Positions 1 to 64,000 of a DNA stretch of 64,000 nt are shown piece by piece. How positions within the stretch are numbered: the stretch's first letter is position 1; the number at the start of each line of letters is the position of its first letter. The position numbers and the translations under genes were made by a program. This stretch comes from Ignisphaera aggregans DSM 17230 (lineage in GTDB: Archaea; Thermoproteota; Thermoprotei_A; Sulfolobales; Ignisphaeraceae): NCBI GenBank assembly GCA_000145985.1, contig CP002098.1, forward strand, positions 936,182 through 1,000,181. Reading direction: 5' to 3'. Under the pieces are notes generated by a model. The model saw only the letters and a list, made by a program, of their open reading frames with translations, was not told the origin of the DNA and searched no databases.

Positions 1-569
1 TAGATAAAGTTCTACCAAATGTTGAGTACGACCCGGACCAGTTCCCCGGACTTGTATTCAGATTAGAGAGTCCAAAGGTAACAGCATTAATATTTAGATC
101 TGGGAGAATGGTAGTCACAGGTGCAAAGAGTACTGCAGATCTAATAAAAGCTGTCAAGAGAATAGTAAGAACGTTGCTAAAATACGATATACCTATAACG
201 TCTAAGCCGAGGATACAGATTCAAAATATTGTTGCTTCAGCTAATCTAGGTTCTGAAATAATGTTAGAAAAAGTTGCATTTCTATTAGAGAATACTATGT
301 ATGAACCAGAACAGTTTCCTGGACTCATCTATAGAATGACAGATCCACATGTAGTACTACTAGTATTTAGCAGTGGTAAAATGGTTATAACAGGTGCTAA
401 GAGTGAGGAAGAGGTCTTTCAAGCAGTTAGAAATCTTTATCTAAAGCTAAAGGAGCTTGGATGTCTAAGAGAAGTAAGAGCTGAGGAAGAAATCCTCAGT
501 GAGGAGATAGAAGGGATAGAGAGTAGTAGGGGAAGAAGAAAATTAACATATAAAGATTTTCAGTTCTAA
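1..569 (+). CDS. tbp: TATA-binding protein, 5' end cut by window edge
   Basis: The general archaeal transcription factor that binds the TATA box and recruits TFB and RNA polymerase. The reading frame is open from base 3, so the start lies upstream of the window; 188 codons are visible. The two saddle half-repeats are clear: [13 protein letters not shown] followed by [13 protein letters not shown] in the first, and [13 protein letters not shown] followed by [13 protein letters not shown] in the second, about 90 residues apart. A short acidic tail ([13 protein letters not shown] and following) extends past the second repeat, as is common in crenarchaeal TBPs. The gene converges on herA, and the stop codons overlap by a few bases. 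The first ATG inside the window (108) lies within the first repeat and is not the start. Confidence 0.96.
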
Positions 570-2050
570 AACGATTTTCTCCAAATAGAAACAGCATCTA
601 TATCAAATCCAGATACCTTTTCTTCAACTAGATCTATTTTTGTTATCGTTGGAATAGATACCCATTCACCTAGAAGTATTGCTTCACCAATATTTAGACC
701 TGGTAATTCATCTAATAAGTCCTGTGTTATAGGTTCACAGTACTTTGCTACATATGCCTGATCCTCAGGATGAACAATTCTCAATATAGCTAGATTACCA
801 AGTTGGCTAAGTATAGTTGGATCTAGACCCCTGGGTCTCTGAGACACTACTACCAGTCCTATCCCAAATTTTCTACCCTCTCTAGCAATAGAAGATGCAC
901 TCCTCTTAGTAGCTGAATCCTCATCAGTAGGTATAAATACATGTGCCTCCTCTATAACAACTATTATTGGTGTTGGAATACCCTTTGAACCATTGCTCCA
1001 TACACCTATCTTTCTACCCTCTAACAGTCTCTCAAGCCAGTGAGAAATTATTGCATCTGCCTGATGAACATGAATCTCACTAAGATCAACAACATTTATA
1101 TATCCGAGAACTATCTTATCAATAACATCACCTATCCCCTCCTCCAAAAATCTCTTCAAATACCCCTCATATGCTATAAGAGCATCAAGAACCTTCTGCG
1201 CAGATATTCCATACTTCCCTATCCTGGTCTGTATACATCTCTTCAACCCATCAAAGAAAGAAACATTACCTGTATTCCCAATACTCTCTAAACATTCATG
1301 TAAAACCATTCTCTGTCGTGTAGCATTCCTAGGAATATTTAAAAGCCTCGCAATCTCCTCAAGATCAAGTCTCCACGGATCTAACTTAGGTTTTATAACA
1401 TTAAGGTATCTAGATTTAAGAAAACGGTACTCGCCATGGTAATCAAATATTATAATGGTACCCCCAATTTCAGCAATTCTTTTCGCTAATAATGCAACAA
1501 GATTGCTCTTCCCCATACCTGTCATGGCAAGAATTCCTAGATGTCTAGATACAACCCTATTAATATTAACCCTAACCTCAACATCTGGCTCTCTTAGAAG
1601 TGTCCCTATCCTTATATACATATCCTTCTCAGGGCTAAAGATACTTGACAATATGCTTTTCGGAGCTTTATACACTTCGCTACCTGGTGGTGGAGGTATG
1701 GGAGGTATGTAAAGCTTATCTCCATCTCCATTGATACTTCCAAGAATTTTTATGGTTCCTCTATAGTAATAGATCTTCTCACCAACTCTAATATTCTTCA
1801 CGAGTCTCTCTATATCCCTTGGATCAACAAGATTATTATTAATAACATTACTTCCAGTAATAGAGCTACTAACCATTGCTAGAACCCTATAGCCATAATA
1901 CTCCATATAGAGATATTCACCCATCATAAGAGGTCTAAAAGCAACTATCTCTGCTCTATATGGTCTAGATTCACCAACAATATATCCAACAAGCTCAAGC
2001 TGTAGCTCTCTACTAGCCTCAATACCCCTACTCTGCTTTGCTAGAGACAT
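566..2050 (-). CDS. herA: HerA bipolar DNA helicase/translocase
   Basis: A hexameric FtsK/HerA-type ATPase that works with the NurA nuclease in DNA end resection. The N-terminal ~150 residues look like the HAS-barrel domain. The Walker A motif GMGKS lies at about residues 178-182 and Walker [12 protein letters not shown] at about 362-372. A downstream [11 protein letters not shown] segment is the conserved sensor region of the family. The length of 494 residues is normal. The start ATG at 2050 has GGTG seven bases upstream. It lies 10 bp downstream of nurA on the same strand, so the two are surely co-transcribed. Mre11 and Rad50, often in the same operon in Crenarchaeota, are not adjacent. 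Confidence 0.93.
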
Positions 2051-2060
2051 AGTGCTACAC

Positions 2061-3050
2061 CTAGAGAGGTTCTCTACCCCTAGGATCCTCTATAACCCCA
2101 AGAAGTGCCGCTACTCTAGCCATATCCTCAAATCCTATTTTAGCCATCTGATCTGCTCTCATCAATGGATAGGGATATCCCTGAACAGTATTCTCTGATA
2201 TACTGTCAATCAACGATTTCAGTATATCATCTAAAGATTCATGGGGTTCAAATACAAATTCAACTCTATATATTCTAGAAAATGGCTCAAATCTTATATA
2301 GCTAAGACCTATAGAATTATTCAGACCTGTTACATTCCTGCTATAATTCCTAAACACCCTTGCTATTGTTGCAATAGACAAATGCTTTGAATATACAAGA
2401 TCTATAGGTCTACTATACCCTGGAACACCATCTGTATATCTCTCAAAATAGTATATATCCCCCTTAACAAACCCTAGAAGATCCCTAGCATTAGAGTTCT
2501 TCGATATAAAAACAATCTTCCTTGGATTTAGAGAAACCATATATATCAACTCCTTTAAAACTCTTGAAACATCAATCTTCTTAGCATCCAAAAGCTCATG
2601 TCCATGTTCAATAGATGCTCTCCTAAGCTTAGAGAACATAGCAATAAGACTTCCATCCATTAACAGAATATCCACATCATTAATAATATTTAGAGCAGTA
2701 TTTATCTCCATAGCCATAGACAATAGAGATAATTCATATTCAATATTAGGAACACCAACAACATCCATATCAACAAAACCATCAATGACCTCACCTGACC
2801 ATGGATCAAGCTTTACCCATACGGTATTAACAACATATAGTGCATATCCTCTATACTCTATATAGTTATAACCACTATCAATAGCTGCTATAACAGATCT
2901 TTTCCTTAGATAAGGATTATTACATGGTTTATATGGAATCCATAGACTTCTTATCCTCTCAATATTATCAATAGTAAGATTCTCATCAATCTTCCCCCTA
3001 ATAAAATCATACATCTCTAACGTTATATCAAGTGTCTGGGTAAGCATCAC
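2061..3050 (-). CDS. nurA: NurA 5'-3' nuclease
   Basis: NurA is a dimeric RNase H-fold nuclease loaded onto DNA ends by HerA. The hallmark first acidic motif is visible as AIDSGYNYIEY near residue 40, followed by a long alpha/beta domain with further acidic patches (for example LLMDGS in the middle). About 330 residues is normal for the family. An upstream in-frame GTG exists at 3068, but GAGG six bases before the GTG at 3050 (or the adjacent ATG at 3047) makes the later start more likely. Position directly before herA supports the call. Confidence 0.85.
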   Translation of the reverse strand: MMLTQTLDITLEMYDFIRGKIDENLTIDNIERIRSLWIPYKPCNNPYLRKRSVIAAIDSGYNYIEYRGYALYVVNTVWVKLDPWSGEVIDGFVDMDVVGVPNIEYELSLLSMAMEINTALNIINDVDILLMDGSLIAMFSKLRRASIEHGHELLDAKKIDVSRVLKELIYMVSLNPRKIVFISKNSNARDLLGFVKGDIYYFERYTDGVPGYSRPIDLVYSKHLSIATIARVFRNYSRNVTGLNNSIGLSYIRFEPFSRIYRVEFVFEPHESLDDILKSLIDSISENTVQGYPYPLMRADQMAKIGFEDMARVAALLGVIEDPRGREPL

Positions 3051-3171
3051 TATAATCCTCGGTAACACTCTAGGACTACTATATTATTACTTTCAATACA
3101 AAGATTATAAAACAGAGAGATACCCGAAAATAATAGTAGTAATCCTATATAGAAACACTATCTCAAAATTT

Positions 3172-3939
3172 CTAGATAATCTTCATAAGATCTATTATTG
3201 AAGATAGTTTAGGTAATTCATATATTCCCTCCCCCTCTATGATAGCATATGGCTTTGCTTCCTCAAGAATCCCCTCATCTCTCAGTATTGGTGAGAGATA
3301 AGCTTCTCTAGATATTGATACTGAGGTTCCACTTTGATATACCCCCATAGCTGGAAGAACCAATGCCCTCCCTCCCCTCTTTAACGGAACAAGTAAATGA
3401 CATTGTATTTTTATTCCATAGCCCGTTATAGGATCTTTTAATGATATTGATGGATGTTCATGCCCCATTATCAGTATATCAAATGTGTCATCCCTATCTA
3501 ACTCTCTGTGTCCATGAACTATAAGGATATTGTCTAGCCAAAGCTTATCATATAACTCTACATCTAACTTCCTTGAGAATGAATACATAAATGTATCATG
3601 ATTTCCTCTTACAACTACCACCTTCTCAAATCTCTTTGATACATATTCAAAGAATTCTCTCAAATCTCTAACCTCCCTTCTACCAAGCTTCTCAAAATGA
3701 TGCTTAACATCTCCAGCTATTATGAGCTGAAGAGCTTTTGTCTCATTTTGAGCCTTATCTATAATCTCTATAGATTTTCTTAGCTGAACCCTTGGAAGAA
3801 ATATTCCTTTTGAAGCCATATCCTCCTCAAAACCTAGGTGAATATCTGCAACAACTAGAGTATTAAATCTCTTGATATAGATTGCAGGTAGATCTCCTAC
3901 AGCATATATATTGCCATAGATTTCAAAAAGCATTAACAT
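3172..3939 (-). CDS. Archaeal calcineurin-like metallophosphoesterase (ICC-like)
   Basis: A predicted metal-dependent phosphoesterase. The five metal-binding blocks are seen in order: VADIHLG, IIAGDVKHH, VVRGNHD, IVHGHRE and IMGHEHPS. The architecture matches the short archaeal SbcD-related family, which has the phosphodiesterase domain without the Mre11 DNA-capping region. At 255 residues it is too short for Mre11, even though it sits next to nurA-herA. The start overlaps the 3' end of hypC, so the two are co-transcribed. The substrate is unknown. Confidence 0.82.
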   Translation of the reverse strand: MLMLFEIYGNIYAVGDLPAIYIKRFNTLVVADIHLGFEEDMASKGIFLPRVQLRKSIEIIDKAQNETKALQLIIAGDVKHHFEKLGRREVRDLREFFEYVSKRFEKVVVVRGNHDTFMYSFSRKLDVELYDKLWLDNILIVHGHRELDRDDTFDILIMGHEHPSISLKDPITGYGIKIQCHLLVPLKRGGRALVLPAMGVYQSGTSVSISREAYLSPILRDEGILEEAKPYAIIEGEGIYELPKLSSIIDLMKII

Positions 3940-4301
3940 TTATCCCCAAAATATTTCTCATATCTAGAACTAAGAGAGATTCTACTAATAATCTCATCCA
4001 CACTAATACCTAGTTCAGCACCATATGAAACTATATCATTTAGCGCCATTCTAGCTGCTTCTTCTTCACTATATCCATTAGCTATATAATGATATTTCTG
4101 AATGTCGTAAAACAATACAATATTATCTATAAGCCCTTCCCTAGATATTTTCTCTATAGCTAGACCAGCATGAACAATAACTAGATCACCTACAGCTAAA
4201 TCCTCAATAGCATTAATAACCTCAACTATAGCACCACCAATATTAACCTTTGCAACCATATCCATAATCTCCTCAACTCTACCAACAACTCCAAGACACA
4301 T
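3933..4301 (-). CDS. hypC: HypC/HupF family [NiFe]-hydrogenase maturation chaperone, extended form
   Basis: HypC carries the Fe(CN)2CO precursor between HypD and the hydrogenase large subunit, using its Cys2. The start MCLG and the OB-fold pattern (VGRVEEI, AKVNIGG, VGDLVIVHAGLAIEKI) are those of HypC. Two things are odd. The usual proline in the MCLxxPG start is missing (MCLGVVG). The protein also has about 45 extra residues after the normal end, a helical segment with YSEEEAARMALNDIVSY. Cys2 is kept. No hydrogenase structural genes are in the window. A strong TATA box and a perfect inverted repeat lie just upstream (separate entry). Confidence 0.8.
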   Translation of the reverse strand: MCLGVVGRVEEIMDMVAKVNIGGAIVEVINAIEDLAVGDLVIVHAGLAIEKISREGLIDNIVLFYDIQKYHYIANGYSEEEAARMALNDIVSYGAELGISVDEIISRISLSSRYEKYFGDKC

Positions 4302-4327
4302 AGCATTAAACCCTACTATTACTTTAT

Positions 4328-4360
4328 TAGGAAAATAATATATTTTCCTATTATAAATTT
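4328..4360 (-). promoter_or_regulatory. hypC promoter with perfect 10-bp inverted repeat (operator candidate)
   Basis: On the minus strand a TATA element (AAATTTATAA, 4351-4360) is followed directly by a perfect palindrome. The arms TAGGAAAATA (4328-4337) and TATTTTCCTA (4341-4350) are separated by three bases. With the usual TATA-to-start distance, transcription would begin near 4329, so the palindrome fills the space between the TATA box and the start site. A repressor bound there would block polymerase loading. The palindrome is seen directly; the regulatory role is inferred. Confidence 0.6.
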
Positions 4361-4464
4361 ACATCATAGGATATGAGAATACACTGAAGATTATTATAAT
4401 TATATGGTGGCTTCATTGAGACTATAGAAATTGAGAATGTAGTGAACATTTATATACAATTAAG

Positions 4465-5172
4465 CTAAAATAAGATTCTCTCATAACAACAATAGATATT
4501 GAATCTATTTGGTTTTGCAAAAGCTATCAACGTTGTATTGAACCTCTTAGCAACTTCTATAGCTCTTAGCGTTGGTGCACCCCTAAATATGGCTATAGGT
4601 ATACCGCTAATCGCTATGGATCTCATAAGCTCTTCATTAACACGGCTAGACATAACCAGTACAATATCATTAAAAGATGTGCCTCTTTTCAATAGCAAGC
4701 CAAGTAACTTATATAATGCTCCTGTCCTAGATATATCCTCGACAATACCGATAAAATCTCCATTAAAAGTAAAAGCAGATGCAAAATGAAAACACCCAGT
4801 CTTTTGAAATCTATAAGCTTTCTCCATAGACTCTCTAACCATCTTAGGAATTATATGAACTAAAAGCTTCTTAGAGCTATCAATCCTATTACTATCAAAC
4901 CCCATCCTAGAAATACCCCTTACAACTATAGTCCCACCAACTATATCAACATACGCAAATCTAACATTATAACCCCTTGCAACAGCAGCCCCAAGACCCA
5001 GCTCCTCTAAAAGATAAGGCGATGTCGAAAAACCCTCTATCTTCTCACTACCTAGATCTATATCAACCAAAACCTCATCAGCAACAACATCCCTAATACC
5101 AATTCCCCTAATATTATCATCAATCTCAACTCTAACTAAATCCACATACCTAATTATCACATCATTATCCAT
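4465..5172 (-). CDS. fdhD: FdhD-type sulfurtransferase for molybdenum/tungsten enzymes
   Basis: FdhD passes sulfur from a cysteine desulfurase to the Mo/W-bis-pyranopterin cofactor of formate dehydrogenase-like enzymes. The family motifs are all present. TGCFHFASAF holds the reactive cysteine region, here with one cysteine. GIVEDISRTGALYKLLG matches the EDVGRHNAxDK block, with substitutions. SSRVNEELMRSIAISGIPI, GAPTLRAIEVAKRFNTTLIAF and the closing RFNIY match the C-terminal half. The length (235) is normal. The EDISRTGA block lacks the usual RH pair, so this is a diverged member. No formate dehydrogenase genes are nearby. It lies upstream of hypC on the same strand, separated by 163 bp holding hypC's own promoter. 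Confidence 0.85.
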   Translation of the reverse strand: MDNDVIIRYVDLVRVEIDDNIRGIGIRDVVADEVLVDIDLGSEKIEGFSTSPYLLEELGLGAAVARGYNVRFAYVDIVGGTIVVRGISRMGFDSNRIDSSKKLLVHIIPKMVRESMEKAYRFQKTGCFHFASAFTFNGDFIGIVEDISRTGALYKLLGLLLKRGTSFNDIVLVMSSRVNEELMRSIAISGIPIAIFRGAPTLRAIEVAKRFNTTLIAFAKPNRFNIYCCYERILF

Positions 5173-5231
5173 ATTGTTTTAACACCTAACACAACACAGC
5201 ATAAGATGTTTTGTAGATAAATAATTTATTT

Positions 5232-5705
5232 CTATCCATGGCATATCCCAACCATTGCTACAAATTTATGTTTATATAGACATATATCTCTCCAAAGAAT
5301 AGATCCATATACATGTTTCTCGAACCTCTTTATCATCTCTATAAAGTTTCTTCCCATTTCATATCCTATTACTTTGTCCGAGAGATAAGCTATTCTAAGA
5401 ATTCTCTAAACCTATCCATCCACCTGTTATACTACCCACAATGCCATCAATATATCTCTGTATAGCAGTATTATTTGAATCACAGCTAATTGCCCTAGAA
5501 ACAGTTTTATGAAAATCCTCCAAACTATCTATAGATATATACATCCAGCTCCAAGGGATTTTCTCTGAGACTATGAGAATAGCGTTATAGTAGGGATCAA
5601 TTGTAGTGACTATGAAATAAGCTGTTGAAAACCCTCTGGAAGAAGCTTCTCATATCCTTCAATACATCCATATGTTGCTGAGACATACCCGATAATGTAT
5701 GTCAC
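5232..5705 (-). pseudogene. Decayed protein gene of unknown family, two frameshifts
   Basis: This otherwise empty 600-bp gap holds a broken reading frame. From a GTG at 5705 it reads TYIIGYVSATYGCIEGYEKL and LPEGFQQ, shifts frame near 5611-5625, and continues with FIVTTIDPYYNAILIVSEKI through VSRAISCDSNN to GSITGGW. It shifts again near 5391-5420 and ends with IAYLSDKVIGYEMGRNFIEM through ILWRDICLYKHKF and a stop at 5232. The joined product would be about 155 residues. The segments look like genuine coding sequence, but I do not recognise the family. Confidence 0.55.
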
Positions 5706-5784
5706 AATATTTTAGACATAAAATCCGGTATATATAACTAAATCGGTAGTGTCTATAGTAACGTGAAATAGTAGATGCATAGCT

Positions 5785-7200
5785 ATGGATAGAATAGAGC
5801 TTATATGCCCAAAGTGTAAAACTACCTATGAATTTAATCCATATGCAAAGCTGTGTCCAAAGTGTAGAGCACCACTATTTACTAAATATAGCTTATTAGA
5901 TAGAGATACTTTCATTAGATGTATAGAGGAGGCTCATCTCAGACATGAATATGGTATATGGAGTTTCGGCTCTCTTCTACCTGTAGATAGTGGTGAGAGT
6001 CTTGGTGAGGGGTGGACACCTGTTATAGAGGTGAAAAACCTTGGCTCTGAATATAACATAAGACTTCTACTCAAGAATGAGTCTCTAAATCCTACAGGTA
6101 CTTTTATTGATAGGGGTGTAGCTGTAGATGTATCCTATGCATATAGAAATGGCTTTAGAAACATTGTATCTGTTTCATTGGGAGACTATGCAGTTTCTCT
6201 ATCAACATATGCCACACGTTACAGCATTAAGGTTACTCACTATATACCTAGGAATATAGAGCTTTGGAAGCTATATAGAATATCTATACATGGATCAAGG
6301 ATAAATCTTGTTGATAGCTATGTAGATGAACTTAGAAGAGCTTTGGAGAGATATAGAGATAGATCGATATATCTATCTATCTCCTCATCACCAACTGTTA
6401 TAGATGGCTATAGAACAATTGTTTTTGAGCTCTATAGATATATAGCTAGAGGTGTTAGATGGATAGCTCTACCCATAGGCGAAGGAGTTTTAGCTACAGC
6501 TATATACAAAGGGCTATATGAGTTATCAGAATACATGGATATAGATGATGTTAGGATACTCGGGGTTAAGCTATATACAGATAAACCAGGTTCTATACCT
6601 GGAGCAACACCTGATCTAATATATGAGCTAGGGGTTGGGGAGACACCTACACAGAGATTCATAGAAAATATCGCCAATAAAGATGTGCTCCACATAGTAA
6701 ATGTAGATGGAGATACAATAATTAGAAGTGCCCTTGGCTTAGCAAGGAGAGAGGGTGTGTATATAGATCCCATAGGAGCAACATCACTAGCAGGTGTTGT
6801 TGAAGCTGTTGAGAGGGGTGTTATAGATAGAAACGAAAGCGTTATAGCCATAGTTAGTGGCAGTCCATCTAAAGATCCATACACACTGTATAGCCTTATC
6901 GAAAAAGATGAAAAAGCCTTCGAAAGGATAAGAAACATGGATATAGATAGGTATAGCATCAACAAGATACAGAGAGAAATACTGAGAATACTATACGAGA
7001 AAAATATACTCTACCTCTATGCAATATGGAGAGAACTACTCAACAGAGGATACAACATATCTCTACAAACACTACACTACCACATAAACAAACTAATAAG
7101 CTATACACTCATAGAACCAATAAAGATTACAGACAATGAAAGAACATACTATAGACTCACCAACCTAGGTCTAGAAACCTTGGAGAAAATCAGAGAATAA
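5785..7200 (+). CDS. Threonine-synthase-like pseudoenzyme fused to a winged helix; putative regulator
   Basis: Three parts are visible. An N-terminal zinc ribbon (CPKC and CPKC, residues ~8-28) is followed by a PLP fold-type II domain of the threonine synthase family (~40-380) and a C-terminal winged helix (~390-471) with a recognition-helix segment SLQTLHYHINKLISY and a wing ending ERTYYRL. In active threonine synthases the motif NPTGSFKDRG holds the lysine that binds PLP. Here it reads NPTGTFIDRG, with Ile at residue 108 (codon ATT at 6106). The phosphate-binding SSGNTxxSLAAYA motif is also changed, to SLGDYAVSLSTYA. So the enzyme is almost certainly inactive and may sense an amino acid or phosphoester to control transcription. 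A TATA-like element lies at 5728-5738. The threonine synthase relationship is sound; the regulator role is inferred. Confidence 0.85.
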   Translation: MDRIELICPKCKTTYEFNPYAKLCPKCRAPLFTKYSLLDRDTFIRCIEEAHLRHEYGIWSFGSLLPVDSGESLGEGWTPVIEVKNLGSEYNIRLLLKNESLNPTGTFIDRGVAVDVSYAYRNGFRNIVSVSLGDYAVSLSTYATRYSIKVTHYIPRNIELWKLYRISIHGSRINLVDSYVDELRRALERYRDRSIYLSISSSPTVIDGYRTIVFELYRYIARGVRWIALPIGEGVLATAIYKGLYELSEYMDIDDVRILGVKLYTDKPGSIPGATPDLIYELGVGETPTQRFIENIANKDVLHIVNVDGDTIIRSALGLARREGVYIDPIGATSLAGVVEAVERGVIDRNESVIAIVSGSPSKDPYTLYSLIEKDEKAFERIRNMDIDRYSINKIQREILRILYEKNILYLYAIWRELLNRGYNISLQTLHYHINKLISYTLIEPIKITDNERTYYRLTNLGLETLEKIRE

Positions 7201-7256
7201 AAATAGAAAATAGTTTACATCAACAACCTGTGCACCATATACCGAAAAACTACTGA

Positions 7257-8942
7257 CTATACTGTTCTTAAAGTATAGTATATACCTATAGGCACCTTAA
7301 ATCTATAGCCATTCTTAATATATTCATATTTACTAACCCTTATATACACATCTTCCCATACATTGTAATCATTTGGTATAGCTGGGTCATCACCTGCGTT
7401 ATATAGACTCCCACTGAAAGTCTCTAAACCTTCTCGAGCTATATCTACACTAAACCCCGCTATAAATGATAATACAGACGAATTTGTTATCAATCCAGAG
7501 TATTCTAGGAATACTGCTGCCACAGCCCCTACAGGAACTCCAATCTCGAAATCTATAGCATCATATGTATTAAATATATCGTCAAACAGCAGACTTTGAC
7601 TTGTATTCAATCTCTTAACATATTGCTCCTCAGTACCATTAAACATCATATCAACAATTTGTTTAGGTTCACCATATTCACGCCCTCCTACAATGTATTT
7701 TATGTTGTTAACAACATTATAGCTTATGTATGTGATGGTGGCTGTAATTGTATTATTTGCTCTATACAAAAAACACCCACTATCACAACAACTTCCAACG
7801 CTACATTCATTGAGATATTTATCAAGATAGCCAACAAGAAATTCTCCAATGTTAGCACCACCATAGGCATAGTATGTTTCATACTCTGCAAATATAGGTC
7901 TTGCAAGAATCCAAATCCAACGCTTAGACTCTGGTGGTACTGAAAAACCTTCTATAAAACAGAAATTATCGCTTATGGTACGGCCTGCAAGATATATCTT
8001 ATTATTGATTAGACCTGCTGTAAGATCTCCAAGACTCCATGTAAGATATACACTACTTCTAAAGATCGCGGAGATGCCTATTGCTATTTCTATGGTTCCT
8101 GAATAATTATATTGGTTGTAGATCATCATTATCGGTGTTTTCATACACATCTTACTATTATCTGAAATACATGGAGATACATACTCTTGTGGTAATATTG
8201 TTGTTAAATTCTCAGATCCTATATAATACTTTCTTCGATAACATATACCAACAGTAGAATCTTCAATAGCATTTATGCACCACCTATCTTCTTCACTTGA
8301 TGGTAATTCCACTGGTGTAGCTGCATATATCTTTCTGATACCGGGTATATTCAGTTCTATCGATAGATATTTCCTATCTATAGAGGTTAGCCTAGCAATC
8401 TTTTCACTTCCTACAGCTAGAGAAACTGTGTATCGGATTGCTTTTCCAGATACAATATCTATGGGTTTTATAGGTATTGAATCTACATATCTAGCTATCT
8501 CCACCTTATCATATTCCTTGTTTTTGATAGCCGTTAGATTTAGAATATGCATGAATATTATTAGCCCGTGTTCAAATGTATCCATCCTGGCTCCATGTAC
8601 CCTATGCTCCTCCTCCCAAGCTCTCGCTATATCTAAAAGCTTCCCCTTAGCAGGTATATATATTGGATCCCCAGTATATTTACCAGCATATATAGGAATA
8701 AAATCACTACCATTATAATTTGGTGGAGATATAGCTAAAACAGATATAGCAACACCTATATCTCTACCAATACTAAGAGACTTAATACCTCCACCAACAT
8801 CTCTAAAAAGCTTCAACTCAATATAGACACCAGCAGGAGGAGTTGAAATAGTTGTTATAGCTATAACAGGAATAGCTATAGCTACAGCAATTAGAACAGC
8901 AACACCCCTCCTACCCAATCTACCAAAGATATTTATAGCCAT
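7257..8942 (-). CDS. Large secreted or membrane-anchored protein of unknown function
   Basis: 561 residues. The N-terminus has the charged segment GRLGRRG, then a hydrophobic helix at about 13-33, consistent with a signal peptide or membrane anchor. The rest is rich in beta-strand-like hydrophobic and aromatic patterns and in N-x-S/T sequons, as expected for an extracellular archaeal protein. A cysteine cluster (CSVGSCCDSGC, ~residues 380-390) could form disulfides. I recognise no catalytic motif or domain. It is a single gene, convergent with the upstream threonine-synthase-like gene and followed by no operon partner. An A-run (GTTAAAAAAAG on the minus strand, 8979-8992) may be part of its promoter. 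Confidence 0.7.
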   Translation of the reverse strand: MAINIFGRLGRRGVAVLIAVAIAIPVIAITTISTPPAGVYIELKLFRDVGGGIKSLSIGRDIGVAISVLAISPPNYNGSDFIPIYAGKYTGDPIYIPAKGKLLDIARAWEEEHRVHGARMDTFEHGLIIFMHILNLTAIKNKEYDKVEIARYVDSIPIKPIDIVSGKAIRYTVSLAVGSEKIARLTSIDRKYLSIELNIPGIRKIYAATPVELPSSEEDRWCINAIEDSTVGICYRRKYYIGSENLTTILPQEYVSPCISDNSKMCMKTPIMMIYNQYNYSGTIEIAIGISAIFRSSVYLTWSLGDLTAGLINNKIYLAGRTISDNFCFIEGFSVPPESKRWIWILARPIFAEYETYYAYGGANIGEFLVGYLDKYLNECSVGSCCDSGCFLYRANNTITATITYISYNVVNNIKYIVGGREYGEPKQIVDMMFNGTEEQYVKRLNTSQSLLFDDIFNTYDAIDFEIGVPVGAVAAVFLEYSGLITNSSVLSFIAGFSVDIAREGLETFSGSLYNAGDDPAIPNDYNVWEDVYIRVSKYEYIKNGYRFKVPIGIYYTLRTV

Positions 8943-9008
8943 ATTAGCTACACCCGCTAGAAATATTATAGAACTAGCCGGGCTTTTTTTAACGCTCCAA
9001 GATATGTA

Positions 9009-9086
9009 GATTTAAACAGGTTAAATGTGGTGCAAACCTGGGGATTTCCGTGGTGTGAAAGGGGTTGTGTGTTGGGTGTTGTAGTA
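9009..9086 (+). other. G/T-rich noncoding strip with upstream TATA-like element
   Basis: A TATA-like ATTTAAAC (9010-9017) is followed, from about 9035, by a strip unlike the surrounding AT-rich DNA. It has several G runs (GGGG near 9040, GGGG near 9061, GGG near 9074) and almost only G and T from 9050 to 9085. No reading frame fits it. It lies just past the 3' end of the biotin carboxylase gene. It could be a 3' untranslated or terminator region of that gene, or a short plus-strand RNA. I cannot tell which. Confidence 0.3.
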
Positions 9087-10430
9087 TTATCTAGTTTTTA
9101 TTATTCTGTCAAAGAATTGTACATCTATGTTGCCATTGGTGAATTCTTCTGTTGTTAGAATCCTTATTAGTAGTGGTATAGATGTCTTTATTCCGTCTAT
9201 CTGGAATTCTCTTAATGCTTTTACTAATCTATCTATGGCTTCCCCTCTTGTTTTCCCCCAAGCTATAACCTTTGCTATCATTGGATCGTAGAAAGGTGGT
9301 ATTACGATCCCTGGTGCAAGTGCGTGGTCAATCCTGATGTTTTCTATGGATGGGAATTTTACAAAGGTTACTGTGCCTGGTGATGGAAGCATTTTCTCGG
9401 GGTCTTCGGCATATATTCTAGCTTCTATTGCATGCCCATTAAAGTTCTTTATATGGTTCTTTATCTCTAGCTCTCTTCCCTCAGCAATTTTTATCTGTTG
9501 CTCAACTATATCTATACCTGTGACCATCTCTGTTACTGGATGCTCTACCTGTATCCTTTTGTTGACCTCTATAAGATAGTAGTTTCCGTTTTGATCTCTT
9601 AGAAACTCCATGGTGCCTGCATTGACATAGCCTACTCTCCTCATGAATTTTACAGCTAACTCATATAGATAATCTCTATCTCTATCTGTAACTATAGGTG
9701 ATGGTGCTTCCTCTATAACTTTCTGATATCTTCTCTGGATAGAGCACTCTCTTTCTCCAAGAACAACAATATTCCCATGTTTATCAGCAAGAATCTGAAG
9801 CTCTATATGTCTTGCTCTCGGAATAAACTTCTCTATATAGACTTTATCAGATCCAAAAGCAGTTTTCATCTCCTCTATAGCAATCTCATATATATGCTCT
9901 AATTCCTCTAAGGAGTTTACTATCCTTATCCCCCTACCACCGCCACCTCTATCAGCCTTTATAAGAATAGGAAAACCTATCTCTTCAGCAACCCTCTTTG
10001 CAATATCTATAGAGACAGGCTCTAGAGTGCCGGGAATAACAGGTACCCCTACCTCAGATGCTATAGCTCTTGTACGAGACTTTGACTCTAGAAGCTCTAT
10101 AACACTCCACGGAGGTCCTATCCATATAATTCCACTGTCCTCAACAGCTTTTGCAAAAGCTGCTCTCTCAGATAGAAATCCATAGCCAGGATGTACAGCA
10201 TCTACACCACTCCTCTTAGCTATAGAAACTATCTTCTCTACATCTAGATATCCATATGGATCTGAACCTAGGGAATATACCTCATCAGCATATTTGACAT
10301 GTAGAGAATCTCTATCAGGATATGTATATATAGCAACAGTCTTAATACCAAGTCTCTTACACGTCTTTATAATCCTTATAGCTATCTCCCCTCTATTCGC
10401 TATCAACAGCTTTCTAATTCTATCAACCAT
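9087..10430 (-). CDS. Biotin carboxylase subunit (acetyl/propionyl-CoA or pyruvate carboxylase type)
   Basis: An ATP-grasp enzyme that carboxylates biotin with bicarbonate and ATP. The start LLIANRGEIAIRII, the VHPGYGFLSE motif, the glycine-rich lid KADRGGGGRGIR, the GERECSIQRRYQKVIEE block and the active-site IEVNKRIQVEHPVTE are all present. The catalytic Glu, Asn and Arg of the EMNTRxQVEH motif are kept (EVNKRIQVEH). The length (447) matches a stand-alone biotin carboxylase; no biotinyl domain is fused. Neither the biotin carrier nor a carboxyltransferase is in the window. The ATG at 10430 is preferred over the GTG at 10436, because GGTG lies five bases before it. It is transcribed away from the YjbQ pair from a shared TATA region. 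Confidence 0.93.
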   Translation of the reverse strand: MVDRIRKLLIANRGEIAIRIIKTCKRLGIKTVAIYTYPDRDSLHVKYADEVYSLGSDPYGYLDVEKIVSIAKRSGVDAVHPGYGFLSERAAFAKAVEDSGIIWIGPPWSVIELLESKSRTRAIASEVGVPVIPGTLEPVSIDIAKRVAEEIGFPILIKADRGGGGRGIRIVNSLEELEHIYEIAIEEMKTAFGSDKVYIEKFIPRARHIELQILADKHGNIVVLGERECSIQRRYQKVIEEAPSPIVTDRDRDYLYELAVKFMRRVGYVNAGTMEFLRDQNGNYYLIEVNKRIQVEHPVTEMVTGIDIVEQQIKIAEGRELEIKNHIKNFNGHAIEARIYAEDPEKMLPSPGTVTFVKFPSIENIRIDHALAPGIVIPPFYDPMIAKVIAWGKTRGEAIDRLVKALREFQIDGIKTSIPLLIRILTTEEFTNGNIDVQFFDRIIKTR

Positions 10431-10465
10431 ATACACACCATATCTCTATAGCTATGGATAGCGAA

Positions 10466-10483
10466 GGGTATTTTAAGACTTTA
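10466..10483. promoter_or_regulatory. Shared divergent TATA element between biotin carboxylase and YjbQ-like genes
   Basis: The core TATTTTAAG (10469-10477) reads CTTAAAATA on the other strand, so the same bases can act as a TATA box both ways. To the right, the spacing predicts transcription from about 10499, making the YjbQ-like gene (GTG 10501 or ATG 10504) essentially leaderless. To the left it predicts a start near 10447, giving the carboxylase a short leader holding GGTG. If TBP can bind in only one direction at a time, the two transcripts would compete. Confidence 0.5.
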
Positions 10484-10500
10484 CATCTCATTACCTAGAT

Positions 10501-10896
10501 GTGATGAAAATGCTTAGACTGAAGATGGTTAAAACATATGTTGAGAGCACAGGTTATATAGCTATAGATATAACAAATATTGTCGAATCTCTCGCAAATA
10601 AATACAAACTCGACAATGGATTAGCATATGTATTTACGCCCGAGAAGAAATGTAGTGTAACTATGATAGAGTATGAGCCTGAGCTTCTAGCAGATCTAGA
10701 GGAGTTTATGAAGAGACTTAAATGTGTTGAGCTAGGGACATGCGATGCTTTGATAGGTAAGAGTGTTGTTATACCTATACACAGTGGAAAGCCTTTTCTA
10801 GGTACATTCAAGAGAATAGTATTTATAGATACATCGAATATAGCTGGAGAGAAAAGTGTGGTGATAGTATTTGAAGGCGTATTCAAAGATAATTGA
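10501..10896 (+). CDS. YjbQ/UPF0047 family protein lacking both conserved histidines
   Basis: The YjbQ fold is recognisable. SVTMIEYEPELLADLEEF matches the usual strand and helix after the HTTA motif, and IGKSVVIPIHSGKPFLGTF matches the IGxSxxIPIxxGxLxLGTWQ block. The conserved histidine of HTTA is missing (TPEKKCSV), and so is the histidine of NAHAHL (replaced by CDALIGK). YjbQ proteins are small trimeric proteins, some with weak thiamine-phosphate synthase activity; this member is probably not active in that way. It starts at GTG 10501 or ATG 10504 and overlaps the next gene, a second diverged YjbQ-like protein, by 26 bp. Confidence 0.65.
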   Translation: MMKMLRLKMVKTYVESTGYIAIDITNIVESLANKYKLDNGLAYVFTPEKKCSVTMIEYEPELLADLEEFMKRLKCVELGTCDALIGKSVVIPIHSGKPFLGTFKRIVFIDTSNIAGEKSVVIVFEGVFKDN

Positions 10897-11293
10897 GGTA
10901 AAGACGTGGGGTCCTATGGAGCTTTTCCCACTTAGGAGATATATAGAGGAGGAGATAGGGAGAGCAGGTATATCTAGGGGTATAGCTATACTCTCTATAG
11001 AGGGTGCAACCCCTGCACTCGTAGTTCTTCAGAGAGGTTTAGAGAGACAGTTTCTAAACAATATCACAGAGCTTGTACCGTTTACGATATGGAGACATGG
11101 AAATGCATATGCACATCTAATCTCCACATTTATATCAACATCTACAGCAGTACCTATAGAATCATCAAAACTACTCCTACCCGATGACTATGATATCTAT
11201 CTCCTAGAAACACGCTCTGTCCACAACCATACGAGGAGAATATATTTATTGCTTCATGGAGAAACAGAGATATTACCTAGGTTAGAGAACTAG
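10871..11293 (+). CDS. Second YjbQ/UPF0047-like protein
   Basis: The start is TTG 10871, with GGTG seven bases upstream inside the previous gene. The C-terminal half carries the YjbQ signature: RHGNAYAHLIS keeps the histidine of NAxAHL, followed by VPIESSKLLLP and a YLLETR/RRIYLLL ending. The first motif is replaced by EGATPAL, so the HTTA histidine is again missing. The two genes overlap and each has kept different parts of the family pattern. They may form a mixed oligomer, which is an inference. No other function is suggested by the context. Confidence 0.6.
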   Translation: MKAYSKIIEVKTWGPMELFPLRRYIEEEIGRAGISRGIAILSIEGATPALVVLQRGLERQFLNNITELVPFTIWRHGNAYAHLISTFISTSTAVPIESSKLLLPDDYDIYLLETRSVHNHTRRIYLLLHGETEILPRLEN

Positions 11294-11324
11294 ATTTTAG
11301 GAACTATATATCTGAGGTATGGAG

Positions 11325-11723
11325 ATGCGTAGAGTATCTGACTGGTTTAGACAAGCTCTAAGAAATCTAAAGTCAGCTGAGATAAACTTCGAGAATGGAC
11401 TATATGAAGAAACATGCTTTGAGTCTCATCAAGCTGCTGAAAAAGCTTTGAAGGCTCTTCTCAATAGCCTAGGTATTGAGAGGAGAGGTCACTCACTAGT
11501 ATTTTTGGTGCATGAAATCACGGGGAAAAATATTGATATTCCTAGCGATGTAGGTCAATGTTTCTATATACTTGATAAACACTATATACCTTCTAGATAC
11601 CCTGACGTATTTGATGAGGGTGCTCCTATGGATTATTATACTGAAGATGATGGAAAAGAGTGTTTGAAGTGTGCCAATAGGATAATTGAGTGGGTTCGAA
11701 GCCATGTTGCAGGATATCTGTAG
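11325..11723 (+). CDS. HEPN domain protein (partner of MNT nucleotidyltransferase)
   Basis: A small helical HEPN protein of about 132 residues. The typical opening WFRQALRNLKSAEINFENG, the FESHQAAEKALKALL helix and the HYIPSRYPD segment place it in the COG2250-type family. The RX4HXY RNase motif of toxic HEPN proteins is not visible. An upstream ATG (11319) exists, but GAGG seven bases before ATG 11325 supports the later start. It overlaps the nucleotidyltransferase gene, as is standard for HEPN/MNT toxin-antitoxin modules. The exact role (toxin or other) is open. Confidence 0.85.
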   Translation: MRRVSDWFRQALRNLKSAEINFENGLYEETCFESHQAAEKALKALLNSLGIERRGHSLVFLVHEITGKNIDIPSDVGQCFYILDKHYIPSRYPDVFDEGAPMDYYTEDDGKECLKCANRIIEWVRSHVAGYL

Positions 11724-12081
11724 AAAGTATGAGAGGTTTAGCCCTAGGCTAGTGATTCTCTTTGGTTCTTATGCAAGGGGTGATTATACTGATGAGAGTG
11801 ATATAGATGTTCTTGTGGTTTCAGATAACTTGTCTAACGATCCTAGACAGGCTTTTCAACAGCTTTTCGACTCTGATAACCCTAGGCTTATACCATTGGG
11901 GATGAATACAGCCGTGTTCTTATCTAAGCTAAAGAGGGGTGAGCCCTTTGTGATGGAGATTCTTGAGGATGGAAAGCTGTTGTGTGGTGATGAGGATTTC
12001 TATAGATATGTGATGGAGATTTTTAGAGAGGTTAGAGGTAGATATATTAGGAGGGGTAAGGCATGGATTAGAATAACATAG
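11704..12081 (+). CDS. MNT-type minimal nucleotidyltransferase
   Basis: The nucleotidyltransferase signature is complete: LFGSYARGDYTDESDIDVLVV holds the GS motif and the DxD metal ligands. In HEPN/MNT modules this protein acts as the antitoxin, adding AMP to the HEPN partner. ATG 11704 inside the end of the HEPN gene is the most natural start; an in-frame TTG at 11686 would add six residues. About 125 residues, typical. The pair sits between the YjbQ-like genes and the transhydrogenase operon and is not obviously tied to either. Confidence 0.85.
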   Translation: MLQDICRKYERFSPRLVILFGSYARGDYTDESDIDVLVVSDNLSNDPRQAFQQLFDSDNPRLIPLGMNTAVFLSKLKRGEPFVMEILEDGKLLCGDEDFYRYVMEIFREVRGRYIRRGKAWIRIT

Positions 12082-12167
12082 CGTTTTAATAAAGCTGTAG
12101 ACATGGTCTTTAGTGGATAAAGCTTTTAACCTTATACAGCATTTTCATTGGTCAAAGGTATAGTTCT

Positions 12168-13295
12168 ATGAATATATGCTGTTTTAATGAGTCAAATGAT
12201 GTAGAGAAACGTGTTGCAATAACACCAGATGTTGTTTCAACTCTTAAGAAGGCTGGCTATGATGTAGTGATAGAGAGTGGTGCTGGTGTATCTGCAGGGT
12301 TTTCTGATGATGAATATATCGAGAGGGGAGCTGTTATTGGAGCAAGAGATGAGATGGTGGGGAGATGCGATATTGTTTTTGCTCTATCGAGAAAGGTTTT
12401 AGATATGGGGCTTAGAGAGGGGGCCATAGTTATAGGTGGTCTTAATCCTTATGATAATCCAAAGGAATTGCTTAGATATGTAGATAGGAAACTTACTCTA
12501 TTCTCTCTCGAGCTAATACCTAGGATATCAAAGGCTCAGAGTATGGATATTCTAACATCTATGGGTTTTATAGCTGGGTATAGAGCTGTTATTCTAGCAG
12601 CTTCATATCTACAGAAAATGATACCTATGATGTCAACACCTGCTGCATTGATAACACCTGCAAAGGTTTTGGTTATAGGTGCTGGTGTAGCTGGTTTAAC
12701 AGCTCTAGCTATTGCTAAGAGGCTTGGTGCTGATACATATGGATATGACATAAGACCTGCTGCTAAGGAGCAGATAAGAAGTGTTGGTGCTAAGGTTGTT
12801 GAAATGCCTATAGAGGCTAGAGATGTGGAGGATAGAGAGGGCTATGCTAGATATATGGGAGAAGATTTCTATGCCAAACAACGTAAGTTCTTTGAGGAGA
12901 TATTGAAGGATTTCGATATAGTTATAACTACAGCTGCAGTTCCTGGAAAGGAGGCACCTAAGCTCATATCAGAGGAAGCTGTTAAGAGGATGAAAAGAGG
13001 TTCTGTAATAGTCGATGTTGTTGCTGATAGAGGTGGAAACTGTGTACTTACAAAACCTGGAGAGACTGTGGTTAGATATGGCGTTATAATTATAGGGCCT
13101 ATCAACCTACCATCACAGCTTCCATACCATGCAAGCATTTTGTATTCTAGAAACCTAGCAAATTTCTTGCTATATATATCAAAGGGTGGTGCTATCAATA
13201 TAGATATTAGTGATGAAATTATATCAGATACACTTATTATGTATAAAGGTGAGATTGTTAGTAAAAAGTTTAAGGAGTTGATAGGGGTTAGGTAA
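12168..13295 (+). CDS. pntAA: NAD(P) transhydrogenase subunit alpha-1 (NAD-binding, domain I)
   Basis: The soluble NAD(H)-binding subunit of the proton-translocating transhydrogenase, which drives NADPH formation from NADH with the proton gradient. The AlaDH/PNT N-terminal motif RVAITPDVVSTLKKAGYDVV, the dinucleotide fold VLVIGAGVAGLTALAIAKRL and the DVVADRGGNC segment are clear. The 375-residue length fits the three-subunit form known from Rhodospirillum. A TATA-like GCTTTTAAC lies at 12122-12130. The stop abuts the start of pntAB, so this is a tight operon. Confidence 0.94.
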   Translation: MNICCFNESNDVEKRVAITPDVVSTLKKAGYDVVIESGAGVSAGFSDDEYIERGAVIGARDEMVGRCDIVFALSRKVLDMGLREGAIVIGGLNPYDNPKELLRYVDRKLTLFSLELIPRISKAQSMDILTSMGFIAGYRAVILAASYLQKMIPMMSTPAALITPAKVLVIGAGVAGLTALAIAKRLGADTYGYDIRPAAKEQIRSVGAKVVEMPIEARDVEDREGYARYMGEDFYAKQRKFFEEILKDFDIVITTAAVPGKEAPKLISEEAVKRMKRGSVIVDVVADRGGNCVLTKPGETVVRYGVIIIGPINLPSQLPYHASILYSRNLANFLLYISKGGAINIDISDEIISDTLIMYKGEIVSKKFKELIGVR

Positions 13296-13604
13296 ATGCA
13301 GGAGATATATGTTGTAGATATAGTAACACTCTTTACAATATTTGTACTATCCCTATTTGTAGGCTTTGAGATTATTAGGAAGGTTCCCGCTATCCTCCAT
13401 ACACCACTGATGTCGGGCTCAAATGCTATATCTGGTATAACTATAGTTGGTGCTATTGTCTCTGCAATGTATGGCTATACAGAGCTTACAATGTATCTAT
13501 CGTTTATAGCTATAGTATTTGCAACTATAAATGTTGTTGGAGGATTTCTTGTAACACATAGGATGCTAATGATGTTCATAAAGGGGAGAGGTGGAAGGAA
13601 ATGA
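13296..13604 (+). CDS. pntAB: NAD(P) transhydrogenase subunit alpha-2 (membrane, domain II part)
   Basis: A 102-residue membrane protein with three hydrophobic helices: IVTLFTIFVLSLFVGFEII, the SNAISGITIVGAI stretch, and LSFIAIVFATINVVGGFLV followed by the THRML motif. TPLMSGSNAISGI is the strongly conserved loop of the PntA membrane portion. It starts directly after the pntAA stop and overlaps pntB by four bases. It supplies part of the proton channel. Confidence 0.93.
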   Translation: MQEIYVVDIVTLFTIFVLSLFVGFEIIRKVPAILHTPLMSGSNAISGITIVGAIVSAMYGYTELTMYLSFIAIVFATINVVGGFLVTHRMLMMFIKGRGGRK

Positions 13605-14983
13605 ATATAGCTATACTAAATCTATTGTATCTCTTAGCAGCAGTATTCTTCATCCTTGCATTTAAGATGCTTTCATCGCCTAGGAGAGCTATTTTTGGAA
13701 ATCTTATTGGAAGCATAGGGATGTTTATAGCTGTTATAGCTACAGTTCTATACTATGGCTTTGCCAATATATCAGTAGTTATATCAGGAATCGCTATAGG
13801 GGGGCTTATTGGAGCTATAATGGCACTTAAAGTTCCTATGACTGCTATGCCACAGATGGTAGCTATATTAAATGGTTTAGGGGGTGGAGCATCAATGCTC
13901 GTCTCTGGAATCTCTCTAATAGAATCTATAGAGGTTACAAAGACGAGTTTATCGATGGACTATATAGCTTCTGTAATTGCTGGTGGTATTATAGGTGCTG
14001 TAACACTATCTGGTAGTATGGTGGCAGCAGCAAAGCTTCAGTGGCATAGAATTGAAAGACCGATAATGTTTAGAGGAATACATATAGTAACAGCACTACT
14101 GCTAGCTCTATCCATTCTCTTTGGAGTGCTAATACCATATACAAATAATGTCAATATGTTTTGGCTAATGTCAGCAATAGCTCTTGTACTTGGAATATTC
14201 CTAGTGTTGCCTATAGGTGGTGCTGATATGCCTGTAGTAATATCTCTATTAAATTCATATTCAGGGCTAGCTGCAGCAGCAACAGGTTTTGTACTTAGGA
14301 ATACTATGTTGATAATTGCTGGTAGTCTTGTTGGGACATCGGGGATTATACTTACTAATCTTATGTGTAAAGCTATGAATAGATCATTTATAAATGTTCT
14401 CCTTGGAGGATTTGGTTCAAAGGTTATAGAGTCTCAGGATATATACCAGGGCAAGATTAAGAGAGCTTCAGCAGAGGATGTTGCAGAGCTTCTAAGATCA
14501 GCTAGAAAAGTTGTTATAGTCCCAGGATATGGTATGGCTGTAGCACAAGCACACTATCCATTGAAAGAACTTGTAAATATTTTAGAGTCTATGGGTATAG
14601 AGGTAGATTTTGCTATACATCCAGTTGCAGGTAGAATGCCCGGCCATATGAATGTTCTTCTAGCAGAAGCTGGGATTCCATATGAGAAGATGAAGGGTTT
14701 AGAGGAGATAAATCCGATTATGGAACAAGTAGATGTTGCAATTGTTGTAGGTGCAAATGATATTGTTAATCCATATGCAGAAACAGATCCCAAATCACCT
14801 ATCTATGGAATGCCCATAGTCCAGGTATACAAGGCAAAAACTGTTGTTGTAATCAAGAGATCTCTAGCTCCAGGATTTGCAGGTATACCAAATCCTCTAT
14901 TTACATATGACAATACATTAATGTATTTTGAAGATGCGAGAAAAGCTATTCTTGATATTATAGCTGAACTAAAATCAGGATAG
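13601..14983 (+). CDS. pntB: NAD(P) transhydrogenase subunit beta (membrane domain II plus NADP-binding domain III)
   Basis: 460 residues. The first ~270 hold about eight or nine membrane helices with the conserved GSMVAAAKLQ and GGADMPVVISLLNSYSGLAA segments. The last ~180 form the NADP(H)-binding domain, with GYGMAVAQAHYPLKEL, the HPVAGRMPGHMNVLLAEA loop, VGANDIVNPYAETD and KRSLAPGFAGIPNPLF. All key motifs are intact. GGTG seven bases before ATG 13601 supports the start. A complete proton-pumping transhydrogenase is uncommon in Crenarchaeota and may have come by lateral transfer, although its codon use looks like that of its neighbours. Confidence 0.95.
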   Translation: MNIAILNLLYLLAAVFFILAFKMLSSPRRAIFGNLIGSIGMFIAVIATVLYYGFANISVVISGIAIGGLIGAIMALKVPMTAMPQMVAILNGLGGGASMLVSGISLIESIEVTKTSLSMDYIASVIAGGIIGAVTLSGSMVAAAKLQWHRIERPIMFRGIHIVTALLLALSILFGVLIPYTNNVNMFWLMSAIALVLGIFLVLPIGGADMPVVISLLNSYSGLAAAATGFVLRNTMLIIAGSLVGTSGIILTNLMCKAMNRSFINVLLGGFGSKVIESQDIYQGKIKRASAEDVAELLRSARKVVIVPGYGMAVAQAHYPLKELVNILESMGIEVDFAIHPVAGRMPGHMNVLLAEAGIPYEKMKGLEEINPIMEQVDVAIVVGANDIVNPYAETDPKSPIYGMPIVQVYKAKTVVVIKRSLAPGFAGIPNPLFTYDNTLMYFEDARKAILDIIAELKSG

Positions 14984-15001
14984 AGATATACTAGTAGCTA
15001 A

Positions 15002-16039
15002 CTATTTGGTTTCGAAATATGTTTTTATCTTGGGCCAATTTCTTTTCCATGTATATGCATATTTTGCTGCAATTATAATCGAGTTGACCATACCCCTCTC
15101 AATAGCTGTACACTTACCTGCTCTACTATATGCAGTTCCATGCTCAGGTGATGTTCTTATGAATGGCAAACCCAGTGTTACACCTACTGTACCCGGTAGA
15201 TCCAGTGTTTTAAGAGCTATGTGTACCTGGTCATGGTATAGAGATAGTATTGCATCATATCTTCCCTGTCTACCAAACCAGAAAATAGCATCTGCAGCTA
15301 TAGGACCTATAGCTCTTATACCCATTCTATTTGCCTCCTCTATAGCAGGTCTAATAATCCTGTCCTCCTCATCACCAAAAAGACCACCGTCACTTGCATG
15401 GGGATTTAGAGCAGCTACAGCTATAGTCGGATTGTTGATTCCCAATGCTTCTAGAAATCTATGTGCATTGACTATGGCTTCCAATATGGCTTCCCTAGTG
15501 ATATACCTAAAGACTTCTCTCAAAGCTACATGGCGGGTCATTAGAAATACTCTCATGTTTTCAAGTTCAAACATTGTTATTACAAATGGAGATCTTGTCA
15601 TATTCTGGAAAAGCTCTGTATGTCCTATGAAATCTGGGTATCTCATACGCATCTCAACCTTGTTTATAGGAGCTGTAGCTACAGCATCTATAGCCCCAGA
15701 TAATGCAAGTTCTATGGATTTAACAATAGAGTTGTAAGCAGCTTCAGCTGCTTCAATACTCATAACACCAAATGTAATGTTCCTCAACTCAGGCTGTCTA
15801 ATTGGTATTATATAGACTTTGCCAACCCTATACTCAAGATCTTTAATTCTATTCTCAGAGACCTCAACTATATCAACATCAATATCACATCTATCTCTAA
15901 CAATATTAAACACATTTGGATTACCAATAACAATAGGTTTTGCATATTCAAATACCTCCCTCTTCGCTAAAGCCTTCAATATTATTTCAGGTCCTACACC
16001 AACAGGATCCCCCATAGTAACTCCAACAATAGGCTTCAA
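15002..16039 (-). CDS. PdxA-family dehydrogenase (4-hydroxythreonine-4-phosphate dehydrogenase-like)
   Basis: NAD-dependent oxidative decarboxylase fold. It shows GVTMGDPVGVGPEI at the start, FIGHTELFQ, the metal-binding HDQVHIALK (PdxA: HDQGxxxxK), TLGLPFIRTSPEHGTAYSRAG and AALNPHASDGGLFG. In bacteria PdxA serves pyridoxal synthesis, but archaea normally use Pdx1/Pdx2. Substitutions such as HDQV for HDQG and PEHGTAY for VDHGTAL suggest a PdxA2-like enzyme acting on another four-carbon phosphosugar acid (inference). TTG 16039 with GGTG six bases upstream is the likely start; TTG 16051 and GTG 16048 overlap the ribosome site. It converges on pntB. Confidence 0.85.
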   Translation of the reverse strand: MKPIVGVTMGDPVGVGPEIILKALAKREVFEYAKPIVIGNPNVFNIVRDRCDIDVDIVEVSENRIKDLEYRVGKVYIIPIRQPELRNITFGVMSIEAAEAAYNSIVKSIELALSGAIDAVATAPINKVEMRMRYPDFIGHTELFQNMTRSPFVITMFELENMRVFLMTRHVALREVFRYITREAILEAIVNAHRFLEALGINNPTIAVAALNPHASDGGLFGDEEDRIIRPAIEEANRMGIRAIGPIAADAIFWFGRQGRYDAILSLYHDQVHIALKTLDLPGTVGVTLGLPFIRTSPEHGTAYSRAGKCTAIERGMVNSIIIAAKYAYTWKRNWPKIKTYFETK

Positions 16040-16103
16040 AATGTTCACCAAATATAAAAACTACTGTGTAGAGGTTATGAATTTTTGTATAGGTAGATAG
16101 ATG

Positions 16104-17942
16104 CTAGGATGCTTGGGATAGATATTGGTTATTGAAAGCTCTAACAATCTCCCTTATCCTCTCTATAGATTGTGTTACAAGCCTTACTCTGAGCCTAAGT
16201 CTGCTGAGGATATCTCTATCGAGATATCTCCTATCTGATAAGATTATAAGAGCATAGTCTTTATCAGATCTTATAGCTCTTCCAACAGCCTGGAGAATTC
16301 TTATCGATGCAACTTCTTTTAGATACTCCGAGAATCTTGTGTCTCCATCACCAAAACTCTTTCTGATGATATCTATATAGTCATCAATCTGTGGATAAGG
16401 TATTCCAATAATTGCCACAACCTTTATAAGGCTTTCACCATTCTCTACAATCTCTATACCCTCTGTAAGCCTCCCACCAGCAACAGTATTTATCATCATT
16501 CTCCCCAATCTTTCTACAAGATTAGAATAGTGGGAGAGAGGTTCTCCAGACTCTATATATATACCATCCATATCGCTAAACATTTTTGTGACGCTATACA
16601 TAACCTCATAGCTGGGGTAAACCACAAGGAAAACACCTCTGATTATCTCCCTATATATGTTCTCTATAAGCAATGCATATACTCTATATGTATCCTCATC
16701 TCTATATCTATACATAGTTGTAGCACCTGTAAATATAGCTACATAGGAGTTCTCTCTAAGATAATCAATAGCACCAACATCAACAGCATCCAGCTCAACA
16801 ACATTTCTATTAACTTTAGCTACATCAACAAGAAATGTTTTTGAGGGTGTAGTTCCACTCATTAGAATAGCACTATAGAACTCCCCTATAATCTTACCTA
16901 TGAGACTAAGATCTATAGGCAGTGCATGGAACTCTACCCTACCCCCATAATCGGTAGAGACAAAGAGCTCAAATCCATCCTGAATAAGCATACTAAGAAA
17001 CTTAGCTAGATGTGCAGTTGAAAACTCTATACCCATAGCATTCTCCTCAACCCCTCTATACATCTCAACATATCTAAAAGCTATTTCACTAGCAATAACA
17101 TTAATATCTCTAGCAATATCATTTGTAAATCCAATGGATTCTTTACCAATAAACTTATAACCTCTATCCCCTGGCTTCACCTGTAATAATCTATTAAGAA
17201 CCTCAACAACATCTCTATATATACCAGGGAAAAACCTATTTATCTCCCTAACAGCTTTATCAACAATATCTCTGGATATGCTATCCCCCATAACCCCACC
17301 TATATTAACTAGATTATGAGCTTCATCAACAACTAGAATCGTTGTTGTAGGATCTATATCCTCTACAATCCTTCTTATCCTCTCCTTAAACACATATGGA
17401 TATGTCATTACAGCAATATCAACAGTATTTATAAGCATTATAGATGCAAAATATGGACATACCCCAAGTTTATCAGATAGAACTCTAGAGAAGGAAATAT
17501 GGTCAGAAATACTATGTAGGGCCTCCAACAATGCATTGAGATTCATTTGATTTAGTCTTTTGTAGTAAGAACAAACACCTTTTATCCGCAGGATATTACA
17601 CGTAAACCAGAATGATTCTGGAGATATATTTCTATCAATAGCAATTGGACACATCCTTCTACCGCTATACAAAACAGTAAACCTTATATCCATAGACCTT
17701 AAATCCCTTATAACAGGATCCAATTCATTCCTTGTCCTAACAACATATATCCCTCTATCAACAATACCCTCATCAATAAGCTTCCCAATAGAGTATAGAG
17801 CAACAGCAGTTTTACCAAAACCTGTAGGGGCATTTAAAACAATGATAGAATCTCTATTAATATGGCTAATGATCTTTCTTGAAAGCTCTATCTGTCCTGG
17901 TCTAGGTTTTTCATATGGAAAACGCACAGGTGTACAACCCAA
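16104..17942 (-). CDS. XPD/Rad3-like Fe-S DNA helicase
   Basis: A superfamily 2, 5'-3' DNA helicase of the XPD/DinG group. The Q-like RPGQIELS opening, Walker A NAPTGFGKT (~residue 40), DEAH box LVVDEAHNLVN (~210) and motif VI RILQAVGRAIRSDKDYA near the end are present. Four cysteines lie between motifs I and II (in RMCPIA, FTCNIL, GVCSYY and GVCPYF) and match the iron-sulfur cluster of XPD. 612 residues, slightly longer than archaeal XPD. The annotated start is TTG; an in-frame GTG at 17927 giving RFPYEKPRPGQ is an equally good start. It could be a paralogue rather than the main XPD. Confidence 0.88.
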   Translation of the reverse strand: MGCTPVRFPYEKPRPGQIELSRKIISHINRDSIIVLNAPTGFGKTAVALYSIGKLIDEGIVDRGIYVVRTRNELDPVIRDLRSMDIRFTVLYSGRRMCPIAIDRNISPESFWFTCNILRIKGVCSYYKRLNQMNLNALLEALHSISDHISFSRVLSDKLGVCPYFASIMLINTVDIAVMTYPYVFKERIRRIVEDIDPTTTILVVDEAHNLVNIGGVMGDSISRDIVDKAVREINRFFPGIYRDVVEVLNRLLQVKPGDRGYKFIGKESIGFTNDIARDINVIASEIAFRYVEMYRGVEENAMGIEFSTAHLAKFLSMLIQDGFELFVSTDYGGRVEFHALPIDLSLIGKIIGEFYSAILMSGTTPSKTFLVDVAKVNRNVVELDAVDVGAIDYLRENSYVAIFTGATTMYRYRDEDTYRVYALLIENIYREIIRGVFLVVYPSYEVMYSVTKMFSDMDGIYIESGEPLSHYSNLVERLGRMMINTVAGGRLTEGIEIVENGESLIKVVAIIGIPYPQIDDYIDIIRKSFGDGDTRFSEYLKEVASIRILQAVGRAIRSDKDYALIILSDRRYLDRDILSRLRLRVRLVTQSIERIREIVRAFNNQYLSQAS

Positions 17943-18057
17943 GACTAGACTTTATATATAGCAACAGGATTTTTTAATTTAGTCTCATAATAACCTGAAA
18001 ATACTGATCAATGATATAATGTTTATGAGGAACAATCAATAACACTATATAGTCCTT

Positions 18058-18905
18058 ATGGTGGTATTATTGCAGAGGCGATGGCTGTATCTAGCAGTAG
18101 GGATTATGATAAATATTATTGCTGGTAGTGGTATGACTATATCCATCTTCTTTCAAAGTATTCAGCAACATTTTGGTTTAAACACTATTACACCTATATT
18201 ATTGGTTTCAACAATATCTGGTTTAACTTCAGCTATATTCTTAATATTCATGGGACTTCTATATGATAGATTTGGACCTAGATTACTACTGATGATATCG
18301 GGTCTATGTTCATTTGTAGCAGGACTTATTCTAAATCTCATGATGTTTCAACAGTCGTGGGATGGTGCGAAATTTTTCTGGTATTCTATAGGTTTTATAA
18401 ATGGCATTGGTTTCTCAGCATCATTTATAAGTCTTACACCAACAATTATGAGATGGTTCCCTGATAGAGTATCTATTGCGTCATCTATTCTAATGGCAAG
18501 TTCAAATGCTGCTATGGCTCTATGGCCATATCTAATAGTGGTATTGATAGAGCATATAGGGGTTTTTAAAGCATATCAATTCACTTTACTTATAACAGCA
18601 TTAGCCATGTTCATAGGGGCAGCATTTCTAAAGCCTCCAGAGAAGAGAGTTTCTGGGTCTGGCAATGGGATTGATATTAATGGTGGAGGGATTTACATAG
18701 ATACTAAGCTGTTATTGCTACTCATAGCTATATTCTTTGTAGCATTATCATCGATTAGTATTGTACAGCTCTTAGCACCTATACTTACAGAGAGCCTAGT
18801 TCTAAGTGGTATTGATAGACAGATAGCAGAGAAGGTAATTGCACCAGAGATCATGAGTATTGCTGGAATTTTTCAGATATTTTCAGCTCTGATATGAGGA
18901 TTTAT
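18058..18905 (+). pseudogene. MFS transporter, N-terminal part, broken by TGA and by TnpB element
   Basis: The first ~280 residues of a major facilitator transporter resembling the oxalate/formate antiporter group: about seven membrane helices, a FMGLLYDRFGPRLLLMISG loop (the DRxGxR motif A between helices 2 and 3), and a central loop with KRVSGSGNG. A TGA at 18895 interrupts the frame (SALI-stop-GFIA), just before the mobile element starts. TGG would restore a plausible tryptophan. The rest of the gene resumes at about 20455. Confidence 0.75.
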
Positions 18906-18950
18906 AGCCGTAGCTTATTCTATATAATTTCTTGATATTCTCAAATATTC

Positions 18951-19091
18951 TTAATCACTTTCCTCTATGACTATAACGTTAACTTCTTTTCCGTGGAGCT
19001 TCTTCAGCTTTTCCTGATACTCCTTTGGTGGGTATATCAAGTATCTTGTGCTACTCTTAACCACTTTAGCTTTGAATATATATATCAACAT
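18951..19091 (-). CDS. Small TnpB-associated protein (DUF2080/AbrB-like guess)
   Basis: A 46-residue protein transcribed away from tnpB: it begins MLIYIFKAKVVKSSTRY, continues LIYPPKEYQEKLKKLHGK and ends EVNVIVIEESD. The pattern (short strand, K-rich turn, YxPPKE, GKEVxVIVIEE) looks like the small swapped-hairpin AbrB-type proteins known beside archaeal transposon genes as DUF2080. An in-frame GTG at 19103 could add four residues. It shares a short intergenic promoter region with tnpB and may be its repressor; that role is inferred. It falls below common ORF length cut-offs. Confidence 0.55.
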   Translation of the reverse strand: MLIYIFKAKVVKSSTRYLIYPPKEYQEKLKKLHGKEVNVIVIEESD

Positions 19092-19170
19092 ATATTCACT
19101 CACCAAGATATGAACTGTGCATAAAAGCTTATAAATCTATACACTAATAATATCTTCTAGTGAATACCCA

Positions 19171-20400
19171 ATGAAGGCGTTTATCCACCGTAGTATTCGG
19201 TGGATGCCTGAGGGAGTATACCATAGAACTCTAAAAGCTGTAACAGAGGTTGTTGAGGGAGATCTAGAGGATTTGCTATGGGATCTAGTAGTCCATAGGT
19301 ATGCTCTTCAGAGAGTTATAGATGTGCTATGGGATTTGGGGGAGATACCTAAGAAGTCTCAAGTTCACCAAATGTTCTATGAGATGCTTAGGAGCTATGG
19401 TTTTAGAGCTCATATAGCTAGAAACATATATAACACAGCTATAGCTTTAATAGAGTCTGCTAAAGGTAATAGAGGTTCAAAGCCTATTATCAAAAGACTC
19501 TCTGCTAGACTGGACTACCAGGACGCTAGGGTTGATCTGGGTAGTAGAACTATTAGAATTATTCTTAGAGATAGAGGGTATAGTCTTAGAATTAGGCATA
19601 GAGATGAATATGTTAAAAGATTCAAGGATTTGAAGTGGAAAGAAGTTCATATTAAGTACTATAATGGTAAGCTCTATATCAGTATAGTGTTTGAGACAAG
19701 ATATACACCATACATTCCTAGGGGTGTTGTAGCTCTAGACGTAAACTTTAGACATATTGTATCATGTGATGGATCTAAGGTTAGAAGGTATAGGACTAGA
19801 TTTATAGATGCTCTGGGTAAGAGGGCTAGAGCCGAGGAGATCCAGAGGAAGTATCCTAAGAGATGAAGATTCAATGAGAAGATTCTGAATAGAGTTAGAG
19901 AACTTCATAGGAGGTCTAGGAATATCATTGTAGATTGGTGTAGAAAATTTGCAAAAGAAATTGTGTTGAAAGCTAGGAGATATAGCTATACAATAGCATT
20001 AGAAGATTTAGAGAAATTCAGAGAATCATTCAATGATAAAAATAATAAAGTTGTATGGAAACTCACAATGTTTGCCTATAGAAAACTCCAGGAAGCAATA
20101 ACGAACAAAGCTATAGAATACAATGTTCCCATAATATTTGTAAACCCGAGGAAAACATCTTCAAAATGCCCAAGATGCAGATCAAAAATTAAATACTTCG
20201 GAAGACTTGGGATATGCCATAGATGTGGGTTCATAGCTGATAGAGATAAGATAGGTGCTATAAATATCTGGCTAAAAGCGTTAGAAGCGTATGCAGGGGT
20301 GCCTGGGTCACCCCCAAGAGCCCCTGCGATGAACAGTGAAACCCGAGGGAGTGGGGGAATGAGATATGAGGGGATGAAGAAAGCGATTAAGAACATCTAA
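19171..20400 (+). pseudogene. tnpB: TnpB RNA-guided nuclease, one in-frame TGA
   Basis: The frame stays open over 410 codons apart from one TGA at 19864 (YPKR-stop-RFNEK), where TGG (Trp) would be expected. The catalytic residues are all there: RuvC Asp in VVALDVNFRHIV (~189), Glu in IALEDLEKF (~277) and Asp in FIADRDKIGAINIW (~357). The zinc ribbon KCPRC and ICHRCG lies between them. TnpB is the RNA-guided DNA nuclease ancestral to Cas12. The stop cuts the protein between the first RuvC segment and the rest, so the product is inactive unless the codon is read through. A TATA box (CTTATAAAT, 19128-19136) lies upstream. Confidence 0.88.
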
Positions 20401-20454
20401 GAGTAATTAAGAGTGGTGTTCAGACCCGAACCCAATAGAGTTGGCGCTCTAAGA
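20280..20454 (+). ncRNA. Predicted TnpB guide RNA (omega/reRNA) and right end
   Basis: TnpB elements make a guide RNA from the 3' end of tnpB and the right end. Here the sequence becomes markedly GC-rich. GCAGGGG (20293-20299) pairs with CCCCTGC (20321-20327). GGGGTG can alternatively pair with CACCCC inside it. These are followed by AAGAG, AACAGTGAAACCCGAGGG and a G-rich stretch, and the region ends with the TAGAG/CTCTA hairpin at 20436-20451. The guide segment would be the flanking bases from about 20455 (ATTACTATAC in the local sequence). The fold is by eye. Confidence 0.55.
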
Positions 20455-20824
20455 ACATTACTATACTATATATCTAGTGGAGTCCATATCAATGTTCTTA
20501 TTATTTTATACATATGGATGGAGTAGAGAGATATTAACAGTGTTAATGATCTTGAGACTTGTAGCCTATAGTGGTGAACCACCTCTACATTGGGCAGTTA
20601 CTCCAGAGCTATATGGATTTAGAAATATTGGTAAAATTTCTGGTATTATTAATACCTCAGTTATGATAGCATCCACAATAGCACCTATAGTGGGTGGTGT
20701 TATAAGGGATATAGCAAGTAGTTATCGCTATGTAATTCTATCCTCAGCAATATCCTCATCAGTTGCATTACTATCTCTAGCTATACTACTCAAACTATAT
20801 AGGAAGAAAAGGAATAAACTATAG
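20455..20824 (+). pseudogene. MFS transporter, C-terminal part separated by TnpB element
   Basis: The last ~122 residues of the transporter that begins at 18058. It holds helices about 8-12, with VESISMFLLFYTYG, the conserved HWAVTPELYGFRNIGKISGI loop typical of oxalate/formate-antiporter-like transporters, VGGVIRDIA, and a basic end LYRKKRNKL. The frame runs through from the element boundary, with no start codon of its own other than GTG 20477, and it is unlikely to be expressed as a working protein. Confidence 0.72.
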
Positions 20825-20891
20825 ATTACTGAGCAATATGCTCTACAGTTTTTATGGAGTCAACCAGTTATTACTATAGTGTGAATATATA

Positions 20892-21404
20892 ATGAAGCAG
20901 ATAGCTGTAGCTGGATATAGTGGCGATATAGATATAAGTCATAGAAGGAGTGTGGAGAGATTTATTGAGCTTATAAAGAATATGTGTAGCAAGAATATTG
21001 TTCTTCTCCTGGGTGGTTACTGGGGTGTTATGAAGATAGTTGTTGATAAAGCTGTAGAACTTGGTCTACCTGTTGTACTCTTTCTCCCTATTGAGGAGGA
21101 AGATGTTAGGGTTCCAGAAAATGTTATTGTTATAAAGAGTGGTTTAAGCTATAGATTGAGAAGTGTTGCTATGGTTAGATCAGCAAATGCAGTAGTTGTT
21201 CTAGGTGGTGCCTCTGGAACTATACAAGAAGCTGTTACAGCTTATACTGAGGGGAAACCTGTATTTGTCCTTAAAACAGGTCTCGATAGTGATAAACTAC
21301 AATATCTATCGCCATATATAGACAATAGATTGTTGTCGAAAATAGAAATATTTGAGAATGTTGAAGATCTTGTTCAAAACCTTTGCAAAACACTTAGCGA
21401 TTAG
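20892..21404 (+). CDS. LOG/SLOG-family Rossmann protein (TIGR00725-like)
   Basis: 170 residues of a single Rossmann-type nucleotide-binding domain. It opens KQIAVAGYSGDID, has LLLGGYWGVMKIVVDKAVELG, and the family motif VVLGGASGTIQEAVTAYTEGKPVFVL (LOG proteins: PGGxGTxxE). Members of this group include cytokinin-activating phosphoribohydrolases and putative molybdenum-cofactor carriers. The exact substrate here is unknown. It is a single gene downstream of the broken transporter. Confidence 0.78.
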   Translation: MKQIAVAGYSGDIDISHRRSVERFIELIKNMCSKNIVLLLGGYWGVMKIVVDKAVELGLPVVLFLPIEEEDVRVPENVIVIKSGLSYRLRSVAMVRSANAVVVLGGASGTIQEAVTAYTEGKPVFVLKTGLDSDKLQYLSPYIDNRLLSKIEIFENVEDLVQNLCKTLSD

Positions 21405-21414
21405 CTATCTAAGA

Positions 21415-21468
21415 TCAGCATCTCTGACCTTAGCTCATCAATCGCTTGAGGGTCCCAATCATCATCTC
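21415..21468 (-). ncRNA. Weak C/D box sRNA candidate
   Basis: On the minus strand a perfect C box ATGATGA (21465-21459) is followed by a 12-base segment, a degenerate D' position, a C'-like TTGATGA (21441-21435) and a D box CTGA (21418-21415). The second guide would be 16 bases, longer than the usual 10-13. The segment is richer in G and C than its surroundings and follows the stop of the LOG gene in the convergent direction. It is less convincing than the other two candidates. Confidence 0.3.
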
Positions 21469-21614
21469 ATATACTAGACTAATATACTTAGTGCAACAAC
21501 CTTTTCAATTTTTCTAATCATAATATTCATGTAACCTCAATCTCTCCTACCTTTGTATTCAGATTAACAAAATATTTCAATCTTGTATAATTTGTTTTGA
21601 AAGTCCTAGACCCT

Positions 21615-21758
21615 CTAATCTTTATCTAACTCCTCTGAAAAGTCTATAACAAGTACATGGACAGGGTGAAGTATTTCATCCTCAAGAACAAGTCTATTGG
21701 CTATAGCTAGACTACCTATAGTTTCATGTCAATCAACAACAATATTTATCTTCCTCAT
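21615..21758 (-). pseudogene. Short decayed coding remnant with in-frame TGA
   Basis: Within the ~500-bp gap between the LOG gene and the KaiC-like gene, the minus strand reads MRKINIVVD, then TGA (21731-21729), then HETIGSLAIANRLVLEDEIL and HPVHVLVIDFSEELDKD to a stop at 21615. The pattern of strands and helix looks like genuine coding sequence, perhaps the start of a Rossmann-type domain. I do not recognise it. The rest of the gap (about 21470-21610 and 21760-21900) shows only AT-rich sequence with no signal I can support. Confidence 0.35.
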
Positions 21759-21908
21759 ATAAGCTTAACATCAATTCCCCGAACAAACTTTCTACCAATT
21801 AGAGTATATAGATCAAACTATATAGCTTCTTGTTATTAGATATTCATTATAAAGTGATGTTTGTCTCTATAGATTTATTAAGGTTTAGAGCTAGTAGAAT
21901 TTCTGGAG

Positions 21909-22706
21909 ATGGCTATGTCTGAAAGGGTTAAGACTGGTATACCTGGTTTTGATGAGATACTGTATGGGGGTATACCTAAGAGGAATATAGTTTTGATTAG
22001 TGGTGGTCCTGGTACTGGGAAGACTATTATGAGCCAACAATTTTTGTGGAATGGACTTCAGATTGGTGAGCCAGGTATATATGTTGCTCTTGAGGAGCAT
22101 CCTGCACAGATAAAAGCTAATATGAGGCAATTTGGATGGGATGTTACTCAATATGAGAAGAAGAATATGTTTGAGATTGTTGATGCTTTTACAGGTGGTG
22201 TTGGTGAATATGCTAAGAGGGAGAGATATGTTGTCCCAGATCCATCAGATGTTGGACATCTGGTAGATGTTATTAGAGATGCTATTAAAGATCTAGGTGC
22301 TCAGAGAGCAGTTATAGACTCTGTATCAACACTCTATATAACAAAGCCCTCAGTAGCTAGAAGTGTTGTTATGCAGATTAAAAAGGTTTTGAGTGGATTG
22401 GGTGTAACAGCATTTCTAGTTAGCCAGGTATCAGTAACAGAAAGAGGTTTTGGTGGACCTGGGGTAGAGCATGCAGCTGATGGTATAGTTAGACTAGATC
22501 TAGATGAGATTAGAGGAGAGCTTAAGAGGAGCCTAATTGTATGGAAGATGAGAGGAACTAGACATAGTATGAAGAGACATCCATTTGAGATTACCGATAA
22601 GGGTATAGTGGTATACCATAATAAGACCCTAAGGGTTGAGAGGGGACGTATAGAGGAGGAGACAACTACGTATGAAGCAGAAGAGGAGGAAGCTATACCG
22701 GGCTAA
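21909..22706 (+). CDS. KaiC-like RecA-superfamily ATPase (single domain)
   Basis: A single-domain KaiC/RadA-paralogue ATPase, common in Archaea. It opens [18 protein letters not shown], has Walker [10 protein letters not shown] (~residue 33), [11 protein letters not shown], Walker [11 protein letters not shown] and the [19 protein letters not shown]-terminal block, and ends with a glutamate-rich tail. GGAG six bases before ATG 21915 suggests that ATG as the start. Related crenarchaeal proteins have been linked to DNA repair and signalling, but the role of this one is not settled. It converges on a regulator gene; a T-run at 22736-22741 may serve as its terminator. Confidence 0.85.
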
Positions 22707-22788
22707 TAGAATTTGATATTTAGGCTAAGATAGCATTTTTTAATAGAGAATTAGTTTTATAAAAATAGTTTATTGTGTATCCTAATCC

Positions 22789-23340
22789 CTATTTCTGTAT
22801 AACTTGCTGAAAGATTTCTCTAACCTTCTTTACTCCTTCCTCAATCTTCTGAAGCTCTGATAAGCCACTTGAGACGATATTCACAATCTCATTAAGTTTA
22901 TCTTTCAATAAGCTATTCTCCTTTCTAAGACTTTCAACTTCATTCATAAGCTTATTTATATCCTCTGTAACACCAGCTATAGGAATCGATATCTTTAGCT
23001 CTCCCCTAACAAGCATTTCATATGTCTCCTTAACAAGCTGTCCAGCTTTTGTCTCTCCCTTTAAATGTTTTCTAATTGTAGCTTCTGTTCTTCCAAGCTC
23101 ATTAGCTATTTGTGAAAGCGGATATCCTGCTTTATCCATAGCAAATGCAGCTGCAGCTACAGCAAGACTATCAAGCCATGTTGTAACCTCTTCTCTATTC
23201 ATAATACTCTGTAAAACATCTTTACGAAGCACAGTACCTATAATGAGCGCTACCTCTAGTTGTTTCATCTCTCTTCTTGATAGAGGTGCTACGGGTATCT
23301 CTATTGGAAGAACAACTTCTTTTGTTTGTATTTCACTCAT
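22789..23340 (-). CDS. Helix-turn-helix transcriptional regulator with C-terminal coiled coil (COG1318-like)
   Basis: About 183 residues. The helix-turn-helix is AGYPLSQIANELGRTEATIRKHLKG in the middle of the protein, preceded by a helical region with the stretch LAVAAAAFAMDKAG. The last ~60 residues form a heptad-patterned coiled coil (LMNEVESLRKENSLLKDKLN and onward), probably a dimerisation element. This layout matches the crenarchaeal COG1318 regulator group; the target genes are unknown. ATG 23340 with GGTG six bases upstream is preferred to the GTG at 23349, which lies inside the ribosome site. Confidence 0.8.
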   Translation of the reverse strand: MSEIQTKEVVLPIEIPVAPLSRREMKQLEVALIIGTVLRKDVLQSIMNREEVTTWLDSLAVAAAAFAMDKAGYPLSQIANELGRTEATIRKHLKGETKAGQLVKETYEMLVRGELKISIPIAGVTEDINKLMNEVESLRKENSLLKDKLNEIVNIVSSGLSELQKIEEGVKKVREIFQQVIQK

Positions 23341-23404
23341 CTCTATCACCTAGTAGAATATATGTTTAGAGATTAATAAATATTATATACCTAATCTAAT
23401 ATCG

Positions 23405-23809
23405 TTAAATCTCCCCATACTCTCTACTAAAGCTCATATACATAGCTATCTGGAATGCTGTAGAGAATCTCTCCCTTAGTATAGCTATCTGAGGCTTATA
23501 TAATGTTAATGGTGTTTTGCTATACTCTATATTGAGAATTCTAGCTACAATCTTAGCAGAAAGCTCGTCATCTATAAAACCTGTTAACTGCTCTAAATCT
23601 GTATCAACTCTTATGATTATAGGTAATACAAGTTTCTCAGCCTCTTCACTAGATACATACCTCATAAGCTCTCTAAGCTCACTCTTTCTAAACATGTGTA
23701 TAGATCCATCTCTACACACCACATGTGGATATTCCTCAGATAGAAGCTGAGCTAAGGTCTTTCTAGATATGGGTAGATGCTTATTTGCATATCTCAACTC
23801 ATACTCCAA
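23405..23809 (-). CDS. UPF0216 (DUF61) family protein
   Basis: A conserved archaeal protein of unknown function. The family pattern is clear: NKHLPISRKTLAQLLSEEYP, VVCRDGSIHMFRKSELREL and KLVLPIIIRVDT, followed by a variable end. The listed start is TTG 23809, but the family normally has a helix before NxHLP. The frame continues upstream as IHDESLEKLLEYELRYA, and GGTG (23853-23850) lies seven bases before an ATA at 23842. No ATG, GTG or TTG is available there, so ATA may be the real start, giving 145 residues. It is transcribed divergently from the A/V-ATPase operon. Confidence 0.8.
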   Translation of the reverse strand: MEYELRYANKHLPISRKTLAQLLSEEYPHVVCRDGSIHMFRKSELRELMRYVSSEEAEKLVLPIIIRVDTDLEQLTGFIDDELSAKIVARILNIEYSKTPLTLYKPQIAILRERFSTAFQIAMYMSFSREYGEI

Positions 23810-23883
23810 TAACTTCTCTAGAGACTCATCATGTATCTCTATAGATATTCACCAAAAACAATATTCTTGTTCTAACACTAAAA

Positions 23884-23892
23884 TTTTTATAT
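23884..23892 (+). promoter_or_regulatory. TATA box of the A/V-ATPase operon
   Basis: TTTTTATAT, preceded by A-rich bases that suit a BRE, sits ~35 bp before the first codon of the operon. The usual spacing puts the transcription start near 23914, with a leader of about nine bases. Confidence 0.55.
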
Positions 23893-23922
23893 CGGAACAT
23901 GGTATATAGCCCGGGATTCTAA

Positions 23923-24228
23923 GTGAGCTCTATTGTAGAGTCTATTGAAGCTGAAGCCAAGAAGATTATTGATGAGGCTAAGAGGAGAGCTGAAGAAATA
24001 TTAAGGAATGCTAAAAGGAGAGCTGAAGAGATACTGGATGAGAAGAGCTATTTAGCTGAAGTTGAAGAGTATAGAAGAAAGCTTGAAGAGGAGGTAGAGA
24101 GAAAGGTGAAGAGTATTTTAAGTGAAGCTGAGGAAGAGGCTAAGAGGATCATTGAGAGAGCACGCAACAAGATAGAGAGTATTGCAAAGGAGTTAGCAAG
24201 CATTATAGCTGGTGTTGAGATTGGCTAG
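23923..24228 (+). CDS. atpH: A/V-type ATPase subunit H (AhaH-like peripheral stalk)
   Basis: A 101-residue, highly charged, almost entirely coiled-coil protein (repeats of EAKRRAEEILRNAKRRAEEI) that forms the peripheral stalk with subunit E. It is the first gene of the nine-gene operon and overlaps the next by a few codons. The start is read as GTG 23923; the upstream SD is poor (AAGTG overlaps the codon itself), so initiation may be leaderless-like. Confidence 0.85.
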   Translation: MSSIVESIEAEAKKIIDEAKRRAEEILRNAKRRAEEILDEKSYLAEVEEYRRKLEEEVERKVKSILSEAEEEAKRIIERARNKIESIAKELASIIAGVEIG

Positions 24229-26197
24229 AATAAGATATTTAATTCTATCGAGTCCTAGCCATGTATATAAACTCTATATAGTTGTTCCAAGAGATGAGAG
24301 TCTCATAGAGAAAATATCTATGGATCTCATGAAACTTGGATGCTTTGAAGTTATTACACCTTCCAAGGAAAAGATGGTTAGAGAGGTTAAAGAGCTATCA
24401 GAATATGTATCCCTTTTAGAGGAGGCAAAGAGGATATATGATGCATTTATAGCTAACCTTGAAAATGAGATTATAGTTGAAATAAAATACACCTTGAATC
24501 CAGATGAATTTAGATATATCCTTGAGAAAGAAGTTGAGAAACTAAGAGATATTGTGAAAGATATTGAGTCTATAAATACAGAGATAAACAGTATCAATAC
24601 TTCTATCACAGAGCTTCAGCTGGTTAGAGAACATATAGCGTCAATCATGAATAGATATGGCGATACAGATACATCTATACTGAAATTCTATGGCACATTA
24701 CTATCCATTGACACCTTCTATGTACCCCAATATATTCTTCCATCTATTGAAAAACTAGCTATACAAATCATAGCTAGAACCAGTAGTGGTGAAATATCTC
24801 TACTTACAGCCGTATTCGATTCAAAGACATATAACACTATTTTGAAGAGTTATAGACAAGCTATATCGAGACCCAAAATAATTGAAAATCTTAGGCCATC
24901 AACTCTCTCTAGAATGGTTATGGAAATAGATAGTGAGATAGCTACTAAGAGAGATGCTATCCAAAGACTACTTAATGAGAAGAGAAGGTTATTGAGTAAC
25001 TATATAGATGATATAGCTATTCTCAGAATAGTTCTAGATAATGAATATGAAAAGGTAAAGCTTATTGAGAATGTTACAAGATCTAAATATCTAGCTCTAG
25101 TCATAGGCTATGTACCTGAAACTAGAATTGATGATGTTAAAAAATATCTATCTAGTTACCCTATGCATATAGCTTCTGAAAGAACCTCTGAAAATATTGT
25201 AGAATTCAACAACTTAAGACCATTTAAGCCTTATGAACTTATTACAGAGCTCTATGGAGTTCCATCGCCATCTGAATGGGATCCAACACCACTTATAGCA
25301 TATGCCTTCACATTATTCTTCTCACTAATGTTTGCCGATATTGGATATGGTATAGGACTTATATTAGCAAGTAAGTATATTCTTCCAAAACTTGTTGACG
25401 ATCCTACTACAGAAGGTTTCAGAAAATTCCAGAGAATGTTATACATATTAGCAGGTGGAGGTATAGTCATAGGTTTTCTAGCTAAGAGTTTCCTTGGAGA
25501 TTTACTCGGTAAATACATACCAATACCACAGCCTATTATAAATACAACAGATGTGTTGTTCATGATAGGATTGAGTCTCATTGTAGGTTTAATTTGGATA
25601 ACTATAGCACATGTAATCGCTTTAGCAAAAGCCATCATTGGAAGAGATTTAGGTGGAACATTACTTGAATCTGGAATAATCTTAATACTTGTATTTGGTT
25701 CCATCTGGGCTGCAGACTATATCCATATAGATGTGGGAATCTTTAAAAACTATATGAGTATTATAAAGGTAATGGTTGGTATAGGTATAGTTATGCTGAT
25801 AGTGGGACGAGTAAAATCTATAGGGTCTATAGGTGGATTCTTATGGATCTTTGATATAACTGGTGTCATGAGCGATGTGCTTTCATTTATGAGGATAGCT
25901 GGTGTTGGTTCAGCTTCAGCTCTACTTGCAGTAGCATTTAATGGTATGATATATGGTGTCTATACAAGTTATCTAGCGTTAAACATAGTTATAGCTATAG
26001 CCTTAGGAGTTATACTGGGAATAGTAGTACATCTATTTCTCTTCATGATGTACCCCCTAGGACCCTTTGTCCATTCACTAAGACTGTGTTTCTACGAGAT
26101 ACTTACAAAATTTTATGAAGGGGGTGGAAGAAGATTAAATCCAATTAGAGTCTCAATAAAACCTAAGCTCACCCTAACACCAACACCAAGGAGATAA
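24218..26197 (+). CDS. atpI: A/V-type ATPase subunit I (a), membrane stator
   Basis: The first ~340 residues form the cytoplasmic coiled-coil arm. The last ~310 form the membrane domain with about seven or eight helices, beginning TPLIAYAFTLFFSLMFADIG and including MRIAGVGSASALLAVAFNGM and FMMYPLGPFVHSLRLCFYE. This half holds the proton half-channels. Conserved charged residues are visible (DIGYG, HSLRLCFYEI). The SD rule (GGTG, six bases, TTG 24218) supports a TTG start two codons inside the longer frame from 24212. About 660 residues, normal. Confidence 0.93.
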   Translation, partial: RLARIRYLILSSPSHVYKLYIVVPRDESLIEKISMDLMKLGCFEVITPSKEKMVREVKELSEYVSLLEEAKRIYDAFIANLENEIIVEIKYTLNPDEFRYILEKEVEKLRDIVKDIESINTEINSINTSITELQLVREHIASIMNRYGDTDTSILKFYGTLLSIDTFYVPQYILPSIEKLAIQIIARTSSGEISLLTAVFDSKTYNTILKSYRQAISRPKIIENLRPSTLSRMVMEIDSEIATKRDAIQRLLNEKRRLLSNYIDDIAILRIVLDNEYEKVKLIENVTRSKYLALVIGYVPETRIDDVKKYLSSYPMHIASERTSENIVEFNNLRPFKPYELITELYGVPSPSEWDPTPLIAYAFTLFFSLMFADIGYGIGLILASKYILPKLVDDPTTEGFRKFQRMLYILAGGGIVIGFLAKSFLGDLLGKYIPIPQPIINTTDVLFMIGLSLIVGLIWITIAHVIALAKAIIGRDLGGTLLESGIILILVFGSIWAADYIHIDVGIFKNYMSIIKVMVGIGIVMLIVGRVKSIGSIGGFLWIFDITGVMSDVLSFMRIAGVGSASALLAVAFNGMIYGVYTSYLALNIVIAIALGVILGIVVHLFLFMMYPLGPFVHSLRLCFYEILTKFYEGGGRRLNPIRVSIKPKLTLTPTPRR

Positions 26198-26214
26198 CAT
26201 ATCAGGGACATAAA

Positions 26215-26223
26215 CTTTTAAAC
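26215..26223 (+). promoter_or_regulatory. Internal TATA box before the proteolipid gene
   Basis: CTTTTAAAC preceded by an A-rich stretch lies in the only sizeable gap of the operon (86 bp between atpI and atpK), predicting transcription from about 26245. A separate promoter here would fit the need for many copies of the proteolipid per complex. Confidence 0.4.
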
Positions 26224-26283
26224 CTAATCCTATAGGAATGTAAGGACAAGGGATGTGAATATATATTTTGGTGATATAATCTG

Positions 26284-26769
26284 ATGTCGGGTGCAATAGC
26301 ATACATAGGTCCTGCCTTAGCAGAGGCCTTGGCTGCTATCGGCTCAGCCCTTGGTACACAAAAAGCTGCTTCAGCAGCTGTAAGTGTAATAGCAGAAGAT
26401 GTTAGGTTGAGAGTTAAAGCATATGCTTTAGCTGCTTTTCCAATGACGCAAACTATTGCTTATGGATTTGTATACATGCTTTTTTGTTATTCTAACGTAT
26501 TACCATCTCTCGTTAGCAAATATGGAAGTATGGATGCAATACCCTTGGGCATAGGTCTAGCTATATTAGGGATAAGTCTTCTTGTAGGTTTTGCAGAGCT
26601 GTTTTCAGCATATGGCCAGGGTTTAGTATGTGGAGATGGTATAGTATTGCTCCTTAGAACCCAAGGTAGAATTCTCTCAGATGCTATTATTCTCGCAGCT
26701 TATGAAGAGCTATTTGGAATTATTGGTATGGTATTTGGCATGACAATGCTAAGCATTATTGCTGGGTGA
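26284..26769 (+). CDS. atpK: A/V-type ATPase proteolipid subunit K (c), four-helix form
   Basis: 161 residues with two helical hairpins, so four membrane helices: a duplicated proteolipid like the 16-kDa type. In the first hairpin the ion-binding PETQ motif reads FPMTQTIAYG, with the glutamate replaced by methionine. In the second, AAYEELFGIIG keeps a glutamate at the matching helix position. Thus there is one carboxylate per four helices, which lowers the number of ions per turn. The gene is flanked by atpI and atpE. Confidence 0.9.
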   Translation: MSGAIAYIGPALAEALAAIGSALGTQKAASAAVSVIAEDVRLRVKAYALAAFPMTQTIAYGFVYMLFCYSNVLPSLVSKYGSMDAIPLGIGLAILGISLLVGFAELFSAYGQGLVCGDGIVLLLRTQGRILSDAIILAAYEELFGIIGMVFGMTMLSIIAG

Positions 26770-26813
26770 CCAGTATAACTATTACACAGTCTATGTATTG
26801 TGGTGTTTAATAG

Positions 26814-27410
26814 ATGTCTAGTGTTGAGGAGCTGAAGAATATAGTTGTTAGAAGAGCTGAAGAAGAGGCTAAAAGAATTATTGAGGGGGCAGAGAAAGAG
26901 GCAGAGAGGATTGTTCGTGAAGCTGAGGAAAAGAGAATGAAGCTAGTTGAAGAAGCTAAAAAGAAGGTTATTAGTGATATAGGATATGAGCAGAGGCTTG
27001 CTGAAGCAAAGGCAAATGCTAGAAAGGTTATTGCTGAAGCAAAGAGTAGTGTTTTGAATGATCTTAGGAAGAATATTCTTAGACTACTAAATGATCTTGA
27101 TGATGCTAGGCGATTTGCTTCTCTAAGAAATCTTATTATGGAGGCTCTTCAAGCTATAGAGATTTCTAGGGGTAAGAGGATTATTTTAAGGGTCTCTAAT
27201 AAGGATTTAAGATTTGCTGAGATGTTGTCAAGGGATATAGCTACAAAGCATTCTATTAGTGTATCTGTAGAACCTATAGAGATATCTGGAGGTGTTATTA
27301 TTGAAGATGTTGATACAGGTATTATCGTGGATAATAGCTATGAAGCTAGATTGAGAAGAATACTAACTATTAATGCACCTAAGATACAGGAAAGGCTGTT
27401 TAGCTCATGA
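26814..27410 (+). CDS. atpE: A/V-type ATPase subunit E (peripheral stalk)
   Basis: 198 residues. The first half is a long charged coiled coil (RRAEEEAKRIIEGAEKEAER and on), and the second half is a globular domain with EISGGVIIEDVDTGIIVDNSYEARL, the conserved E-subunit block. It pairs with subunit H in the stator. The stop overlaps the start of atpC by four bases (ATGA), so translation is likely coupled. Confidence 0.92.
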   Translation: MSSVEELKNIVVRRAEEEAKRIIEGAEKEAERIVREAEEKRMKLVEEAKKKVISDIGYEQRLAEAKANARKVIAEAKSSVLNDLRKNILRLLNDLDDARRFASLRNLIMEALQAIEISRGKRIILRVSNKDLRFAEMLSRDIATKHSISVSVEPIEISGGVIIEDVDTGIIVDNSYEARLRRILTINAPKIQERLFSS

Positions 27411-28306
27411 CATCAGGGCTTTCTGATGAAGCATATCTAGGTTTTCTTACGTCGATAATAGTAAATTCTCCAAGGATTGATAGAGTATCTGAGAAACTCC
27501 TTAGCGAAGATATAGATATAAGCTCTGCTATTGCCCTAGGATTAGTGCCTCCAATCTATTCACGTTTCTCACAGATAAGAAGATTGGATGATCTTGAGGA
27601 AACACTGTATGATTTCTATGTAAAGCTGAAGAACTCTCTCCATATCTATTCCAGATCTAAATATGCTGGATATATTGATGTATTTTATGAGATTTACGAT
27701 ATTGAGAAAGCGCTATCTATAGCATCTCTACGTAGTAGATCTTCACTACATATAACCCCTATATCAACTCTATTGATAGTTAGTGAAATAGGTATTGGAA
27801 TATCTAGGGAGTATAGTAAATGTGCTGAAGCTCCTAGTATAGAATGTTTTTATAGGATTTATATTTCTAGAATAGATGATGCACTAAAAAAGATATTCAT
27901 TCGTTCAACAAATGAGGATTATCTTAAGTGTAGAGTAGCTCTATACACCTTTGCACTTATTCGCTATCTTAGCCATAGACTTAACTGTATGTTTCTAAAG
28001 TTGTGTAGAGATATAGAGGTTTTGAAGCTGTTTAAGGATTTTGATGGTCCTGAGAGGAGTATAGCTATATCTAAGAGTATAGCTATAGTTAATAGGATTG
28101 TATCGGAAATTGAGTCCAAGGCTTCTAAAGATCCATCAACATATTTTATCTATGAATCTCTATATCTACCTATACAAATTAAAGATGTTCTTATGCCTAT
28201 GAATACTGTTCCTACATTTCTTACCTATCTACTCATCTATAAATTCTATGAATATAAAGTCATAAGGTTTTTAGCTATGAAAGGACTGAGATGGGGTGCT
28301 AGATGA
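27407..28306 (+). CDS. atpC: A/V-type ATPase subunit C (d), central-stalk cap
   Basis: 299 residues, mostly helical, diverged in sequence as usual for this subunit. It is called on its place between E and F, its size somewhat below the usual 330-350, and the helical segments ending KVIRFLAMKGLRWGAR, which resemble the C-terminal part of archaeal subunit C. The start overlaps atpE and the stop overlaps atpF. It links the proteolipid ring to the central shaft. Confidence 0.78.
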   Translation: MTSGLSDEAYLGFLTSIIVNSPRIDRVSEKLLSEDIDISSAIALGLVPPIYSRFSQIRRLDDLEETLYDFYVKLKNSLHIYSRSKYAGYIDVFYEIYDIEKALSIASLRSRSSLHITPISTLLIVSEIGIGISREYSKCAEAPSIECFYRIYISRIDDALKKIFIRSTNEDYLKCRVALYTFALIRYLSHRLNCMFLKLCRDIEVLKLFKDFDGPERSIAISKSIAIVNRIVSEIESKASKDPSTYFIYESLYLPIQIKDVLMPMNTVPTFLTYLLIYKFYEYKVIRFLAMKGLRWGAR

Positions 28307-28626
28307 AGGTTTTTACTAGAAAGATTGCAGCTATTGTTGACAAAAGGTTTTCTCCTCTGATGAGAATTCTAGGTATAGATAATGTATATGAGGTTGATTC
28401 TCCTGAAAATATTGTTGAGATTGTTAAGAAAATCTATGAGGATAGAAGTATTGGTATAGTTATTGTTCAACAAAGTTTTGCCAAATATGTAATGAGAGAG
28501 GGGAGTGATATATATCCAATATTTATAGCCATACCCGATTCACTTGAGTATCTAAGTGTTCAACCTATAGAGTTTTATAGGAGTCTTGTACGTAGGTATA
28601 TTGGTTATGAGATATATATTTCTTAG
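28303..28626 (+). CDS. atpF: A/V-type ATPase subunit F (central stalk)
   Basis: 107 residues of a small Rossmann-like domain. It has DKRFSPLMRILGIDNVYEVD and then GIVIVQQSFAKYVMRE, as in other F subunits. It overlaps the end of atpC, with GGTG four bases before the ATG, and is followed by atpA after 8 bp. It forms part of the rotating shaft with subunit D. Confidence 0.85.
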   Translation: MKVFTRKIAAIVDKRFSPLMRILGIDNVYEVDSPENIVEIVKKIYEDRSIGIVIVQQSFAKYVMREGSDIYPIFIAIPDSLEYLSVQPIEFYRSLVRRYIGYEIYIS

Positions 28627-28634
28627 GTGATTTT

Positions 28635-30410
28635 ATGGAGAAAACTGGTAGGATATATAGAGTTTCCGGTCCTCTCGTTGTAGCAGAGGATATAAAGGCT
28701 ATGATGTATGAAGTTGTCTATGTTGGTGAGGAGGGGCTTATTGGTGAGGTTATAGCTATTCAGGGTGATAAAACCTATATACAGGTGTATGAGGAGACAA
28801 CAGGTCTTACTGTTGGTGAGAAGGTTATTGGTACTGGTAGACTATTGTCAGCAGAACTTGGTCCAGGTCTCATAGGCTCTATCTACGATGGTCTTCAGAG
28901 ACCTGAGAAGGTTATAGGTGAAGTAACTAAGAGTATATTCATTACCAGAGGTGTTAAGGTAGCTGCACTTGATAGAAGTAGGAAGTGGTTGTTTGAGAGG
29001 GATAAGAATATTAGTATTGGGGATAAGGTTGGTCCTGGAGATATTATTGGATATGTTAGAGAAACACCAATAGTTATACACAAGATCATGATACCTCCAG
29101 GGATTTCAGGAACTCTTAAGGAGATTGTAGATGATGGTGATTATGCTGTTGAGGATACTATAGCTGTTGTTGAGAGTGGTGGTAATAAGATTGAGATAAA
29201 GATGTATCAACAGTGGCCTATAAGAATACCAAGGCCATATAAAGCTAAGCTTGATCCTATTGAACCTCTGATAACAGGTCTAAGGGTTATAGACTATATG
29301 TTTCCTATAGCCAAGGGTGGTAAGGCGGCAATACCCGGTGGTTTTGGCACTGGTAAGACTGTAGCTCTTCAGGAAATAACTAAGTGGAGCCATGCTGATA
29401 TAGCTATATATGTTGGATGTGGTGAGAGAGGCAATGAGATGAGTGACGCATTGACAAGCTTCTTAAAGCTTATGGATACAAGAAGGGGTAGACCGATGAT
29501 GGAGAGATCTGTATTTATAGCAAATACAAGTAATATGCCTGTAGCTGCTAGAGAGACAAGTGTCTTTCTCGGTGTTACTATAGGTGAGTATTTCAGGGAT
29601 ATGGGATATGATGTTGTTATGGTTGCAGATTCTACTAGTAGATGGGCTGAGGCTATGAGGGAGATAAGTGGTAGAATGGAGGAGATGCCTGGTGAAGAAG
29701 GATTCCCAGCCTATTTATCATCAAGACTTGCAGAATTCTATGAGAGAGCAGGTAGAGTTGAAGCTCTGGGAAGACCTCAGAGATATGGTAGTCTAACTAT
29801 ATTTGGTGCTGTATCTCCACCGGGAGGAGATTTTGCTGAACCTGTTGTTAGAGCAACTGTTAGGTATGTCCAGAGTTTCTATGCCCTTGACTATGGACTT
29901 GCTACAAGGAGACACTTCCCAGCTATAAACTGGTTGACTAGCTATAGTATGTATGTACCCTATGTAGCTAAATGGTGGGATAGTTTAACAAATGGTGAGT
30001 GGAGCATCTTTAGAGGAGAGGCTATAAGAATACTTCAGAGAGAGGCTGAGTTAAGTGATATAGTTAGACTTGTAGGTCCTGAAGCACTTCCAGAAGAAGA
30101 TAAGCTTATCCTAGAGATTGCTAGAATGATTAGAGAGGATTTCCTTCAGCAAAGTGCATATGTACCTGCAGATGCATATTCACCGCCAGAGAAGGGACAT
30201 ATGATTATGAAGGCTATAATGACTTTCTATAGATATGCTAGAGAAGCTATATCCAAGGGAATACCTGTATCAAGAATTAGAGAACTTAAGAGTAGAACAC
30301 TTATAGCCAGAACGAAGCATCATACAATCGATGAGCTTAAGACTAAGGTGTTTACAGAGATTATGAATACAATTGAACAGGAGTTCAAGACATTATTAAG
30401 TGGTGAATAA
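28635..30410 (+). CDS. atpA: A/V-type ATPase catalytic subunit A
   Basis: 591 residues. The Walker A P-loop is [13 protein letters not shown] (~residue 234). [32 protein letters not shown] and [11 protein letters not shown] are the conserved catalytic-subunit blocks, with the bulge domain from about 110 to 185. All nucleotide-site residues appear intact, and no intein is present. The ATG start has GGTG five bases upstream. It is the ATP-hydrolysing or synthesising subunit of the A1/V1 head. Confidence 0.97.
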
Positions 30411-30411
30411 A

Positions 30412-31812
30412 ATGTCTATGCAACTATATGTAAGATCTACTAGAAATATTGTTGGTTCAAGAGGATCTCTACTCCTAGTAAAATCAATTCCAGGTATAAG
30501 ATATGGCGAAGTTGTTGAAATAGATGTTGATGGAGATACGAGACTTGGACAAGTTATAGACGTGAGTAGAGATATAACAGTGGTACAGATATTCGGTACA
30601 TCCTCAGGTATAATGCCTGGTAAAACTATTATCAAGCTACAGGGGGAGACCCTAAAACTTGGTGTCTCTATAGATATGCTTGGAAGGATTTTTGATGGCC
30701 TTGGAAGACCTATAGATGGTGGACCACCTATAGTACCTGAAGATTATCTAGATATACATGGAGCTGCTCTAAACCCTGCTCTAAGAATACCTCCATCAGA
30801 GCCTATAGAGACTGGAATATCTGTTATAGATGGTCTTCTAACCCTTGTTAGAGGGCAGAAGCTACCAATATTTACAGGTTCTGGGCTTCCCCATAATAGA
30901 ATATCTATGCAGATAGTTAGACAAGCTGCTGTTAGGGGTACTGGAGAAAGTTTTGCAGTTGTTTTTGGAGCTGTAGGTGTAACCTATGAGGAGGCATACT
31001 ACTTCCTAAATGAGCTTAGATCTATGGGTGCTCTTGATAGAACTATAGCATTTATAGCTACTGCATCAGCATCAACTGTAGAGAAGCTTGCTCTTCCAAG
31101 AGTTGCTCTTACAGCTGCAGAGTTCTTGGCTTGGAGATATGATATGCATGTTCTAACTATATTGACGGATATGACTAATTATTGTGAAGCTCTTAGAGAG
31201 ATTTCTGCAGCTAGAGAGGAGGTTCCTGGTAGAAGGGGCTACCCAGGATATATGTATACAGATCTAGCTACAATGTATGAAAGAGCTGGTAGAGTCACTG
31301 GGAGAAAGGGTAGCATGACAATAATGCCAATACTAACAATGCCTGATGATGATATAACACATCCAATACCAGATCTAACAGGATATATAACTGAGGGACA
31401 GATAGTACTTTCAAGAGATATGTGGAGAAAAGGTGTATATCCACCTGTAGATGTATTTCTATCTCTATCGAGACTTATGAAAGATGGTATAGGGCCTGGG
31501 AAGACTAGAGAAGATCATAGAGAGGTTTTTGCACAACTTATGGCCGCATATGCAGAGGGTCAGTATCTAAGGGAGCTTACAACAATTATTGGTACAGAGT
31601 CTCTTACTGCAAGAGATAGAAAGTATTTGGAGTTTGCAGATCAGTTTGAGAGGAGATTTATTAACCAGGGAGAGTATGAGAGAAGGACGTTTGAGGAGAC
31701 TCTCGATATTGCATGGGATATACTAGCTATATTACCTGAGGATGAACTTAAGCAAATAACGCCTAAAACTCTGGAGAAGTATCATCCAAGATATAGGGGG
31801 AAGAAGGCCTAG
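30412..31812 (+). CDS. atpB: A/V-type ATPase subunit B (non-catalytic)
   Basis: 466 residues. In place of a P-loop it has [15 protein letters not shown], typical of subunit [36 protein letters not shown] and [20 protein letters not shown] are conserved blocks. ATG 30412, six bases after GGTG, is preferred over GTG 30400, which lies inside that site and overlaps atpA. It alternates with subunit A in the head. Confidence 0.96.
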
Positions 31813-32436
31813 ATGTCTACAGAGATCATAAGATTAGCGAGAGTTACAAAGACAGAGCTTATTAGGCTTAGAAGGAGACTTGCACTAGCTAGGAGATTCC
31901 ATAGAATTCTAAGGGATAGAATGACCCTATTGGTACAGGAAATGTTTATAACTCTAAAGAGAGCTATAGAGCTTAGAAAGAAGCTTAATCAGCTATTAGA
32001 AGAGATATATCCACAGTATTTCAAAGCTCTTAGTATATATGGATATGAGGAGTTAATCGTAAGGACTTTGCCAGTCTCAATAGGTATAGAAATTGTTGCA
32101 GGGACAAGGAATATAATGGGGGTTGTAGCACCTATGATAGATGTTAAATCTATTCCACAAAACTCTCCTCTTCTCCCACTAGAGGTAGTAAATATACAGC
32201 TAAAGAGAGAGGAGATAATTAGGACGATAATAGATTTAGCAGAGAGTGAGAAAACTCTATACCTATTAGCATTAGAGGTATCTAGACTTAGGAGAAGAGT
32301 TACAATGCTTGAGAAAATCCTTATACCAAGAATAGTTAATACCATAAGATATCTTACAATGAAATTTGATGAGATTGAGAGAGAGGAGAGAGTGAGACAG
32401 CTAAAGGTTAAAGCTGTTCTAGCTAGAAGAAGATAA
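31813..32436 (+). CDS. atpD: A/V-type ATPase subunit D (central shaft)
   Basis: 207 residues, with long N- and C-terminal coiled-coil helices (TKTELIRLRRRLALARRFHR at the start, LRRRVTMLEKILIPR near the end), the signature of the rotating shaft. It begins one base after the atpB stop and is the last gene of the operon. The gene ends in a very basic tail. Confidence 0.92.
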   Translation: MSTEIIRLARVTKTELIRLRRRLALARRFHRILRDRMTLLVQEMFITLKRAIELRKKLNQLLEEIYPQYFKALSIYGYEELIVRTLPVSIGIEIVAGTRNIMGVVAPMIDVKSIPQNSPLLPLEVVNIQLKREEIIRTIIDLAESEKTLYLLALEVSRLRRRVTMLEKILIPRIVNTIRYLTMKFDEIEREERVRQLKVKAVLARRR

Positions 32437-32481
32437 AGGTCTAATACCATTTATCGTTCTATCTATGTAATACCTTAGATA

Positions 32482-33420
32482 TTAGTAGTACCAAGTATCT
32501 TCATATCTATGCTCATTTAAAAACAGATTACTTCTATATGAAGGGCATATCTCTTTAAATAGACATTTGGTACACATAGGCTTATCCCTGACACATATAG
32601 TTCTACCGAATGACCATAGGAAATCATCTAAATGAAATGGATCTATCTTTGCAATATCACTTAAATATCTATATGCTTCTCTAACACTCATTCTTATCAA
32701 AATATCTTCATCATAGGTAAAAACCTCATTCCTAACTATCTTCTCCCTATATATATTCTCAAGATCTATTAGCCCAAGCCTAATTGCTATCCTAGTCAAA
32801 TGGTTATCCACAGGTACTCTCTTATTCAGTGGATCAGAGATCTTCAGCAAACCTCTATAGCTTAAAAATTTTGCTAAAAGGAATGACTTTTTCTCAACAG
32901 GATCTTGATAAGCTCTGAAAACCTTTAGAATATCTATAAATCCATATCCATAGTCTCTTCTCAGATATCCAGATGAATATCTAATTATATTTGTTGGATC
33001 TCCATCGAATACCTTGATAATCTTTTCACCTATATCCCTAAGTAGAAATGCTCTAATCTCTGGATCTGGAGGTGAAGCACCTCCTATTGAAAGCCATTTA
33101 ATAACATCATTAACATCTATCTTTGTGAGATTTATAGGCTCAAAGAAATCTGGATGTTTATCATATCTAATTTTTCCAAGTCTATATAGCAGATCTGCAC
33201 CTCTATACACCCTACCCTCTAGCTCTACTTGATACACCCTTCCATACTTACTCAACCTATGGTCCATTGCAACCATAACAATAAAGTACATTAAAACTCT
33301 ATCAATAGGTTCATTACTCTCAGGATAATATAGAGGGTCGTAGAGATTCATAGGCTCAATACCCATCCCCTGAACCACTCTAGCAACCTCTTCTATCTGT
33401 ACGTGATTTAGTGAAGGCAT
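32482..33420 (-). CDS. HhH-GPD (endonuclease III-like) protein with [4Fe-4S] loop
   Basis: The C-terminus has cysteines spaced C-x6-C-x2-C-x5-C (ICVRDKPMCTKCLFKEICPS), the iron-sulfur loop of endonuclease III and MutY. Before it, RVPVDNHLTRIAIRLGL matches the segment with the catalytic aspartate (VDxHVxR). The usual helix-hairpin-helix LPGVGxKTA is not recognisable, nor is its catalytic lysine, and the N-terminal half is unlike that of typical glycosylases. So it is a diverged relative, perhaps a base-modification or salvage enzyme. ATG 33420 has GGTG six bases upstream; the longer frame starts inside that site. Confidence 0.68.
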   Translation of the reverse strand: MPSLNHVQIEEVARVVQGMGIEPMNLYDPLYYPESNEPIDRVLMYFIVMVAMDHRLSKYGRVYQVELEGRVYRGADLLYRLGKIRYDKHPDFFEPINLTKIDVNDVIKWLSIGGASPPDPEIRAFLLRDIGEKIIKVFDGDPTNIIRYSSGYLRRDYGYGFIDILKVFRAYQDPVEKKSFLLAKFLSYRGLLKISDPLNKRVPVDNHLTRIAIRLGLIDLENIYREKIVRNEVFTYDEDILIRMSVREAYRYLSDIAKIDPFHLDDFLWSFGRTICVRDKPMCTKCLFKEICPSYRSNLFLNEHRYEDTWYY

Positions 33421-33514
33421 TAGATACACCAAATAGCATTAACATTCTAAATAAGTCTCCTAATCCCAACAATATTTATATCTTCATAAAATTCTAGATG
33501 ATTTTTACCACTAT

Positions 33515-33573
33515 GTACTCAGATAAGGCTGATGTCCTCATCTAATTGGTGCCGCCTGAGCTCATCATCGCAT
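33515..33573 (-). ncRNA. C/D box sRNA (2'-O-methylation guide)
   Basis: In the 270-bp gap before the alcohol dehydrogenase gene the minus strand shows a full C/D layout. C box ATGATGA (33568-33562), a 12-base guide, degenerate D' (33549-33546), C' ATGAGGA (33541-33535), a 12-base guide and D box CTGA (33522-33519). The two guide lengths are equal and ideal. The segment is far richer in G and C than its surroundings and holds no ORF. The D-side target would read AUAAGGCUGAUG and the D' side UGCCGCCUGAGC; I could not assign these to rRNA or tRNA by eye. Confidence 0.68.
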
Positions 33574-33666
33574 TTCCTCGCCTTCTAAACTCTATACAAA
33601 TATACTTTATGCTATAAGAATTTATGTGTATTGTAGAAATAATTGTTACTTGCATTTGACCTATGA

Positions 33667-33675
33667 TTTATAAAT
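33667..33675 (+). promoter_or_regulatory. TATA box of the alcohol dehydrogenase gene
   Basis: TTTATAAAT lies 34-42 bases before ATG 33709, predicting transcription from about 33697 and a short leader. Confidence 0.5.
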
Positions 33676-33708
33676 TTTTTATGTAGTTATGAGATATAGG
33701 TTATGTAT

Positions 33709-34755
33709 ATGAAGGCCGCTGTACTTTGGGGGAATGCTGAGATAGATATAGGTGGTGAGAGAAGGTACCCTGATCTACCTTTGAAGAGAGATCCTCTAGA
33801 TATTGTTGATAGAGATGTCCCTAGTATTGGATCTGATCAAATTCTTGTCAAGGTCTATGCATGCGGTGTTTGCTATACCGATATAGATATAGTTGAGGGT
33901 AGAATAAAGTGTAAGCTACCTGTAGTTCCAGGACATCAAATTATTGGAAGAGTTGTTGCCATAGGTGATAATGTTGGTGATAAGATTAGAATTGGAGATA
34001 GAGTTGGTATTGCATGGATTTCGTGGAGCTGTGGAAAATGCTATTTCTGTTTAAGTGGTCAGGAAAATCTTTGTAGCGATTTTAAGGCAACGGGCTGCCA
34101 TATTGATGGAGGATACGAGGAGTATGTAGCTGTCTATGCAGACTATGTCTATAGGATACCAGATATATTTAGTGATTATGAAGCTGCACCACTTCTCTGT
34201 GCTGGTGCCGTGGGATATAGAGCTCTAAGGTTAGCAAATATGAGAGACGGTCTTAAGCTTGGCCTCTTCGGATTCGGGTCATCAGCCCATATAATAATTC
34301 AGATTGCAAGAAAACTCTATCCATCATCTGAAATCTATGTATTTAGTAGAAGTGAGGAACATAGAGAGCTTGCTAAAAAACTAGGTGCTGATTGGACTGG
34401 AAAACCATCTGATAACCCTCCTAAAAAGATTGATAGAGCTATAGACTTTACACCCGTGGGTGAGACTATTGCCAGGGCGTTGGAACTACTTGAAAGGGGT
34501 GGAAGACTGGTTATCAATGTTATTAGAAAACAGACTATGGTTAATCTAGACTATACACAGCATCTGTGGATGGAAAGAGAAATTAAAAGTGTAGCTAATG
34601 TTACAAGAAAAGATGTTATAGAATTTCTAGAGATAGCATCCTCAATACCTGTGAAACCTGAGATAAAGCTATATAGACTAGATGATGTTAATCAAGCACT
34701 TAGAGATCTAAAGGCTGCTAAGGTCAAAGGATCCCCAGTAATTGCAATATCATAA
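33709..34755 (+). CDS. Zinc-dependent medium-chain alcohol dehydrogenase
   Basis: NAD(P)-dependent alcohol/aldehyde oxidoreductase, about 348 residues. The catalytic zinc ligands lie in YACGVCYTD and VPGHQIIG. The structural zinc site has four cysteines, CGKCYFCLSGQENLC. The cofactor loop is LGLFGFGSSAH. An in-frame ATG six bases upstream (33703) exists, but MKAAVL is the usual start of the family and spacing favours 33709. The sequence is of the AdhP/propanol-preferring kind. It is a single gene with its own promoter. Confidence 0.92.
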   Translation: MKAAVLWGNAEIDIGGERRYPDLPLKRDPLDIVDRDVPSIGSDQILVKVYACGVCYTDIDIVEGRIKCKLPVVPGHQIIGRVVAIGDNVGDKIRIGDRVGIAWISWSCGKCYFCLSGQENLCSDFKATGCHIDGGYEEYVAVYADYVYRIPDIFSDYEAAPLLCAGAVGYRALRLANMRDGLKLGLFGFGSSAHIIIQIARKLYPSSEIYVFSRSEEHRELAKKLGADWTGKPSDNPPKKIDRAIDFTPVGETIARALELLERGGRLVINVIRKQTMVNLDYTQHLWMEREIKSVANVTRKDVIEFLEIASSIPVKPEIKLYRLDDVNQALRDLKAAKVKGSPVIAIS

Positions 34756-34785
34756 AATAAGCTATCTTTCTATAAAGCCCTTAAA

Positions 34786-35505
34786 CTATTGATTACGGAG
34801 GCTCTTAACAGTATTTAAGAGATTCTCTACGCATTTAGTAATATCTGAAGATTCTTGTATAACTCTTCGCTCTACATCTACATAAACCTTATCTATAGGA
34901 TTAAATCCTTTCTTTATGTATCTAGACATATATAGACATGTGCCTATAGATCTCCAATCAAAATCTATATCTATGCCCCTCTCCCTTAGCTTTAAAATCA
35001 TCTCATTCAAATCAACTGTATGTTTATCTATATAAAGTGTATAGAGTTTTGATACATAGTTTGCAAAACCAATTCTAGCTCTATACAATAGATATGGAAT
35101 AGCTCTATACATATTATCTAGCTTTACAACTCTAGAATCAAAGTATAGAGGTCTACCTAGATATAGTGATGTATGTGATGAGAGAATAGATGATGAGATT
35201 GATACTATCTTAAAGAATCTTCCACTATATGGATTATACCTAAAGCTAAAAATATTTACCTCATCACTAACAACATAACAAAAATCAGCATTAAAATACT
35301 TCATAAGCTCTCTACAGCTATCAACCAAAGCTTTATGAACTCTAGGATCTCTAGGCTTCTCAAAATCCTTTAAAATCCTCCCAAAACCAACTCCATCAAG
35401 TCTTATAACATATGGTAAATCAATATATCCTCCCCAAACCTCACTCCTAGTAAATATATCTGATAATACTGATGGATTTATACTAAGGATCTCTTTCTTC
35501 ATCAT
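34786..35505 (-). CDS. thg1: tRNA-His guanylyltransferase (Thg1-like)
   Basis: A 3'-5' nucleotide-adding polymerase that places or repairs G at the 5' end of tRNA. The catalytic palm motifs are seen: VIRLDGVGFGRIL with the first metal aspartate, and CYVVSDEVNIFSF with the second acidic pair. SISSSILSSHTSLYLG and FDSRVVKL follow as in the family. 239 residues is normal for the archaeal type. Archaeal Thg1 proteins use template-dependent addition. It lies 15 bp downstream of the metallophosphoesterase gene on the same strand. Confidence 0.87.
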   Translation of the reverse strand: MMKKEILSINPSVLSDIFTRSEVWGGYIDLPYVIRLDGVGFGRILKDFEKPRDPRVHKALVDSCRELMKYFNADFCYVVSDEVNIFSFRYNPYSGRFFKIVSISSSILSSHTSLYLGRPLYFDSRVVKLDNMYRAIPYLLYRARIGFANYVSKLYTLYIDKHTVDLNEMILKLRERGIDIDFDWRSIGTCLYMSRYIKKGFNPIDKVYVDVERRVIQESSDITKCVENLLNTVKSLRNQ

Positions 35506-35520
35506 ATATCAAACAGCTCT

Positions 35521-36282
35521 CTACATAGATTTAAATAATGATTCTGTAGCTAGATAAGCATCATCTGTGAATCTAGCATTAAGTACATCTTTACATACTG
35601 GACAAATATCATTTCTCATTATATAGAATACACCTTCATCTTTATGTATAGGACATCGATACTCATGTATATCGCTTGACAGTATATGAATATCAATTCT
35701 CTCTATACCTCTTCTCGATACCTCTACAACCCAATACATCCCCTTACGATCTATAGAATCTATATATACATATCCAGCATTAATATATGGAATTCTAATC
35801 TGTCCATAGTGTCTATGGCCCTCAACATGTAGTAGTGAGTTCGTGGCGATATTGATATCTGTATGTACTACATATATTGTTTTTCTATCCACTAGCTCAC
35901 GATTTGAAGTAATATAGATTCCTCTATCTATTTCATATTTTTCTCCAGAACTAAGATCAATAATGCTATCCATATTATTTAAATACTTTAGCAATTCTAA
36001 TACTCTCTTCCTTGAATAGCCATAGAGATGGGTTAACTTGTGAAACAATTCTATATCACTATCTCCCCATACAATAAAAATTCTATCACTAGCCTTAGAT
36101 AATACCTCAAAAATCTTTACTATAGTCTCAAGACTTTGCATAGTGTCCATAGAGCTACATGCATAATCTCCAACAAGTATAATTGCATCTATAGATGTTG
36201 AACGTAGATACTCTACAACTTCATGAACTGTGTTTAAGCCACAGTGTATATCCCCTAATATTGCTATGTTTATGGTGCTCAT
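35521..36282 (-). CDS. Metallophosphoesterase with C-terminal zinc-ribbon-like end
   Basis: The calcineurin-like blocks ILGDIHCGLN and ILVGDYACS, a degenerate third block IVWGDSDIE (usually GNHE), and VVHTD then VEGHRHYG are present. About 60 C-terminal residues contain CPIH and CPVC pairs, suggesting a zinc ribbon. 253 residues. The substitution of GN by GD at block three makes the metal site unusual. It is next to thg1; the substrate is unknown. Confidence 0.72.
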   Translation of the reverse strand: MSTINIAILGDIHCGLNTVHEVVEYLRSTSIDAIILVGDYACSSMDTMQSLETIVKIFEVLSKASDRIFIVWGDSDIELFHKLTHLYGYSRKRVLELLKYLNNMDSIIDLSSGEKYEIDRGIYITSNRELVDRKTIYVVHTDINIATNSLLHVEGHRHYGQIRIPYINAGYVYIDSIDRKGMYWVVEVSRRGIERIDIHILSSDIHEYRCPIHKDEGVFYIMRNDICPVCKDVLNARFTDDAYLATESLFKSM

Positions 36283-36302
36283 ATTACATATATACCTCGT
36301 AG

Positions 36303-37076
36303 CTATGCTCTATATTCTATTCCATATCTAGCTATATATCTATCTCCCAGCCTACAAATTATATATGATATAATCATGTTTAGGATAAATGCTATTGGTG
36401 TTATAGCCAACAATAATTCTATTCCTAGAGTATTATACCCATAAGATGCTCTTAATAATTCAGATGCTATTGAAGCAGGATTGACTATACTTATCCATGG
36501 ATTTGGAAAAACATTTGGAGGAACTATTGTACCTATTGCTATCATCATCTGAATTATATTTGTCCATACTCCACTTATCCTTGTTACTGTATAGATATAT
36601 CCTATTAGTGCTCCATAGAATAGATATATAGAGATAGAGTACAGTATAGCTATAAGCATGTAAATGGGTTGATGTGGTATTATCAATAGAATATCTATTG
36701 ATAGATAGTATGTAGCAACAATAGCTGTTAAGATATATCCTAGGAAGCTAAATAGTATGTCGATGAACACCCCGCTTACCATATAGTGAAAGACATTTAG
36801 ACCATTCTCTCTAAACATATCTGTTAATCCTTGGTCTACATACCATCTCAAAAACTCTGTTGCTGTCCACATACCACTGCTACTTACAGTTAGTGCAAAT
36901 ACTCCCGGTAGTAAGAGAAATAGGGATTCTATCCTCCCTGTTAAGAAAATTGTTGGAACAAAGATTAGTGTAAACCAGAGAACACCATTTATGAGAGATG
37001 CTATATAGCTTGTTATATGGAGCTTAGCTAGATTTATACCTATGTAGAAAAGTCTTATAATTCTACCTATAATCAT
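36303..37076 (-). CDS. ABC-2 type transporter permease
   Basis: 257 residues with about six membrane helices, beginning GRIIRLFYIGINLAKLHITS (cytoplasmic start helix), followed by ASLINGVLWFTLIFVPTIFL. It overlaps the next permease by four bases. Together with that gene and the ATPase it forms an export-type ABC transporter. The substrate is unknown. The pattern resembles ABC-2 export systems. Confidence 0.82.
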   Translation of the reverse strand: MIIGRIIRLFYIGINLAKLHITSYIASLINGVLWFTLIFVPTIFLTGRIESLFLLLPGVFALTVSSSGMWTATEFLRWYVDQGLTDMFRENGLNVFHYMVSGVFIDILFSFLGYILTAIVATYYLSIDILLIIPHQPIYMLIAILYSISIYLFYGALIGYIYTVTRISGVWTNIIQMMIAIGTIVPPNVFPNPWISIVNPASIASELLRASYGYNTLGIELLLAITPIAFILNMIISYIICRLGDRYIARYGIEYRA

Positions 37077-37894
37077 TTCCTTACACCTATATCAACACGA
37101 TAAGACATTATCCTAATCAATGAGACATATAGTGCAAATAGAATAGTGATAACGGTAAAAGATATGAATAATCTATTCGATATACCTATAGTTGCCAGCA
37201 TCTTAATAATACTATTAACTTCTGGTAAGGGGGTTGTATATGCAAATATTCTTAATATGAGTGGCACCATTGATATAGGTATATAGAGTCCTGATCCAGC
37301 TAATACAGCTGGTGCAAGACTATTTGCAATTGTCCATGGACGTCTAATATTGGAGAAGAATACCAAAATTATAGCAAATATCATAGAATATAGCCCTAGA
37401 ACTATACTCGATATAATTATCGCTATTTCTAGAAATAGATAGGTGAGAAATCCATTTATACCATCAATAAGTGTGAGAGCTATCGCTATATAGAGTGTTG
37501 AGGCAAATGACATTATTATTGGTCTAACAATAGATGTTGCAATTAAGTAGTTCTTCATAGATACAGATTCTAGGATAATTGGTGTAACATCCATAATCCT
37601 TATCTCGCTAAATAGTGTACCTATAACATCATTAATTACAACCCCTGTAACAGCTATTATCCCAGAGATTGAAAAACTTACAACTAGAGCTTTTCTCAAG
37701 TCAAGGGGTATACCTACAATCATACCAAATCTATTTAGGGTTTCACTCATGCTACCTATAATTGATGGTAGGAATATCATTGATAGTGCAAAAAAGGATG
37801 GCATTATCCATATAACTATATAGTCAGATATATATCTCCTTATCCACACAACTTCTCTATAGGATACAGCTTTAATTGCATCTATAAGCTTCAA
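37073..37894 (-). CDS. ABC-2 type transporter permease (second)
   Basis: 273 residues with six predicted membrane helices; it opens AIKAVSYREVVWIRRYISDY as ABC-2 permeases do. The TTG start has GGTG seven bases upstream and overlaps the ATPase gene. Two unlike permeases with one ATPase suggest a heterodimeric exporter. Confidence 0.82.
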   Translation of the reverse strand: MKLIDAIKAVSYREVVWIRRYISDYIVIWIMPSFFALSMIFLPSIIGSMSETLNRFGMIVGIPLDLRKALVVSFSISGIIAVTGVVINDVIGTLFSEIRIMDVTPIILESVSMKNYLIATSIVRPIIMSFASTLYIAIALTLIDGINGFLTYLFLEIAIIISSIVLGLYSMIFAIILVFFSNIRRPWTIANSLAPAVLAGSGLYIPISMVPLILRIFAYTTPLPEVNSIIKMLATIGISNRLFISFTVITILFALYVSLIRIMSYRVDIGVRK

Positions 37895-38874
37895 CTATGT
37901 ACACCAATGAGAGCTAGATATGCGTCTTCCAAAGTTGGTTCCTCTATAGATAGATCAAGAATCTTTACATCTAGTCTTCTTGAGACTTCAAATAGTATTT
38001 GAGCAATTTCTTCACGGCTACTTCTTACATAGACTGTTATCTTTATAGCATCGCCTAGCTCCTCAACATCTATTCTATCTATATTTATTACTCCTTTGAG
38101 AATATCAATAAGTTTTTGTCTATCATTACCACTAACTCTTATAGATACTCTATGAATAAGACCTAAACGAGATTTAAGTTCGTGTGGACTTCCAGATGCA
38201 ATAATCCTCCCCTTATCTATTATTGTAACACTATTTGCTATTTGTTCAATCTCAAACATGTTATGTCCTGTTACAAGTATGGTTCTACCACTTCTTGCAA
38301 GATCTATTAGAAGTTTTCTCACTGCTCTAGCACTCTCTACATCTAGACCAAGAGTAGGTTCATCAAGGAGAAGAACTTCGGGATCTGTAAAAAGAGCTTT
38401 TGCTATTGCTAATCTAGCTCTCATACCAAGACTATATGTATAGTAAGGTCTTTTAGAAGCGTTCATCTGCTCCAATCCTATAAAATCTAGAACCTCCTTA
38501 GCTCTTCTTCTAGCATCGGAAAAGGAAAATCCCTTTAATAATGCATAGAAAACAAGATTCTCATATCCTGAAAGAGAAGGGTAGAAACCCTTAGAAACAT
38601 CTAGAACAACCCCTATCCTCTTCCTAACCTCATCAGCCTCAGAAACAACATCGAGTCCCAAAACACTTGCCCTACCCCCATCTGGTAATAATATTGTTGA
38701 TAAGATTTTTACAGTAGTACTCTTACCAGCTCCATTAGGTCCTAGAAGAGCGTGGATAGATCCTTTAGATACTGTAAATGTTATACTCTTAAGAGCTTCT
38801 ACAAATCTCTTCCTCCTAAATCCTTCTCTAGAGATGTATATCTTCTTAAGATCTTTAACCTCAATAGCATTCAA
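37891..38874 (-). CDS. ABC transporter ATP-binding protein
   Basis: 327 residues. Walker A is LGPNGAGKST (~residue 44). The signature is degenerate (YSLGMRARLAIAKAL in place of LSGGQ). Walker B is VLLLDEPTLGLD, and VTGHNMFEIEQI follows. The ~90-residue C-terminal part (DAIKITVYVRSSREEI and on) is typical of exporter-type ABC-2 ATPases. It is the first gene of the three-gene operon and starts at TTG. Confidence 0.9.
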   Translation of the reverse strand: MNAIEVKDLKKIYISREGFRRKRFVEALKSITFTVSKGSIHALLGPNGAGKSTTVKILSTILLPDGGRASVLGLDVVSEADEVRKRIGVVLDVSKGFYPSLSGYENLVFYALLKGFSFSDARRRAKEVLDFIGLEQMNASKRPYYTYSLGMRARLAIAKALFTDPEVLLLDEPTLGLDVESARAVRKLLIDLARSGRTILVTGHNMFEIEQIANSVTIIDKGRIIASGSPHELKSRLGLIHRVSIRVSGNDRQKLIDILKGVINIDRIDVEELGDAIKITVYVRSSREEIAQILFEVSRRLDVKILDLSIEEPTLEDAYLALIGVHS

Positions 38875-38995
38875 AGACCATCGCCAATACTATTAATGAA
38901 AAGTTCAAAGTAATAAGCTTTATAATATAGTTTCGTAAGATATATACTCTAAATAGTTTATAAATTACCACTATCTATAGTTCATAGGTGGAAAA

Positions 38996-39751
38996 ATGGG
39001 TATTGAGCTAATAGAACTTGATATAGAGCCATTTAAAGAAATTCTTCCTGAGGGCGTTCCTAGAAATTCATTCATTTTACTAGCTGGTAGTGGTGGTTCA
39101 GGTAAAAGTGTCCTGGCTATGACCATGGTTAAGTACTTCCTTGAGAGAAAACTCCCGGTTGTATATCTAGCTCTAGATGATGATCCTAAATCTATTGCTG
39201 CTAGACTAAAGTCATTTGATGTAGATGTTATTGAATATGTTAAAAACAATCTATTCATGATTATAGATGGATATAGTTTTCGTATTAGGGATAAGAAGGA
39301 GAAAATGCATATGAGTGTAGTTGAGGAAATAGATCCTCAGAATATGGATCAAGTGCTGTATACACTAATGAGGGTTATAGATGAGAAACAGCTTGGAAAT
39401 AGAGCTTTTCTCGTTATCGATTCTATTAATGAATTTCTATCTCACTATGATCCACAAAGAGTTATAGAATTTCTTAAAAGTGTTAGAGCTAATATTGCTA
39501 AGAATAGAAATATATTAACACTTGCAATACTACACACATCTACCCAGATGCTTAGAGAGTTTCAACTCTCACTTGAATACATTGTTGATGGGTTGATAAT
39601 AACAGAAATAGTTGTTCAACCACCATCAAGAGAACCTATGCCTATCTCATTAAGACAATTGATTGTAAAGAAGATGAAGGGTGTTAGACATAGGATTGAC
39701 TCAGTACTATATATAGTAGATAAAAAGGGTATTAAGCTATATACACAATAA
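38996..39751 (+). CDS. KaiC-like RecA-superfamily ATPase (second)
   Basis: 251 residues. Walker A is AGSGGSGKSVLA (~residue 32). YLALDDDPKSIAARL is the usual KaiC segment after the first strand, and Walker B is FLVIDSINEFL. The start GIELIELDIEPFKEILPEG lacks the GIxGLDxxLxGG opening seen in the other copy in this window. The two share the fold but are not close paralogues. GGTG five bases upstream supports the ATG. It is divergent from the ABC operon. Confidence 0.8.
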   Translation: MGIELIELDIEPFKEILPEGVPRNSFILLAGSGGSGKSVLAMTMVKYFLERKLPVVYLALDDDPKSIAARLKSFDVDVIEYVKNNLFMIIDGYSFRIRDKKEKMHMSVVEEIDPQNMDQVLYTLMRVIDEKQLGNRAFLVIDSINEFLSHYDPQRVIEFLKSVRANIAKNRNILTLAILHTSTQMLREFQLSLEYIVDGLIITEIVVQPPSREPMPISLRQLIVKKMKGVRHRIDSVLYIVDKKGIKLYTQ

Positions 39752-39754
39752 GAA

Positions 39755-41245
39755 CTATCTCTTAAACACTATTTTTATAACCATAGAGTATTTCAATGTT
39801 GTTTTTGGAATTTTTATCCTTAACCCATCTGCATCTAATCTCCAATCAACTTTTTCCCTAGAGCCCAGAATTTCTACAAATTCTATCTCTTTGCTGAGAC
39901 GAAGATGAGATCCTAGAGATCTTATCAATATCTCCTCTCCCTCGCTAGGCATCGCTAATGTGATTGCATATAGTATTTCTCCATATGGATAGACATTCTT
40001 GGCTGTAAATCTTATATCGCTGAACGTATATGGAGGCTCCTTCTCCTCTATGAATTCCCCAGCAATAGGCTTTGTAGGACCTTCGCCATATACTCTCCAT
40101 GGCTTTGTATCATAGATGGCTTCACCATTAGTTCTTAGCCATTCTCCAACATCCATCAGTATCCTCTTTACCTCCTCTGGTATAGATCCATCTGGTTTTG
40201 GACCAATATTAAGTAGTAGATTGCCATTCTTACTAACTACATCTACCAAATCCCTTATTATTACATCTGGTGATTTGTATTTAGCATCCTTTATATATCC
40301 CCAGGATCTATAGTCTATAGAGGTATCGGTTTGCCATGGATATGGGTATATATCTCCAAGCTTACCTCTTTCAACATCTAGAATAGCTGTTCCCTCAACA
40401 AATGCTCTATGTTTATAGTTTATAACAACACCGAGATCCCATTTCTCAGCTTTATTATAGTAATAGGCTGCAAAAAACCTTAGATATGGTTCAAAAGCAG
40501 GATTCTCAATCCACCAATCAAAATAGAATATCTGAGGTCTATACTTCTCCACAAGCTCTATAGCTCTTAGAAGCCAATCAATGAGGAATTCTCTATCTGG
40601 ATATATATTTTCTGGACCTGGAGGATCTCTAGGATTTAGTGATGCCTTCATAGCAGGTCCATATAGATCCCTATATCTAGGATCCCTAACATCAGACTCT
40701 ATCCTCATACCTGGCTCAAAATAGAACCAGTGTTCAGCTCTGTGATAGGAAACACCAAATATCAATCCTCTCCTTCTAACAGCTTCAGCAAGTTCACCAA
40801 CGATATCCCTCTTAGGTCCCATTAAAACAGAGTTCCACCTACTGTAAGAGGTATTCCAGAGAGCAAAACCATCGTGATGTTCAGCAACAAGAACAATATA
40901 TCTAGCTCCACTTCTCTCAAATAGTTTTGCCCATTCATCTGGATCCCAATTCTCAGCTGTAAACATAGGTATAAAGTCTTTGTATCCAAACTTATCAGGA
41001 GTACCAAAATTTTCTATGTGATATTTATATTCAGGTCTATCAGGCATATACATATGTCTAGGATACCATTCATTACCGAAGGCAGGAACGGAATATACAC
41101 CCCAATGGATAAAGATACCAAATTTTGCATCTGTAAACCACTTTGGAACTCTATAGCTTTTGAGAGACTCCCAACATGGTTCATAAGGACCCTTGGGAAG
41201 AGATATAGGTATATCCTTCAAATATCTATCTATATCATTACACAT
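39755..41245 (-). CDS. Alpha-L-fucosidase, glycoside hydrolase family 29
   Basis: 496 residues. The GH29 start WFTDAKFGIFIHWGVYSVPA, then VLVAEHHDGFALW, and the nucleophile region QIFYFDWW with Asp243 (the Sulfolobus enzyme uses Asp242), followed by NGNLLLNIGPKPDGSIP, are all clear. No signal peptide is seen, so it acts inside the cell. It removes fucose from oligosaccharides. In Sulfolobus solfataricus the gene is split and needs a programmed frameshift; here the frame is continuous. The C-terminal ~100 residues form a small beta domain. Confidence 0.95.
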   Translation of the reverse strand: MCNDIDRYLKDIPISLPKGPYEPCWESLKSYRVPKWFTDAKFGIFIHWGVYSVPAFGNEWYPRHMYMPDRPEYKYHIENFGTPDKFGYKDFIPMFTAENWDPDEWAKLFERSGARYIVLVAEHHDGFALWNTSYSRWNSVLMGPKRDIVGELAEAVRRRGLIFGVSYHRAEHWFYFEPGMRIESDVRDPRYRDLYGPAMKASLNPRDPPGPENIYPDREFLIDWLLRAIELVEKYRPQIFYFDWWIENPAFEPYLRFFAAYYYNKAEKWDLGVVINYKHRAFVEGTAILDVERGKLGDIYPYPWQTDTSIDYRSWGYIKDAKYKSPDVIIRDLVDVVSKNGNLLLNIGPKPDGSIPEEVKRILMDVGEWLRTNGEAIYDTKPWRVYGEGPTKPIAGEFIEEKEPPYTFSDIRFTAKNVYPYGEILYAITLAMPSEGEEILIRSLGSHLRLSKEIEFVEILGSREKVDWRLDADGLRIKIPKTTLKYSMVIKIVFKR

Positions 41246-41329
41246 AGCTATCTACACCTATTAGGAAACATATTTGGATCAACATATTAGCTTTTACTAA
41301 GCCTATATCTAAGATATGAAGCTTTGTCT

Positions 41330-41698
41330 TTAACATGTTAAATGAATAAAGAGTAATACCTTTTTACCCTCTTCTACAGCCTTATTATATATTTCAACAG
41401 CTTCTCTAGATCTTGCTATCTTCACCTCTATTCCTCTGCTATTAAACCACTGTATTACTTCATTATCAACATACATCATTCCATCATAACCTGTGCCTAT
41501 CACCACAAGATCTGCTTTTTCCAATAAATAATCCCTTATATCTATAAGTTTTAGCCTATGGCCCTCCTCTCTCCACCAGTTCTCTATAATACCAAGTGAT
41601 GGAGATATGATTATATCTCTGTTGTATTCCTTATTATCTATAACTATAACTCCAAAATCATAGTAATCTATCTTAGGCTGTCTATATACACCTCCCAT
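41330..41698 (-). CDS. Mth938-like (DUF498) domain protein
   Basis: 122 residues of the small alpha/beta fold known from MTH938. It has the block KIDYYDFGVIVIDNKEYNRD, then LVVIGTGYDGMMYVD and a closing VLLFIHLTC. No catalytic residues are known for the family. It begins just after the membrane protein upstream on the same strand (4 bp away). Confidence 0.8.
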   Translation of the reverse strand: MGGVYRQPKIDYYDFGVIVIDNKEYNRDIIISPSLGIIENWWREEGHRLKLIDIRDYLLEKADLVVIGTGYDGMMYVDNEVIQWFNSRGIEVKIARSREAVEIYNKAVEEGKKVLLFIHLTC

Positions 41699-41701
41699 AG
41701 T

Positions 41702-42202
41702 CTATCCCCTAAACTGTATATATACTCCTGCTACAAACATTATAGCTGATATTATTAGAGAGAAGAATATGTCTATACCTAGACGTACAAGTCCTAGATA
41801 TATCATGGCTGAACCTAGTAATGCTAAAGCTATTACAACTATATATTTTGATAGAAAGTATGCTATAGCTGAAAACACTACAGCTAAGGCTATAAGCTGT
41901 ATACCAGAGAATCCATAGGCTCTAGAGATAATTGTAGAGATTATTATCCCTATAGCAATTCCTAGCATAGCTCTATAAAACACAAAGCTTATTCCCCCTA
42001 TAACTAAGGCTATGAATATGGCTAATATAGATGAAAATACTAGGCTATGAGTATGTGCATATAGATATTGTATTGATAGATAGAAGGTTATTGCAGCCAT
42101 AGCCAAAGCTGTAAGCAATCTTGACATAGCATATCCAAATAGGCTCATCACAATACCTATTATAATCATTATAAATGATGTTAAGATTGCATCTATATTC
42201 AT
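41702..42202 (-). CDS. Small integral membrane protein (TM198/DUF4203-like guess)
   Basis: 166 residues, almost entirely hydrophobic, with about six or seven membrane helices beginning IDAILTSFIMIIIGIVMSLF. No soluble domain and no charged motif. Glycine-rich helix ends suggest a channel- or DUF4203-like fold, but the assignment is weak. It forms a two-gene unit with the DUF498 gene. Confidence 0.5.
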   Translation of the reverse strand: MNIDAILTSFIMIIIGIVMSLFGYAMSRLLTALAMAAITFYLSIQYLYAHTHSLVFSSILAIFIALVIGGISFVFYRAMLGIAIGIIISTIISRAYGFSGIQLIALAVVFSAIAYFLSKYIVVIALALLGSAMIYLGLVRLGIDIFFSLIISAIMFVAGVYIQFRG

Positions 42203-42313
42203 AGTAAGTTCATCTCTAGGACAACACTCTATAAAATATGGCTTAAACAGTATTTATAAGTATTATCTTCATAGTATATCATTTAGGTGTAAATCTATAT
42301 TCAGTGATAATCA

Positions 42314-43156
42314 ATGTGTAGACTGGGTATCTATGTATCCATAGGACAGTATAAATTTCTAGAGGAGTACATAAGAGCTTTCTATCTAGCATCCATAAAC
42401 GATATAGCATTAGAGAAACTTAGATATGGTAGAAGATCGCATAACCATGGATGGGGATTTATATATATTGCTAAAAGATTTAACAATCTATCTCTATCTT
42501 GGTATAAAACATCTTTACCTATAATGGATAGAGATGTTGAGACCATATTGAAAAACACCATATCCCTAGATGCAGATTGGATTGCAATTAACATACACAG
42601 CAGATTAACATCGAGAGAACCTATAGATATTCTAAATAGCCATCCATTCTATGTATCTATACCTGGGAAGATAAGTCTATGGCTTATACACAATGGATCT
42701 GTAGATAAGGAGAAGATAAGTAAAATCCTAGGTTTAGATAATATTAAAGATCTTTATGCAGATTCATACTTTTTAGCAAATCTTATTGCAAGGAATCTAA
42801 ATTCCTTAAATAATAACGATATAATAGAAGTATTTAGATCGTTAATAGATATGGATATTACAACATCAGCACTAAATCTAAGTATCTTATCAATAGATGA
42901 AAAGACTAAGGAAATATCTATAGCTATACTGAATTACATGGTACAAGATGTACTAGATGATAATAATATGAGAGAATATTACAATATCTATATAGCGAAT
43001 ATAGATAGCAAAACATTTATAGCAGGATCTTCTACAGTAATGTGGTATCTAACTAAAATTGTAAAGATTGCTATACAGCCATTATCGAATGGAGAACTTA
43101 TAATCATTAAGCCATATGAAAATTCCTTAGAAATATCTAGTTTTAAACTATTATAG
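42314..43156 (+). CDS. Class II glutamine-amidotransferase-like (Ntn hydrolase) protein
   Basis: 280 residues starting MCRLGIYVSI, so Cys2 would become the N-terminal nucleophile after removal of methionine. Typical blocks are HNHGWGFIYIA, INIHSRLTSRE, SHPF and LIHNGSVD, then ADSYFLANLI. The fold is that of the YafJ/EgtC group rather than a biosynthetic synthase domain, and no synthase domain is fused. The substrate is unknown. Single gene. Confidence 0.82.
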   Translation: MCRLGIYVSIGQYKFLEEYIRAFYLASINDIALEKLRYGRRSHNHGWGFIYIAKRFNNLSLSWYKTSLPIMDRDVETILKNTISLDADWIAINIHSRLTSREPIDILNSHPFYVSIPGKISLWLIHNGSVDKEKISKILGLDNIKDLYADSYFLANLIARNLNSLNNNDIIEVFRSLIDMDITTSALNLSILSIDEKTKEISIAILNYMVQDVLDDNNMREYYNIYIANIDSKTFIAGSSTVMWYLTKIVKIAIQPLSNGELIIIKPYENSLEISSFKLL

Positions 43157-43172
43157 TATATTCTATTCCAGA

Positions 43173-44063
43173 TTAATCTTCGTGTTCTGAGGATGGTTCT
43201 ACATGTACAAGAACTTCCTCAATATTAGGTATACCAGACTTTACCTTCTCCTCAATCTTATGTGCTATTTCATGTGCTTCTTCTATACTTAGTTTTGGAT
43301 CTACATGAACTTTTATCTCTGCATACATCTTCCCTCCATAGCTTCTTGCCTTAACATCGTGAACTTCATCAACACCCGTAACACTCTTAGCTATATCCAT
43401 GATTCGTGCCTCAATACCTTTAGGAATAGTATCTATTATTATAGATACAGATTCTACAAATATCTTTCCCCCCTCATAGCCTAGTAATACAGCTATTATG
43501 ATAGCTGATAATATATCTAGTAGATATGTATCAAGGAATATTATACCTACAAAGGATACAAAGACAGCAATACTCATTAAAGCATCAACTCTGTGATGCC
43601 ATGCATCTGCATAACAAAGCATAGATCCGCTAATCCTATACAATTTTAGTGCATATCTCGCTAAAAATTCCTTTATAATCCCTGTTATGATGACCACTAT
43701 AAGTGCTGAACCTAGAAACTGTAAAGCGATTGAATAGCCTGATAGAAATCGTTGAATAGATTCATAGAGTATTGAAATACCTATAACTATTAAAGCTAGA
43801 CCCATAAACAATGTAGCTAAATCCACTATCTTTCCATGTCCATATGGATGCTCTTTATCTGGAGGCTTAGAACCTAGTCTCCCACCTAGATAAACCATTA
43901 TCGATGTCATATTATCACTAAGTGAATGCCATGCCTCAGCTATAAGAGCTAAGCTATTAACAAGAATCCCAGGTATAAGTCTTAGAATCCAGACTATAGT
44001 ATTAACCATAATAGCTACTAAGGCTTCTCTCATTTCAGCTTCTCGAGGATCCAATAGTCTCAC
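43173..44063 (-). CDS. Cation diffusion facilitator (CDF) metal transporter
   Basis: 296 residues with five or six membrane helices and a cytoplasmic C-terminal domain. The metal sites are AEAWHSLSDN (helix 2) and YADAWHHRVDALMS (helix 5), in the HxxxD pattern of zinc, iron or manganese CDFs. KPPDKEHPYGHGKI is the conserved cytoplasmic loop. The C-terminal domain has VDEVHDVKARSYGGKMYAEI and histidines. It exports divalent metal with a proton antiport. Confidence 0.92.
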   Translation of the reverse strand: MRLLDPREAEMREALVAIMVNTIVWILRLIPGILVNSLALIAEAWHSLSDNMTSIMVYLGGRLGSKPPDKEHPYGHGKIVDLATLFMGLALIVIGISILYESIQRFLSGYSIALQFLGSALIVVIITGIIKEFLARYALKLYRISGSMLCYADAWHHRVDALMSIAVFVSFVGIIFLDTYLLDILSAIIIAVLLGYEGGKIFVESVSIIIDTIPKGIEARIMDIAKSVTGVDEVHDVKARSYGGKMYAEIKVHVDPKLSIEEAHEIAHKIEEKVKSGIPNIEEVLVHVEPSSEHED

Positions 44064-44452
44064 ACTAGATCATATAGAGACAATACCTTTAAATTTTATG
44101 TTATAACATCTCTATAGGATTAGAATCATTATATACAATGAGATAAATTATTCACAAGGCAATAACACTAATTAGACTTTCAATTCTATATTTATTTACA
44201 TAAAATAACGTTGTCTAGAACTATTCATTACTCTATTCTTATTCTTTGAATGATTATCGAATAATTGATGCTGAGAGTATATAGAAAGCTGATGAAGATA
44301 TGACTTCAATTGAATATACTGTAAAATATATTGTTAGAGAATTCAAAATATCTTCGCCCTAAATCAAATATTGTCATGACTTAAACAAAGTTTATTTACA
44401 GAGTAGAGCTTTTTAGTAACTGTTATCTCTAATATCATTTTAGGTGAAATAT
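44064..44452. other. Gene-free stretch with a coding remnant and the aIF5A promoter
   Basis: Plus-strand bases 44246-44362 read LNDYRIIDAESI, a TAG, then KADEDMTSIEYTVKYIVREF and KISSP, which may be a fragment of an old gene with one stop. An AT-rich stretch with a TATA-like element near 44390-44398 (TTTATTTAC) is a likely promoter for the aIF5A-SRP54 cluster. Nothing else is seen in 44064-44245. Confidence 0.3.
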
Positions 44453-44848
44453 ATGGCTATAGAGTATGGTGAACTAGGTGAATTAAAGGAGGGGAGCTAT
44501 GTAGTTATAGATAATGAGCCTTGTAGAGTTGTAGAAGTGTCAAGAGCAAAAACCGGTAAGCATGGTAGTGCAAAGGTTCATATAACTGCCATAGGATTGT
44601 TCACTAAGTCTAGAAAGACTCTAACGGGTCCTGCTGATCAAAGGGTTGAGATACCTATAATCGATAAAAAGGTTGCTCAAGTAGTTGCTGTTTTAGGTGA
44701 TAAGGTTCAGCTTATGGATTTAGAGAACTATGAGACTTTTGAGGTTGATATGCCTGACGATGAAAGTATAAGGTCTAAGATTACACCTGGAGCTGAGGTA
44801 GAGTACTGGTCTGTCTTAGGAAGAAGATTTATATATAGAGTTAGATAG
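44453..44848 (+). CDS. eif5A: Translation initiation factor aIF5A (hypusine-containing)
   Basis: 131 residues. The hypusine loop SRAKTGKHGSAKVHI has the modified lysine in TGKHG, and the C-terminal half is an OB-fold. The listed longer frame starts at GTG 44444, which lies in the GGTG ribosome site; ATG 44453 six bases later is the true start. It stimulates peptide-bond formation at stalls such as polyproline. It begins the long informational cluster and lies just upstream of srp54. Confidence 0.96.
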   Translation: MAIEYGELGELKEGSYVVIDNEPCRVVEVSRAKTGKHGSAKVHITAIGLFTKSRKTLTGPADQRVEIPIIDKKVAQVVAVLGDKVQLMDLENYETFEVDMPDDESIRSKITPGAEVEYWSVLGRRFIYRVR

Positions 44849-44861
44849 AGTAGTAGTTGCT

Positions 44862-46223
44862 ATGAATGTTCTAGAGAACCTTAAGAAAATAGTATCAGAT
44901 TTTTTACGTGGTAAAGAGCCCTATGAGATTGCTGTAGAGAATTTTGTAAAAGAGTTACAGAAGACTCTTCTAAGAGCAGATGTAAATGTCAAGCTTGTAC
45001 TTGAGCTAACGAAGAATATAAGAGAGAGGGCTTTGAAGGAAAGACCACCTCCATATATATCGAAACAGGAATGGTTTATAAAAATTGTATACGATGAACT
45101 CTCATCACTTTTTGGTGGTGATATAAAACCACAGGTATTTCCAGTAAAGACTCCATACATAATTATGTTAGTTGGAGTTCAAGGATCTGGAAAAACAACA
45201 ACAGCTGCAAAAATAGCGTATTTCTATAAGAGATATGGATATAGACCCTGTTTAATATGTACTGATACCTATAGACCTGCAGCATATGAACAACTATACC
45301 AGCTTAGTAAACAAATAGATGTACCTTTCTGTGGAGATCCTAAATCTAGCGATCCTATAGATATTGCGAAGAAATGTCTATCCTACTGTATAAATAATAA
45401 TACAAATATAATTATCATTGATACTGCTGGTAGACATGGATATGGAGAGGAGGAATACTTATTAAAGGAGATGCAGGATATTGCTAAGGCTGTAAATCCT
45501 GATGAAGTTATGCTTATAATAGATGCATCAATTGGGCAGAAAGCTTATGATCTTGCACTTAGATTTCATAGTGCAACACCTATAGGCTCTATAGTTATTA
45601 CAAAACTCGATGGAACAGCAAAGGGTGGTGGAGCTTTATCAGCTGTTGCAGCAACAAAAGCCATAATTAAGTTTATTGGTACTGGTGAAAAGATTCCAGA
45701 GCTAGAGGTTTTTGACCCTAGGAGATTTGTTGGAAGAATTCTTGGACTTGGCGATCTTCCTACACTAATCGATAAGTTAAAGTCTATTGAGAGGAGTAGT
45801 GATTTAGAGAAGAGACTTACAAAAGCTATAGCTACAGGTAAGATAAGTCTAGTAGATCTCTATCTCCAGATTCAGACAATGAGAAAACTTGGGCCATTAT
45901 CAAAAATACTTCAGCTAATCCCTGGATTATCTCTTCTACCAGTAGATGATAAACAGCTTAAGATTAGTGAAGAAAAGATGGATAAATGGTTAGCCATTAT
46001 CAATTCTATGACATACGAAGAGCTTAGGAATCCAAATATAATAGATAAATCTAGAATCAATAGAATAGCTATAGGCTCTGGTACTACAGCTGATGATGTT
46101 AAAGAGCTATTGAAATACTATGAACTTGTAAATACAATGATTAAAAATATGAAGAGAAGATATGGATTACTAAGGAAACTCGGTATAGATTTGTCAAAAA
46201 TAGATCTTGGGAAAGGAGAGTAG
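44862..46223 (+). CDS. srp54: Signal recognition particle GTPase SRP54
   Basis: 453 residues with N, G and M domains. The G1 loop is GVQGSGKTTTAAKIAYF (~residue 105). DTYRPAAYEQL, IDTAGRHGYGEE and TKLDGTAKGGGALSA are conserved GTPase blocks. The methionine-poor M domain covers about 300-453. It binds signal peptides on 7S RNA and delivers the ribosome to the membrane. It sits 13 bp after aIF5A and before pus10. Confidence 0.96.
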   Translation: MNVLENLKKIVSDFLRGKEPYEIAVENFVKELQKTLLRADVNVKLVLELTKNIRERALKERPPPYISKQEWFIKIVYDELSSLFGGDIKPQVFPVKTPYIIMLVGVQGSGKTTTAAKIAYFYKRYGYRPCLICTDTYRPAAYEQLYQLSKQIDVPFCGDPKSSDPIDIAKKCLSYCINNNTNIIIIDTAGRHGYGEEEYLLKEMQDIAKAVNPDEVMLIIDASIGQKAYDLALRFHSATPIGSIVITKLDGTAKGGGALSAVAATKAIIKFIGTGEKIPELEVFDPRRFVGRILGLGDLPTLIDKLKSIERSSDLEKRLTKAIATGKISLVDLYLQIQTMRKLGPLSKILQLIPGLSLLPVDDKQLKISEEKMDKWLAIINSMTYEELRNPNIIDKSRINRIAIGSGTTADDVKELLKYYELVNTMIKNMKRRYGLLRKLGIDLSKIDLGKGE

Positions 46224-46229
46224 GATGCT

Positions 46230-47522
46230 ATGTCGATAATAGATATAGCAAATAATATTCTTAGAAAATACTGTCTATGTGATAGGTGTTTAGGAAGATT
46301 ATTTGCATCACTAGGAAGAGGGCTTAGTAACGATGAGAGAGGTAAGGCTATAAAAATAGCCTTAGTCTTAGAATTACATAAGAGGTATCTTGATGGAGAT
46401 AAAGATTCCTTGAAGCAGCTAGTTGAATTATCACCAAATATAGGTCCTATTGCAGTAAACCTCATTAAGAATCTTGGTATTGAGATAGAATATACACCTA
46501 GAACATGTTTTATATGTGATAACAAGATCAATGATATTATAGATACATATTCCCAAAGAATTGCAGATATAATTAATGAAAGACATATCAATTCCTTTGT
46601 ACTTGGTATCAGAGGTGTTACTAGCTATATTAGAAAGGAGGAGTCCATAGCCAATGAATTCAAATTGCTATACTGGGAGAATATTAAGAGAGAGCTAAAG
46701 AGAGAGATAGGTAAAAAGATACAGATGATGACTAATGCTAAGGTAGATTTCCTGAATCCAGAAGCAATGATAATTATTGATATTGATAGAGATAGAATCT
46801 ACATAGAATCACCATCCCTCTTAATCTATGGCCGTTATTGGAAACTCGGTAGAATGATTTCTCAAAATATATGGCTAACAAAGAATGGTGTAAAGAAGTA
46901 TCCATTATCCATAGAGGAAATAGCGAAGATGTTAGTTAAAGATGGTTTTGGAGATGACGTAGTTTTGCATATTGCTGGACGAGAGGATGTTGATGTTAGA
47001 ACTCTTGGTAGTGGTAGACCATTTGTTCTAGAGATTAAGAGACCTAGAAAAAGGAATATCGATATAAAAGATATTGAAAATAGATTGAATAGTATATCTA
47101 GGTGGTTAAAATTTGAATTGAATATGTTTGTTGATAGAGATTTTGTTAGCAGAGTTAAAAAGGGGTGTAGAACCTCCTATAAAATATATAGAGCTATAGT
47201 GGTAGCAGATAGAGATATTGGTATAGAGGATATAAAGAGGCTTGAGGAATTTTTTAGGGATAGAATTATTGAGCAGAGAACTCCTACTAGGGTATTAAGA
47301 AGGAAGAAAGATGTTTTGAGGAGGAGGAAAGTTTTTGAGATTAAGACTAGAGTTATATCTCCAAGAGTATTTGAGGCATTAATAAAATGTGAAGGAGGTC
47401 TCTATGTAAAGGAACTTATCTCAGGCGATAATGGGAGAACAGTACCAAGTTTTTCATCTGTTCTCAATGCAAATACTCTATGCCTTACTCTAGATGCTCT
47501 CTATGTTCATGAGTATATATAA
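46230..47522 (+). CDS. pus10: tRNA pseudouridine synthase Pus10
   Basis: 430 residues. The N-terminal THUMP-like region has a zinc knuckle with CLCDRC and CFICDNK. The catalytic block AGREDVDVRTLGSGRPFVLEI holds the nucleophilic aspartate. Pus10 makes pseudouridine 54 and 55 in archaeal tRNA. It starts six bases after srp54. Confidence 0.92.
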   Translation: MSIIDIANNILRKYCLCDRCLGRLFASLGRGLSNDERGKAIKIALVLELHKRYLDGDKDSLKQLVELSPNIGPIAVNLIKNLGIEIEYTPRTCFICDNKINDIIDTYSQRIADIINERHINSFVLGIRGVTSYIRKEESIANEFKLLYWENIKRELKREIGKKIQMMTNAKVDFLNPEAMIIIDIDRDRIYIESPSLLIYGRYWKLGRMISQNIWLTKNGVKKYPLSIEEIAKMLVKDGFGDDVVLHIAGREDVDVRTLGSGRPFVLEIKRPRKRNIDIKDIENRLNSISRWLKFELNMFVDRDFVSRVKKGCRTSYKIYRAIVVADRDIGIEDIKRLEEFFRDRIIEQRTPTRVLRRKKDVLRRRKVFEIKTRVISPRVFEALIKCEGGLYVKELISGDNGRTVPSFSSVLNANTLCLTLDALYVHEYI

Positions 47523-47525
47523 ATA

Positions 47526-47534
47526 TATAAACTT
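47526..47534 (+). promoter_or_regulatory. TATA box before L21e
   Basis: TATAAACTT sits 41-49 bases before the L21e start and would place the transcript start near 47556, leaving a short leader that contains GGTG (47563-47566). A second AT-rich match at 47541-47549 is too close to the gene. Confidence 0.35.
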
Positions 47535-47574
47535 TAATCTATAAATTTAGACATATACACATTGGTGATTAGCG

Positions 47575-47976
47575 ATGGTGAAAGCACCCCAAGGCCTAAG
47601 ACATAGGACCAGAAAGCTAATGAGAAAAAGCGTTAGAGAGAGGGGTAGAGTTCCACCACTAAGTAAAATACTTATAAATTATAAGATAGGGGATAGTGTC
47701 TACATAAAAGTAGATCCATCTATCCATAAGGGAATGCCCCATAGAATGTATATAGGTAAGGTTGGCAAGATAGTAGGGTTTAGAGGTAAAGCTCTTGAAG
47801 TTGAAGTAAAGGTTGGATCAAAGATAAAGAAGTTATTCCTTTTACCAGAACATGTAGAACCTGCATTTCCTATCCAAGAAAGAATTAAGGAAGTTTTAGA
47901 TAAACTCAATAGTATTGCAAAAATTAGACAGACTCAGAGAAAAATTTTTCTATCACTTGTAAAAACTTCTAAGTAG
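47575..47976 (+). CDS. rpl21e: Large-subunit ribosomal protein L21e, with C-terminal extension
   Basis: 133 residues. The L21e core begins VKAPQGLRHRTRKLMRKSVRERG and includes YKIGDSVYIKVDPSIHKGMP, MYIGKVGKIVGFRGKALEV and LLPEHVEPAF. The core of about 100 residues is followed by a helical tail (IQERIKEVLDKLNSI) that most L21e proteins lack. It starts with GGTG seven bases upstream and its own promoter, within the cluster. Confidence 0.94.
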   Translation: MVKAPQGLRHRTRKLMRKSVRERGRVPPLSKILINYKIGDSVYIKVDPSIHKGMPHRMYIGKVGKIVGFRGKALEVEVKVGSKIKKLFLLPEHVEPAFPIQERIKEVLDKLNSIAKIRQTQRKIFLSLVKTSK

Positions 47977-48011
47977 TTAGATTATTACTATATTAGGTCA
48001 AGGTGAATTAT

Positions 48012-48371
48012 TTGAGCTATGAAATTCTTGAGTATAGGGATATCCCTAATCCATTGGCTAAAAAAATACTTGAGGAGTATATAGAGAAGATTTCTTCAAA
48101 GGACATAGTACCTGAGCTCATACGCGTTACACATGAATATCTAACCAGTAATACGAAGTGTGATGTAGATAAAAGTGAAAAGCTCTATAATGAACTCAAA
48201 ACTTTTAATCTAAAAGAATTAACTATATCCTTAATAATAAATCTACTTCCAAAAACAATAGACGAATTAAAATTTGTTGTTGCTACATTTGAGGAAAGAG
48301 TTCCTGATGAGGAGATTCTGAATAGAATTCTTGAGCTGGTAAGCCAATATTGCCAAACTGAGAATGTATAA
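48012..48371 (+). CDS. rpoF: RNA polymerase subunit Rpo4 (RpoF)
   Basis: About 119 residues of the small helical stalk subunit. It opens SYEILEYRDIPNPLAKKILEEY and ends with an HRDC-like part, KTIDELKFVVATFEERVPDEEI, which is the usual Rpo4 C-terminus. The longer frame from GTG 48003 is inside the ribosome site; TTG 48012 lies six bases after GGTG. Rpo4 pairs with Rpo7, which is not in the window. The order L21e-Rpo4-DUF655-KsgA is conserved in Archaea. Confidence 0.9.
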   Translation: MSYEILEYRDIPNPLAKKILEEYIEKISSKDIVPELIRVTHEYLTSNTKCDVDKSEKLYNELKTFNLKELTISLIINLLPKTIDELKFVVATFEERVPDEEILNRILELVSQYCQTENV

Positions 48372-48400
48372 GGAATTATTGAATTCTTTAGGATGATACT

Positions 48401-49051
48401 ATGAGACCTAGACCACGAAGACATTTTATTCCAGATGAATTTGCAGTTATATTAGACTATATGCCTATGGGTAATCCCTATGATAAGCATTCACAACATA
48501 GAATATCCCCTATAGCACAAGGGATAGGGACAAAGTTTTTTACACTGGTTGAAATTGTTCCTATGAAAAACTCTACTCTTGTGATAGGTGAGAGAATACC
48601 ACTTTCATTCTCCCCACGAGAGCCCGGTCATAGAGTATTCGATAGACTGTTATATGAAGATCTTACTACTATAGCTAGGGAGAATCTTGAAAAAACTGTT
48701 AGGAGAATTGTTGAGGAGAAAGAGAGGGTATTTGTCGAATTCTTTAATGTTGCAGAAGCAATTAATATTAGGATGCATAGTCTTGAGCTTATTCCTGGAA
48801 TAGGGAAGAAAACCTTAGCTATGATTCTAGAGGAGAGAAAGAAGAAAAAATTTGATAGCTTTGATGACATAAGAAAGAGATTAAAAATCAATGATCCTGC
48901 TAAACTCTTTGTCGATAGAATCATATTAGAGCTTCAAAGAACTGAAAAATATTATTTATTCGTTGAACCCTATCCCCCATCGCCAGAGTATCGATTTCTA
49001 AACTATCTAGAGCTTCTATATAGCAGAACTGGTTACAATGAGCCATGGTAA
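48401..49051 (+). CDS. DUF655 RNA-binding protein (helix-hairpin-helix)
   Basis: 216 residues. It begins RPRRHFIPDEFAVILDYMPM, then GIGTKFFTLVEIVP in an OB-like part, and a helix-hairpin-helix LIPGIGKKTLAMILEERKKK. It is a conserved archaeal protein found next to Rpo4 and KsgA, thought to bind nucleic acid. The stop overlaps the ksgA start by a few bases. Confidence 0.9.
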   Translation: MRPRPRRHFIPDEFAVILDYMPMGNPYDKHSQHRISPIAQGIGTKFFTLVEIVPMKNSTLVIGERIPLSFSPREPGHRVFDRLLYEDLTTIARENLEKTVRRIVEEKERVFVEFFNVAEAINIRMHSLELIPGIGKKTLAMILEERKKKKFDSFDDIRKRLKINDPAKLFVDRIILELQRTEKYYLFVEPYPPSPEYRFLNYLELLYSRTGYNEPW

Positions 49052-49911
49052 ATAATTTCCTAGATTCACAGAGAGATTTATCTCTATGGGTTAGAGAGAA
49101 ACTTAGAGTATATGGTATAAAGCTTAAGAAAAGATTAAGTCAAGTGATTCTTCTTAATGAAAAAACACTTGAAAAAATAGCAAGAATGTTAAAAGAGCTA
49201 TCCATTATTCATAGGTTTAGCAGTGTTATTGAAATAGGTTCTGGTCCTGGTACACTAACACTATATGTTGCAAAGGAATGTACAAATCTTTATATCATTG
49301 CTATAGAAATTGATAAAAGGTTTTCAGCGATATTGAGAGAGATTCAGGAATATTTTTGGAATGTAGATATCATAATTGGAGATGCTATTCAGCTTATAGA
49401 TGTCATACGAAGTAATGTAGCTATAGGTAATCTTCCATACCATATAACCTCAGACATACTTATAGAGATAGCTAAGCATATTGATATAGCCTTAATTACT
49501 GTCCAAAAAGATGTTGGTATGAAAATTATTAGTAAACCTGGTTCAAAAAGCTATGGAAAGATTTCTATTCTTCTTCAGCTACTTTTTGATATTAAATATG
49601 TTGGGGGTATACCATCTAAGTTCTTTAGACCTAAACCAAAGGTTGATTCATCTATATTACTCCTCGTTAGAAAGAGGATATATGATAAAACAATTGAAAG
49701 AATTGAGGAGATGACAAAATGCTTATTTAGTTATAGAAGAAAACATGTTTATAAAGCTCTAAAGAGATGTATTGATCTAGAGTATGTAGATAAAATGCTA
49801 AGCTATATGGAGCAAAATCTATGGAGGAAAAGAGTATTTCAACTATCGCCAAAGGATATAGAGAAGTTGGTACATATCTATGTAGAGCTAAAGAATGGAG
49901 AGAGGAAATAA
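49045..49911 (+). CDS. ksgA: 16S rRNA dimethyladenosine transferase KsgA/Dim1
   Basis: 288 residues. SAM binding is VIEIGSGPGTLTLYVAKE (motif I), then IAIEIDKRFSAIL, GDAIQLIDV and the catalytic AIGNLPYHITSDILIEI. It methylates two adjacent adenines at the end of 16S rRNA. The ATG overlaps the DUF655 stop. The C-terminal domain (RKHVYKALKRCID) is present. Confidence 0.94.
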   Translation: MVNNFLDSQRDLSLWVREKLRVYGIKLKKRLSQVILLNEKTLEKIARMLKELSIIHRFSSVIEIGSGPGTLTLYVAKECTNLYIIAIEIDKRFSAILREIQEYFWNVDIIIGDAIQLIDVIRSNVAIGNLPYHITSDILIEIAKHIDIALITVQKDVGMKIISKPGSKSYGKISILLQLLFDIKYVGGIPSKFFRPKPKVDSSILLLVRKRIYDKTIERIEEMTKCLFSYRRKHVYKALKRCIDLEYVDKMLSYMEQNLWRKRVFQLSPKDIEKLVHIYVELKNGERK

Positions 49912-50501
49912 GTGAAATAGCACTGCTTCTTAGCGATAAGGTATATAATCCATCAGATGATAGTTATATACTTACTAAAACAATTAGCGATATAGATAAC
50001 TGTTTATCTATAGCTCTTGAACTCGGTAGTGGGAGTGGCTATGTTTCTATCTATAGGATGAAGAAGTGTAGAAAGAGCTATACTATAATGGTTGATATAT
50101 CTCCATGTTCTGTTAGATCTAGCTGGGAATCGGCTAAGATAAATGGAATTGACGATCTTGTTGATGTTATACAATGTGATGCTGGTGCATGTATAAGAAG
50201 TATGTCGATTGATACAATATATTTCAATCCTCCGTATCTCCCAGTAGAAGAGTTTAACGATATTTTGTCTATTTCATGGAGTGGAGGAATAGATGGTATC
50301 ACAGTTTGGAGTAAATTCTTTAATGAGTCTTACAGGATATGTAGAGATAATTGTAAGATAATATTCATAGTCTCTTCACTTCAGGATATAGGAAAAATAA
50401 TTGATATCATATCTAGTATGTGTAACGAAATAGAGTTTTATATGTGTAAAGAATTCTTCTTTGAGACTATATGTAGTGTCATCACAAGGTGTAAGAAATG
50501 A
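49821..50501 (+). CDS. HemK-family methyltransferase (Mtq2-like)
   Basis: A SAM-dependent N5-glutamine or related methyltransferase. SAM motif ALELGSGSGYVSIYRM, then DISPCSV and the catalytic NPPYLPVEE. Archaeal members of this size and position methylate a glutamine of release factor aRF1 with a Trm112 partner. The only in-frame ATG is at 49821, which overlaps ksgA by 91 bp and adds about 30 residues before the natural start near VYNPSDDSYIL, so the true start may be an ATA or other rare codon near 49908. It overlaps the next gene by four bases. Confidence 0.82.
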   Translation: MEEKSISTIAKGYREVGTYLCRAKEWREEISEIALLLSDKVYNPSDDSYILTKTISDIDNCLSIALELGSGSGYVSIYRMKKCRKSYTIMVDISPCSVRSSWESAKINGIDDLVDVIQCDAGACIRSMSIDTIYFNPPYLPVEEFNDILSISWSGGIDGITVWSKFFNESYRICRDNCKIIFIVSSLQDIGKIIDIISSMCNEIEFYMCKEFFFETICSVITRCKK

Positions 50502-51211
50502 TTAGAGTCATACTTGTGGGTACCGAAGGGGAGATTAACCTAGGATTCATTGTGAGACTCTGTAGAAATTTTGATGTCGATGAACTTATACTTGTAAAGC
50601 CTCAGATAGATCCTTTCTCTGACGAGGTTAGAAGATTTGCAGCTAATGGCGCTATCTATATTGATAGTGGAAAAGTTAAAATATATGAAAATCTTGATGA
50701 TGCTTTAAGGGGTATTGGAATTTCGGGATGTACTTCTTCGGTTATTGATGTTGATGGAGGAGATATAGTTAGGAAGGCTATAGAGTTAGAGGAATTTGCT
50801 AATATAGCATCTAAGTATAGTAGTATTGCAGTTGTATTTGGTAGGGAGAGTGTAGGGCTTACAAGAGAAGAGATATCTAAGTGTGATTTTCTAGTACATA
50901 TAGCTTCAAACCCTGAGTATCCTGTTCTAAATCTAAGTCATGCTGTTGCAATAACGTTGTACATGCTATATAAAGTCCTTAGGAAACACTCTCTTTTTGA
51001 CAGAATAGAACCTGCGCAAGAAAATGAGCTAAGAATTCTTGAAAAATATATTGATGAAATTGTAAATATAGTTGCTTCAGATGAGAAGCAGAGAGAGTCT
51101 TTTAGCCTTGTCTTTAAGAGATTTATTAGGAGAACAACTCTTTCACGAGCTGAAGTAGGACTTTTAACAACATTTATAAGGAGAATCTATAATAAGATTA
51201 GGGTTAGATAG
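50498..51211 (+). CDS. TrmJ-like SPOUT RNA methyltransferase
   Basis: 237 residues with the trefoil-knot fold of the TrmH/TrmJ family. The start is VILVGTEGEINLGFIVRLCRNF, then VVFGRESVGLTREEISKCD and NPEYPVLNLSHAVAI, the knot motifs that bind SAM. Archaeal TrmJ makes 2'-O-methyl at position 32 of tRNA. An extra helical C-terminus follows. It overlaps the HemK-like gene by four bases. Confidence 0.9.
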   Translation: MIRVILVGTEGEINLGFIVRLCRNFDVDELILVKPQIDPFSDEVRRFAANGAIYIDSGKVKIYENLDDALRGIGISGCTSSVIDVDGGDIVRKAIELEEFANIASKYSSIAVVFGRESVGLTREEISKCDFLVHIASNPEYPVLNLSHAVAITLYMLYKVLRKHSLFDRIEPAQENELRILEKYIDEIVNIVASDEKQRESFSLVFKRFIRRTTLSRAEVGLLTTFIRRIYNKIRVR

Positions 51212-51228
51212 TTAGAGAGGTGTAATCT

Positions 51229-51735
51229 ATGCCACTAAAACCTGCTAGATGTTATACACATCAACAGAGACCACCATATACTAGAAAAGAGTATATACAT
51301 GGAGTTCCATATCCAAAGATCACAAAGTTTGTCATGGGCAATGTACATCTCAATCCAGAAGTTATTGGCTATCTAGTTTCATTAGAACATGGAATAATAA
51401 GACATAATGCTCTTGAAGCTGCAAGAGTTATGGCACATAAATATCTAAGTACTGTAGCAGGAGAACAAAACTTTACCCTAATTATAAGAACATATCCACA
51501 CCAAGTTTTAAGAGAGCATAAAATGATGGCATTTGCCGGTGCCGATAGATTACAAGAGGGGATGAGAAGAGCCTTTGGAAAACCTGTAGGTGTTGGTGCT
51601 GTGGTTGATCCTGAGACTATTATTGTAGAGATTCGCGGATTAAAACAACATGCAGAAGCGATTAAAGAGGCTCTTACGAGAGCCTCCTCTAAACTTCCAA
51701 TTAAATGTAGAATAGATATTGTTTCTCTTAAGTAG
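51229..51735 (+). CDS. rpl10e: Large-subunit ribosomal protein uL16 (L10e)
   Basis: 168 residues. [20 protein letters not shown] is the family start, followed by [11 protein letters not shown] and [20 protein letters not shown], then [19 protein letters not shown]. The RNA-binding basic stretches are intact. GGTG six bases before the ATG supports the start. It is a ribosomal protein near the peptidyl-transferase centre. Confidence 0.97.
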
Positions 51736-51742
51736 ATAGTAT

Positions 51743-52732
51743 ATGGATTTTTGTAAATATTATGATTTTGAATATGAGGAAATACATAGATATTTAGCAA
51801 ATAAGAATATTGGTAGAGTCTTGCTTCAATTCCCTGAAGGCCTACAGCCCTGTATAGATAATGTTGTTGATGAGCTGAAGAGGAGGTTCCCAGATATAGA
51901 GTTCTATATATCGACTAACCCTAGCTATGGATCTTGTTTAGTAGATGAATACTCTGCTAGGGAAATAGGTGCACAGCTAATTATACATTTTGGACACTAT
52001 GAATATCCAGGTTATAGACCATCAATAGATGTTCTCTATATAGGTGTTAAACGTCTAAATATCGATATTCAAACAATTGGTAGGATTCTAGATGATATAT
52101 GTGGTGAGAAAAATATATCTAAGCTCTGCTTAGCAACAACGGCGCAACACATCAAAGATATATATATGGTTATAGATAGAGTAGAGAGATGTAAGATTTT
52201 TATTAAGGGAACTATATATGGCTGTATTCCATTGAATCCTGATAACTGTGATGCTATAGTCATTATAAGTGGAGGAAAATTCCACTGCATTTCACAGTCA
52301 TTAGCATTATTATCTATGAATCCTAAACCTAGGATATTTTGTATAGATCCATATATACAAAGTGTTATAGATCCTGAGCCAGAGGTAGAGAAAATCCTTA
52401 GAACTAGGATGTGGAAGATGTTTCAGGCTTCTAATGCTAAAAAATGGCTTATTGTTACAGGATTCTATGGACAGTATCGAGAGAATATTGTTAAGAAACT
52501 AGTAGAGAAGCTAAAGAGTCTTGGAAAAGAATACAGAGTTGTAAAGAGTCTTAGATTTGATAGAGAAATTCTTGCTAATATAGATGCTGAACATAATTAT
52601 GATGCTATTGTAGTGACCTCATGTCCATATATAGCATTTGATCTTAAGGACTATGGAAAACCTGTATTAACTGTTGGTGAAGCCTTTATGGTTCTAGAAA
52701 ATAATTTCTCTTCCTATAGATATCCATGGTGA
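51743..52732 (+). CDS. dph2: Diphthamide biosynthesis radical enzyme Dph2
   Basis: 329 residues. Three domains each supply one cysteine for the non-canonical [4Fe-4S] cluster: NPSYGSCLVDEY, the IYGCIPLNPDNCDAIV region and VVTSCPYIAFDL. Archaeal Dph2 starts diphthamide synthesis on a histidine of elongation factor 2 by moving an aminocarboxypropyl group from SAM. All key cysteines appear present. It lies between L10e and a methyltransferase gene. Confidence 0.93.
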   Translation: MDFCKYYDFEYEEIHRYLANKNIGRVLLQFPEGLQPCIDNVVDELKRRFPDIEFYISTNPSYGSCLVDEYSAREIGAQLIIHFGHYEYPGYRPSIDVLYIGVKRLNIDIQTIGRILDDICGEKNISKLCLATTAQHIKDIYMVIDRVERCKIFIKGTIYGCIPLNPDNCDAIVIISGGKFHCISQSLALLSMNPKPRIFCIDPYIQSVIDPEPEVEKILRTRMWKMFQASNAKKWLIVTGFYGQYRENIVKKLVEKLKSLGKEYRVVKSLRFDREILANIDAEHNYDAIVVTSCPYIAFDLKDYGKPVLTVGEAFMVLENNFSSYRYPW

Positions 52733-52736
52733 TCCA

Positions 52737-53363
52737 ATGTATGTTGAAAATAAGAAGACTTTAGAGATACTTCTTAGTGAAGTACCTAGGTTTCCAAGTC
52801 CTAATCGTTATCTAGAGCAATATGTATGTGATAGTACAATAGCATCTGAATTACTTTGGACTGCATATATGTATGGAGATATTGCTAATAACAATGTAGC
52901 TGATTTTGGATGTGGAACTGGTATCTTAAGCTATGGATCGCTTCTTCTAGGTGCTAAAAACGTCTATTGTATTGATATTGACTGTAACACTCTATTGATT
53001 GCAAAGAACTTCATACCTCAAATATTTACCAATATTCATTACATATGTAGTGATATTAATCATCTAGGTATTAGAGATATAGATACAATAGTTATGAATC
53101 CTCCTTTTGGAGTATATAGAAGAGGAATTGATATTATCTTTCTTACCAAAGGTTTTGAGAATAGACCTAAAGCTATATACTCTATACATAAATATAACTA
53201 TGCTTCCAATAGACTTATATACGAAGTTGCCAATAAATTTAAGTATAAGGCTGAAGTATTAACCCTAGGATATATGTCTATACCACAAATATATGAAACA
53301 CATAGGAAGCGTATCCATAGGTTTAGAATAGCTATATATAGATTCACGAGGATGGAGATCTGA
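52737..53363 (+). CDS. METTL5-like methyltransferase
   Basis: 208 residues. SAM motif ADFGCGTGILSYGSLLLGA, then VYCIDIDCN, and the amino-group methyltransferase tetrad VMNPPFGVYRR. It resembles the archaeal relative of METTL5, which modifies an adenine in 16S rRNA. GGTG lies five bases before the ATG. It overlaps the csl4 start (TGATG). Confidence 0.82.
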   Translation: MYVENKKTLEILLSEVPRFPSPNRYLEQYVCDSTIASELLWTAYMYGDIANNNVADFGCGTGILSYGSLLLGAKNVYCIDIDCNTLLIAKNFIPQIFTNIHYICSDINHLGIRDIDTIVMNPPFGVYRRGIDIIFLTKGFENRPKAIYSIHKYNYASNRLIYEVANKFKYKAEVLTLGYMSIPQIYETHRKRIHRFRIAIYRFTRMEI

Positions 53364-53926
53364 TGTCCTTACCCCCAAATAGCATTGTTTTACCTGGAGA
53401 AAAACTGTGTGTTGAAGAAGAATATATGCCATCTATAGGAACATATAGTGAAGAAGGTATAGTTAGAGCTGCCATTATCGGAAGAGTGCAGTATGATATC
53501 ATCAATAGAAGGATATATATAAAATCTATAAAGAGTCCTGTGATTCCTAAAGCTGGAGATATAGTTATTGGAGTTGTAGAACAGATGAGAGATGAACTAG
53601 CAACAATTAATATAATTGGATACGACACCAATAATCTATTCAAACATAGTTTTACAGGTATTCTCCATATATCACAGGCATCTGAAACAAGAATTCCAAC
53701 ACTTTATGACGTTATAAGGGTTGGAGATATTATCAGAGCTAAAGTTTTAAATAACTATATACCGATACTACTATCAATTAAAGAACCTAGATTGGGGGTT
53801 ATACAGGCGTATTGTTCTCGATGTGGATCTCCATTAATAAAATCGGGAGACAAACTTCGATGTAGCTTTTGTGGAAATATTGAGAATAGAAAAATAGCAT
53901 TTGACTATATATTGAGGGGTAAATAG
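53363..53926 (+). CDS. csl4: Exosome RNA-binding cap subunit Csl4
   Basis: 187 residues. An N-terminal domain (VLPGEKLCVEEEYMPS) precedes an S1-type OB domain (GDIVIGVVEQMRDELATI) and a C-terminal zinc ribbon (YCSRCGSPLIKSGDKLRCSF). Csl4 caps the archaeal exosome and recruits RNA. Its start overlaps the METTL5-like gene. DnaG, Rrp4 and Rrp41/42 are not in the window. Confidence 0.92.
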   Translation: MSLPPNSIVLPGEKLCVEEEYMPSIGTYSEEGIVRAAIIGRVQYDIINRRIYIKSIKSPVIPKAGDIVIGVVEQMRDELATINIIGYDTNNLFKHSFTGILHISQASETRIPTLYDVIRVGDIIRAKVLNNYIPILLSIKEPRLGVIQAYCSRCGSPLIKSGDKLRCSFCGNIENRKIAFDYILRGK

Positions 53927-53928
53927 AT

Positions 53929-54558
53929 ATGTCTAAGGCTAAGGACATCTATGTTGAAAGAATATACACATATTCTTGTCCAAATGTAGATTTTTGTCTC
54001 AATATCCTTGAAAAGATAGATGAGGAGCTCTCTCTAGAGAGTGATATACATGTAGAGTTTAAGAATAATAAACTCATATTTAGGGTCATAGGTCTTGAAC
54101 CAAATGTTATATCCTCCATTAATAAGATTAGAAACTATATTTCATCACTACAGCTTGTAAGAAGCTTAAATCCTGGTAGAGGTATTAGTAGTGATGATAT
54201 TGCTAAACTTATTAGAAAAACAATACCATTAGATGTTCTGGGGGAGGTAATTAAACGTGATCTTGGAGCTCATGTTAAGATAGATAAGGGGGTTATATAT
54301 GTAGATATAGATCTAGATACCTTGCTATCCTATGCAGAGAGAGTATCAAGAGCTATGGACAAGGTATCTGGATTGAGTTTCTCATATAGCTTAAAGAAGC
54401 TGTTTATTGCTACAATAGCTTTATATGACTCTAATCCAATGGAAGTACTTAAGATATTACAAGATAATAATCTTCTTAATGAGAATCTAGAACTCGTAGT
54501 CCCATGGACAAAAGCCTTAGATATTCTTGAAGATATTCTTTCTGTTGAAAGCCAATAA
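53929..54558 (+). CDS. DUF2067-like archaeal protein
   Basis: 209 residues next to csl4. It has DIYVERIYTYSCPNVDFCLN, a two-cysteine opening, then alternating strand-helix segments without catalytic residues. In my reading it belongs to the DUF2067 group, often found beside Csl4 and Rpo11. No motif or function can be read from the sequence. It follows the csl4 stop after two bases. Confidence 0.65.
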   Translation: MSKAKDIYVERIYTYSCPNVDFCLNILEKIDEELSLESDIHVEFKNNKLIFRVIGLEPNVISSINKIRNYISSLQLVRSLNPGRGISSDDIAKLIRKTIPLDVLGEVIKRDLGAHVKIDKGVIYVDIDLDTLLSYAERVSRAMDKVSGLSFSYSLKKLFIATIALYDSNPMEVLKILQDNNLLNENLELVVPWTKALDILEDILSVESQ

Positions 54559-54608
54559 CTTTAAAACTCTACACTAATTGTATATTCATATAAAATGGTG
54601 TATTAGAT

Positions 54609-54935
54609 ATGGGTATATCGGTAGAGCTAAAGAAGTATACCGATAGGGAACTAAGATTTATTCTCTATGATGAAGATAAACACTCTCTACCAAATCTAAT
54701 AACAAAAATAGCTCTATCTAAACCAAGTGTTACATATGCAGCATATATACTTCAACATCCAATTACATCATATCCTGAAATAGTTATAATGACTGATGGC
54801 TCTAGAGATCCTTTAGAAATATTAAAAGAGGTTATAGAGGATATCAAGAATATGGCAAAACAATTCCTAGCATCATTAAATGAGGCTTTATCTAATGCAT
54901 CTAAAGAAGGAGTCAAGAATACTAATTCTAAGTAG
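54609..54935 (+). CDS. rpoL: RNA polymerase subunit Rpo11 (RpoL)
   Basis: 108 residues. DKHSLPNLITKIALSKPSVTYAAY is the conserved alpha-like motif of the Rpo3/Rpo11 heterodimer, followed by HPITSYPEIVIMT and a C-terminal helix. The start ATG follows a 50-bp gap. It is the last recognised gene of the informational cluster; the small unknown gene overlaps its end. Confidence 0.95.
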   Translation: MGISVELKKYTDRELRFILYDEDKHSLPNLITKIALSKPSVTYAAYILQHPITSYPEIVIMTDGSRDPLEILKEVIEDIKNMAKQFLASLNEALSNASKEGVKNTNSK

Positions 54936-55242
54936 AATTGAAAATAGTATTATAGGAATAGTCCTTCGAGGCATTTTAGGGATTGAAAATAGTATAGTCT
55001 TTAACGATTGTCATACTCTTCAAGGATTTCTATCCAGCAAAAAGGGATTGGCAGGCGAAATAAACTATATAATTCTCTTTGAGGATATATGTAGAGAGAT
55101 GCTATCTAGTGATCACAGGGTTATATCTATAGATGATATAAATGATAATGAAATAAGAAATACCGTTATTGAGATCTATAGAATTATTAATATTGCTAAG
55201 CTAAAGTTCTTGAGAATGAAGATAGTAGAATTATATGGATAA
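54880..55242 (+). CDS. Small unknown protein, perhaps ATPase subunit F-like
   Basis: 120 residues from ATG 54880, overlapping Rpo11 by 56 bp. The sequence ILILSRIENSIIGIVLRGIL and the later INYIILFEDICREM have the strand-helix pattern of a small Rossmann-like domain, a little like subunit F of the A/V-ATPase. The similarity is weak and I would not name it. GGAG lies six bases before ATA 54919, which would start the protein at the first strand (MLILSRIENS) without the overlap. It ends the plus-strand cluster. Confidence 0.5.
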   Translation: MRLYLMHLKKESRILILSRIENSIIGIVLRGILGIENSIVFNDCHTLQGFLSSKKGLAGEINYIILFEDICREMLSSDHRVISIDDINDNEIRNTVIEIYRIINIAKLKFLRMKIVELYG

Positions 55243-55308
55243 AAATAACCATTAGATAGATGGTAACAATAATAGTATAGATATTTATATCTGATATCTA
55301 TTTATAGC

Positions 55309-55366
55309 TATGAGATGATGCAGGTTTTAAGGACTGAGAAGTGATGATAAACCCACGCGTTGATCA
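55309..55366 (+). ncRNA. C/D box sRNA (2'-O-methylation guide)
   Basis: In the gap between the plus-strand cluster and gatB the sequence has the complete C/D layout. C box ATGATGC (55315-55321), a 12-base guide, D' CTGA (55334-55337), a three-base spacer, C' GTGATGA (55341-55347), a 12-base guide and D box TTGA (55360-55363, one mismatch). The equal guide lengths match the archaeal standard. The D' target would read UCCUUAAAACCU and the D target CGCGUGGGUUUA. A TATA-like element (TTTATAT, ~55284) lies ~25 bases upstream. It has no ORF. Confidence 0.7.
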
Positions 55367-55372
55367 TTAAAG

Positions 55373-56806
55373 CTATTTGTATTCCTCTAACAACCTCATT
55401 ACTATTTCCCTAGTTTTCTGTGGATCCGCTCTACCACTAGTCTTCTTCATTATCGCTCCTATGAGGAAGTTTATAGCCTTTGGATTCTCTATAGCATCTC
55501 TAACAGCCTTTGGATTCTCCCTAAATACTTCTCTCGCAATACTCTCTATATATCTCTCATCTTCTATCTTTGTATAACCTGTCTTCATAACCATTTCCTC
55601 AACATCTATACCATCTCTAACTACCTTTGGCATCAATTCCTTTAACATCTTTATAGATATTATACCCTCATCGAGAAGCTTAAGAAGTTTCACAACTTTC
55701 TCTGGACTAATACTCCTATATCGCAAATCTATTGAGTATTCCTTTACCCATCTAAGAAAATCCGTTATAAGTACATCTGCAAGCTTTTTATAGTTACTAT
55801 AAATCTTTGTACATTCCTCAAAGAAATCAGCTAATGACTTATTTAGGACAAGAACTGAAGCTCTATATTCATCTAGGCCATACTGTTTCATAAACCTCTC
55901 TATCCTTGCATCTGGTAGCTCTGGTAGTGCTGATACTATCTTGTTTATGTATTCATCTGTTAGCAATATTGGGGGTAGATCTGGATCAGGAAAATATCTA
56001 TAGTCTTCCTCCATCTCTTTAGATCTCAGAGGAATAGTAACACCTTTCTTCTCATCCCAATGTCTTGTTTCTCTAGTAACAACTCCTCCCTGCTCAATAA
56101 TTCTCTTCTGCCTAATTATTTCAAATGTTAAAGCTCTCTCTACATCTTTTACAGATCCTATATTCTTAACCTCCACTCTTCCACCACCCTCTATAGATAT
56201 ATTAGCATCAACTCTAAATGCACCCTCTAGTGCAGTATCTGTAACACCTATATATTCAAGAATTGCAAGAAGTTTCTCCAAAAATGCTCTAGCCTCCTTA
56301 GGACTCTCCATATCTGGTTCAGTTACTATCTCTAGCAACGCTATCCCCGATCTATTATAGTCTATAAGGCTATACGGGCTCCTCTCTATATCCCCTATAT
56401 ACTGTATCTTTCCTGGGTCCTCCTCAATATTTATCCTTCTGATCCTAACAATCTTTGTTTTTCCATCAACGAAAATCTTTATATATCCATTCTTAGCTAT
56501 AGGTGTAAAACCAGGTCCATCATATTGTGATATCTGATAATTCTTAGGTAGATCTGGATAGAAGTAATGTTTTCTTACAAATATAACCTTTCTACTAATT
56601 TCACAGTTAAGAGCCTTAGCAACAGCAATAGCATATTCTATAGCTTTCCTATTAACTACAGGTAAAGTTCCTGGTAGTCCAAGGCATACAGGGCATACAT
56701 GGATATTTGGATCTTTTCCTCTGTAGTCAGATGGTGTTGGACAGAATAATTTTGTCTTTAGATTAGTCATCTGGACATGTATCTCTAATCCTATTACCAC
56801 TCTCAT
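55373..56806 (-). CDS. gatB: Asp/Glu-tRNA amidotransferase subunit B (GatB)
   Basis: 477 residues. IGLEIHVQMTNLKTKLFCPTP at the start, HVCPVCLGLPGTLPVVNRKA with the cysteine pair of the zinc site, then RKHYFYPDLPKNYQISQYD and the IDYNRSGIALLEIVTEPDM block. The C-terminal YqeY-like domain ends near the stop. GatB activates the tRNA carboxylate and moves ammonia from GatA. GGTG lies five bases before the ATG. It is the last gene of the gatC-A-B operon. Confidence 0.96.
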   Translation of the reverse strand: MRVVIGLEIHVQMTNLKTKLFCPTPSDYRGKDPNIHVCPVCLGLPGTLPVVNRKAIEYAIAVAKALNCEISRKVIFVRKHYFYPDLPKNYQISQYDGPGFTPIAKNGYIKIFVDGKTKIVRIRRINIEEDPGKIQYIGDIERSPYSLIDYNRSGIALLEIVTEPDMESPKEARAFLEKLLAILEYIGVTDTALEGAFRVDANISIEGGGRVEVKNIGSVKDVERALTFEIIRQKRIIEQGGVVTRETRHWDEKKGVTIPLRSKEMEEDYRYFPDPDLPPILLTDEYINKIVSALPELPDARIERFMKQYGLDEYRASVLVLNKSLADFFEECTKIYSNYKKLADVLITDFLRWVKEYSIDLRYRSISPEKVVKLLKLLDEGIISIKMLKELMPKVVRDGIDVEEMVMKTGYTKIEDERYIESIAREVFRENPKAVRDAIENPKAINFLIGAIMKKTSGRADPQKTREIVMRLLEEYK

Positions 56807-56808
56807 CC

Positions 56809-58278
56809 TTACACCTCTGCAATAAGATCTTTATAACCTATGGCATTCTCAAGCTGATTTGATAGATAGAGAATTATAGGTTCATTTAGTGGTTTAGACA
56901 TTATCTGTAGACCTACAGGTAGTCTATTGCTAAACCCTATAGGGATACTTATAGCTGGAGCCCCTATTAGATTAGCAATAACAGTATTTATATCGGATAG
57001 ATACATCTTTATCGGATCTTCTATAAATTCTCCTAACCTTGGGGGAAGTATGGGCATTGTAGGACTTACAACAGCATCAAACCTCTTAAAAATTTCATTG
57101 AATTTATCTCTAAGCATTCTCCTAAATCTAAGTGCTCTGATATAATACATCTCTCTATATCCAATACTAAGAACATAGGCTCCAAGGGCTATTCTCTTCT
57201 TAACCTCATAGCCAAAGCCCTCAGTTCTTACATCACTATATACATCTATCCAATCCCTATTCTCTACACTCTTCCTCAGACCATATCTAATACCATCATA
57301 TCTAGCGAGATTAGAGCTAGCCTCAGCCATTGCTATAATGTAGTAAGCTGCAACTATCTGTCTAGTATACGGTATGGAGAGTTCTTCGCATATATGATAA
57401 CCGCATAGCTTATCTACAGCTTTATATGCAATAGATTTTACACTATCTTCAGATCCCTCAAAAAGCTCTTTTATAATGCCTATACGGAGCTTTGGCTCAT
57501 CATAGATAAGCCTATCCATTAATTCGACATAGTTCTGCTTCTGTATCAATATAGATGTTGAATCCCTTTCATCATATCCAGAAATAATATTTAATAATAT
57601 AGCTAGATCCCTTGTATTTCTAGCCATAGGCCCTATCTGATCTAGACTACTACCATATGCTATTAAACCATATCTACTCACAAGACCATATGTAGGCTTC
57701 AAACCATATGTAGCTGTAAAAGCTGCAGGATTCCTTATAGACCCCCCAGTATCAGATCCAAGAGCAAGACTTGTCTCACCTGCTACAAGTGCAGCTGCAC
57801 TTCCACCAGAGGAACCACCAGGACTCCTTTCAAGATCCCATGGATTTCTAGTAGGATAGAAAGCACTGGTCTCTGTAGTTGACCCCATTGCAAATTCGTC
57901 CATATTCGTCTTACCTATTATAATACCTCCAGCAGCCTTTATTCTCTCTATAACTGTTGCATCATAAGGAGGAATATAGTTTTCAAGCATTTTAGAGGCA
58001 CATGTAGTTCTAATCCCTTTTGTCGATATATTATCTTTTACAGCTATTGCTATACCAAATAGAGGTGGTAGAACTCTACTATCCCTAAATCTCTTAACAA
58101 GCTCTTCAGCATATCTAAGAGTCTCCTCCCTCGGTATAATAGTAATATATGCTCTAACCTTGTTTTCAGCCCTATCAATTCTATCATAGATAGCCTCTAC
58201 ATATTCAAAAACTTTTGTTGGATCTACAGAAAACTCTTCCAGCAGTCTATACACAGGCATAGATATGTATCTAGACAT
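56809..58278 (-). CDS. gatA: Asp/Glu-tRNA amidotransferase subunit A (GatA)
   Basis: 489 residues. The Ser-cisSer-Lys amidase triad is visible: Lys in AVKDNISTKG and serines in SPGGSSGGSAAALVAGE and LGSDTGGSIRNP. GatA releases ammonia from glutamine or asparagine. It is two bases upstream of gatB and just after gatC. The protein is full length. Confidence 0.96.
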   Translation of the reverse strand: MSRYISMPVYRLLEEFSVDPTKVFEYVEAIYDRIDRAENKVRAYITIIPREETLRYAEELVKRFRDSRVLPPLFGIAIAVKDNISTKGIRTTCASKMLENYIPPYDATVIERIKAAGGIIIGKTNMDEFAMGSTTETSAFYPTRNPWDLERSPGGSSGGSAAALVAGETSLALGSDTGGSIRNPAAFTATYGLKPTYGLVSRYGLIAYGSSLDQIGPMARNTRDLAILLNIISGYDERDSTSILIQKQNYVELMDRLIYDEPKLRIGIIKELFEGSEDSVKSIAYKAVDKLCGYHICEELSIPYTRQIVAAYYIIAMAEASSNLARYDGIRYGLRKSVENRDWIDVYSDVRTEGFGYEVKKRIALGAYVLSIGYREMYYIRALRFRRMLRDKFNEIFKRFDAVVSPTMPILPPRLGEFIEDPIKMYLSDINTVIANLIGAPAISIPIGFSNRLPVGLQIMSKPLNEPIILYLSNQLENAIGYKDLIAEV

Positions 58279-58280
58279 AG

Positions 58281-58556
58281 CTATTCAACCACAGTTCTAG
58301 GAGCCTTAACAAAACCATTAACGAGCTCCGCATTAGATAGATTCTCACGTGTCGTATCTAAAGCCCCTATAACCTCGTCATCCCTCATAAAACCCTCTAC
58401 ATCATGTACATAGTATAGAGGCTCATAGTTGTCAAGACCCTCCACAGCCATGATCTCATTGAATAAAGAAACTATCTTCTCTATCTCAACAACAAGCTTC
58501 TTCTTCTCATCATCACTAAATCTTATGAGTACCAATTTCTCAAGATATTTAACCAC
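58281..58556 (-). CDS. gatC: Asp/Glu-tRNA amidotransferase subunit C (GatC)
   Basis: At least 91 residues from GTG 58556. The GatC pattern is VKYLEKLVLIRFSDDEKKKLVVEI, then VDNYEP-like LDNYEPLYYV and RDDEV. GatC homologues start a few residues earlier with an xxEDVxxLAxLA helix. Here the frame continues upstream as KSHEDVVKYLEKL, and GGTG (58585-58582) lies seven bases before ATT 58574. No ATG, GTG or TTG is available between that site and GTG 58556, so ATT is a possible start (97 residues). It opens the operon; GatC bridges A and B. Confidence 0.9.
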   Translation of the reverse strand: MVKYLEKLVLIRFSDDEKKKLVVEIEKIVSLFNEIMAVEGLDNYEPLYYVHDVEGFMRDDEVIGALDTTRENLSNAELVNGFVKAPRTVVE

Positions 58557-58685
58557 ATCTTCATGGCTCTTAATATATATTCACCTCACATCTATTTTGC
58601 TAGATAGAGCTCTGTTAATCCTTAAAAATATTACAAGAATACTTATATTCCCTATCACTACAATGTATTGTTAATGGTGTAAATA

Positions 58686-59450
58686 ATGATATTTCCAACG
58701 AAATTCGTTGAATGGAAAGAGGTTAATGATTTGAGCTGGCTCTTAGCCAAAAAGATAAAGAATTCTGGCTGGATCCCTAGCACTATTGTTGCTGTTGGTA
58801 GAGGAGGTCTTGTTGTTGCAAGAATATTAAGCGATCTACTTGGTATTGACAAGCTTTTGGCCATATCTATAAAATGGTATGAACCAGCGAAAAAGGGTTG
58901 GGAGACATATCTAGCTGATCTAATTAGAGCTTTCTATAGATCCCATGAAAATGGGATCCCTCTAGAAAACGAAATTGCAAATGTTGTGAAGAATCTTAGA
59001 ATTAGTATCTCTGTTGAGATGAGGGCGGATTTGACTAACCAAAGCGTTTTACTTGTTGAAGAGATTACTGCAACAGGTATGCATTTCAAGGTAGCTAAAG
59101 AAATTGTTGGTAGCTGGGGTGCCAAGGAAGTTAAGACAGCTACACTTGTGTGGAAGGGGCCTACTGTTATAGAGCCCGATTACTATGTTGTTAAACCTGG
59201 GAGATTTGTGTGGTTCCAATTTCCATGGTCTAGACTAAACGATTATATACAATTCATAGGCGTTATGACTATAGAGGAGTCTAGAAAGAGGAAGAGATAT
59301 ACATGGTCCATGGACGAGCTAGCTGAGCTCTTCAGAGTATGGTATGGTATGAAGCCTGATCCTAGATATTTTGAGGAAGCACTAAATGTGTTGAATAGTC
59401 ACGGCGTTATCAAGATCTTGGATAGAAATAGCGTTGTAATCAGTACATAG
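58686..59450 (+). CDS. Phosphoribosyltransferase-like protein with C-terminal extension
   Basis: 254 residues. The type I PRTase fold shows IVAVGRGGLVVARILSDLL and the PRPP loop VLLVEEITATGMHFKVAKE (normally VDDxxxTGxT). The C-terminal ~60 residues, YTWSMDELAELFRVWYG and on, are an added helical part that may be a winged helix. It may be a purine or xanthine phosphoribosyltransferase, or a regulator with that fold. GGTG six bases before the ATG supports the start. It is divergent from gatC and convergent with XPB. Confidence 0.75.
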   Translation: MIFPTKFVEWKEVNDLSWLLAKKIKNSGWIPSTIVAVGRGGLVVARILSDLLGIDKLLAISIKWYEPAKKGWETYLADLIRAFYRSHENGIPLENEIANVVKNLRISISVEMRADLTNQSVLLVEEITATGMHFKVAKEIVGSWGAKEVKTATLVWKGPTVIEPDYYVVKPGRFVWFQFPWSRLNDYIQFIGVMTIEESRKRKRYTWSMDELAELFRVWYGMKPDPRYFEEALNVLNSHGVIKILDRNSVVIST

Positions 59451-59456
59451 TAGTGA

Positions 59457-61127
59457 TTATTCCTCGCTCATAATTGTTATACCCTCGAATACCTCCTCTA
59501 AAGCTTTTTTCCTCTTTCTAGCTTCTGCCTCTTCGAATGTCCCCTTAACAATGATTTCATATAGTCTTGCTTCCTTACCTGGCATAGGTCTTAGAAGTCT
59601 ACCCAACCTCTGTATGAATTGTCTTCTTGAACCTGTGCCTGCAAATATTATTCCTACATTTGCATCTGGTATATCTATACCCTCGTCACCAACTGTTGTG
59701 AGAACTATAATCTTAACCATATTATTCTTAAACATTTCTAGTCTTCTCCTCCTTGTATCTTCATCTAGCTCACCTGTTATGTATACTGTATTTAGAATCT
59801 CTGCTAATTTCTCTGCCTGTTCTATATACTGTGTAAATACTATTATCTTACTGTTATTCTCTAGCTCTCTATTAACAATAGCTTTAAGAGCTTCTATCTT
59901 CTCCTTAGCATTATGTACAAGACTTCTAATTTCTGCTCTAGTCTTTAATGCTTCAAGAGCTGCCACATCACCTCTCTTTGCATCTTCTAACAATGTTTGA
60001 AATTCTCTCCCTCCAGCCAACTTCTTGTATTTTTCAAGAAGCTTTCTATACTTCTCCTTCTCCTCCTTAGTCAGAGAAACTTTAATGGTTTTTACAGTAA
60101 ATGGAGCTATATACCCTTTTTCTGCAAGCTCAGATACAGATTTACTATAGACTATACCTCCCATAAGCGGAAAGAGATCTACATGCCTACCATCTTCTCT
60201 TATTACAGTTGCAGAAAGCCCAAGTCTCTTTCTAGCAAACATATTTTCAGCTATATACCTAAATTTATCTGCTGGAAGATGATGGACCTCATCTATGATA
60301 AGAAATGAGAAATATGGAGAGAGAGATGATACATATCTAAATGCTGATTGATATGTTGTTATAGTTATTGGAGCAATTCTCTTTTCTGAGCCATAGTAAT
60401 AGCCTATCATAGACCGGGGAATATCTGTAAAACTCACTATCTTTTCAGCCCAATGAAACATTTGCTCTTTTGTAAATGTGACTATAAGTGTCTTTTCACT
60501 AAGCTCTGCTATAGCGGCAATAGCTATAATGGTCTTTCCAGTACCTGTGGGAAGGGCTATTATCCCCCTATAGCTATTTTTTCTCCATGCCTCTAAAGCC
60601 TCCTGTTGATAATCTCTCAAATCTCCCTTAAACATTACTTTAATTGGTAGTTCTATTCTTTCTTTTATATCTATCTCACTATGTATAACAATATTCCTTT
60701 TCCTAAGACTGTCAAGAACATCGAAAAGATACATAGGTTTAACTAGCTTAAACCATTTATTATTCTTATCATATATGAGAATCCCCTTCTCCCTAAAATC
60801 CTTAACTAGATCTCCTAGAAATACCTTTGGAATTATAACTATATCATTAGAAACTCTTCTAATGATAACCCTAGGCATATACTCCTCCAATAACTTCTTT
60901 AGATCTTCTATAGAGCCCTCCTCAAACTCTACACTATATCCCTCAACTAGATCTAGAACCTCATTAGGTGAAAGAGAACCACTTCTTATAGACTCAGAAA
61001 GCTTATTAAAATCAACCATAAATCTAGAAAATCCATTCTCTCTACCTAGGTATCTAGAAAACTTTAGGAAAAGCCTAAAATCATCCTCATCTATCCACTC
61101 ATCAGTTCCAAAGATAATCCTACTCAT
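59457..61127 (-). CDS. xpb: XPB-type DNA helicase/translocase
   Basis: 556 residues, longer than most archaeal XPB proteins (about 450-500). The ~170-residue N-terminal part includes the damage-recognition-like domain. Walker A is ALPTGTGKTIIAIAAI, the DEVH box is LIIDEVHHLPADK, and motif VI is FIQRLGRLLRPMPGKEARLYEI. The start ATG 61127 with GGTG six bases upstream is preferred over the GTG at 61136. Bax1, the usual nuclease partner next to archaeal XPB, is not adjacent. It acts in DNA repair or in opening promoters. Confidence 0.93.
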   Translation of the reverse strand: MSRIIFGTDEWIDEDDFRLFLKFSRYLGRENGFSRFMVDFNKLSESIRSGSLSPNEVLDLVEGYSVEFEEGSIEDLKKLLEEYMPRVIIRRVSNDIVIIPKVFLGDLVKDFREKGILIYDKNNKWFKLVKPMYLFDVLDSLRKRNIVIHSEIDIKERIELPIKVMFKGDLRDYQQEALEAWRKNSYRGIIALPTGTGKTIIAIAAIAELSEKTLIVTFTKEQMFHWAEKIVSFTDIPRSMIGYYYGSEKRIAPITITTYQSAFRYVSSLSPYFSFLIIDEVHHLPADKFRYIAENMFARKRLGLSATVIREDGRHVDLFPLMGGIVYSKSVSELAEKGYIAPFTVKTIKVSLTKEEKEKYRKLLEKYKKLAGGREFQTLLEDAKRGDVAALEALKTRAEIRSLVHNAKEKIEALKAIVNRELENNSKIIVFTQYIEQAEKLAEILNTVYITGELDEDTRRRRLEMFKNNMVKIIVLTTVGDEGIDIPDANVGIIFAGTGSRRQFIQRLGRLLRPMPGKEARLYEIIVKGTFEEAEARKRKKALEEVFEGITIMSEE

Positions 61128-61274
61128 TATCAACACCAGAGTATAGTCTATTAGATACTAGCTATACAAGAGCTAAAAAATGTAGAGACAATATAGAATG
61201 TATTAGGATTGCAAGAAAATTCAAAATCGTTTATAAACACGATATACAATCTTATATAGAACCTATTACTAATC

Positions 61275-61718
61275 TTAGTAGACTACTTCATATCCAATTA
61301 TCTTTGGCTTAACATCATAATTGAATAGCACTTTCATTATCTCTGGAATAGCTATACTCATTATCATTGGTATCTCTATTTCGTTATCTATAGGAATTAA
61401 AAGCCCCATATCATCTCCAGAGCCATATACATATCCCCTATATCTATCCAGAACCTTCTGAACTAATGACAGTGGAATATTCTTTGCTATATCCTTTGCA
61501 AACTGTATGATGACTGCTATAGGGTATACCTCATCTATTGAAATAATATATTCAAAAAAGATAGCAGAGTAACTCACCTTATCAGAGAGATCCATTATAA
61601 AACCAATGATATTAGAACCTAATATCCTCGCTTCTTCAAATCCCATAAACACTAGATATCTATCACTAATGAATTCTCTTAGTATCTCAGCTATATCTTC
61701 TATCTTTATATAGACCAC
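61275..61718 (-). CDS. Conserved-looking protein of unknown function
   Basis: 147 residues with an alternating helix and strand pattern (KIEDIAEILREFISDRYLVF, then FAKDIAKNIPLSLVQKVLDR and an end that repeats IPEIMKVLFNYDVKPKIIGY). No motif is recognised. GTG 61718 is part of a GGTG site, and GGTG, six bases, then ATA 61709 suggests an ATA start (144 residues). It lies in the gap upstream of xpb on the same strand and may be co-transcribed with it. Confidence 0.55.
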   Translation of the reverse strand: MVYIKIEDIAEILREFISDRYLVFMGFEEARILGSNIIGFIMDLSDKVSYSAIFFEYIISIDEVYPIAVIIQFAKDIAKNIPLSLVQKVLDRYRGYVYGSGDDMGLLIPIDNEIEIPMIMSIAIPEIMKVLFNYDVKPKIIGYEVVY

Positions 61719-61837
61719 CTATTACTAGTAAATAAGAAAGCTATATTCCTTAAAGAATGCTTATGATGTGCTATAACTATAGCTAGAAGTCTAGAAGTGA
61801 AGCAAAGATATTTTAACCAAGTTTAACAATATTATAC

Positions 61838-62945
61838 ATGGTTTTGTATATGAGCATCAAAATACCACTAATACTATTTCTCATCATATTGCTTCCTAGT
61901 ATATTATCAGTATTAGCCCATAATGACTATACCAATGCTATAGATGCTTTTTCCAAGCACTTAAATCTAATGACTATTCTATTCTAAAACCATATCTAGA
62001 TTCTAATATGAGTAAAGTATTTGGTGAAAATGAGTTTAGAAATTTTAGAGAAGCTATATACTCTAGCTGTGGAGAGCTCTATAACTATAGCTTTATTAGA
62101 GAGGAGACACAGGATAGATATGTCTATGCTTATTATACTTTCCATTTTAATAAATCTGATATAACATTTAGAATAGTTCTTAGTAAAATTGATGATGAAT
62201 ACAAAATATCTGGACTATGGATAATATCAATAGCTCCAAGAGGACATGTAGTTAGTATATTTATTGCATTTTTATTGTCTATAATGGGAGGGTTATTAGG
62301 TTTATTAACATTCTATCTACTTGGTTTTAAGAAAATAAGTATCTCAATGATGGTGTGGGGCTCTTTCTAGTAGTACTAACAATATTAATTCAGCCATATA
62401 TTCAAAGCATACCATTCTTTATAATGGGCATAACAACGTCTTCAGAGATTATAGAGAGAGGTCTGATCTTTGTAATATTTGCTTCAATTTACATAGGTAT
62501 AGTATCTGGCTTTTTCCAAGAACCTTTAAAATATTTGTTGTCTAGGGGTAAGGAGGTAGAGGTGGCTTTATTCATTGGTTTAGGTTTTGGTTTAGAGGAA
62601 GCAGTATTGCTACCTCTTCTCCAATATGGACAGATAATAGCATTGGGAATAGAAGCTGTTAGAAGAGGTATAAACTGAGTTATCTCAGCTTTAGAGAGAT
62701 ATCTTGCAACTATATTTCATGCATCTACAACAATGCTCTTAGCATATTCCTATAAAAATAGATTTTCGATAAAGGCAGTAATAGTGTTATGTATACTTCA
62801 TGGAATAATAAATAGTTTTGCATCATACTATCAATTTACAGGGTCTATCATAGCTGTTATGATAAGCTATATAATGCTTCTAGCTTCATCTATATACATA
62901 TTACAATATCTAATTCCTAGGATTAGAACAGTTTTAAAGCAGTAG
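61838..62945 (+). pseudogene. YhfC-like membrane protease with extracytoplasmic N-terminal domain, broken
   Basis: A signal-like helix (PLILFLIILLPSILSVLAHN) opens a domain resembling DUF3887 (FFQALKSNDYSILKPYLDSN and on). About seven membrane helices follow, with EE in GLGFGLEEAVLL, ATIFHASTTMLLAYS and CILHGIINSFA, the E and H pattern of the YhfC/CAAX-type peptidases. The frame is broken three times: a T-run one base short at 61948-61952, a G-run one base short at 62357-62360, and TGA at 62676 where TGG would fit. Together they kill the gene unless all three are sequencing errors. A TATA-like TTTTAACC lies near 61811. Confidence 0.65.
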
Positions 62946-62969
62946 AATATAATTCATGGTATCATAATA

Positions 62970-63983
62970 CTAATTGTGATAGGTTTTAATTAGTCTAAAT
63001 AGTTCATCTTCCACCTCTACATGTTCTATACATATTTTATTGCTATCTCTTAGCATCTCTACTAAACACCTACCTCTATTCTTTACAACACCTATTGCTC
63101 TTGCCTCAATACCAATACTTTTAAGAAGATTTATAGCATCTTCAACTCTATCTCTTGGTACTGTTGCTAATAGTGTACCTGAACTTATTAATCTAAGTGG
63201 ATCTAGACCAAGTTTTTTACATATAATCCTTGTCTCTTCTCTTATAGGAATCTCGTTAAGCCATAGCTCTATGGTTTTATTTGATGCATATGCTATCTCT
63301 GTAACTCCGCCTATTACACCACCTTCTGTAGGATCATGCATAGATGTAACAAGACCTTTTTCAGCCAAGGCTAGAGCTTCCTTAACAATACTCACCTCTT
63401 CGATAAATCTAGCACATCTCTCTAGAATATGTGTATCTACACCTCTATCGATAAGCTCCTTAGCAAAGTCTGTACATAGTATAGATGTTCCTTCAAGAGC
63501 TACAGCCTTAGTAGCTATGAGTATATTACCCTCTCTTGCACCAGAGGTTGTAACAATCTTATTTCTATGCCCTATGCCTATCATGGTCATTCCAGCAAGA
63601 GGTCTATCAATACCTGTAGTTGTCTCCGTATGTCCACCTACAACCATTATCCCAAGTTCTTTTGCAGCTCTATCTATCTGATCACTTATCTTATCAACAA
63701 TGCTAATCACATCACTAGTCTCTGGAATGAATAAAGAGATTAGAAACCATCTAGGTCTAACCCCTCTCACAGCAATATCATTAGCAGCTATATGTACAGC
63801 AAGCCATCCGAGCATCTCAATAGATCCAGATATAGCATCACTATGAACTACCAAAACCTTATCATCACCTATATCTATTATCGATGCGTCTTCCCCTATA
63901 GCTGGTCCCACAATTACAGATGGATCTAAGACACCTATTCTTCTAAATATCTTTGACTCTAAAATACTTGGTGAAAGCTTCAT
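62970..63983 (-). CDS. HypE-like AIR synthase-related protein
   Basis: 337 residues of the PurM/HypE/ThiL superfamily. GPAIGEDASIIDIGDDKVLV, SDAISGSIEMLGWLAVHIAANDI, IMVVGGHTETTTG and LVTSMHDPTEGGVIGGVTEIA are the ATP-binding blocks. It lacks the C-terminal cysteine (PRIC) that hydrogenase maturation HypE needs, and ends FRLIKTYHN. It is therefore a HypE relative, not a canonical HypE, despite hypC elsewhere in the window. ATG 63983 with GGTG six bases upstream is preferred over GTG 63992. Confidence 0.82.
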   Translation of the reverse strand: MKLSPSILESKIFRRIGVLDPSVIVGPAIGEDASIIDIGDDKVLVVHSDAISGSIEMLGWLAVHIAANDIAVRGVRPRWFLISLFIPETSDVISIVDKISDQIDRAAKELGIMVVGGHTETTTGIDRPLAGMTMIGIGHRNKIVTTSGAREGNILIATKAVALEGTSILCTDFAKELIDRGVDTHILERCARFIEEVSIVKEALALAEKGLVTSMHDPTEGGVIGGVTEIAYASNKTIELWLNEIPIREETRIICKKLGLDPLRLISSGTLLATVPRDRVEDAINLLKSIGIEARAIGVVKNRGRCLVEMLRDSNKICIEHVEVEDELFRLIKTYHN

Positions 63984-64000
63984 TATATACACCTAAAATA

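Follow-up and report, generated by a model that had tools for sequence, protein, structure and literature searches.

The window analysed here is a 64,000-nucleotide stretch of the Ignisphaera aggregans DSM 17230 genome, and the gene of interest in it (Table 1) is an open reading frame with an ATG start that was confirmed as real. In Pfam, residues 72–359 match the PALP family (PF00291, 1.9e-46), threonine synthases (ThrC) are the best PDB sequence matches, and the AlphaFold model (pLDDT 91.6) has the ThrC structures 6NMX and 6CGQ as its top Foldseek matches. The N-terminal zinc ribbon (C8, C11, C24 and C27) is common to true archaeal ThrC. At the other end of the protein lies a winged helix-turn-helix (wHTH), modelled at pLDDT 95.7, with PadR and MarR regulators as the nearest folds, some of them in complex with operator DNA (e.g., 7EL3 and 5H3R). 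The PadR profile (PF03551) matches 15 of 17 relatives, with a best value of 1.4e-11 and 0.082 for the window's copy. These results bear out the preliminary description of a ThrC fold with Ile at the catalytic lysine, followed by a C-terminal winged helix. Convergent with the gene is a 561-aa open reading frame (7257–8942, reverse strand) with no Pfam match.

Table 1. Features of the regulator gene, in window positions.
Feature	Position	Strand	Basis
Lys-less threonine-synthase-like regulator with winged helix, 471 aa; proposed vitamin B6 regulator	5785..7200	+	Pfam, PDB alignments, AlphaFold/Foldseek
Putative TATA-like box 5′ of the regulator gene	5729..5736	+	by eye
N-terminal zinc ribbon, C8-x2-C11 ... 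C24-x2-C27	5806..5865	+	kept in nearly all family members and true archaeal ThrC
NPTGTFIDRG, PLP-lysine motif; Ile108 (codon 6106-6108) replaces Lys	6088..6117	+	alignment to 2D1F/6CGQ/1UIM
SLGDYA, SxGN loop; Asp134 replaces Asn	6175..6192	+	alignment
Val205, aligned with the true-ThrC Arg thought to bind substrate phosphate	6397..6399	+	R in 4/4 true ThrC, 0 in family
PIGEGVL, PLP-phosphate loop (GNAGN in true ThrC); Gly232/Gly234 retained, acidic Glu233	6472..6492	+	alignment
PadR/MarR-like winged helix-turn-helix, C-terminal; recognition helix about 7063-7101	6964..7197	+	model, fold and profile matches

In alignments to 2D1F, 6CGQ and 1UIM, I108 lies opposite the PLP lysine (NPTGTFIDRG vs. 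NPTGSFKDRG), and since family members in other genomes share this loss, neither a sequencing error nor pseudogene decay accounts for it. No substitute lysine was found in the PLP site, the family-conserved lysines K97 and K162 being present in Lys-bearing ThrC as well. Across the family, in a sample partly selected against Lys, position 108 is Ile in 42 sequences, Arg in 36, Leu in 28, and Val, Met, Tyr and Phe in one each. Position 205, an Arg in 4/4 true ThrC where it presumably binds the substrate phosphate, is V, L, F, S or T in the family, with Arg absent from every group. The segment SLGDYAV had been read as a changed phosphate loop; it is indeed changed, but it is the SxGN loop, which we take to contact the PLP ring and the substrate carboxylate, not the phosphate, and the true phosphate loop (residues 230–236, PIGEGVL) is altered relative to ThrC too. 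The Asn of the SxGN loop is retained in 40/72 I/L/V/M-type and 26/36 R-type sequences. Also largely retained are G232 and G234 of the phosphate loop and a Thr/Ser at 358, expected close to the PLP ring nitrogen, while K97, E99, N102, P103, D109, R110, T211 and E215, together with H433 and L437 of the wHTH, are invariant in the A1 alignment. From this conservation across the family alignment, the PLP site is partly preserved, and the catalytic and substrate residues are gone. The window's branch has D134 and E233, compared with the Asn and Asn/Ser common elsewhere in the family; since these acidic residues sit in the ring and phosphate loops, the ligand of the window's copy may differ from PLP and may be an unphosphorylated vitamer or some other compound.

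Could the protein still be an enzyme, with some unusual lysine-independent activity and an incidental DNA-binding domain? Conservation of the zinc ribbon, of the fold and of many residues in the pocket (K97, E99, N102 and R110) would agree with such a reading, but we regard it as extremely improbable, given that across the whole family, D-type members included, the lysine has become Ile, Leu, Val, Arg, Ser, Ala, Thr, Tyr or Phe, that the D-type has no SxGN loop, and that a true Lys-bearing ThrC is present in the genome.

The protein belongs to a large archaeal family, found in Thermoproteia, Bathyarchaeota, Thaumarchaeota/Aigarchaeota, Asgard archaea and some Thermoplasmata. The Thermoproteia loci were first gathered by similarity alone, with the residue at the Lys site disregarded; among those examined in sequence, that site holds I, V, L, R, Y or F in the members with the wHTH, and the Lys-bearing ThrC (L002, L062-L065) have no wHTH. 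Single-sequence scanning of genome contigs gave no matches, and a profile scan of GTDB genomes found the further relatives, 80 of 176 being kept, from Thorarchaeota, Heimdallarchaeota, Lokiarchaeota, Njordarchaeota, Baldrarchaeum, Borrarchaeum, Bathyarchaeota, Thaumarchaeota/Aigarchaeota, Methanomethylicia and Thermoplasmata. Residue counts from the profile scan are biased because its pattern admitted I, R or L only at the Lys position, and the zero count of Lys across the family is not independent because this pattern and the locus filter excluded Lys. The four true ThrC group apart from the others in the tree, as a clade with SH-aLRT 100, and the Lys-less sequences fall into two big clades, one I/L-type and the other comprising the R-type plus the D-type. 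This topology is compatible with, and no proof of, a single loss of the lysine. The D-type, which came to light as the neighbour of pdxS genes with a GAACGTTC palindrome, is a divergent subclade of about 373 aa with the motif NPTGSY[AST]DRAS (K to S, A, T or V) and a lost SxGN loop.

Members of NF004170/PRK05638, a model named "threonine synthase" that includes the wHTH, carry Arg at the Lys site when they score above its cut-off, and are part of the family: the R108 branch scores 699 bits against a cut-off of 421, and the window's protein 184 bits, under the cut-off. In addition, the "equivalog" models NF004170, NF006050 and TIGR00260 score Lys-less regulators (L090, L150 and L179) above their cut-offs. 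Because curated threonine synthase models score them so highly, Lys-less regulators are annotated as enzymes, and amino-acid pathway predictions are therefore corrupted for many archaea. A literature search, with most subscription journals outside its reach, found no published description of the family.

The gene neighbourhoods of the relatives point to vitamin B6. In 28 Thermoproteia loci, the S component of an ECF transporter lies directly 3′ of the regulator gene on the same strand, after a gap of 11–152 bp, and at most of these loci genes for a double ABC ATPase and an EcfT-like protein come next; in two more Thermoproteia loci the ECF operon is adjacent and convergent. Outside Thermoproteia, an S gene is found at most three genes away in 29 of 50 genomes, mostly divergent, as in Thorarchaeota, Lokiarchaeota, Njordarchaeota, Aigarchaeota and Bathyarchaeota. 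The synthesis genes pdxS and pdxT adjoin the regulator in Baldrarchaeum (L149), Bathyarchaeota (L179, L187 and L219), Borrarchaeum (L211), a Thermoplasmata MAG (L181) and G116 (L118). Of the 37 D-type loci in genomes with PdxS, 31 have pdxS less than 4 kb away and invariably on the same strand; in G154 the D-type gene adjoins ECF-S, not pdxS. Among annotated neighbours, the recurrent ones that cross lineages are pdxST or a B6-type ECF transporter. A biotin carboxylase-like gene (cluster 10), conserved beside the regulator in Ignisphaera, was set aside as local synteny with no functional link seen. Individual D-type genes lie beside pdxST at L126, L128-L130, L133, L139, L140, L142 and L143, and beside ECF-S in L261, with a ATTGAACGTTCAAT palindrome in the promoter. 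Within Ignisphaera, PdxS is of two sequence types (L124-L143), one found with the D-type regulator and the other in genomes without it.

The S component belongs to PF07155, the family to which PdxU and PdxU2/HmpT have been assigned (PMC9997740). A profile of 20 S components matched a single PDB chain, HmpT (4HZU, 5e-13), for which pyridoxamine has been reported as a substrate (PMC4860826). In the 50 genomes outside Thermoproteia, PdxS is present in 0/29 transporter-linked and 8/21 other genomes (p = 3.8e-4, nominal as all p-values here, since the sequences are phylogenetically correlated), and in six of the eight PdxS-bearing genomes the regulator gene is beside pdxST. Within Thermoproteia, PdxS is found in 4/30 transporter-linked genomes vs. 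106/196 others, and the ThiC control, at 2/30 vs. 69/196, has the same odds ratio, as general auxotrophy would produce; the absence of PdxS is therefore not specific to B6 in Thermoproteia, and we rejected it as sole evidence for this vitamin. The ThiC result, along with the naming of PF07155 after riboflavin, could also be taken to mean that the transporter imports another vitamin, e.g., thiamine or riboflavin precursors, and that the pocket senses that compound. We consider this quite unlikely, as pdxST adjacency recurs in several phyla and at the 31 D-type loci, the S profile matches no PDB chain but HmpT, and the sensor domain is derived from a PLP enzyme.

It had also been suggested that the protein may control threonine, homoserine or methionine genes, and it might accordingly sense one of these compounds. 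Only its ThrC ancestry speaks for such a sensor, and this part of the preliminary description was not supported: the recurrent annotated neighbours are B6 genes (pdxST or the B6-type ECF transporter), the substrate-phosphate Arg at 205 is lost, and a true Lys-bearing ThrC and homoserine dehydrogenase are encoded elsewhere in the window's genome. No threonine or methionine genes occur among the annotated neighbours, and homoserine dehydrogenase is the least anti-correlated with transporter linkage of the three pathways tested. We thus rejected a threonine/methionine regulon, and a sensor of this kind seems very unlikely.

Candidate operators were found in several lineages. The sequence CCTATATATAGG occurs 11–26 bp 5′ of 12 regulator genes. 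In 11 of these 12 genomes it is the only copy, placed between the regulator gene and the transporter gene, and G233 has one more; copies in a coding region (G242) and some 200 bp 5′ of a trpB-like gene (G233) were left uncounted. This second copy in the Thorarchaeota genome G233 (L226:1501) possibly marks a further regulon member or is there by chance. As CCTATATATAGG overlaps a TATA box, it could partly be a promoter feature. Close variants, e.g., CCCATATATGG and CCTATATATAGA, are found in the divergent regulator-pdxS promoters of Bathyarchaeota and Borrarchaeum. The palindrome GAACGTTC is found 5′ of pdxS in 10/11 genomes with the D-type, including G127, where the D-type gene is on a different contig from pdxS, vs. 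0/9 without (nominal p = 1.2e-4). It tracks this separate paralogue, and was rejected as the operator of the window's protein. The C-type regulator promoter of G098 (L104) carries TGAATGTTCA, close to the D-type candidate operator, which hints at related DNA specificity.

The window's genome has the A-type gene (the window's copy), pdxS and one PF07155 ECF operon, and no D-type gene. The A-type gene is unlinked to pdxS and to the ECF operon, whose start (G000:C1:1000287) lies some 106 bp beyond the end of the window. In Ignisphaera, the ECF-S promoters of G124, G129, G130 and G131 have in common TTCGATTA-N5-TTCGAT followed by a TATA-like AAGCTTA, and this TTCGAT repeat with 13-bp spacing, found 5′ of the unlinked ECF operon, also occurs 5′ of pdxS in three genomes including the window's. 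The window's genome has candidate operators TTCGATTAATATATTCGA for the ECF operon (1000219–1000240) and TTCGATGTAAATATTCTATTAA for pdxS (492189–492210, the gene being near 491355–491972). When a matrix trained on the four ECF-S promoters was used to rank 300 upstream regions, pdxS of G132 came 5th, pdxS of G129 6th, ECF-S of G132 8th, and ECF-S and pdxS of the window's genome 9th and 12th. By comparison, in the Ignisphaera genomes that have no A-type gene (G126, G127, G128 and G133) the pdxS promoters scored at most 4.4, and the G127 ECF-S promoter 4.8. The motif is weak in the window's genome, the pdxS score of 9.1 being matched by 0.8% of random 330-bp windows. With at most one mismatch, the pdxS site is the only TTCGAT-repeat match in that genome, and with up to two mismatches the pattern is no commoner there than a reversed control. 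The motif was not found in the window gene's own promoter, and autoregulation was therefore rejected.

One might suppose that the family is B6-responsive and the Ignisphaera A-type branch re-purposed, sensing or regulating something else. Its lack of linkage to pdxST and ECF-S, and the residues D134 and E233, would fit this. We nevertheless find it rather unlikely: within Ignisphaera, PF07155 is present in 6/6 genomes with the A-type gene vs. 1/5 without, ECF-S and pdxS promoters share the motif only where the A-type gene is present, and the transporter-linked B-type of the same clade carries the same Asp substitutions.

Because its relatives adjoin genes for vitamin B6 synthesis or uptake, a B6-responsive gene switch is the most likely function. 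We estimate a probability of roughly 0.78 that its product is an archaeal transcription factor responsive to vitamin B6 and acting on pdxST and/or a B6-type ECF transporter. In the proposed mechanism, a ThrC paralogue would have lost its covalent PLP anchor, the lysine, and gained a PadR-like winged helix, and its old, no longer catalytic cofactor pocket would bind PLP or another B6 vitamer reversibly. Pocket occupancy would report the free B6 level and alter DNA binding by the wHTH, which would act at or near the TATA box of its targets, pdxST (PLP synthesis) and/or the B6-type ECF transporter (S-A-T). Reversible binding is proposed by analogy with PdxR, and repression is a guess from the overlap of candidate operators with the TATA region. 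We infer DNA binding at these operators, the identity of the ligand, the sign of regulation, and direct PLP sensing by the window's copy. A pdxST/pdxU-type regulon is supported by linkage at the family level and, for the window's copy, solely by the shared promoter motif. The earlier proposal that the protein is a dead enzyme which now probably serves as a ligand-sensing transcription factor is well supported by the Lys-less fold, the conserved wHTH, the target-gene linkage and the candidate operators. More broadly, we think it likely that these proteins make up an undescribed archaeal B6-sensor family spanning TACK and Asgard archaea and annotated as threonine synthase. Such a family would have arisen when a fold-type-II PLP enzyme turned into a transcription factor on losing its lysine, with reversible PLP or vitamer binding, and would also mark the B6 importer (ECF) of Archaea. 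For most prokaryotes no B6 importer is known (PMC9997740), and the family offers a candidate archaeal B6 regulator and B6 importer at once, with named promoters and sequences.

Several known systems are informative for comparison. Like ThrC (6NMX, 6CGQ, 2D1F and 1UIM), the family has the fold, many pocket residues and, as in archaeal ThrC, the zinc ribbon; unlike ThrC, it lacks both the Lys and the substrate-phosphate Arg, differs in the SxGN and phosphate loops, and carries an added wHTH. NF004170/PRK05638 describes the same proteins, namely the R108 branch with its wHTH, yet the members examined have no Lys and lie mostly 5′ of an ECF transporter, contrary to the name "threonine synthase". 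The C-terminal domain resembles PadR regulators in wHTH fold and sequence, whereas the PadR dimerisation domain was not identified and the sensor is the ThrC-like domain. As in bacterial PdxR and other MocR/GabR regulators, a winged helix is joined to a PLP-enzyme fold, and as with PdxR the regulon would hold pdxST and pdxU-type genes, often divergent from the regulator. MocR and PdxR have an N-terminal GntR wHTH and a fold-type-I aminotransferase domain, in contrast to the C-terminal PadR/MarR-like wHTH, the fold-type-II ThrC domain without Lys, the N-terminal zinc ribbon and the archaeal distribution found here. The aminotransferase domain of MocR retains its lysine. PdxR regulons include pdxST and pdxU, with PLP-responsive DNA binding at direct or inverted repeat operators, and MocR regulators have been reported absent from Archaea (PMC5320631); our literature search found no description of a vitamin B6 regulator of Archaea. 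The best reading, in which we have good confidence, is an archaeal fold-type-II counterpart of bacterial PdxR with reversible B6-vitamer binding. It would represent an independent, convergent path from PLP enzyme to PLP-responsive transcription factor, through fold type II without a covalent anchor as opposed to fold type I in PdxR.
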